The notes under the pieces were generated by a model. That model had not been told where the DNA came from. It saw only the letters and a list, made by a program, of their open reading frames with translations, and did not search any database. The position numbers and the translations under genes are program-made. A stretch of DNA of 36,330 nt from Deltaproteobacteria bacterium RBG_16_44_11 (GTDB taxonomy: Bacteria > Desulfobacterota > Syntrophia > Syntrophales > Smithellaceae), in assembly GCA_001797845.1 (NCBI GenBank), contig MGQN01000035.1, forward strand, positions 54,589-90,918, written 5' to 3'. Positions 1 to 36,330 of this stretch are shown here, one piece after another (positions within the stretch are counted from its first letter, which is position 1; the number at the start of each line of letters is the position of its first letter).

Positions 1-329
1 ATATCTCCAGCGTTGTTGGGCATACGGGTAATTCAGGACAGATTCCCTACACCATGGAGAAGGCGGCCCTGGATGCCTTTACGAAGTCGCTGTCGAAGGA
101 GTTATCGGGAAGAAATATCCTGGTCAATTCCGTTGCTCCGGGCTTTATCGACACGACCATGACAAAGGAACTTCCCGATCATGTCAAGGAGAGGATCCTG
201 TCAAGCATTCCATTGGCCAGGTTGGGCAAGGCCGAGGAAATAGCTGATGTAGTGGCGTTCTTAGCAACAAGGGCCAGTTATATTACGGGAACAGTCATTC
301 ATGTTAATGGGGGGATTTATGGAGGTTGA
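1..329 (+). CDS. 3-oxoacyl-ACP reductase-like SDR (FabG family), 5' truncated by window edge
   Basis: Open frame continues upstream of ATG 54 to the window edge (ISSVVGHTGNSGQIPYTMEKAALDAFTKSL...); catalytic Ser, YxxxK (YTMEK), and SDR C-terminus ITGTVIHVNGG. Confidence 0.9.
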   Translation, partial: ISSVVGHTGNSGQIPYTMEKAALDAFTKSLSKELSGRNILVNSVAPGFIDTTMTKELPDHVKERILSSIPLARLGKAEEIADVVAFLATRASYITGTVIHVNGGIYGG

Positions 330-789
330 TGCCTACGTCATCAAGGAAGTTTTAGCGCTTGTGCCGCAACGGGAGCCTTTTCGCTTCATTGATGAAATTA
401 TCAGTCTTGACGAGGAAACAATAATAGGTGCTTATCGCTTTCGTGAAGATGAATTTTTTTATCGCGGTCATTTTCCGGGCAGGCCTATTACGCCGGGCGT
501 GATTCTAATTGAAACGATGGCGCAAATTGGAGCTACTGCTTTTGGAATTTACCTCCTTGCGTGTCAGAAAAAAATGCGGCCTGGGACAATGGATATACCG
601 TTTAGCGTGTTTTCATCGGCCGATGGCGTTGAGTTCAAGGGAATTGTAGTACCGGGTGAAAGGGTAATCGTGAAGGGTAAAAAAATATATTTTCGTAAGG
701 GAGTTTTAAAAGTGGATACGATTATGGAAAGAGAAAACGGCGAAATAGTTTGCCTCGGAACGCTGGCGGGAGTGATGGCGAATAAATGA
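319..789 (+). CDS. 3-hydroxyacyl-ACP dehydratase, FabZ-like hotdog protein
   Basis: VPQREPFRFIDEI...GHFPGRPITPGVILIETMAQIGA is the FabZ/FabA hotdog signature; ATG 319 preferred over 301; overlaps the upstream gene. Confidence 0.88.
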   Translation: MEVDAYVIKEVLALVPQREPFRFIDEIISLDEETIIGAYRFREDEFFYRGHFPGRPITPGVILIETMAQIGATAFGIYLLACQKKMRPGTMDIPFSVFSSADGVEFKGIVVPGERVIVKGKKIYFRKGVLKVDTIMERENGEIVCLGTLAGVMANK

Positions 790-2066
790 GGAAACGTGTT
801 GTCATCACGGGAATGGGTGTAGCCGCGCCCAACGCGCATGGATTGGATGATTTTGAACAGGCGCTTAGAGAAGGTCGTTCCGGTATTCGCTTTATTCCTC
901 GATTGAAAGAATTGAATTTTGGCTGTCAGATCGCGGGCGTGCCGGAAAATTTTGACGCCATTCGTAAAAGTTATTTTGATCGCGAAAAACTTTTATCGTT
1001 CAATGATAATATCGGCTTCGCTTCCGTCTCGGCGGTAGATGCCTGGAAAGATGCCGGCTTTAATCTTCCCGACAGCGATGACGATACGGTAGATTGGGAT
1101 ACAGGTGTTATTGCCGGTTCCGGAATCGGCGGAATGGATACAATTGCCAACAGCGTCGTTCCTATTATTAATGAAGGTAAAGTAAGACGTTTGGGCAGTC
1201 GAATTGTTGAACAGGTAATGGGCAGCGGCACCAGCGCCCGTATTTCCGGTCTGCTTGGCGCCGGCAATCAGGTGACTTCTAATTCTTCGGCTTGTAGCAC
1301 CGGGAATGAGGCGGTAATCGATGCTCTCTGGAGAATAAGGATGGGATTAGCCAAACGCATGGCAGCCGGCGGATCCGAAGGAGCAACGCCTTTCATCTGG
1401 GGAGGTTTTGATGCCATGCGGGTGCTTTGCCGTAAGTATAATGATAATCCGGCGGCAGGATCACGACCGATGAGCGCGAGCGCCTGCGGCTTTGTTCCGG
1501 GCTCAGGCGGCGCGATGCTGGTTCTGGAAGAGTTGGAAACGGCCATGGCCAGAGGCGCCAAAATTTACGCAGAAATAATTGGTGGCTATGTTAATTGCGG
1601 GGGGCAGAGAATGGGCGGGACAATGACTGCTCCCAATCCGGAAGGCGTGAGGCGTTGCGTCCGCGGCGCAGTTGCCGATGCCGGAATTAACGCGGCTGAA
1701 GTTGATGCGATTAACGGCCATTTGACAGCGACCTATGCCGATCCTTATGAAGTGAAAAGCTGGGCGGCGGCGCTCGGGCGAACTCCCGATAATTTTCCTT
1801 ATATTCAGTCCACAAAATCCCTGATTGGTCATTGTCTGGGCGCCGCGGGCGCCATAGAATGCGTAGCCAGCGTCCTGCAGATTTATAAGGGCTTTTTGCA
1901 CCCTTCTATTAATTGTGAGGATATACATCCGGAGATTGCCGAGTATGCCGGAAAAATTCCGCGAAAATGTTTGGTGATTCCAAAATTGAAGATTGTCGCC
2001 AAAGCCGGGTTTGGGTTTGGCGATGTTAATAGCTGCATCATTTTTAAAAAGTGGGAAGAAAAATAA
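786..2066 (+). CDS. beta-ketoacyl-ACP synthase (KAS I/II-like)
   Basis: NSSACSTGNEA (Cys), NGHLTATYADPYE (His), STKSLIGHCLGAAGAIE (Lys/His) give the Cys-His-His thiolase-fold motifs; ATGA overlap with the upstream gene. Confidence 0.92.
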   Translation: MRKRVVITGMGVAAPNAHGLDDFEQALREGRSGIRFIPRLKELNFGCQIAGVPENFDAIRKSYFDREKLLSFNDNIGFASVSAVDAWKDAGFNLPDSDDDTVDWDTGVIAGSGIGGMDTIANSVVPIINEGKVRRLGSRIVEQVMGSGTSARISGLLGAGNQVTSNSSACSTGNEAVIDALWRIRMGLAKRMAAGGSEGATPFIWGGFDAMRVLCRKYNDNPAAGSRPMSASACGFVPGSGGAMLVLEELETAMARGAKIYAEIIGGYVNCGGQRMGGTMTAPNPEGVRRCVRGAVADAGINAAEVDAINGHLTATYADPYEVKSWAAALGRTPDNFPYIQSTKSLIGHCLGAAGAIECVASVLQIYKGFLHPSINCEDIHPEIAEYAGKIPRKCLVIPKLKIVAKAGFGFGDVNSCIIFKKWEEK

Positions 2067-2092
2067 TTTATATTATAAAGGAGAATGATTTT

Positions 2093-2341
2093 ATGGAAGA
2101 GAAGAAAATATTTGAAGAGATGGTCAACATTTTAAAGCCTTATACCAAGGACCAGACGCTTTTGGAAAAAGCGACGATGGACACGCACATTTTAAATGAT
2201 TTGAAGGTGAATTCCGCCCGGTTGGTGGATGTCATTATTAAATGTGAAGATGTTTATGGCATCAGCGTGGATGATGATGAAGCGGATAAAATTCGCACCA
2301 TCGGCGATGCCGTCAGAATTATTAAACAAAAACTGGGGTAA
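2093..2341 (+). CDS. acyl carrier protein
   Basis: About 82 aa; acidic; LKVNSARLVDVIIKCEDVYGISVDDDEADKIRTIGDAV matches the ACP fold with the phosphopantetheine Ser in NSA rather than DSL; sits between KAS and PPTase. Confidence 0.8.
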   Translation: MEEKKIFEEMVNILKPYTKDQTLLEKATMDTHILNDLKVNSARLVDVIIKCEDVYGISVDDDEADKIRTIGDAVRIIKQKLG

Positions 2342-2345
2342 AAAA

Positions 2346-3059
2346 ATGAATAAAAAGTCCAAAGTTTTTCTTTATTTACAGAATTTTTTAGGACGAATTG
2401 CGATAATATTCATCGCACCTCTTTATTTTATTATCGTTAAAATTTTATTTTATCGAATACAGAATTTGAAAGAAATTCGCCGCCAGTGTGAGAGTGAATT
2501 TGCCCGGCACAAGGGATCTTGGATTGTTTGTGCTAATCATTTAACGATGATTGACTCTTTTATTTTGGGTTATGCCAGTTTTAGTTTAATCGGGCATATC
2601 ACCGGTTTTAAGAAATTGCCTTGGAATCTACCCGAAAGAAGAAAATTTCAAAGCAATATACTCCTTGCGGTACTGTGCTATTTGGCCAAATGCATTCCCA
2701 TTGATCGCGGCGGTTCCCGCGAGAAAATAAAGAAGACTTTGGATAAATGTATTTACCTGCTGCGTACCGGTCAAAGTATTATGATTTTTCCTGAAGGCGG
2801 GCGCTCCCGGACCGGAAGAATTAATAAAGAAAGTTTTTCTTACGGTGTGGGGCGTTTCGTTAAAGAGGTGGAAGATTGCAAGGTGATGTGCATTTATATG
2901 CGTGGAAATAAACAGGAGAATTATAGTGCTATTCCCGCTTGGGGAGAAAAATTTTCAGTGCAAATAGAAGTGTTTTCGCCGGAACGGATAGAGGGAAGCG
3001 GACTGCAAGCACAACGAGAATATGCCACGCAAATAATTGAACGGCTTGCGCGAATGTAG
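2346..3059 (+). CDS. lysophospholipid/1-acyl-glycerol-3-phosphate acyltransferase-like (PlsC family)
   Basis: ANHLTMIDSF (NHx4D) and FPEGGRSRTG acyltransferase motifs. Confidence 0.85.
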   Translation: MNKKSKVFLYLQNFLGRIAIIFIAPLYFIIVKILFYRIQNLKEIRRQCESEFARHKGSWIVCANHLTMIDSFILGYASFSLIGHITGFKKLPWNLPERRKFQSNILLAVLCYLAKCIPIDRGGSREKIKKTLDKCIYLLRTGQSIMIFPEGGRSRTGRINKESFSYGVGRFVKEVEDCKVMCIYMRGNKQENYSAIPAWGEKFSVQIEVFSPERIEGSGLQAQREYATQIIERLARM

Positions 3060-3069
3060 GAGAGATATT

Positions 3070-3696
3070 TTGCCGCACATAGGGAACGATATCGTGGATT
3101 TGAGAGAGCCGTTGAACGTGAGGAAAAGCCGCGATTTGCGCTTTCTAAAGAAAATCCTCACCGCTGCTGAAATTGAATTTGTGCAGGGCGCAAAAAATTC
3201 CGATCAGGCTCTTTGGTCTTTTTGGGCCTGCAAAGAAGCTTCGTATAAAGTTATTAAAAAAAAATATCCTGATGCTCGTTTTTTGCCGCGCCGCTGGCAG
3301 GTATTGTTGCGCCAGACGGCATCATCGCATATTGACGGCGAGGTGGTGATACCTGCCAAAGATAAAGTTTACGTGCGCGTTTTTTTTCATGCCGAGTATG
3401 TTCATTGTATCGGGGCGGATGATCAAAAAGCCTTAAAAAATGTGATCTGCAAGGTGAAAGCTCTGGAGGTAAAAGAAAACACAAAAGAAAAAGACGCGTC
3501 TTTATTTTTAAGGCAAAGTTTTGCGCAGGGCCTGATTGCTCAGCTGCATTTAAGCCATTCCGATATAAAAATAAAAAGAGAAAAAGAACAAGGCGGGCTT
3601 GGGCCGCCGCGCCTCTATATAGGCGGCAAAAAATCCGTTATCGATATCAGCTTGAGTCATGACGGCCGGTTTGTAGCTTACGTATTCCTGACATGA
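3070..3696 (+). CDS. 4'-phosphopantetheinyl transferase
   Basis: IGNDIVDL ... ALWSFWACKEASYKVIKK is the PPTase signature; TTG start at 3070 preceded by AGGAGAG. Confidence 0.85.
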   Translation: MPHIGNDIVDLREPLNVRKSRDLRFLKKILTAAEIEFVQGAKNSDQALWSFWACKEASYKVIKKKYPDARFLPRRWQVLLRQTASSHIDGEVVIPAKDKVYVRVFFHAEYVHCIGADDQKALKNVICKVKALEVKENTKEKDASLFLRQSFAQGLIAQLHLSHSDIKIKREKEQGGLGPPRLYIGGKKSVIDISLSHDGRFVAYVFLT

Positions 3697-3789
3697 TTAT
3701 AGCCATATCCGGATAATATATTGTCAGTTTAGCGCTGTTGTGTTAGTTACCTTTTTCAGTTTAAATTCAGCGCGAAAAAGGATTCCGAT

Positions 3790-5169
3790 ATGAGGATAGC
3801 AGTCCTGAACGGCTCGCCCAAGGGCCAAATCAGCGTGACCGTGCAATACGTAAAATTTCTGCAGCAGGAATTTCCGCAAGCTCAATTCCAAATGCTGGAC
3901 ATCGCCCTGAAAATAAAGAAACTTGAAAAAGATGAACAAGAATTTCAGAAAGTCATCAAAGAGGTATCGTCCGCCGATGCCGTGCTCTGGGCTTTTCCGC
4001 TGTATTTTTTTCTTGTTTGTTCCCAGTACAAAAGATTTATTGAATTGATTTTTGAAAGAAAAGAGACCTCGGCTTTCCGCGGAAAACCGGCCGCGAGTCT
4101 TTCTACGTCAATCAACTTTTTCGACCATACCGCCCACAATTATATTAATGCTATCAGTGACGATTTGGAGATGAAGTATTTCGGCTCTTATTCGGCGGAA
4201 ATGAGTGATATGCATAAATTCCGGGAGAGGCAAAGGCTGACTACTTTTGGTGAATTATTTATTAAGGCGATTAAAGATGGCACGCCTTCAATAAAAAATA
4301 ATAAGCCGTTAATAAAGCATGAATTTGTTTACGAACCGACCAAGCTTAGACCTGCAGAAACGGAAGGTAAAAAAGTATTAATAGTAGTTGACGATATTGA
4401 TAAAAGCTCCAACCTCCGTCTTATGATAGAAAATTTGCAGAAGGGGTTTTCTCCCGTGGCCGAATTGGTTCAACTAAAAGACATCGATATTCAAGGCGGC
4501 TGCCTGGGATGTATGCAATGCGGTTTAGATAATGTTTGCGTTTATGAAGGTAAAGATGGATTTATTGATTTTTTCAACCGGAAAATAAAAACAGCAGATA
4601 TTTTATTTATTGCCGGTTCCATTTTCGACCGCTATCTTTCGTCCTTATGGAAATGTTGCTTTGACCGCAGTTTTTTCAACGGCCACATACCGGCCATAAG
4701 GGGCAAACAAATCGGATTTGTATTTTCCGGGCCATTTCATCAAATTTATAATCTGCGTGAAATATTTGAAGCTTATGTTGGAATGCAACACTCCAACCTT
4801 GTCGGGTTTATCAGTGACGATATGGGCAGTTCGGAAGAAATCAATAACGCTTTGCAAATCGTAGCTTCCAACGCAGTTATGTATAGTAAGCTTGGATATA
4901 TTAAGCCGCAAACATTTTATCAGGTTGCGGGTACAAAATTATTTAGGGACGCTGTTTGGAGCAGGCTCCGTCCGGTTTTCCAGGCGGATCACAAATATTA
5001 TAAAAAACATGGATTTTATAATTTTCCCCAAAAAAATTACAAGTGGCGGCTGATTAACAACAGCTTGATTGTGCTTATCAAAATTCCGCGCGTGCGCCGT
5101 GAATTCATAAAGAGAATGAAGGTAGAAATGATCAGACCTTTCGGCAAATTTCTGAAAAAAACAAAATAA
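3790..5169 (+). CDS. tandem flavodoxin-fold NAD(P)H-dependent oxidoreductase; C-terminal half like iron-sulfur flavoprotein
   Basis: N-term MRIAVLNGSPKGQ...; second Rossmann-like unit KKVLIVVDDIDKSS... with CLGCMQCGLDNVC (CX2CX2CX5C). Confidence 0.75.
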   Translation: MRIAVLNGSPKGQISVTVQYVKFLQQEFPQAQFQMLDIALKIKKLEKDEQEFQKVIKEVSSADAVLWAFPLYFFLVCSQYKRFIELIFERKETSAFRGKPAASLSTSINFFDHTAHNYINAISDDLEMKYFGSYSAEMSDMHKFRERQRLTTFGELFIKAIKDGTPSIKNNKPLIKHEFVYEPTKLRPAETEGKKVLIVVDDIDKSSNLRLMIENLQKGFSPVAELVQLKDIDIQGGCLGCMQCGLDNVCVYEGKDGFIDFFNRKIKTADILFIAGSIFDRYLSSLWKCCFDRSFFNGHIPAIRGKQIGFVFSGPFHQIYNLREIFEAYVGMQHSNLVGFISDDMGSSEEINNALQIVASNAVMYSKLGYIKPQTFYQVAGTKLFRDAVWSRLRPVFQADHKYYKKHGFYNFPQKNYKWRLINNSLIVLIKIPRVRREFIKRMKVEMIRPFGKFLKKTK

Positions 5170-5256
5170 ATTGCACCCGAAGGATCTTTTTGAAGAAAAG
5201 ATGATCGCAAAAAATAAAACAGTAAAATTTTATTTCGATAAAAAAAGGGAGGAGAT

Positions 5257-6024
5257 ATGAATATCAAAGATGTGGTCGCGTTGGTAACTGGTGGAGCGTC
5301 AGGATTGGGAGAAGCCACGGTCGTTGAATTGGTTAAAAATGGCGCAAAGGTTGCCATAGTCGATATTGATTCCGCCAGAGGTGAGAAGCTCGTGGCAGGT
5401 TTAGGAAAAAGCGCGATATTTGTAAAAGCCGATGTAACCAGTGAAGCTGAAATTCAGCAGGCCATGAAAAAAACAATAGACGCCTTCGGGAAAATAAATG
5501 TTGCCGTAAGTTGTGCGGGCGTCCCCAATCCGGGAAAGGTTCTGAGCAAAAAAGGTCCCATGCCTTTGGACGCGTTCAATAAAGTAGTGCAAATCAATCT
5601 GGTCGGAACGCTCAACATCATTAGATTGGCCGCCGAACAGATGAACAACAACACGCCCAATGAAGAAGGCGAAAAGGGCGTGATAATCAATACAGCTTCT
5701 GTTGCCGCGTTTGACGGGCAGATCGGACAAGCAGCTTACAGCGGATCTAAAGCCGGCATAGTGGGAATGACCCTGCCCATTGCCCGTGAATGCGCCGATT
5801 ACGGAATAAGGGTGGCCACAATTGCTCCGGGGCTTTTCAATACGCCGATGATGGCCAGTCTGCCGCCGGCGGTTAAAGAAGATATGGCCAAAACCGTTCC
5901 TTTTCCCAGGCGTCTGGGCAAGCCTGTTGAGTACGCCATGCTGGCCATTCATATCATCGAAAACACGATGCTCAACGGATGCTGCATCAGGCTGGACGGC
6001 GCACTGCGTATGCCGCCTAAATAA
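5257..6024 (+). CDS. short-chain dehydrogenase, 3-hydroxyacyl-CoA dehydrogenase type II-like
   Basis: TGGASGLGEA cofactor motif, NTASVAAFDGQIGQAAYSGSKAGI (S, YxxxK). Confidence 0.88.
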   Translation: MNIKDVVALVTGGASGLGEATVVELVKNGAKVAIVDIDSARGEKLVAGLGKSAIFVKADVTSEAEIQQAMKKTIDAFGKINVAVSCAGVPNPGKVLSKKGPMPLDAFNKVVQINLVGTLNIIRLAAEQMNNNTPNEEGEKGVIINTASVAAFDGQIGQAAYSGSKAGIVGMTLPIARECADYGIRVATIAPGLFNTPMMASLPPAVKEDMAKTVPFPRRLGKPVEYAMLAIHIIENTMLNGCCIRLDGALRMPPK

Positions 6025-6027
6025 GTC

Positions 6028-6148
6028 ACCACTTCGAAATCAAAGCGCTATCTTTGTTGGCGTCGTTGTCGGTTTCCTCAACGTATGTAAAATACGCCTC
6101 ATCGCCTCCGCCTAGCCGCCTCGATATCATCTTTGATTTAGAAGTGGT
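6028..6148. repeat. MITE-like/palindromic dispersed element, copy A
   Basis: Terminal inverted repeats accacttcgaaatcaaag / ctttgatttagaagtggt (17/18); related in inverted orientation to 13809-13955 (shared aaatcaaagcgctatc, cctcaacgtatg, gatatcatct). Confidence 0.8.
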
Positions 6149-6153
6149 CTTAT

Positions 6154-6223
6154 AGCGATTGTAAGCCGCGTTCCGCTTGTGACCTTCAGGTTATCAGGGT
6201 AGCCCTCACGCGGCGTAATCGCT
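6154..6223. repeat. palindromic element with terminal inverted repeats
   Basis: agcgattgtaagccgcgt ... acgcggcgtaatcgct; internal 17-mer shared with 11826-11842. Confidence 0.6.
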
Positions 6224-6259
6224 GTTCAGTGGTGAGCATCTTTCAGCATTGATAGTTAC

Positions 6260-6315
6260 GGATAACGCAGAATTCAGCCGGAGCGTAAGTGATTGGCTGA
6301 AATGATTTGTTAGGC
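6260..6315 (-). other. attC-like recombination site (integron cassette type)
   Basis: Minus strand: GCCTAAC-AAATCAT-TTCAGCC-(15 nt)-GGCTGAA-TTCTGC-GTTATCC; perfect RYYYAAC R'' box, 7/7 paired L boxes, imperfect R' box (GTTATCC versus GTTRRRY); lies just 3' of the minus-strand ORF. Confidence 0.5.
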
Positions 6316-6328
6316 GATTCATTATCCA

Positions 6329-6922
6329 TTATTCGACTGGATTTGTTATTTGAACATCACCGAGATTAGCCAAACATACCATAAATTTTTTCTGCAAATC
6401 AAAATCGGCCTCAAGCAGTCGTTTGTATTCCTTTATTGAGTATAGAAATAGTTTTTTCAATTTCCATATATTGACTAAAAAATTCTGTGAGTCCACCACC
6501 TCCTGTATGCATTCATGACAATCAGACGTATCGTCTACAACAAAAGAATAAAACTTTTTATCCTTTTTTCTCTTTATGCCAAGCCGATAACCATGTGCTA
6601 TGGCATGACGAAATTGGACTAATGCTACTGATTTATGGTTTTGGAGTTGCGCAACTTTGTTTAAAAAGTTTTCTATTAACGCGCTACACGTCTCATGTTC
6701 CCCTGACCACAGCTTTGTTAAAAGTTCAAACCCTACCATAATACCTAGGCACGTAAGTAATGGGGATTTCACTTTCACTGGTGGGCCATCTTCTTGACCA
6801 TATTGATTTTGCAGGTCTCTTCGCAAAAGATACATAAGGGATACTTGATTTTCATAGAATCTATCTGAAGGATGGCTAAAGACCCTTGCTATTTCAGTTT
6901 GAACATCATTAGAAAATAACAT
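6329..6922 (-). CDS. hypothetical protein, HEPN-like helical domain (RHAIAH)
   Basis: Start at MLFSNDVQTE preceded by AGGTAGGT; FRHAIAHGYRLG contains an R-x4-H motif; otherwise unrecognised. Confidence 0.6.
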   Translation of the reverse strand: MLFSNDVQTEIARVFSHPSDRFYENQVSLMYLLRRDLQNQYGQEDGPPVKVKSPLLTCLGIMVGFELLTKLWSGEHETCSALIENFLNKVAQLQNHKSVALVQFRHAIAHGYRLGIKRKKDKKFYSFVVDDTSDCHECIQEVVDSQNFLVNIWKLKKLFLYSIKEYKRLLEADFDLQKKFMVCLANLGDVQITNPVE

Positions 6923-6930
6923 AATTTTAC

Positions 6931-7605
6931 CTACCTTCGCCGATGCTGGCAAAGTGTCTTTGGATCATAGTCCCGCTCAAATTCCACGTAGAAGTCGTCA
7001 CCACTGAAAGACATGCGATAGTAGCTGTAAGCACGCCCATCTGGGCTATCCCACAGCCAAGATGGCATAGGATACATCCTGCCACAACACAAACACGCGT
7101 TAGCAAGAGTGTTGATACCAAATGTTGGTACATCTGGGTGGATGTATCGGGTGTACCGGCCACACCACTTGCACCGCATATGGTATTTGAAACTAGGCAT
7201 TGTCCATCTGAGCCATTTTGGTAGTGCCCAATAGCGGGTCAGCTTAGTTTCGTACTGCGCTTCCTCATTTGTGAGTGGAATAGATAGGACATGCTCGCAC
7301 ACTCTGATGTAATAAAAAATGTAAGGCTCTAATGCCGGCATTCTTTTTAGTGACCATTTTAGGTACTGTTGTGCCTTGGCATATTCACCTTGTTTATAGT
7401 ACATGCGTGAAAATCCACCAATCCAAGCTACGAGTTCCTTATTCTCTTGAAAACCTGGCAAGTTCAATATTACTTCGACGTGACGTAAGGATAGTGTATT
7501 AAAGTCAGTACCACTTGCCCGAGGCTGTTTTTTCCCTTCCAAATCAATGTAGTATTCGCTGACTGAACGCTGTATAGCATTCTGTGGTTGCTCTATTTGG
7601 GCCAC
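6931..7605 (-). CDS. hypothetical protein with TPR-like helices and a C-terminal CxxC...CxxC zinc-ribbon-like motif
   Basis: GTG start with AAAGGAAG RBS; CKWCGRYTRY...ACLCCGRMYP; GEYAKAQQYLKWSLKRMPALEP TPR-like segment. Confidence 0.6.
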   Translation of the reverse strand: MAQIEQPQNAIQRSVSEYYIDLEGKKQPRASGTDFNTLSLRHVEVILNLPGFQENKELVAWIGGFSRMYYKQGEYAKAQQYLKWSLKRMPALEPYIFYYIRVCEHVLSIPLTNEEAQYETKLTRYWALPKWLRWTMPSFKYHMRCKWCGRYTRYIHPDVPTFGINTLANACLCCGRMYPMPSWLWDSPDGRAYSYYRMSFSGDDFYVEFERDYDPKTLCQHRRR

Positions 7606-7628
7606 AAATTTCTTCCTTTCTTTTTGGG

Positions 7629-7651
7629 ATTATATTTGAAGTATTTCAAAT
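7629..7651 (-). promoter_or_regulatory. putative promoter -10 (TATAAT) overlapped by operator-like inverted repeat
   Basis: rc of 7629-7634 is TATAAT; perfect inverted repeat ATTTGAA-GTAT-TTCAAAT at 7634-7651; upstream of GTG 7605. No convincing -35 seen. Confidence 0.4.
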
Positions 7652-7947
7652 GTTTTCCCTTATACATAAAGCCCAACAATTAATATACGAACTTCGCTTT
7701 TTCCGATTATTTGAGTATCATTTTAGCACGAATCATTTTTTTCCAAAAGTGAAAAACATGGAAAATTTGTCCAAGATTATTGCTTGAAATCAAGCAGTAT
7801 CTGCACTGGCGACATTACAGTTGTGTTCCGAAATTGAGCGCGGTTCTATCCATACTGAAACCAAGTTTTGTATGAACCAATTAATGGTCAAGGACAAAGC
7901 AATGATTAAAATTGATCTTTCGGGCGGAATATTGTACAAAATCCGTC

Positions 7948-9369
7948 ATGCAAAAGATCAAAGCTGAGAATCATAATATTTATAAAGGAATGGCGCTTAT
8001 TGCCGATCCCATTCACCAGTACGCTCTTTTTACCGTACCTGAAGATAAGACTCCTTCCGAAATCACGGAGAAGGATCTGATTGATTCTCCCTGGACGCAA
8101 AGGTTAAGAAGGATTTATCAATTGCAAAGCGCGCGCTGGGTCTATCCGGCGGCGGAGCATACGCGGTTTCAGCATTCTTTGGGGGCAATGCACGTGGCCG
8201 GAGAATTCGCCAAAAGCATTTATCCCAGTTTATCCGGCGTCTGTAAAGATACACCCTCCCAAAATTATGTGGAAGAGCTGATGCGTCTCGCCGGTCTTTT
8301 GCATGATGTGGGGCATGGGCCTTATGGACATTTTTTTGATGATAATTTTTTGAATAATTTTAATTTAACACATGAAATAGTAGGACAGAATATTATTGTC
8401 CAAAAGCTCGGTGCTGATATTTCCTGCATCAAGCGTAGTCCTTCCGGCGCGTTTGGGCGCGGCGAGGTGTTGGATGCCCGCCGGATAGCTTATTTGATCA
8501 GGATGCCCGAAGCCAAAGAAATCGACAGACAACCACGCTGGCTGCAGATGTTGCGGCAATTGTTTTCCGGCATTTATACTGTGGATAATCTTGATTATGT
8601 TCAGCGCGATGCTTACATGACGGGTTTTTCCCTGGATATGGTGGATATTCCCCGCCTGCGCTACTATACTTTTTTTACTAAACACGGCCTTACTTTGCAT
8701 TCATCGGGCATTTCCGCGCTGGGGCGCTTTCTCAACGCCAGGCTTAATTTATATACTAATGTTTATTTTCATCGCACCACGCGCGCTTTGGATTTGCACT
8801 TGCAGGAGATTTTCCGCGATACCATCAATTTGATTTTTCCAGGAAATCCCATCAACAAATTGGATAATTATCTGCGATGCGATGAGTGGTTTTTGTTCAA
8901 TGAAGTGCAAAGCTGGTTGGAAACAAAAGATCAGACTAAAAGAAAATTAGCGATGGAATGGAAAAAACTTCATGACCGCGAAGTAAAATGGAAGATGTCC
9001 TTTTCCGCGGAGATATCCATTGATCAAATGCATCGCGGCATCGGTTTTTCGCGGGCGTTGGATTATGAAGCCAGAATTAAGGAATGTCTGCCCAGGAAAC
9101 TTAAAGGCCTTTCCTTTAAGGTCGATTTAGCCACGCAGGACCCGCGTCCGCTCAATCCTATGGCGGAACGCGGGAAGAGGATCAATATTTATAATCCTGT
9201 TACGGAAATGACATCACCGGAGCCGCTTTTGGAAATTTATCGCTTTATCCCTGCGCGAGTCATGCACTTCAGAGTGTTTTCATTAAGCCACAACTATGAC
9301 GAAGAATTATCCGCCGCCGCGGAAAATGTTCTGAATACTATCGAATCAGTAATTCCGACGAATGTTTGA
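7948..9369 (+). CDS. HD-domain metal-dependent phosphohydrolase (SAMHD1/dGTPase-like)
   Basis: HTRFQHSLGAMHVAG ... LLHDVGHGPYGH ... THEIVG HD signature; ATG 7948 is the likeliest start. Confidence 0.85.
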   Translation: MQKIKAENHNIYKGMALIADPIHQYALFTVPEDKTPSEITEKDLIDSPWTQRLRRIYQLQSARWVYPAAEHTRFQHSLGAMHVAGEFAKSIYPSLSGVCKDTPSQNYVEELMRLAGLLHDVGHGPYGHFFDDNFLNNFNLTHEIVGQNIIVQKLGADISCIKRSPSGAFGRGEVLDARRIAYLIRMPEAKEIDRQPRWLQMLRQLFSGIYTVDNLDYVQRDAYMTGFSLDMVDIPRLRYYTFFTKHGLTLHSSGISALGRFLNARLNLYTNVYFHRTTRALDLHLQEIFRDTINLIFPGNPINKLDNYLRCDEWFLFNEVQSWLETKDQTKRKLAMEWKKLHDREVKWKMSFSAEISIDQMHRGIGFSRALDYEARIKECLPRKLKGLSFKVDLATQDPRPLNPMAERGKRINIYNPVTEMTSPEPLLEIYRFIPARVMHFRVFSLSHNYDEELSAAAENVLNTIESVIPTNV

Positions 9370-11449
9370 TATGCAAGAAATTTCCGAAACTACAGATATT
9401 ACTCTTTTTGTCCGTACCTCCGGGGAGGAAATAGCTCCCTGGAACCGCCAGCGCATTGTCGATGCTCTGGTGCGGGAAGCGGATATCGATGATCACCTAG
9501 CTGTGCAAATATCCAAAGAAGTGGAAAAGCAAATTATTTCTTCGGGGATTGGTTTGCTCACGACATCCCTCATTCGTGAGTTGGTTAATGCCCGACTCAT
9601 CGAGAGAGGGCTGGAGAAAGAACGAAGGCTGCACGGCCGTTTGGGCTTTCCTCTTTATGACGTGCGGCAGTTAATTTTACACCAGAACAAGGAAAGCGCC
9701 AACACTCCTCATTCTCCCGAAGGCACGAATTTAATCTTTGCCGAAGGAATAAAAAAAGACTTTTCTCTTTACGATGTTTTTTCCACCGATATCGGGGATG
9801 CGCATGCCGCGGGTGATATTCACATCCACGGATTGGGTTACATCGATCGCCCTTACAGTTGCTGTCAATCGTTGGAATATCTCAAGAGTAACGGCTTGAA
9901 ATTTCCTTATGCCATCAATTCCGCCAAACCCGCCAAATACGCAGAGGTGTTATTGCTGCACATGGTGCGCTTCAGCGCGATTTTACAAGGACATTTTACC
10001 GGAACAATTGGCTGGGACGCGCTAAACATTTCCTTCGCGCCGTATTTGGTTGATATGACCGATAAAGAAGTGCAGCAATTTGCGCAAATGCTGATTTATG
10101 AATTCTCGCAGCTTTCGGCTACGCGCGGCGGGCAGGCTTTATACACCGATATGCACATCTATTATGAAATACCGCCGCATTGGGCGAATCTTCCTGCGAT
10201 AGGTCCCGGAGGAAAACCAACAGGGAAGACTTATGGACAATACGTTAGCGATGCTCAGCGCCTGGCTTTGGCTATCCTGAAAGTTTTTAAAAAAGGCGAT
10301 GCGACAGGAAAGCCTTTTATTCTTCCCCGTCCGCTTTTGCATATAACCGATGCTTTTTGGAAAGCAAAAGATGCGGAAGATTTCTTAGAGCATGCCTGTG
10401 AGGTAGCCAGTCTCAAAGGAAACAGTTGCTTTATTTTCGATAGAAATGAAAACGATTTATCTTTTGCCTGCTGCCGGGCAGGGTATAGAAGCGATGCCGA
10501 CTACAGAGTAGAATTGAAGAAACCATGGCTGATACGCAGTGCCGCCATTCAAAGCGTAACCTTAAATTTACCGAGGCTCGGATACAGAGCTGACGGTAAT
10601 GAAGAAAGATTATTTGCCCTGCTTACTGAATTTACGGCAAAAGCGGTAAAGGCGCACATCCAGAAAAAAGATTTTCTGGAAAAGCTTCTTTCTTACGCCG
10701 ATAAGGGACCTCTGGCCGTACTGGCTATGAACCATGACGGCTTCCCTTTTTTAAGAATGAACCGGGCTTACTACATTATCGGTCTGGCGGGTTTAAATGA
10801 GCTTGTGCAAATACATATAGGCAGCCAATTACACGAATCGCCGGAGGCTCTGGCCTTTGGCCTGAAAGTTGTGGACTACTTACAGCGTGAGGCTGGATTC
10901 TTAAGTGAAAAACTGGGAATAAAATTTGTGCTGGAGCAGTCGCCCGCGGAAACCACCTCTTATCGCTTCGCGAGGCTGGATTTAAAATATTTTTCTCCGG
11001 CCGCCGGACGTTTTGTAAAGGGTGATATTGCCGAGGGCGCGATTTATTACACCAACTCTACGCGATTGAATGTTTCCGCGAATGTGCCGCCCTTGCAGCG
11101 AGTAATCTCGGAAGGGCTTTTTCATAAATATCTGGAGGGAGAGGTTATTTCACATCTGCAATTGGGCGGCGAAAAGCCGGACGAAAAAGAATTGTGCGAA
11201 TTTATCCGGAAAGTGTTTGATAATTCCGCTAACCGGCAGATTGATTTTTCCCCCGAATTTACTTCCTGCTCCTCCTGCGGCAAGACAGCTTCCGGCTTGA
11301 ATTCAACATGCGTTTATTGCGGATCAAATGAAGTAGAGGGCATCGCGCGGCTGACAAAATATTTCAGTAAAATTTCTGGTTGGAACAAAGGTAAACTTGC
11401 TGAGCTTAAAAATAGAAAGGTGAACAAGAACTTTAAGATAAGCGATTGA
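9362..11449 (+). CDS. nrdD: anaerobic (class III) ribonucleoside-triphosphate reductase
   Basis: N-terminal ATP-cone (RTSGEEIAPWNRQRIVDALVREA), SATRGGQALYTD, C-terminal CSSCGKT...CVYCGS Zn site and KISGWNKGKLAELKNR glycyl-radical region. Confidence 0.9.
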   Translation: MFDMQEISETTDITLFVRTSGEEIAPWNRQRIVDALVREADIDDHLAVQISKEVEKQIISSGIGLLTTSLIRELVNARLIERGLEKERRLHGRLGFPLYDVRQLILHQNKESANTPHSPEGTNLIFAEGIKKDFSLYDVFSTDIGDAHAAGDIHIHGLGYIDRPYSCCQSLEYLKSNGLKFPYAINSAKPAKYAEVLLLHMVRFSAILQGHFTGTIGWDALNISFAPYLVDMTDKEVQQFAQMLIYEFSQLSATRGGQALYTDMHIYYEIPPHWANLPAIGPGGKPTGKTYGQYVSDAQRLALAILKVFKKGDATGKPFILPRPLLHITDAFWKAKDAEDFLEHACEVASLKGNSCFIFDRNENDLSFACCRAGYRSDADYRVELKKPWLIRSAAIQSVTLNLPRLGYRADGNEERLFALLTEFTAKAVKAHIQKKDFLEKLLSYADKGPLAVLAMNHDGFPFLRMNRAYYIIGLAGLNELVQIHIGSQLHESPEALAFGLKVVDYLQREAGFLSEKLGIKFVLEQSPAETTSYRFARLDLKYFSPAAGRFVKGDIAEGAIYYTNSTRLNVSANVPPLQRVISEGLFHKYLEGEVISHLQLGGEKPDEKELCEFIRKVFDNSANRQIDFSPEFTSCSSCGKTASGLNSTCVYCGSNEVEGIARLTKYFSKISGWNKGKLAELKNRKVNKNFKISD

Positions 11450-11459
11450 TAGTTTGCGC

Positions 11460-11488
11460 TTGACAGGCAGGGGCAATTGGGCTAAAAA
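11460..11488 (+). promoter_or_regulatory. candidate sigma70 promoter for rpsT
   Basis: TTGACA at 11460-11465, 17-nt spacer, TAAAAA at 11483-11488. Confidence 0.45.
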
Positions 11489-11529
11489 GCCTCACCACTT
11501 AATAAAAAACGAAGTTAAGGAGGCTTCTT

Positions 11530-11790
11530 TTGGCAACACACAAATCAGCAGAAAAACGAGATCGTCAAAACAAAAAGCACCGCGAGCGCAATATTGCCGT
11601 CAAGTCCGCGCTCAAGACTAAGGTTAAAGCAGTAATTACCGCTGTGGAAGGCAAAAAGAAAAAAGATTCCGAAAACACGCTGAAAGATGTTATTCCCGCA
11701 CTGAATAAAGCGGCGGCCAAAGGCGTCATTCATAAGAAAAACGCTTCCCGCAAAATTTCCCGCCTGACCAAAAAAGTCAACGCACTTTAA
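11530..11790 (+). CDS. rpsT: 30S ribosomal protein S20
   Basis: ATHKSAEKRDRQNKKHRERN...KSALKTKVK...AAAKGVIHKKNASRKISRLTKKVNAL; TTG start, AAGGAGG RBS. Confidence 0.95.
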   Translation: MATHKSAEKRDRQNKKHRERNIAVKSALKTKVKAVITAVEGKKKKDSENTLKDVIPALNKAAAKGVIHKKNASRKISRLTKKVNAL

Positions 11791-11825
11791 TGAGACCCAA
11801 GCTCAGAAACGAAGTGCATAACCTA

Positions 11826-11842
11826 ATAACCTGAAGGTCACA
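11826..11842 (-). repeat. 17-bp exact repeat (inverted relative to 6178-6194)
   Basis: ataacctgaaggtcaca at 11826-11842; reverse complement at 6178-6194. Confidence 0.55.
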
Positions 11843-11950
11843 CGAGGTCACGTCACCGCTGAAGCTTGCTGGTCGAATTATCCCGTAGCCATGGCTATCG
11901 GGGGAAAGGCACATCATTCGACAGCGGTCAGAAAAGAAAATAAGGCCGCT

Positions 11951-12817
11951 TTATTTATTCCCTAAAAAATCCATAAAAATCTTTGCGTATAAATCCGGAT
12001 TTTCCAGAATTAGTGAATGGCCTGCATCCTTAATTATTTTTAAGCTGCAGTGGGGCATAAGTCTGAGGATTTCGTCAATATCGTGCCGCGGGATAACCAG
12101 ATCATCTTGGCCCCATAAAATTAGAATTGGTTGTTTGATGCGGTGAGTTTCTTTGTGTAATGTGCCGTTGGCGCGCTCTTTTTGCAAATGATACAATGCG
12201 CCCGTACCGGCGCCGTCACTCAATAATTTTGCTTTGTCCACAATCAAATTAAAAAGGTCTTTTTGCTCAGCGGTGGTTTGAGGCCGAAATTCGGCTTTTA
12301 CGCCAGGCGCGAGAGATTTTTTGATAAATAATGACGAAACGGCAAAAGATAAAAATTTGAAGGCGAAATTTCTATTGTCTTTTATGGCCGGGAAAGAAAG
12401 CTGAGCATTTTCCGGCAGCAGCAATCCCGTGGGGCTTACCGGATCAAGGGCCAATACCTTGTCAAACATATCCGGCTCAGCAAGAAGCATATAAATGCTG
12501 ATAATACCGCCGGTGGAATGAGTGGCCAGCGAGCATTTTTTAATGCCCAGCGCCTTGACGCCGGCAATCATGTCTTTGGCGTGCTGGTTTAGTGAATAAT
12601 TTTCAAAATTATTCGTCGCGGCAGGCTTGTCGGATTCCCCGCAGCCGCGCCAATCAAAGGCATACACATGAATATCTTCGGGAAGCCGCGGCCAGATTAA
12701 ATCCATCCACTGGACACAAGCCAAATATCCATGAATGAATACAACAAGATTATTTCCGGTGCCGTGTTCGACATAATGAAGTTTTACATCTCCTGCTTGA
12801 ACGAAAGGCATAAGCAA
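11951..12817 (-). CDS. alpha/beta hydrolase
   Basis: VVFIHGYLA...FDWRGCGESDKP...ATHSTGGIISI; C-terminal DAGHSLILENP. Confidence 0.88.
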   Translation of the reverse strand: MLMPFVQAGDVKLHYVEHGTGNNLVVFIHGYLACVQWMDLIWPRLPEDIHVYAFDWRGCGESDKPAATNNFENYSLNQHAKDMIAGVKALGIKKCSLATHSTGGIISIYMLLAEPDMFDKVLALDPVSPTGLLLPENAQLSFPAIKDNRNFAFKFLSFAVSSLFIKKSLAPGVKAEFRPQTTAEQKDLFNLIVDKAKLLSDGAGTGALYHLQKERANGTLHKETHRIKQPILILWGQDDLVIPRHDIDEILRLMPHCSLKIIKDAGHSLILENPDLYAKIFMDFLGNK

Positions 12818-12959
12818 TATCCCCGTTTTGAATTGATAGGCTCACTATGACATTTTTAAAGTATTGTCAATATCGGCATAATTTTTAGGTTTGCTTTGTG
12901 GCGAATAATAATTTACAAATACATTTAAGAAAATTCGCATTGGCGGTTTATGGAAAAAG

Positions 12960-13709
12960 ATGAAGCTAAATACCTATAAACAGCAGATGAAAAGAAGAAA
13001 TTTACCATTAGGCGATTTGATCATTGAAATCGGCCGTTGCTTTCTTTATGCTCCTTATAAAATCGGCACTCTGGAGGCCGAGGGTAAAGAGAAATTAATT
13101 GTTAACTTCCGTCAATTTGATTGTTTTACTTTTGGGGAGACCGTCCTGGCACTGGCACAAAGCTTTGTCGCAGGAAGAATTTCAACGCGGGAATTTCGGC
13201 GCAAATTAAAATTTATCCGTTACCGGCAGGGCGTTATTGCCGGTTATTCCTCACGGCTTCATTATTTTACCGATTGGCTGAGCGATAATGCGCGGAAAAA
13301 AATATTGCGGGATATCACTAAGCGATTTGACTCTGTGAGACAGCGCAAGAAAATAAATTATATGACTACTCACCGCGCGTCTTATCCGGCATTAAAAAAC
13401 GAAAATGAATTTAAAAAAATGCTGATTGTCGAAAAAACCCTTTCCCGCAAAACTTTTTGTGTGATTGGAAAAGATAAAGTCAACCAGCAAAAAGAAAAAA
13501 TTAAAACAGGCGACATTATTGCCTTTGCCACTGATCAGGAAGGGTTGGATGTCTCTCATGTGGGTTTTGCCATTTGGCAGGGAAAAAATTTGCATCTTCT
13601 ACATGCCTCCAGTAAGGAAGGCGGCGTAGTTATCTCAAAAAAGACTCTTGTTGCTTATCTGAAACAGAATAAAAAATTTACCAGCATTATTGTCGCGCGT
13701 CCTCTGTAA
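12960..13709 (+). CDS. DUF1460-like (NlpC/P60-related amidase-like) protein
   Basis: RQFDCFTFGETVLALA...YRQGVIAGYSSRLHYFTDWLSDN...DVSHVGFAIWQGKNLHLLHASSKEGGVVIS. Confidence 0.8.
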   Translation: MKLNTYKQQMKRRNLPLGDLIIEIGRCFLYAPYKIGTLEAEGKEKLIVNFRQFDCFTFGETVLALAQSFVAGRISTREFRRKLKFIRYRQGVIAGYSSRLHYFTDWLSDNARKKILRDITKRFDSVRQRKKINYMTTHRASYPALKNENEFKKMLIVEKTLSRKTFCVIGKDKVNQQKEKIKTGDIIAFATDQEGLDVSHVGFAIWQGKNLHLLHASSKEGGVVISKKTLVAYLKQNKKFTSIIVARPL

Positions 13710-13763
13710 AGGGCAATAATTTATTTTCAAAAGTATACCGCGGCTTCAATTTCATTGAGAGCA

Positions 13764-13792
13764 GGAGATTGCTTCGCTATGCTCGCAATGAC
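13764..13792. repeat. dispersed-repeat-like palindromic segment
   Basis: aggagattgcttcgctatgctcgcaatgac contains attgc...gcaat arms and adjoins the MITE-like element. Confidence 0.35.
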
Positions 13793-13808
13793 CGAGTAAA
13801 TTGTTGCT

Positions 13809-13955
13809 ATACCGATTTCAAATCTAAGATGATATCAAGGCAGCGAGGAAGAGGCGACCCCGCATCCACGGGGCAGGCATCCGGCGTATAACTCCATACG
13901 TTGAGGAGCCGATGAAGAAGCTAACGCCGATAGCGCTTTGATTTGGAATTGGTAT
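13809..13955. repeat. MITE-like/palindromic dispersed element, copy B
   Basis: ataccgatttcaaatctaagatgatatc ... gatagcgctttgatttggaattggtat terminal inverted repeats; homologous to copy A in reverse orientation; ends at the M15 gene stop codon. Confidence 0.8.
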
Positions 13956-14509
13956 CAGGGCTTTTCAAAATGATGATAGTCTTTAGGCTGTTCGAAATTG
14001 CCGCCCCAGTGCCAGCCGCGTTTTAAGAATTCTTCAACGATAGGATGCCCGGCGCTGAAGGTTCCCGCTTTTTGCGGTTTGTAAACTGCACCTTCGGGAG
14101 CGATAACGCCATGAGGATAGATGACGGGATTTTGCACCGGATTGATATCCAGGGCGCGTCCGAAAGAGTGCAGTGATAATTTTGTGGTGCCTGCGATTAC
14201 GCGATAATTAAAACTGGAGGTGTTATTGTCGGCCATGGATTCACCATCTTGCCAGCCGTAGGCCACTATGGGAATAGCTTTGCCGAGAGGAAATTTTAAT
14301 TTTTCAATCAAAGTGAAAATTTCAGAGACATCATCTTCCAGAGAGCAATCAACGATAATTTGTCCCTGATGCCGGAGACCGTCAAAAGAGAAATAACAGA
14401 CATCCATCATTGATAAACGATCAACAATTTCCAGAGGCGCGTTTGTTCCCGCGATGGCATCGGAGAAACTAAAATCGCTATCCACAATTATATTGCCTTC
14501 GCCACTCAT
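13955..14509 (-). CDS. M15-family peptidase (D-alanyl-D-alanine carboxypeptidase/endolysin-like)
   Basis: SLHSFGRALDINP ... RGWHWGGNF ... DYHHFEK zinc peptidase motifs. Confidence 0.88.
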   Translation of the reverse strand: MSGEGNIIVDSDFSFSDAIAGTNAPLEIVDRLSMMDVCYFSFDGLRHQGQIIVDCSLEDDVSEIFTLIEKLKFPLGKAIPIVAYGWQDGESMADNNTSSFNYRVIAGTTKLSLHSFGRALDINPVQNPVIYPHGVIAPEGAVYKPQKAGTFSAGHPIVEEFLKRGWHWGGNFEQPKDYHHFEKP

Positions 14510-14522
14510 AATTAATTTCTCG

Positions 14523-16916
14523 TTACAATTCCCGGATTATTTTACTTGTTATATCTTCCGCCAGCGATACCTCCCGATAGATATCGATGATTTGTGATGC
14601 TTGCAAGCGATTAAAATCTACCAGCATTGGAGTGATGATAACTCCGGCCATATCTATCGCGCCTAATGAAACAAAAATTCTTTTTTCGCCTTCAAGAAAG
14701 AAGGCATCAGGACGATGTTTCTGCCGCAGAAATATTATCAGCCGCCAGGTGTCGTTTTCATAAATACAAAGAATATTGAGCATTGGTTCGCCCTTTGTTT
14801 GAAGCATTCTTTGTGCAATATTAATAAAGCGCGTAAACTGTTCTTGCAATGATTTTTCATTTTTTCCGTCCATCATAACTACGGAACGGTCGAGTTTTTC
14901 TTCGGTGTAAACTTTTACGCCGGATATTTCTTTAATCGGAGATATAGTCTCGGAAGTTTCTATAAAAGGCAGTGCGTTTTTGGGAATTGCTTGTAAATGC
15001 AAATGATCGGGAGCCGATGCTCCGCAAGCGGGGCCGTTATAAAATACTGTAAAGTGAGGAGATAAGTCCCGAGCCATGTTCGTGAGCAAAATTAATGATG
15101 CGGCAATTGCTTGCGGTTGGTGGTGCAGATTGACAATAGTAAAGTGCTTATCGAAAATAGGCGCCGGGTTGCAAAGGATGAGATAATCCCTCCGGTATAA
15201 TATTCCCCGCTGCTGTATGGGAAGATTATCGATACACAAAAAGCAAAGTCTGTTTTTGATTGATTCCCGGTCAACGGCGGCGCCTGAGCTTACGGCGCGC
15301 TGAGGATTGAATTGCAGATCAACTTTATAGCTGCCGCAGGAAACTGAGCGCGTGCGGATATTGGCCAATTCTTGATAGGAGTGAGCAAGTCCGGGCCAGC
15401 TTTTCTTTTGTTCATCTAAAAGATTCAAACAGAGCGCGGTTAGAGGCTTTTGTTTTTTTTCAGGATATTGGGCAAAGATTCTTTTCTCCATATCTTTTTT
15501 ATTTTTGTTTAATATCTGCCGCGCTTTTATTTCTATCGTGCGGAGTTCGTCTTTATAAAAATCATTGCGGTTTTGTCTTTCAATGGAGATTACCGAATCA
15601 GTGTTTTCTCGCCAGCGGCGGCAAAGATAAATGCTCTTATAAATTCGCCCGATTTGGTATTCGCGGGATATGCGCAGAGCAACGGCATAATCTTCTCCAT
15701 AGCTGACATTGGGGAAACCTATCTCGCGGATTATGGAGGTATCGAAAGCGCGGGGAGCGCCTAATCCGTTGACACGCAGAAGGTTATTATGGCCGTTGGC
15801 TTTTGTCCACTCTTTATGGTCGATGAGCCCTGGTGGAATTTTCTTCAGGCGTCGATTGACAATTGAATAAGCGCCGACTGCCATCGCGTAATTATTCTTG
15901 CGTAAAACATCTATTATTTTTTGCAGTGTTTGCGGCGAGCTGTAAAGATCATCGGAATCAAGCTGAATCGCGTAGCGGCCGCAGTACGGCGAAAAAACTG
16001 CTTCATTCCAGCAACCGCCGATAACGAGATCGTCGCGTTTGGGAATAATGTGTTTTATTATTTTGTTCTTTCCGGCTAATTTTCTAATAATATCGGAAGT
16101 GCCATCCGAGGAATGATTATCCACAATGATAATATTAAAATCGAAATTCGTTTTTTGCGTAAGCGCGCTTTGGATGGCGTTTTTAATCGTCTCTTTGCGG
16201 TTGAGCACCGGGATGATTACGCTTGCTTCCACGGGAAAGAAATCATTAGTCGAGGGAGCTTTTTTGGTGCGCGCCTTTATATATGCCCCGGCCAATTTCA
16301 GATAATTTGTGGCAACTTTTTCCAGTTTCTTTTGCACAACGAGATTTTTTGCCGCGGCATAAGCAAAATGATTTTCTGCCGCCTTGTCTTTGTCCTCAGA
16401 TAAATCCCCTTTTTTGTTGGAAGCGATATAGAGAGACTCGGGAACATGAAAGACAGGGTAATCAATGGAAACTTTCAGGCGCAAATCGTATAGCGCGACA
16501 TTCGTATCGGAAGGCGGCGGACCGTATTTTCGCATGGTGGCGTGTATAGCACTTAAAGAAAAAAAGAAAAAATGCCCGAAATTAAAATCGTCGCGGATAC
16601 TGCCCGGTTGATAATCTATGAGCGGATGAGGGATGGAATTATTTCCCTTTTTCCAAATAAAATCTGAATAGGTAATGCCGGCGCATTTTGTTTCGGCGAG
16701 CTTAAACAATCGGCGCAAAGACAGTTCGTCGCACTTAACTGCTTTTTCATTCACTATTGCTAGTAAATACTTGCTGGATAATTTTTTCAGGAATGAAGAT
16801 AGACTCCTTATTTCCCTGAAATTCTCCTTATCGGTTGGCCAAAAGCTTGTCGCCTCTTTGTCGTTATTGACGGCTAAAAGATAGAACCGGCCAAATTTTA
16901 CGGTTGGATGCATCAT
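14523..16916 (-). CDS. glycosyltransferase family 2 fused to a GalT/HIT-like (DUF4922-type) nucleotidyltransferase/phosphorylase domain
   Basis: EASVIIPVLNRKETIKNAIQSALTQ...QLDSDDLY (GT2); C-terminal CFLCIDNLP...FTIVNLHHQPQ...CGASAPDHLHLQA (HxHxQ). Confidence 0.78.
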   Translation of the reverse strand: MMHPTVKFGRFYLLAVNNDKEATSFWPTDKENFREIRSLSSFLKKLSSKYLLAIVNEKAVKCDELSLRRLFKLAETKCAGITYSDFIWKKGNNSIPHPLIDYQPGSIRDDFNFGHFFFFSLSAIHATMRKYGPPPSDTNVALYDLRLKVSIDYPVFHVPESLYIASNKKGDLSEDKDKAAENHFAYAAAKNLVVQKKLEKVATNYLKLAGAYIKARTKKAPSTNDFFPVEASVIIPVLNRKETIKNAIQSALTQKTNFDFNIIIVDNHSSDGTSDIIRKLAGKNKIIKHIIPKRDDLVIGGCWNEAVFSPYCGRYAIQLDSDDLYSSPQTLQKIIDVLRKNNYAMAVGAYSIVNRRLKKIPPGLIDHKEWTKANGHNNLLRVNGLGAPRAFDTSIIREIGFPNVSYGEDYAVALRISREYQIGRIYKSIYLCRRWRENTDSVISIERQNRNDFYKDELRTIEIKARQILNKNKKDMEKRIFAQYPEKKQKPLTALCLNLLDEQKKSWPGLAHSYQELANIRTRSVSCGSYKVDLQFNPQRAVSSGAAVDRESIKNRLCFLCIDNLPIQQRGILYRRDYLILCNPAPIFDKHFTIVNLHHQPQAIAASLILLTNMARDLSPHFTVFYNGPACGASAPDHLHLQAIPKNALPFIETSETISPIKEISGVKVYTEEKLDRSVVMMDGKNEKSLQEQFTRFINIAQRMLQTKGEPMLNILCIYENDTWRLIIFLRQKHRPDAFFLEGEKRIFVSLGAIDMAGVIITPMLVDFNRLQASQIIDIYREVSLAEDITSKIIREL

Positions 16917-16938
16917 GGCTAATCAGGCAACACTTGGG

Positions 16939-17475
16939 CTAAAATCCCGCCATCATGAGGTTAAAAGCTTTCTCCGCCGTGTCGTTGGCTAATTTAGTAA
17001 GAGCGTTTTTTCGAATTATGGGGAACAAATTAATATTATCTTCCAGGGTGTATTCAACGGTGCCATTTATATTCTTCGAACTCCAGATAATTTTGCCGCT
17101 TTCCCGTTCACGGAAAGTCAATTCTAAAGTAACTGTCGCTCGTTCTTCCGCGGCCAGAGTGTTGGCTCGATAAGAAAGAGCGATAGTATTATAATTAAGA
17201 ATAGTTCCCTTAATTATCGCATCAGCCGCTTCCGTGCTTCCCACAACTTTCAAGCGGCTGTATTGAATAAGTTGGTTGATGAATGCTGTCCGGACATAAT
17301 TTTCAATTTCGGCCTGTGCCGTTTTATTTCCGAAAGATTCGACATAAACTTTTTGAATGCGTTTGTCGATGTAATTTCCTTGCGGTGCGAAAGAATAGCC
17401 GCAGCACAAAAATGGAAGGGTGGCAAAGCAAACGAAAATGGTTCTTATGATATTTTTCCAGTTTAATTTTTTCAT
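16939..17475 (-). CDS. lptE: LPS-assembly lipoprotein LptE-like
   Basis: Lipoprotein-like N-terminus (LPFLCCGYSF), KVYVESFGNKTAQAEIENYVRTAFINQL...; immediately downstream of leuS. Confidence 0.75.
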   Translation of the reverse strand: MKKLNWKNIIRTIFVCFATLPFLCCGYSFAPQGNYIDKRIQKVYVESFGNKTAQAEIENYVRTAFINQLIQYSRLKVVGSTEAADAIIKGTILNYNTIALSYRANTLAAEERATVTLELTFRERESGKIIWSSKNINGTVEYTLEDNINLFPIIRKNALTKLANDTAEKAFNLMMAGF

Positions 17476-17504
17476 GAAAGCACCTTTTCTGATAAATTAA
17501 AATC

Positions 17505-20084
17505 TCATGAAGCAATGACGATGTTGACTAATTTGTTGGGTACGTAAATGACTTTCGCAACTTTTGCGTCTTTAATCAATGATTTTATTTTTTCGTCCGC
17601 CAGCGCGACGGCCTTGATTTTTTCCGCGTCTTCATCGACGGGCACGATCATCCGGCTGCGCAGTTTTCCGTTAATCTGAACGACAACCGTTATTTCTTCT
17701 TCGCTCGCGATTGCCTTATCATATTCCGGCCAGGAAACATCAGAAACCTCGGTTTTATTGCCCAGCATTTTCCAGAGTTCTTCCGTGATGTGCGGTACAA
17801 TCGGTGTAAGCAAAATTATGGCTGTTTCCAGCGCTTCGCGGACAACCGCCAGAGCTATTTTGTCGGTGCTTGCGGGACGCTCCAGTTGATAGATGGCGTT
17901 AACCAATTCCATGACCGCGCTGATCGCCGTATTGAAATGGAAACGGTCTTCGATGTCAATAGTTACTTTGCGGATAGTTTGGTGAGTTTTGCGCCGCAGG
18001 TTTTTCAACTCGCCTTCCAATTGATGGCTGATCGAGAGCGTTTTTATCTTTTTGATGTCTTCCCAATATTCCAAAAATATTCGCCACAGCCGGTTCAAAA
18101 AACGAAAAGAGCCTTCCACGCCCTGATCGCTCCATTCCAAATCTTTTTCCGGCGGAGCGGTAAAAAGACAGAAAATGCGCGCTGTGTCGGCGCCGTAAGT
18201 CTGGACCAGATAGTCCGGGTCAATAACATTTTTCAGTGATTTGGACATCTTTTCCGTTTTGCCGATGATTACTTCTTTTTGGCAGAGATGGCATTTTCCT
18301 TCCGCCGCTTGTTCGGGGAAAAGGTAGCCATGTTCTGTGCATTTCATTGTTTCTTTGCAAACCATGCCTTGCGTGAGGAGGTTGGTAAACGGTTCGTCCA
18401 CGCCGATAACACCAAAGTCACGCAGCATTTTGGTGTAAAAACGGGCGTAAAGTAAATGCATAATGGCGTGTTCCACGCCGCCGATATACTGGTCAACAGG
18501 CATCCAATAATCAAGTTTTTTACGGTCCAATCCCGGCTTTATATCAGTGTCTGGACTGCAGTAGCGGTCGAAATACCAGGAAGATTCTACAAAGGTATCC
18601 ATAGTGTCAGTTTCTCGTTGGGCATCATTGCCGCAATTGGGGCAAGTTGTTTCCACAAATTTTTTTAAAGCCGTAAGCGGTGAACCGCCTTCCGCGCTTA
18701 GCACTACATCGCGTGGCAACACAATGGGTAAATCCGTTTCTTTAACAGGGACAATGCCGCATTTTTTACAATTAATCATGGGAATGGGCGCCCCCCAGTA
18801 ACGTTGGCGGGAAATACCCCAGTCGCGCAGGCGGTATTGAATCGTGCGTTTGCCCCGGTCAAGCGATTCCAAGTAATCGGCGATGTTCTCCAGCGCTTTA
18901 AGATTTTCCATGCCGTCGAATTTTCCGGAGTTTACTAAAATTCCCTCCTCCGTGTAGGCCTCGGTCATTTTTTCGGCATCAAGTGTTTTACCTTTGGGCT
19001 GAATAACAACGATCAGCGGCAGATTGAATTTTTTGGCAAATTCGAAATCGCGTTGATCATGCGTGGGAACGGCCATGACACAGCCGGTGCCGTAATCGGC
19101 CAAAACAAAGTTGGTAGCGTAAATCGGCATATGCTTGCCGGTGAGAGGATTTTCGCAATAAGCCTCGAGAAAAATTCCTTCCTTTTCATAATATTCAGAA
19201 GTACGCATGAGCTTATCCTGCTTTTTGACTTTTTCCACAAACTGCCGTACATCGTTTTCGATGGCTTTACCTTTAGCCAGTTCCATAACCAGAGGAAGTT
19301 CCGCGGCGATAAGCATGAAGGTGGCGCCGAAAAGCGTATCCTGGCGCGTGGTGAATATCTTGATAGCTTTATTGGAGCCGATAAGCGGGAAATCCACTTC
19401 ACAGCCGTAGCTTTTTCCGATCCAGTTTTTCTGCATGGTGAGAACTTTTTCCGGCCAGCCGGGCAGTTTGTCGCAATATTCCAGCAATTCATCGATGTAA
19501 GCGGTTATTTTGAAAAACCATTGATCCAATGTTTTTTCGGTCACTTCCGTGGAACAGCGCCAGCACAAACCGCCTTCCACCTGTTCGTTGGCCAGAACGG
19601 TTTCGCATTTACCGCAGTAATTAACCGTGGAGCGCTTTTTGTAAGCCAAACCTTTCTCATACATCCAAAGGAAAAATAATTGTTCCCAGCGGTAATACTG
19701 CGGCTCGCAAGTGGAGACTTCCCTGTCCCAGTCATAACTGAAGCCCATGCGCTTGAGCTGTTTTTTCATGTGGGCGATATTATCGTTTGTCCATTTTAGA
19801 GGATGAATTTTATGTTCGATAGCCGCGTTTTCGGCAGGCAGCCCGAAAGCGTCCCAGCCCATCGGGTGTAAAACATTATAACCTTTCATGCGCTTATAGC
19901 GGGCGACAACGTCACCGATGGTGTAATTGCGGACATGTCCGATATGGATTTTGCCGGAAGGGTAGGGAAACATTTCCAGCAGGTAATATTTTTTCTTTTG
20001 CGGATCTTCAGTAACCTTGAAAGTTTTTTCTTTATCCCACTTCTTTTGCCATTTTTCTTCAATCTTATGCGGATCGTACTTCAT
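17505..20084 (-). CDS. leuS: leucyl-tRNA synthetase
   Basis: [21 protein letters not shown], editing domain, [14 protein letters not shown]. Confidence 0.98.
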
Positions 20085-20153
20085 GCCGATAACTTCTCCA
20101 AGCCAAAATAGAATGTCATTCCTTTAGCATATAGCATTTGTGCTTGCAATGCC

Positions 20154-21143
20154 TTAATGATTTTTAATAGCCGTTTCACATTGCAGCGCTAAATCATTCA
20201 GTCCTGCGAGCTTGGGAGCGTGATCGACCGCCAGCAATAAATTGGCAAGGCCGTTATCGATATGTTTAAGAAAATCCGGTTTGTTCTTTTTTAAACCCAG
20301 AAAGCCGTACGCGCCGAGGGCCTGCATGAGCCGTTGAGCGGAGGCCTCCCAAAAATGTGTGGTAAATTCATCAAGGCCATAAGGCGGTTTCCTTATTTGG
20401 TAATAAAACGAAATCAGCTCGTTTCTTTCTTTTTCGACAAAAGTAACATAAGGATCGCAAATCAGTGAACCCAGATCATAAAAGAAGTTTCCGCGACGCA
20501 TTCCCTGAAAATCAATCAGTACCGGCTGATCATTTTTAATCATAATATTTTGGGATTGAAAATCCCGATGAATAAGGCATGGCTCTGCGTTGAGCATTCT
20601 GCCGGCAAGCGCCGATAATTCATCAGCCAATTCTTTTTGGAAGATAGCCGGAAGTTTTATGTGGCAGACGACTTCCACAAAGTTTTCCCTAAAATAATTG
20701 TGTTCCCATAAATAAAGCTGGCGGTCGTATCCTTTGGCCAGTTTTAAACCGGAAGGCAGGTTGTTTGCAGGGAAAGAATGAAGACAGCGGATTTGGGTTA
20801 GCGTCTCGAAATAATAATCGCGTCGTTTTTCCCACGGCAGTGAAGCTTGTGAACATAAATCAATATCGCCCAGGTCTTCCATCAAAATAAAGTGTTGCCG
20901 CAAGTCTTGGGCAATTATCTGCGGCACAGAAATATTGATACTGGACAGAAACTTGTTGATGCCCGCCCAGTATAAGTTTTCTTTAATCTCCACGCCGTAG
21001 CGCATAAAAACAAAACTGGATTGATCCTCCGCAACGACGCGGAAAAAATCCCGGTCAGAGCCGCCTTTTTTTATTGGTGTTATCTTCGGATGGTCACTTA
21101 AGCTTAGGCGGTCGGTTAAAAATTTTCGTATTTCTTTGTTCAT
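20154..21143 (-). CDS. APH-fold sugar kinase, AmgK-like (MurNAc/GlcNAc anomeric kinase candidate)
   Basis: CLIHRDFQSQNIMIKNDQPVLIDFQGMRRGNFFYDLGSLICDPY; adjacent to a MurU-like gene; start could be 21152 or 21143. Confidence 0.75.
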   Translation of the reverse strand: MNKEIRKFLTDRLSLSDHPKITPIKKGGSDRDFFRVVAEDQSSFVFMRYGVEIKENLYWAGINKFLSSINISVPQIIAQDLRQHFILMEDLGDIDLCSQASLPWEKRRDYYFETLTQIRCLHSFPANNLPSGLKLAKGYDRQLYLWEHNYFRENFVEVVCHIKLPAIFQKELADELSALAGRMLNAEPCLIHRDFQSQNIMIKNDQPVLIDFQGMRRGNFFYDLGSLICDPYVTFVEKERNELISFYYQIRKPPYGLDEFTTHFWEASAQRLMQALGAYGFLGLKKNKPDFLKHIDNGLANLLLAVDHAPKLAGLNDLALQCETAIKNH

Positions 21144-21150
21144 AAAATGC

Positions 21151-21172
21151 ATAATTGAAAACTTTCAATTAT
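21151..21172. promoter_or_regulatory. perfect 10-2-10 palindrome at the amgK-like start
   Basis: ATAATTGAAA-AC-TTTCAATTAT, overlaps the upstream candidate ATG of the kinase ORF. Confidence 0.55.
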
Positions 21173-21290
21173 GTCATTTCGAGGAGTCCGCCACGGCGGA
21201 CAACGAGAAATCTTCAATATCCCTCACTGCGTTTCGGAACAAGGATTTCTCCCGGAGTATCACCCCGCGTATGCGGGGGTCGAAATGACA
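21172..21290. repeat. palindromic dispersed element with perfect 11-bp terminal inverted repeats
   Basis: tgtcatttcga ... tcgaaatgaca; internal hairpins gtccgcc-ac-ggcggac and accccgc-gtat-gcgggggt. Confidence 0.75.
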
Positions 21291-21291
21291 C

Positions 21292-22008
21292 TTAACTAAT
21301 GCCTGCCAAATTTAATTTATTATACTCATCAACCGTTCCCACATCGTGCCAATAACCTTCATCAATAATAATTCCGCCGATAGAGTGTGGATTTTGTCTG
21401 ATGGCTTTTATCAGGGGAATAACTATTGATTCTACATTGCCGGCCTGCAGGCGTTGTAAAAATTGCTTTTCCACAATGTAAAGACCCGCGAAAAGACAGC
21501 TCTTGATGCCTGGATTATTCAGCGTATGCCGTAAATCACAGATATAGCCGTCTTGATCAATATTGACATTAAGCAGCGGTCCTCGACTGCGCAGTGCGAG
21601 CGTCACTTCTGTTTTTAAGGCAAAATGTCTTTCCAGCAACGGCAAAATAGGCAGGTTGGTGATAATGTCGCCATTATAAACGATAATGCGTTCGTCGGCT
21701 TCAATTAAATCTTCGATATTCTTGATACCGCCCGCGGTATCCAAAAGTATTGGTTCATGCCGGAATGTGATCGGAATGCCTTGCCAGCTACCTTCAGGGA
21801 ATGCTTTCGTATATTTATCGGGGCAATGATGAGTATTGACAATGAATCTTTTAATACCGATTGTCCGCAGATGCTCCATCGCATAAGTAATAATCGGGCG
21901 TCCGCCAATTTCTAAAAGCAGCTTGGGCGTATTATCGGTGAGCGGCCTCAACCGCGTTCCCAATCCCGCCCCTAGAATGAATGCTGTTTTAATTATTTTT
22001 GTTTGCAT
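21292..22008 (-). CDS. sugar-1-phosphate nucleotidyltransferase, MurU-like
   Basis: TAFILGAGLGTRLRPLTDNTPKLLLEIGGRPIITYAMEHL; ...IVYNGDIITNLPI; start MQTKIIK at 22008. Confidence 0.8.
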   Translation of the reverse strand: MQTKIIKTAFILGAGLGTRLRPLTDNTPKLLLEIGGRPIITYAMEHLRTIGIKRFIVNTHHCPDKYTKAFPEGSWQGIPITFRHEPILLDTAGGIKNIEDLIEADERIIVYNGDIITNLPILPLLERHFALKTEVTLALRSRGPLLNVNIDQDGYICDLRHTLNNPGIKSCLFAGLYIVEKQFLQRLQAGNVESIVIPLIKAIRQNPHSIGGIIIDEGYWHDVGTVDEYNKLNLAGIS

Positions 22009-22028
22009 TTTTTTTACGCTATTGTCAT

Positions 22029-22059
22029 CCCAGCAGAAGTTTACTCGGTGCATGCTGGG
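22029..22059. repeat. intergenic inverted repeat
   Basis: cccagca ... tgctggg, 7-bp arms in the ampG-murU gap. Confidence 0.4.
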
Positions 22060-22064
22060 CCAAA

Positions 22065-23378
22065 CTAGCGCCTTGGTTCTTTCTTGTAATTTTTCCCGTA
22101 CTCCGGATCAATCTTCACCAGCGCCGCTACAACAAATCCGGGGATTGTCGTGATCAAAATCCAGATGAAGAAATTTTTATAGCCGAGCATTTCCTGAATC
22201 CAGCCGCTGGCCATTGCCGGCATCATCATGCCCAATGCCATAATGCCGGTGCCGATGGCGTAAAACACGGTTTTGTATTCCCCCTGCGCCACCATGATCA
22301 TGTACATTGTATAAGCGGTAAAGCCAAAACCATAACCGAATTGCTCCAGCGCGACGGCCGAACAAATGAGCCATAAACTCTGAGGCATCGCGTGCGAAAG
22401 ATACACAAAAATCAAATCCGGCAGGTGCATAATCAGAACCATCGGCCACAGCCAGAACTTCAATCCTTTTTTGTAAATAACGTAGCCGCCGAAAAGTCCG
22501 CCCAGCATCAGCGCTACCACGCCCACTGTGCCGTAAATGAAACCGACCTCAGTGGTGGTAAGCCCTAAGCCGCCGCTGATACGCGCATCAAGCAGGAAGG
22601 GAGCAACCATTTTGACGAGTTGAGCTTCGGCAAAGCGGTAAAACAAAAAAAAGCAGATAATAATTAGAATGTCTTTGCGCCGGAAAAACAATGTCAGTAT
22701 ACGAAAATATTCCGCCAGAAAACTTTTCCCTTTATTGAAGGGGGCGCTTTTATCGGCTATGGGGTAGGGCAGAACAAAAAAGTGATAAAGGCAAAGAGCC
22801 ATAAAAAAAGCCGCAGCGATGATAAAAGTTATCGACCAGGCGGAGGCGACCGGATAACCATGTTCCTGTAAAAGCCCCGCTCCGATGACCAGGCCGCCTT
22901 TGGAGGCGATGGTGGCAATACGGTAAAAAATTGTGCGCACGCCAATGAAAGCCGCCTGCTGTGGTGTGTCTAAACCCAGCATATAAAAGCCGTCGGCGGC
23001 AATATCATGTGTGGCGGAGGAAAAAGCCATTATCCAGAACATCGCCAGCGTGTAGCGGACAAAATCATGCGTGGGCAGGGTGAGGGCGACACAAGCCAGA
23101 GACCCGCCGATCGCCAACTGCATTACCAGGATCCAGAAACGCTTGGTGCGGAAAAGATCGACAAAAGGGCTCCACAGAGGTTTGATTACCCACGGCAGGT
23201 AAAGCCAACTGGTGTAAAGGGCGATTTGTGTATTGGAAAGTCCGAGATTTTTGTAAAGAACAACGCTGACGGTCATGGCGATCATATACGGGATACCTTC
23301 GGCCAGATAGATAGACGGAACCCACAACCAGGGTTTCCGATTTGCATTATTCGTTATTTCTTCTTTTATTTTGGACAT
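22065..23378 (-). CDS. MFS permease, AmpG-like muropeptide transporter
   Basis: 12-TM-like; YLAEGIPYMIAMTVSVVLYKNLGLSNTQIALYTSWLYLPWVIKPLWSPFVD; SSATHDIAADGF. Confidence 0.82.
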   Translation of the reverse strand: MSKIKEEITNNANRKPWLWVPSIYLAEGIPYMIAMTVSVVLYKNLGLSNTQIALYTSWLYLPWVIKPLWSPFVDLFRTKRFWILVMQLAIGGSLACVALTLPTHDFVRYTLAMFWIMAFSSATHDIAADGFYMLGLDTPQQAAFIGVRTIFYRIATIASKGGLVIGAGLLQEHGYPVASAWSITFIIAAAFFMALCLYHFFVLPYPIADKSAPFNKGKSFLAEYFRILTLFFRRKDILIIICFFLFYRFAEAQLVKMVAPFLLDARISGGLGLTTTEVGFIYGTVGVVALMLGGLFGGYVIYKKGLKFWLWPMVLIMHLPDLIFVYLSHAMPQSLWLICSAVALEQFGYGFGFTAYTMYMIMVAQGEYKTVFYAIGTGIMALGMMMPAMASGWIQEMLGYKNFFIWILITTIPGFVVAALVKIDPEYGKNYKKEPRR

Positions 23379-23449
23379 GGTTTAAAATTATTTCTTTTTT
23401 TCAAATCTTCGTTAATTAAATATCGCTTTGTGCTCTCAATCGAAATTAA

Positions 23450-23480
23450 TCACTGGATACCGGCCTGCGCCGGTATGACA
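23450..23480. repeat. dispersed palindrome of the 'WIPACAGMT' type
   Basis: cactggATACCGGC-ctgc-GCCGGTATgac, perfect 8-bp arms; + frame reads HWIPACAGMTK. Confidence 0.65.
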
Positions 23481-23501
23481 AAATCAGTAAACAAGAAATC
23501 A

Positions 23502-24827
23502 TTAATACAATTTTTTTATCTGAGCGCCGGTGAAGTAGTGCGCCAATATATCCTTAGCTTTAAATCCTTTCGTGGCCATTACTGCCGCGCCGATTTGGCA
23601 TAAGCCTATGCCGTGACCCCAGCCACCGCCGTCAAGGATGAAACGGGAGATTGTGCCGTTTGCTTCCCGTTCGGTGGATACGACAAACGCGCTGCTTAAA
23701 AGATGACTGGGCGAAAGCCAGCGGCGGATTTCCAATTCTTTGCCGACAATCACAGTTTTTTTGGAACCTTCAATTCTTAATTTATAAATCCTGCCCGATG
23801 GGCCACGGGCGACCACAACAAGGTTTTCCAGTCTGCCCACATCTATGCCCGATTTTTTGCGGATAATTTCTTCCAAATCCCGCCGCTTATATATGACTTG
23901 CCAGCGGTAAAAATCAAGTGTTTCCCGGTCAAATGAAGGCAGTATCCGCTGTAAAATTTTTTTATCGGAAGTATTGCAATAAGCCGGCGGTTTTGATCTT
24001 AACCAGGCGTCGGCATCTTTTTCCGTTAAAATCGGCGGCTTTGTTTCGGCATCATCGGTTATACTGCAAAGATACTCAACAAATACATCCTCCCATGCGG
24101 TTGAAAAAATGTCTGTCTGCCCTCCACAGCACTTATAGTAGCGTGCGTCGCATATTTCTTGGTCGCTTACCAGAAACAATCCCCGTGTGTCTTCAATTGC
24201 TGCCGCTACGTTGGCGGATAGAATCCTTGTTATTCCCTGATAGCGCTGACAATGGTCATCTGCGCAGACATCAAAGAATTGGTGGTCGTTGACATCCTGC
24301 CAGGTGATGAATTCATTTTCCCTTACTGTTTTTTTCTCTGTTAAAACGCTTGATGATTTTTTCTTTTCCAGCATGGCCACAAGCCAGCTGCGGGCGACAA
24401 CGGCCTGCGCCTTGAGGAATTCCAGAGGCGCTTCAGCGGACATTTCCGAAGAAATGACCGAGGCCAGATAATCTTCCAGAGATATGATGTTGATGAGATT
24501 AAACGAATTGTTTCTGCAGGCTAAAAAGGCAATATCGCCGCGAAAAGTTTGTTCTTGGTTTTGTTGCCAGTGAAAGTCAATGCCGATTTTTATATCCGGC
24601 ACGGTAAAAGTTGCTCCCTCTTGAGCAAAAAGAAAAATTTCTTTTTGTTTCTCTATTTGAGTACCGGACGCATTATTTAGATAAACATATCCCGCAGAAC
24701 AATGAGCGATAAATTTGCCGCTTATCATCCCGCAGGCAGAGAAGATAAATTCTCCGTTTAGATTTATACGGGCTTCTTGACGATTTTGCAGAAGAGCTAC
24801 TTTTATTTTTGGTTCATCAGCAATCAT
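23502..24827 (-). CDS. SpoIID/LytB-domain protein
   Basis: LEDYLASVISSEMSAEAPLEFLKAQAVVARSW ... FILDGGGWGHGIGLCQIGAAVMATKGFKAKDILAHYFTGAQI. Confidence 0.92.
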   Translation of the reverse strand: MIADEPKIKVALLQNRQEARINLNGEFIFSACGMISGKFIAHCSAGYVYLNNASGTQIEKQKEIFLFAQEGATFTVPDIKIGIDFHWQQNQEQTFRGDIAFLACRNNSFNLINIISLEDYLASVISSEMSAEAPLEFLKAQAVVARSWLVAMLEKKKSSSVLTEKKTVRENEFITWQDVNDHQFFDVCADDHCQRYQGITRILSANVAAAIEDTRGLFLVSDQEICDARYYKCCGGQTDIFSTAWEDVFVEYLCSITDDAETKPPILTEKDADAWLRSKPPAYCNTSDKKILQRILPSFDRETLDFYRWQVIYKRRDLEEIIRKKSGIDVGRLENLVVVARGPSGRIYKLRIEGSKKTVIVGKELEIRRWLSPSHLLSSAFVVSTEREANGTISRFILDGGGWGHGIGLCQIGAAVMATKGFKAKDILAHYFTGAQIKKLY

Positions 24828-24996
24828 AAGTGTTTGAGCCGTTTTTAAGAATGAATCCGATTTTTATGAGTAAAAGTCAGAGAAGTCAAGAAAGTTATCA
24901 GCAAGAAAAATATTCGCGCAAAAAATCAACTTAATGCTTGAATATTATTAATTTATCGTGTATGAGTCTAAAAAATAATTAAAAGTCGGATGGCTT

Positions 24997-25917
24997 ATGG
25001 TGCATATCTGGCCAATTGGAGGGGGCAAAGGCGGGTCGGGGAAAAGTTTCTTGACCAGCTCTCTGGGACGCCTTTTAGCGGGATTGGGTAAAAAAACCCT
25101 GCTGGTCGATCTCGATTTAGGTTCAGCGAATCTGCACACGCTGGTTGATGTGCCTTATCCGGAAAAGAGTTTTTCCGATTTCATTCGAAAAAAAATACCA
25201 CTTTTAGAAGACGTTGTTTCAGAAACTCCCGTACCGAACCTTTATATAATCAGCGGCGCTCACGATAACTTGGATATTGCCAACCTTCCCTATGAACAAA
25301 AAGTAAAAATCCTTAAAGCCATAGCCAGGTTGGACTATGACTGGATTTTGCTGGATTTAGGCGCCGGCACTTCTTTTAATACTCTTGATTTTTTTCTGAT
25401 TTCGCAAAACAGCATGTTTATTACAACGCCGGAACCTACATCTATTGAAAACGTTTACCGATTGGTTCGCGCTATTTATTTTCGCCGGATTCGTCACTAT
25501 TTCAACGCGACTGATTTTAAGGCGTTAGAAGAAGAAGTTCTGCGGCAGTTCGGAGAAGGTTCTTTTAATAATCCTGATTGCATTATGGAAGTGATTAAAG
25601 AGGCGCATCCCGAAAAGAACTTACTGTTGGAAAACGACTTCAACTCTTTTAAATTTAAGCTTGTTTTGAATCAATTACGCAAACACGATAATATCGCTTT
25701 AGGTTCCCAGATATGCAAGATTATTGAAAAGCATCTTGGCCTTCAAGTAGATTTTGCCGGTAATATAGCGTTCGATGATCGCGTTCATGACGCCATTTGT
25801 CAGCGGGTGTCGTTTTTGGATCGTTATCCTTACACGCGCACCGCTTATGATTTGAGAGAGCTAAGTAAGCGCATCGCTCAGTTCACCGGGCAACAATTGT
25901 TGATTCGCTATACTTAG
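24997..25917 (+). CDS. MinD/FlhG-like ParA-superfamily ATPase
   Basis: PIGGGKGGSGKSFLTSSLGRLLAGLGKKTLLVDLDLGSANLHTL deviant Walker A; DYDWILLDLGAGTS. Confidence 0.88.
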   Translation: MVHIWPIGGGKGGSGKSFLTSSLGRLLAGLGKKTLLVDLDLGSANLHTLVDVPYPEKSFSDFIRKKIPLLEDVVSETPVPNLYIISGAHDNLDIANLPYEQKVKILKAIARLDYDWILLDLGAGTSFNTLDFFLISQNSMFITTPEPTSIENVYRLVRAIYFRRIRHYFNATDFKALEEEVLRQFGEGSFNNPDCIMEVIKEAHPEKNLLLENDFNSFKFKLVLNQLRKHDNIALGSQICKIIEKHLGLQVDFAGNIAFDDRVHDAICQRVSFLDRYPYTRTAYDLRELSKRIAQFTGQQLLIRYT

Positions 25918-25966
25918 AAATCAGCAATTTTTTGAAAAATTCAAAAAATGACTTTTGAGGTCATCG

Positions 25967-26644
25967 ATGAAGAAAGATTTTGCCAAGCTAAATTATTATG
26001 AAATGCTGGATATCAAACCGGACGCGGCTTTTTTTGAAATCCGTCACGCGTATAATGCCGCTTTGCAAATTTATGAGGCGGATTCTCTGGTCAGCTATTC
26101 TTTTTTTTCGCGGGAAGAAAGAAAAGAAATACTTAATCTCTTGGAAAAAGCTTATTCGACTCTCATTAATGGGAAAGGAAGAAAAAACTACGACAACCAA
26201 CTAATGCAGACAGGCGTTTTAGCTTCTCCAGGCAATAAAGCGGCGGCAAGAAAGCCGGCCTGCATTTATGACGTTAAGCGACAATCAGGCACGACAGTTT
26301 TGCCCAAAAATAATAAAGCCGCTTTAAGGGCAAATGTTGCTCAAAATAAGCGCATTAATGAAATTTTATCAAAGGATGAAATTAGCGGCGCTGATCTAAA
26401 GGCCATTAGAAATGAACTGGGTGTGGCCATTGAAAAGATTGCCTCCGAAACAAGAATCCGCATGGATTATCTAATAGGCATGGAGGAAAATAAGATTGAC
26501 CGCCTGCCGGCAGTAGCTTTTCTTAAAGGATTCGTTAAATCTTATTTGAAGTGCCTCTGCGTTGAGCCGGTAGAGGGGATTTGCGCGCGCTATATAGAAG
26601 GCCTGGCGCGTATGGGGAAAAATAATGAGACGGGAGTATTTTAA
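25967..26644 (+). CDS. degenerate J-domain / RodZ-type HTH fusion protein
   Basis: N-term NYYEMLDIKPDAAFFEIRHAYNAALQIYEADS (J-like, no HPD); C-term LKAIRNELGVAIEKIASETRIRMDYLIGMEENKIDRLPAVAFLKGFVKSYLKCL (HTH_25-like). Confidence 0.78.
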   Translation: MKKDFAKLNYYEMLDIKPDAAFFEIRHAYNAALQIYEADSLVSYSFFSREERKEILNLLEKAYSTLINGKGRKNYDNQLMQTGVLASPGNKAAARKPACIYDVKRQSGTTVLPKNNKAALRANVAQNKRINEILSKDEISGADLKAIRNELGVAIEKIASETRIRMDYLIGMEENKIDRLPAVAFLKGFVKSYLKCLCVEPVEGICARYIEGLARMGKNNETGVF

Positions 26645-26749
26645 ATTTTGAGTTCCCGATGGATTGAAAATAGATGCCTTTAAATGACTGCACAGGGAAA
26701 GTAAACGAAGCAATCCGCGTTTATTAAATCGGAAGAAAGGAGGGAAATT

Positions 26750-27490
26750 ATGATAAAAATAATTTTTGCTTATACAAGCTTATTTTTATTCTGCACCACT
26801 ATGGCAATTGCGGCGGAACAACAGTTTGAATCCGATAAGATTAAAACATCGGGTGGAGACCTTATCATAACGTTTATTGGTCATGGAACATTAATGATGT
26901 CTTGGGGCGGCAAAATTATCCATGTTGATCCGGTGTTGGGGGAGGCCGATTATTCCAAGCTGCCCAAAGCCGATTTGATCATCATAACCCATGAACATTC
27001 TGATCATTTCGATCTTAGGGCTATAGACCTTGTGAAAATGGCAAAAACAAAAATAGTGGCGAATGAAAATGTTGCCAAACAACTTTCAAAAATAATAATG
27101 ATGAAAAATGGCGACATCCAGATTCTCGAAGGCTTCCGGATCGAAGCCGTTCCTGCATACAATATCGAGCATATGCGCACTCCCGGTGTCCCTTTCCATC
27201 CCAAAGGAGCAGGTAACGGATATATCGTTACCTTCGGTGACAAGCGTGTATATATTGCCGGGGACACGGAAAACACTCCGGAAATGAAAAAGCTCACTGG
27301 AATCGATATTGCGTTTCTACCCATGAATCTGCCCTATACGATGACTCCGGAGATGGTGGCCGACGCGGCCAAATCTTTCCGTCCAAAAATACTTTATCCT
27401 TACCATTACGGAAATACGAACATTCCCACGTTTCTTGATTTACTTAAAGGTGAGACTGCAATCGAAGTACGCATCCGTAAGATGCAGTAA
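26750..27490 (+). CDS. exported MBL-fold metal-dependent hydrolase (UlaG-like)
   Basis: Signal-peptide-like N-terminus ...TTMAIAAEQQ; GHGTLMMSWGGKIIHVDPV...THEHSDHFD...AGDTENTPEM. Confidence 0.87.
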   Translation: MIKIIFAYTSLFLFCTTMAIAAEQQFESDKIKTSGGDLIITFIGHGTLMMSWGGKIIHVDPVLGEADYSKLPKADLIIITHEHSDHFDLRAIDLVKMAKTKIVANENVAKQLSKIIMMKNGDIQILEGFRIEAVPAYNIEHMRTPGVPFHPKGAGNGYIVTFGDKRVYIAGDTENTPEMKKLTGIDIAFLPMNLPYTMTPEMVADAAKSFRPKILYPYHYGNTNIPTFLDLLKGETAIEVRIRKMQ

Positions 27491-27702
27491 TTACAGCTCC
27501 AAAACATAAAACTCTGTTTTCGTTTGCCACGGTAATATTCCCCGGGAAGTTTTTTCAGTTTTTAAATTAACAATAATAATATAATAATTCAGAAAAGGCG
27601 TGTTGTCGTATAAGACGGAATAAGTGCTTGGTGATTTATTGAATCTAACCGGAAATCATGTTAGAGCAAACAAGTTATTTTAGCCTGACGGGGTAAATTT
27701 AG

Positions 27703-28929
27703 ATGAGCGTTTACGAATATGTAGCTTTGGATGAAAAGGGACGGCAGTGCAAAGGCTTTATTGACGCGACAGGCGTCGCCGCAGCAAGACAAAAATTGCG
27801 CGAAGAAGGAGTTTATCCTGTCGAAATCAGCCAGACGCAACAGAAGAAAGATACTGTATTATCAGGTATTTTTGACATTAACCTGTGGCAAAAGGTTTCC
27901 GCCAAGGAGATATCGGTCTTCACCCGACAGCTTTCCACCTTGCTGGGTGCGGGGATCCCGCTAGTGCCTTCGTTTTCTATATTGCTGGCGCAGACGAAAA
28001 ATACCCTGTTAAGAAAAATATTGGCGCAGATTCGCGGCGATCTTAATGAAGGTAAGAGCCTGACGACAAGCATGGAAAATTTCCCTCGCGTCTTTCCGCC
28101 TTTTTATATAAATATGGTCAAGGCCGGAGAGGCATCGGGAACGATTAACCTTGTTTTAGAGCGGCTGGCCGATTTCAGCGAAAACCAGCAGACTTTGATG
28201 AACAAGATACGCTCGGCGCTGGCTTATCCGGTAATCATGCTTTTTATCGGCAGTTTGGTTATTTTTCTTTTGATGACTTTTGTTGTTCCGCAGATTACCG
28301 AAATTTTCTCCGATATGCATCAAAGCCTCCCTTTTATCACGGTTGTTTTGATCGCGGTAAGTAATTTTTTAAAACTTTTCTGGTGGCTGATTTTGATTTT
28401 AATCGCGGCGGTAATTGTTGTTTTTAAATATATGACAAAAGGCACGGACGCGGGGAAGCGCTTTTGGGACAATGTGCGCCTGAAAGCTCCTGTCCTGGGA
28501 GCGATTAATCTCAAAATCGCGATTGCCCGCTTTTCCCGGACACTAGCAACTCTTTTGCAAAGCGGCGTGCCGCTGCTTTCGGCGATGGACATTGTCCGCA
28601 ATGTTGTAAATAATATTTTTATCGGCGAAACAATCAGCAAAGCGGCTAAGGAAGTGGAGGAAGGGCAGGGACTGGCCGGACCGCTTACGCAAAGCGGCAT
28701 TTTTCCACCGATGGTTACGGAAATGATTGCCGTGGGAGAGCAAAGCGGCTCGCTGGAAAAGATGCTCAACCGTGTTGCTACAACTTACGAAACGGAAGCA
28801 CAATCGGATATTATGGTGATGACCTCTTTGCTGGAGCCGTTAATGATTCTGGCTATGGGTCTTATCGTCGGCTTTATTGTCGTATCAATTTTACTGCCGA
28901 TCTTTGAGATGAACCAGATGGTAAAATAA
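27703..28929 (+). CDS. gspF: type II secretion system inner membrane protein GspF
   Basis: YEYVALDEKGRQCKGFIDA...EISVFTRQLSTLLGAGIPL...GVPLLSAMDIVRNVV...PLMILAMGLIVGFIVVSILLPIF. Confidence 0.95.
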   Translation: MSVYEYVALDEKGRQCKGFIDATGVAAARQKLREEGVYPVEISQTQQKKDTVLSGIFDINLWQKVSAKEISVFTRQLSTLLGAGIPLVPSFSILLAQTKNTLLRKILAQIRGDLNEGKSLTTSMENFPRVFPPFYINMVKAGEASGTINLVLERLADFSENQQTLMNKIRSALAYPVIMLFIGSLVIFLLMTFVVPQITEIFSDMHQSLPFITVVLIAVSNFLKLFWWLILILIAAVIVVFKYMTKGTDAGKRFWDNVRLKAPVLGAINLKIAIARFSRTLATLLQSGVPLLSAMDIVRNVVNNIFIGETISKAAKEVEEGQGLAGPLTQSGIFPPMVTEMIAVGEQSGSLEKMLNRVATTYETEAQSDIMVMTSLLEPLMILAMGLIVGFIVVSILLPIFEMNQMVK

Positions 28930-28966
28930 AATTTGCGTTTACTGCATTTTAAAAGGGAGAAATGTT

Positions 28967-29419
28967 ATGAAAATAAATAAGCAAAAGATAAAAGCACAGG
29001 CCGGATTTACCTTAATCGAACTAATGGTGGTGATAGTCATCATAGGGGTGCTGGCGGGTTTGATTATTCCCCGGGTTATGGGGCGTCCAGACGAAGCGCG
29101 GCAGGCCAAGGCTAAAATTCAGATGGAAAGTCTAGAATCGGCATTGAAACTTTACAAACTCGACAGCGGCAATTATCCCACAACGGAGCAAGGCCTGAAA
29201 GCCCTGGTTGAGCTTCCCACTGTCGGCAATCTGCCGAAAAACTGGCGGCAAGGCGGCTATCTTGAAAAAGGCAAAGTACCAAAAGACCCCTGGGGGAATG
29301 AATTTATTTATATGAGCCCCGGCTCTCACGGCGATTTTGATTTAATTTGTTTGGGTAAAGACGGTGACGCTGGAGGAGAAGGTTTCGACAAAGATATCAA
29401 TAACTGGGAAATCGAATAG
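28967..29419 (+). CDS. gspG: T2SS major pseudopilin GspG
   Basis: AGFTLIELMVVIVIIGVLAGLIIPRVMG...YPTTEQGLKALVE...DPWGNEFIYMSPGSHGDFDL. Confidence 0.97.
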   Translation: MKINKQKIKAQAGFTLIELMVVIVIIGVLAGLIIPRVMGRPDEARQAKAKIQMESLESALKLYKLDSGNYPTTEQGLKALVELPTVGNLPKNWRQGGYLEKGKVPKDPWGNEFIYMSPGSHGDFDLICLGKDGDAGGEGFDKDINNWEIE

Positions 29420-29429
29420 TAAGAACTCA

Positions 29430-30005
29430 ATGATATATTCCCGTATATTGAATTTAACAATTCTGAAAAGAAGTATTTTTACCAAGCCGCGGGGTTTTAC
29501 GTTGCTTGAGCTGTTGGTGGTTATTGCCCTTATCGGCGTGGTTTTAGTTCTGGCTGTTCCCACCACCAGAGATGTTTTAACCGGTGACAATCTAAAAAAA
29601 GCTTCACGCCAATTGATCGGCCTGGAAAGAAAGTTACGTGTGGAGGCTGTCCGGGATCAGACAGATTATATTCTTTGTTTCGATTTACCCACATCAAGTT
29701 ATTGGGTGATTACTTCCGATATGACGCCGGAAAAAGAACATGAAGTTAAAAAAAACGCAAAAAAATTTCCGGCGGACGTTGTTCTTATGGATATTGTGGG
29801 GGAAAGCAATAAAAAGATTTCTACAGGGGAAGTTAAAATAAAATTCGCAAAAAATAATTTATGCCCCCCGATGATCATTCACCTTGGCCACGGGGAAGAC
29901 AGGATGACTTTGGTCGTTAATCCCTTCTTAGGTATAACCGGTGTTTATGATGAATATGTAGATATTTCAGTAGATGAAGGTTTGGGAAGAAAGTCAACAA
30001 AGTAG
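29430..30005 (+). CDS. gspH: T2SS pseudopilin GspH-like
   Basis: RGFTLLELLVVIALIGVVLVLAVP prepilin motif; operon position. Confidence 0.8.
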   Translation: MIYSRILNLTILKRSIFTKPRGFTLLELLVVIALIGVVLVLAVPTTRDVLTGDNLKKASRQLIGLERKLRVEAVRDQTDYILCFDLPTSSYWVITSDMTPEKEHEVKKNAKKFPADVVLMDIVGESNKKISTGEVKIKFAKNNLCPPMIIHLGHGEDRMTLVVNPFLGITGVYDEYVDISVDEGLGRKSTK

Positions 30006-30019
30006 AATGGTTTTTTCAT

Positions 30020-30388
30020 ATGCAAAATAAAAATGCCGGCTTTACGCTGATGGAAGTGTTGATTGCGATGGCTATTTTAGCGATCGCGCTGGTAGGCGTT
30101 TTTCAGTTGCAGTCGCAAAGCATTTCCATGGCCACGGATTCCCGATTTATGACCACCGCGGCGCTTTTGGCGCAAAGTAAAATGGTCGAGATTGAATCCG
30201 GAATCGTTTCATCCAGCCGCGCCCAGGACGGAGACTTTGGGGATGATTATCCTCAATATAGCTGGCGGCTGGAAGTTACCGATACCCAGTTGCCGCAATT
30301 TAAAAAAATAGAAGTTACCGTCAGAAATAAAGCCTTCCTGCGGGGCGGCACCTATAAACTTGTTCTTTATAAGGCAACAGGAATCTAA
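30020..30388 (+). CDS. gspI: T2SS pseudopilin GspI
   Basis: AGFTLMEVLIAMAILAIALVGVFQLQSQSI; ~120 aa. Confidence 0.85.
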   Translation: MQNKNAGFTLMEVLIAMAILAIALVGVFQLQSQSISMATDSRFMTTAALLAQSKMVEIESGIVSSSRAQDGDFGDDYPQYSWRLEVTDTQLPQFKKIEVTVRNKAFLRGGTYKLVLYKATGI

Positions 30389-30391
30389 GTT

Positions 30392-31060
30392 ATGTATCAT
30401 CAATTAGGTAAAAGAAATTTTTTCTCTTACGGATTTACGCTGCTCGAAATTCTCATTGCCATATTTATTCTGGGAGTGGTCTTAACCACTGTTTATGCTT
30501 CTTATAGCTCTACGTTGAGAGTTGCCCATGACGTTGAATATGAAAGCGGTATTTATAAAATGGCGCGGATATCCCTGAATAGAATGATTAAAGACTTGTC
30601 TTCCCTGCAACTATCCGGCGATTCTTTTATCCTGCGTGCTGAAAAAAAATTGGTCCGTAAACACGAGTTTGTTTCCCTGATTTTTTGGTCGGCGGCTCAT
30701 CTGGCTTTTGGTGAAAGTGATATTTCTGGAAATACAGCGAACATTTCTTATTTTGTAAAGGAAGATGAAGACGGAGATAGCTTTTCTTTATGGCGAGCGG
30801 ATGTGCCCGGAACTAAACCATCACCGGAAAAGAACACGGATGGCGGATTTGTGCTTTGTCAGAACATCGAGTCTTTGAACTTAAAATTTTATGACGCGAG
30901 CGGCAGAGAGACCGATAATTGGGATTCCTCGTCCCTTTCCTCCGAGCAAAAGGGAAAGGCACCGGCGGCGATAAAAATAGAGCTGAGTTTGGTGAATGTA
31001 AACGACGCGGAAAAACCTTTTAAATTTATGACCAAGGTGTTTTTACCGGCAAAAAAATGA
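30392..31060 (+). CDS. gspJ: T2SS pseudopilin GspJ
   Basis: YGFTLLEILIAIFILGVVLTTVYASY; position between gspI and gspK. Confidence 0.85.
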   Translation: MYHQLGKRNFFSYGFTLLEILIAIFILGVVLTTVYASYSSTLRVAHDVEYESGIYKMARISLNRMIKDLSSLQLSGDSFILRAEKKLVRKHEFVSLIFWSAAHLAFGESDISGNTANISYFVKEDEDGDSFSLWRADVPGTKPSPEKNTDGGFVLCQNIESLNLKFYDASGRETDNWDSSSLSSEQKGKAPAAIKIELSLVNVNDAEKPFKFMTKVFLPAKK

Positions 31061-32040
31061 AAATGCTGAAAAAAATATTTTCGGATAACAAAGGCATCGC
31101 GCTAATCACGGTAATACTGATTGTCAGTATTCTGGTTGCTGTTGCCATAGAGTTGAACCGTTCGTCGCGCGCCGATATTTATGACGCGGCCAACATCAGT
31201 GACGGCATCAAATTGACGTATATCGCTAAGTCCGGCTTTTACGGAGCAGCTTCTCTGTTGATTAATTCCAAAAACGAATACGAGACTTTGCGCGATGACT
31301 GGGCAAACACGGAAATATTATCTGTTCAATCAAGACAACTTTTTGATGACGGCTATTTTGTGGTGAAAGTGGAAGACGAGGCAGGAAAAATTCCGCTCAA
31401 CAAACTGGTCGGCGGAAACGCATATAATCCGGAAATTAAACAAATGCTGATTCGCCTGTTGAGCCAGCCGGAATTTGAGCTCGATAAAAGAAAAGCAGAA
31501 GAGATTGTGGATGCTATCAAAGATTGGATTGATGTAGATAATGAAGTGACGGGAGCGGGAGCGGAAAGTCTTTATTACGCCACGCAGAGCCCGCCTTATG
31601 AAGCAAAAAACGCGCCTCTGGATTGCATTGAAGAATTGCTTATGGTAAAGGGTGTAACCAAAGAGATCTATGCCGGAGGTAAGGGAAAACCATCTCTGGC
31701 TCAACTAGTTACCGTGGATAGCGAAGGAATAATAAATATCAATACGGCGCCCAACATGGTTTTACGCACCCTTTCCGACGCGATTACCCCTGAACTGGCG
31801 GACAAAATGGACGAATACCGCAGAGCTAAAGGCAATGACCTGTCTTCTGCAAATTGGTACGAGAATGTTTTCGGCATGTCACCAGGACTGATTCCGATAA
31901 GCTTGATTACGGTAAAAAGCAATTATTTTAAAATTTATTCAGCTGGAAAAATGAATAACATGGGACAGAATATTGTATCTGTGGTAAAAAAATTGCCGGA
32001 GAAGAAATCCGTTCAAATAGTTAAATGGAGACTCGATTGA
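31057..32040 (+). CDS. gspK: T2SS minor pseudopilin GspK
   Basis: KGIALITVILIVSILVAVAIELN; DEAGKIPLNKL; CIEELLMVKGV; ININTAPNMVLRTLS. Confidence 0.9.
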   Translation: MKMLKKIFSDNKGIALITVILIVSILVAVAIELNRSSRADIYDAANISDGIKLTYIAKSGFYGAASLLINSKNEYETLRDDWANTEILSVQSRQLFDDGYFVVKVEDEAGKIPLNKLVGGNAYNPEIKQMLIRLLSQPEFELDKRKAEEIVDAIKDWIDVDNEVTGAGAESLYYATQSPPYEAKNAPLDCIEELLMVKGVTKEIYAGGKGKPSLAQLVTVDSEGIININTAPNMVLRTLSDAITPELADKMDEYRRAKGNDLSSANWYENVFGMSPGLIPISLITVKSNYFKIYSAGKMNNMGQNIVSVVKKLPEKKSVQIVKWRLD

Positions 32041-33560
32041 TGAAGGAATTTTTCTTGGGGTTGGATATAGGCCAGAAAACTATTAAAGCTGTTATACTCG
32101 CGGGTAAAACCCTGAGTGGTTGTCGCATTGTTGCCATGGAAGAGATAGATATTAATGAATACGGCGGCACGGGACCGGCGTTAAAAAAACTGGCTGAAAA
32201 TATGAATTTTCATAATGTTCCTTGCTGCATATGCCTGCCGCTTGATGACGTAATGTTCAGACAAGTAGCCTTGCCCTTTCGCGATGATAATAAAATTCGA
32301 AAAACATTGCCTTTTGAGTTGGAACCGCTTATTCCTTTATCAAGAGAAGAGATAGTCACGGATTATTTAAAGGTTCCCGCGGGCGGTCTTCTTGTCGCCG
32401 CCATTGCCAAAAAATCAATTCAGGATTTAATAACCGCTGTCGAGAGCAACATAGCAGAAGTTTCGATTATCGATCTTTCTGCGGCGGCATTGGCTTTCCC
32501 GGTATTAAAAAAAACAGCTCTGGATGCATGCGGCGTTGTTTTGGACTTGGGGGCAAGCTGCACAACGGCGTCATTTTATGAAGATGGGGCAATTGTTCAA
32601 CTGCGCTCTTTTTCCTTTGGCGGTGATTCGATTACGGCAGCACTGGCCGAAGAACTGTCCGTTGATCATAAAGAGGCGGAACTATTAAAAATTAACGGTA
32701 GTTATGAGGTTACGGGGAAAAATATTTCCGCCGTGTGCCGTCAGTTTTGCCGGGAGTTAAAAAATACCGTTGAGTTTATGAAATTGAATGGAGCGCTTAA
32801 AAGCGATTTATCCCATATTACGGTAACCGGCGGAGGCTCATTAAATACCCACCTGCAAAAAGAGATGGAGGATTATTTTGGCCTGCCTGTGGAAATTCTA
32901 GATATTGCGCAATCAGAGCAAATAGAAATTGAGGAAAATCTACGCGAAAAATATTCTCCATCGATTATGAACACGGCGCTGGCCGGGGCACTGGAAATAT
33001 TTGACGGCCGTAAATCATTTAATTTCCGTCAGGGAGAATTTGCCGCTAAAAATGGTCACATTAATATTAAGGAGCAATTAAGATGGGCGGCCATAATAGC
33101 CGGAATAATATTTTTTCTGGCCGTAACCAATCAACTTCTTGATTATGGTTTGCAGGTTCGGCATCTCAGCATAATAAAAAAACAAATTTCCGCGGTTTTT
33201 AAGAAAAATTACCCTGAGGCTCCGGTCATGGTTGACCCTCTGCAGCAATTGAAGGCCAAGCTTGCCGAGAATAAAAAGGCTTTTGGTTTTTATGAGGGGG
33301 GGCTTAATTTTCCAGTGGTCGATTTATTGAAAGATATTTCCAGCTTAATTCCGCCTTCTCTCGAAGTTATAATTACCGATTTTAGTTGCGAAAACGGGAT
33401 TGCTTTAATGAAAGGTCAGGCCATAAGTGTTGATGATGTGTCCGCGGCCAGAAATGAGCTGATCAAATCCAGGCACATCAAAGATGTAACCATGGGTTCG
33501 ACGAGCCTGACAAAAGAAGGCGCCAAAGTCGATTTTAATTTGAGGATTGAGCTTAAATGA
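32040..33560 (+). CDS. gspL: T2SS GspL (PilM/PilN-like)
   Basis: LGLDIGQKTIKAVIL actin-like N-term; single TM IIAGIIFFLAV; C-terminal PilN-like ISSLIPPSLEVIITDFSC. Confidence 0.82.
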   Translation: MKEFFLGLDIGQKTIKAVILAGKTLSGCRIVAMEEIDINEYGGTGPALKKLAENMNFHNVPCCICLPLDDVMFRQVALPFRDDNKIRKTLPFELEPLIPLSREEIVTDYLKVPAGGLLVAAIAKKSIQDLITAVESNIAEVSIIDLSAAALAFPVLKKTALDACGVVLDLGASCTTASFYEDGAIVQLRSFSFGGDSITAALAEELSVDHKEAELLKINGSYEVTGKNISAVCRQFCRELKNTVEFMKLNGALKSDLSHITVTGGGSLNTHLQKEMEDYFGLPVEILDIAQSEQIEIEENLREKYSPSIMNTALAGALEIFDGRKSFNFRQGEFAAKNGHINIKEQLRWAAIIAGIIFFLAVTNQLLDYGLQVRHLSIIKKQISAVFKKNYPEAPVMVDPLQQLKAKLAENKKAFGFYEGGLNFPVVDLLKDISSLIPPSLEVIITDFSCENGIALMKGQAISVDDVSAARNELIKSRHIKDVTMGSTSLTKEGAKVDFNLRIELK

Positions 33561-34117
33561 TTAAATCATTCTGGGATAAACTTGATAAAAAACAGCGTTA
33601 TATGGTAGCAGGCACGGCGGCGCTTGTTTTGATTGTCTTGATTTTTGAATTGGTTATTTCTCCTTTCTGGGAGGCTAAAGCCAAAGTCCGACAAAATATC
33701 CGCATAAATCAACGGAAGCTGGAAGAGATAAAACAGCTTGATGCTGAATTTACAAGATATGAAGAGAAAATAGCAAGAATCAAAACTGTCATGGCCAAAA
33801 GAACAACAGGTTTCAGTTTGTTTTCTTATTTGGAAAAAAAAGCAACACAGGCCGGTGTTCGAGGAAACATTGCATACATGAACTCTTCCCGCGGTGTGCA
33901 ATCTACCGCGTTTGAAGAATCGTTGGTTGACATGAAACTTGACAAAATAACTATCAAGCAGCTTACCGATTTTTTGTATTTTGCCGAATCATCCGCCGAT
34001 TTAGTAAGAATAAAAAGAATTACGGTGAATAAAATAAAAGAAAGTCCGGAGTATTTAAGGGCGCAAATACAAATAGCCGCTGTTACGGCGCTGGGCCCGC
34101 GTCAGGGAGGCAGCTAG
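33557..34117 (+). CDS. gspM: T2SS GspM-like
   Basis: Short N-term, single TM, coiled coil, operon position. Confidence 0.75.
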   Translation: MIKSFWDKLDKKQRYMVAGTAALVLIVLIFELVISPFWEAKAKVRQNIRINQRKLEEIKQLDAEFTRYEEKIARIKTVMAKRTTGFSLFSYLEKKATQAGVRGNIAYMNSSRGVQSTAFEESLVDMKLDKITIKQLTDFLYFAESSADLVRIKRITVNKIKESPEYLRAQIQIAAVTALGPRQGGS

Positions 34118-34121
34118 TGAT

Positions 34122-34943
34122 ATGAACTTTCTTAAGAAAAAGGCTTTGTGGTTTACTGTTTACGGAATATTCATAACCATTTTATTTGTCTATCTCCTTT
34201 TCCCCGGCGAGTTGGTGAAGAGCAGGCTGGAAAATTCGATTAATTCGGAACAATTCGCGATTAATTCCTCATCGCTGCATGCTTCTTTTCCTCTCGGTTT
34301 CAAGCTAAAAAATGTGACGATAAGTTCAGCATCCCCGGTAAACGTTTTTTTTCAGGGCGAAGCGCTTGATGTGCAATTCAATCTATCGAGCCTTTTTCGC
34401 CGGCGCACATATATCGGTTTGAGCGGCAACGCCTACGGCGGCAGCTTTAACGGAACTGCCGGTATATTATCTCTGTCCCAAGCCTATCCACCCGCTGAGG
34501 CTAAATTAAATTTTAAAAATATAGATTTAGAAAAATACACTTTAATTAAAGATAAACTGGGAAGAACAATTACAGGTAAAGCACGGGGCATTTTAACTTA
34601 CAATACCGACGAAGCCGGGAAAATAACGGCGGGGGATTTAAAATTATTATTATCCAAAGGCGCTTATCTCTTGGCTGAACCGTTTTTGGGGATAGCCAGA
34701 ATTGATTTTGAAAACGGTGATATCCAGGCCGAGTTTGTAAACGGAAGTATCAAACTGCAAAAACTGGAAATATCGGGCGCACAAATAAATTGTTTATTAA
34801 AGGGTGAAATAACGCCACAGACAGATTTCATAAACAGCCGGTTAAGTTTGGACGGCACGATGGAAATACGCGGTAAGGATAACGTAAAAATGAAAATTAC
34901 GATTGGCGGCACATTAGCCAACCCGGTAATGCGGTATATTTGA
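34122..34943 (+). CDS. gspN: T2SS GspN-like
   Basis: N-terminal TM and AsmA-like beta-rich repeat body (LSLDGTMEIRGKDNVKMKITIGGTLANPVMRYI); position after gspM. Confidence 0.72.
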   Translation: MNFLKKKALWFTVYGIFITILFVYLLFPGELVKSRLENSINSEQFAINSSSLHASFPLGFKLKNVTISSASPVNVFFQGEALDVQFNLSSLFRRRTYIGLSGNAYGGSFNGTAGILSLSQAYPPAEAKLNFKNIDLEKYTLIKDKLGRTITGKARGILTYNTDEAGKITAGDLKLLLSKGAYLLAEPFLGIARIDFENGDIQAEFVNGSIKLQKLEISGAQINCLLKGEITPQTDFINSRLSLDGTMEIRGKDNVKMKITIGGTLANPVMRYI

Positions 34944-35869
34944 TGGGGAAGTTTATGCGGGTCAACATAGAGCAAATATTTAAAAGTTGGTTCGATCTTG
35001 CCCGGGATTTCGTGGCCAATCCTTCAATTAATCTGGGCAAGGTGCGTACATTTCTTATTTTGCTGGCGATAACAATTTTGTCTTATGAAACAGTTGATTT
35101 ATTTTACAAGGTCATCAGTTTTTCATTAATGAATACATCCGCTGCCGTGAAAAATGCCGGGGCTGTTAATGTTACAGCTTCCGCCGTGCGCAGTGACCTC
35201 CAGAGTTATGGAATCATCACCGAGCGAAATTTGTTCCTTACGACTTTAAGAGCGACAAGTGCTAAGGAAGGGGGCTTTATCGCCTCCGGTGAAGAAGTGG
35301 CGGAGTTTGATTTGAAAGGGACGATCGCCGGCGGAGATTCTTTTGGCTTTGTGATTATTGAAGAACGAGGCAGTAAAAAACAGCGTTTATACCGCCTGGG
35401 GGACATGATCGGCTCGGCCAAAGTGATCAAAATATCGCGCAATACTGCAACCATCAAGAGCGGAGGCCGCGACATAACTCTCAAAATAAAAGCGACGCCG
35501 GAAGGCCCTTTGTTAAATCCTTCCCGGATCTCCCGGGATACCGTTACTTCACCCGGCGTGGCTATGAGCAGAAAAGAAATAAGTGAAAATCTGCACGATT
35601 TGCAAGGTATTATGACCCATGCCCAGGTACGGCCTTATTTTGAGGCCGGTGCACAGCAAGGTTTTATTGTTTCCCAGATTAAGCCGGACAGCCTTTACCA
35701 AAAACTGGGTCTGCAAAATGGTGATATTATCATTGACGTAAACAACAAACGTATGCAAAGTGCCGATGACGTCATGCAATTGGTTAATTTGATGCAGTCG
35801 GGCGAAAGCATTGTCGTGAATCTGAAGAGACAAGGCAAGGTAGAAACTATCAATTATTCTTTTCATTGA
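34943..35869 (+). CDS. gspC: T2SS GspC-like with C-terminal PDZ domain
   Basis: TM near N-term, HR-like domain (ITERNLFLTTLR...FDLKGTIAGG), PDZ GFIVSQIKPDSLYQKLGLQNGDIIIDVNNKRMQSADDVMQLV. Confidence 0.85.
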   Translation: MGKFMRVNIEQIFKSWFDLARDFVANPSINLGKVRTFLILLAITILSYETVDLFYKVISFSLMNTSAAVKNAGAVNVTASAVRSDLQSYGIITERNLFLTTLRATSAKEGGFIASGEEVAEFDLKGTIAGGDSFGFVIIEERGSKKQRLYRLGDMIGSAKVIKISRNTATIKSGGRDITLKIKATPEGPLLNPSRISRDTVTSPGVAMSRKEISENLHDLQGIMTHAQVRPYFEAGAQQGFIVSQIKPDSLYQKLGLQNGDIIIDVNNKRMQSADDVMQLVNLMQSGESIVVNLKRQGKVETINYSFH

Positions 35870-35893
35870 GAGGAAAGAAAAAGCGTATTTATT

Positions 35894-36330
35894 ATGTATG
35901 CCGCTTATTTTGGTTTAAAAGAAAATCCTTTTAATTTATCGCCGGAGCCCCGTTATTTGTTTTTGAGCGAGCACCATCGCGACGCTTTAAATTGCCTGAT
36001 TTACGGTATTCAGGAGAAAAAGGGTTTTGTTTTGCTTTCCGGCGGCATCGGCCTGGGGAAAACCACAATTTGCCGCAGTCTGCTCGAATCTCTTGACGAT
36101 TCGGTGGAGACGGCGCTGATTTTCAACACGGCCATTTCCGATATGGATTTATTGGAAACAGTGCTTACAGAATTTGGCATCAAAAGCAGAAAGGATTCAA
36201 GGACAAAAAAAACTTACATTGATGCTTTGAATAAATTTCTGCTGAAAAATTTCGGCAAACGGAAAACAGCGGTGCTTTTAATTGACGAAGCGCAAAATTT
36301 ATCACACGGCGTTTTGGAACAATTGAGGAT
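35894..36330 (+). CDS. GspA/ExeA-like AAA ATPase, 3' truncated by window edge
   Basis: MYAAYFGLKENPFNLSPEPRYLFLSEHHRDALNCLIYGI...GGIGLGKTTICRSLLE (Walker A)...TAVLLIDEAQNL (Walker B). Confidence 0.88.
   Translation, partial: MYAAYFGLKENPFNLSPEPRYLFLSEHHRDALNCLIYGIQEKKGFVLLSGGIGLGKTTICRSLLESLDDSVETALIFNTAISDMDLLETVLTEFGIKSRKDSRTKKTYIDALNKFLLKNFGKRKTAVLLIDEAQNLSHGVLEQLR

Follow-up and report, generated by a model that had tools for sequence, protein, structure and literature searches.

The window, i.e. the whole stretch of DNA that was analyzed (36,330 nucleotides of contig MGQN01000035.1 of Deltaproteobacteria bacterium RBG_16_44_11), contains two small co-directional genes separated by a gap of 8 nt, the upstream one encoding a zinc-ribbon/TPR-like protein and the downstream one a HEPN-like protein (Table 1). 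The initial annotation had described this pair without giving its strand, together with an R-x4-H motif in the downstream protein, two CxxC pairs in the upstream protein, flanking repeats and a conserved HD gene nearby. Both reading frames and the gap were recovered as described, on the minus strand, as were both motifs; the repeat at 6028–6148 is a dispersed inverted-repeat element of about 120 bp, to which some 25 complete or partial sequences of the genome are related, and the neighbouring HD gene is conserved in all but two of 24 relatives. The sequence AAGGAAG precedes the zinc-ribbon gene, and a TTG-started alternative of the HEPN-like gene would extend to position 6952. The two genes form a genuine pair, in a genetic context that is well supported. 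What had been overlooked is the integron setting of the pair, comprising an attC site, an attI-like site and a relic of an integrase gene.

Table 1. Features of the locus, with positions in the window.
Feature	Position	Strand	Details
Dispersed repeat	6028–6148		Inverted ends ACCACTTCGAAATCAAAG/CTTTGATTTAGAAGTGGT; within the 1.9-kb insertion, outside the cassette
attC site	6261–6316	minus	R'' GCCTAAC ... CAGCC/GGCTG stem ... GTTATC; 3' end of the cassette, just 3' of the HEPN-like gene
HEPN-like (RX4H) gene	6329–6922	minus	ATG start; 197 codons plus stop; downstream gene of the pair
RX4H motif	6593–6610	minus	RHAIAH, within FRHAIAHGY; R105-x4-H110
Zinc-ribbon/TPR-like gene	6931–7605	minus	GTG start; 224 aa; upstream gene of the pair
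CxxC pairs	7162–7173 and 7084–7095	minus	C145xxC148...C171xxC174
Cassette 5' boundary	7677–7671	minus	GTTGGGC
Orphan attI-like site	7671–7761	minus	Promoter-like AT-rich left half; core GCGAAGTTCGTATATTAATTG^TTGGGC; crossover point between 7677 and 7676
Integrase gene-start relic	7758–7775	plus	ATGGAAAATTTGTCCAAG = MENLSK; six codons

The whole locus is an insertion. The SDR and HD genes are separated by about 20–35 nt in five congeners and by 1.9 kb in the window, and the relic integron is inserted between these two genes; in the closest relative (G398), the HD gene is preceded by different DNA. The 3' end of the inserted cassette was identified using a covariance model (R2) derived from 14 of the genome's other attC sites, with the window copy left out. 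The window attC site matches this model with 47.7 bits (E = 8.8e-9) and has the layout RYYYAAC, imperfect stem, GTT; the next best match in the window, a weaker attC-like sequence at 17213–17277 on the minus strand, has an E value of 0.067. Compensatory changes occur in the stem across the 15 sites, the inner stem pairing in 95.6% of cells, and related attC sites, arrayed on contigs C15, C44 and C33 of the same genome, mark the ends of small genes. At the other end, the 5' boundary of the cassette fits G^TTRRRY, and a TTGGGC boundary is also found at L037, a homologous locus described below. No known Rfam non-coding RNA was matched in the region. The two genes are one two-gene integron cassette, the sole cassette left in a relic integron, and the anatomy of the locus (relic integron, attI, cassette and attC) is almost certain. 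What was an anonymous gene pair thereby becomes a cassette whose ends are defined and whose function can be tested.

The element adjoining the 5' boundary is dispersed: the genome contains 13 copies of its core with up to three mismatches, in both orientations, versus none for the reversed control, and 15 and 13 copies were counted in G398 and G414, respectively. In the copies that were read, the genes behind the core differ from copy to copy. The element was identified as the attI region of this integron group because, in a genome of the same family (G407), an identical core is found next to an intact intI, in divergent orientation, and is then followed by a cassette with attC. The identity between the window site and the G407 site (contig C185) extends over 46 nt, and the G407 integrase (443 aa) scores 413.9 bits against a cut-off of 265. 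A variant of the core adjoins intI in G419. Furthermore, six codons of an integrase gene start remain in the window in the expected divergent position (blastn, 22 nt, 95%, 7753–7774), the G407 integrase starting with MENLSN. No intI-type gene (TIGR02249) was detected elsewhere in the assembly, which is 91.9% complete, so that one could be missing. Instead of the functional intI beside attI that defines a complete integron, the window has the six-codon relic alone; with attI and the start of the integrase gene present and intI gone, the locus is read as a single-cassette relic integron. Straightforward integration at an arbitrary secondary site, which was considered first, gave way to this reading because a repeated attI with an integrase relic forms the 5' junction. 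The promoter of the window attI copy was absent among the consensus promoter matches.

Two other loci show comparable remains. On contig C15 of the genome, an attI copy heads an array of seven attC sites and adjoins the helicase gene that neighbours intI in G407, with no intI present. In G398 (contig C99, L077:1949–2076), IntI residues 1–29 are joined to residues 413–431, divergent from an attI copy. Integrons often lose intI, for example in Xanthomonas (PMC12444791). The window locus resembles CALIN elements and integrons with an inactivated intI in having an attC cassette and no intI detected in the genome; however, unlike CALIN, it keeps attI and six codons of intI, it has a single attC and copies of its attI are numerous across the genome. 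The default CALIN threshold is two attC sites (PMC9024848), and single-cassette integrons without an integrase, such as the window locus, fall under the default threshold of present software. Comparison with intact relatives makes attI-like sites recognizable outside class 1 integrons.

Homologues of the cassette are few. A zinc-ribbon homologue occurs in three of the 155 genomes of the order, the window genome included; over all searches, homologues of this protein were found at L037, L028, L038, L029/L025 and L030 (32–81% identity), and homologues of the HEPN-like protein at L028, L037 (80%) and L034 (25%). The pair is intact at L037 (G478, another family of the same order), where no attC was recognizable. 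At L028 the first gene is 5'-truncated and the second is intact, and the cassette ends in a canonical attC followed by further cassettes. The proteins at these two loci are 79–81% identical to those of the window, and dN/dS ratios of 0.23–0.33 (dS 0.31–0.51) indicate that both genes are under purifying selection. The cassette has moved horizontally, because its synonymous divergence lies in this range while FabF, compared between G478 and the window genome, is saturated at synonymous sites. In G478 the pair also lies near the fab cluster, and vertical inheritance at the end of this cluster was therefore considered; it was rejected on a cassette dS of 0.35–0.49, with FabF saturated and a PPTase dS of ∼5.9. 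A phage or plasmid origin of the pair was likewise rejected, as searches of plasmids, phages and viral contigs returned no homologues of either protein.

The expectation that the two genes co-occur was borne out in part: the pair recurs at L037 and L028, but the zinc-ribbon gene stands without a HEPN gene in G414 and at L030, the latter an attC-bounded single-gene cassette, and the distant HEPN homologue at L034 is also an attC-bounded single-gene cassette. At L029, another locus with a zinc-ribbon homologue, the contig ends. The spacing within the pair is variable, being 59 nt at L037 and similar at L028, and G414 shares part of the longer spacer. The 8-nt gap of the window is derived and looks like the product of a deletion between GTAGGT repeats; close coupling of the two genes is therefore not a conserved feature.

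No Pfam or NCBIfam model reaches its cut-off for either protein, PADLOC gave no match for either up to an E value of 10 and the PHROG matches of both were at chance level. Weak matches in G110 (L023), G260 and G355 were dismissed as chance, since the L023 reading frame is a dephospho-CoA kinase. A HEPN-like protein with a zinc-ribbon partner thus escapes current defence and family libraries.

In the upstream protein, C145, C148, C171 and C174 are invariant in six homologues, giving the two conserved CxxC pairs of a zinc ribbon. The helical repeats previously attributed to this protein fared less well. One TPR-like stretch is present and the N-terminal half is mostly helical in a structure model of medium confidence, but the TPR matches are below the cut-off: TPR_1/TPR_2 is matched with an E value of 3e-4 in the homologue P0006, below the Pfam cut-off, and with E values of 0.04–0.1 in the window protein. 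A Foldseek search with the model found no structural neighbour at E ≤ 0.001.

For the downstream protein, the best Pfam match is PF18737 (HEPN_MAE_28990), which spans the RX4H region and whose score of 16.1 bits (E = 0.014) lies below the cut-off of 26.8. In characterized HEPN RNases RX4H is the active site (PMC3710099). A motif of this kind in a single 197-aa protein would be weak evidence alone; better evidence comes from its invariance in the 25%-identical homologue at L034, with which 41 of 197 positions, R105 and H110 among them, are invariant. Both residues are invariant across all four HEPN homologues found, in agreement with the HEPN-like assignment of the initial annotation. Judged from the motif, a HEPN fold and RNase activity are likely, and the second gene is predicted, with the odds clearly in favour, to encode a HEPN-type RNase. 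The main alternative for this protein is an all-helical protein without RNase activity, in which RX4H is fortuitous or degenerate and the role is, for example, nucleic-acid-binding or structural. An AlphaFold2 prediction from a two-sequence alignment gave an all-helical model whose pLDDT of 41 is too low to be informative; this outcome and the sub-threshold Pfam match are the points in favour of such a protein. However, the retention of both R and H at 25% identity and the FRxAxxH context, described as typical of HEPN, argue against it, and it is considered improbable. Another RX4H-like protein (RNHLVHG), with no Pfam match, is encoded by the cassette adjoining the HEPN cassette at L028 (L028:1231–1935). 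It was rejected as a HEPN relative, as the HEPN profile aligned just 19 columns around the motif (E = 0.11).

Related arrangements have been described previously, namely a HEPN family carried on integron cassettes and another found in operon with TPR genes (PMC3710099). The window cassette resembles the former (PDB entry 3jrt; Anantharaman et al., 2013, PMC3710099) in carrying a HEPN-type RX4H protein as an integron cassette, whereas its HEPN gene shares the cassette with a TPR-like/zinc-ribbon gene and no sequence match to 3jrt was found for its product among PDB chains. HEPN proteins of the 3jrt type have been proposed to stop translation under stress (PMC3710099). The LA2681-type HEPN proteins, which are fused to TPR or encoded in one operon with it (PMC3710099), share with the window a HEPN gene beside a TPR-like gene; in the window, however, the partner also has a zinc ribbon, and no LA2681 model appeared among the Pfam matches at E values of up to 10.

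The best overall explanation, with a probability of roughly 0.45, is a relic-integron cassette that encodes a HEPN RNase and its zinc-ribbon partner. The pair sits directly behind attI, the position in which a first cassette is normally expressed from an integron promoter. The second gene would provide a metal-independent RNase of the HEPN type (RX4H), and the product of the first, a TPR-like/zinc-ribbon protein, would act as its sensor, adaptor or regulator. Under stress, such as phage infection, the HEPN protein would cut host RNA and translation would stop, resulting in abortive infection or dormancy. Judging from the context, the two proteins may act jointly and their output may be defence or dormancy, and the full functional reading (a HEPN RNase and a TPR/zinc-ribbon partner, carried on a cassette and serving defence or dormancy) is put forward tentatively, at somewhat short of even odds. 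Points that weigh against this explanation are the lack of PADLOC and NCBIfam matches, the sub-threshold Pfam score and low pLDDT of the HEPN-like protein, the empty Foldseek search with the zinc-ribbon model, the solitary homologues, the lack of plasmid, phage or viral-contig homologues and the absence of this attI copy from the consensus promoter matches.

Two other accounts of the pair were weighed against this explanation. In a type II toxin–antitoxin module, as had been suggested from the gene order, the zinc-ribbon protein would be an antitoxin that is made first and restrains the HEPN RNase. Two small co-directional genes with the partner first, an RX4H RNase motif and carriage on a mobile cassette, on which toxin–antitoxin modules are common, would all agree with this. 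However, the obligate co-occurrence expected of such a module was not seen, given the solitary zinc-ribbon genes of L030 and G414 and the solitary HEPN cassette of L034; the 8-nt gap gives way to 59 nt at L037, and a partner of 224 aa that combines TPR-like and zinc-ribbon parts would be a large antitoxin. The toxin–antitoxin part of the earlier proposal is thus unsupported and quite unlikely to be correct, while a defence-type role, its other part, stays plausible on account of the integron cassette and of sister loci that head defence genes. The solitary homologues fit a chance pairing, in which unrelated genes, each acting alone, are adjacent merely through a shared cassette. Cassettes can fuse on loss of an intervening attC, and the 59-nt spacer at L037 ends in GTTAAAT, a candidate attC end. 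Nevertheless, both genes are kept in all three of the closest copies (at least 79% identical) and are similar in divergence and selection, and a chance pairing is regarded as rather unlikely.

About 13 orphan attI copies are distributed over contigs C3, C5, C6, C10, C15, C20, C22, C23, C24, C33, C35 and C44 of the genome (L124–L133 and L013), and no intI was detectable in this genome (G000), in G398 or in G414. Genes matching PADLOC families (E < 1e-7) lie behind four of 14 tested orphan sites, a set that includes the window site and that was partly picked as defence-like before the remaining sites were added; one more site, L128, has no usable reading frame. The families are PDC-S18, GmrSD-like NsnA, caspase/PDC-S65 and a Type II MTase with REase. 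As a control, ten housekeeping reading frames of the window gave one weak dGTPase-like match. Anti-phage genes are abundant among integron cassettes (PMC12409362); in V. cholerae, ∼10% of the integron cassettes were active against phages (Darracq et al., 2025, as reviewed in PMC12409362). The defence-like genes behind the sister sites favour a putative role of the pair in defence or dormancy. A more speculative extension, held to be doubtful, is a distributed integron, in which a dozen or more attI-plus-promoter sites, scattered over the chromosome after losing their own intI, would mostly hold one defence or dormancy gene each, the window cassette being one such load. Each site would be, or would once have been, an independent expression slot that is always in first position and is filled by an integrase acting in trans. 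Should an enrichment of defence genes behind the orphan copies be confirmed, the integrons of this group would work as one distributed set and not as one array. The genes matching PADLOC families include those at L125:1021–1911, L126:2167–3497 and L129:1395–3035 and 3273–5003, and the GmrSD-like gene behind its orphan attI is split into two reading frames.
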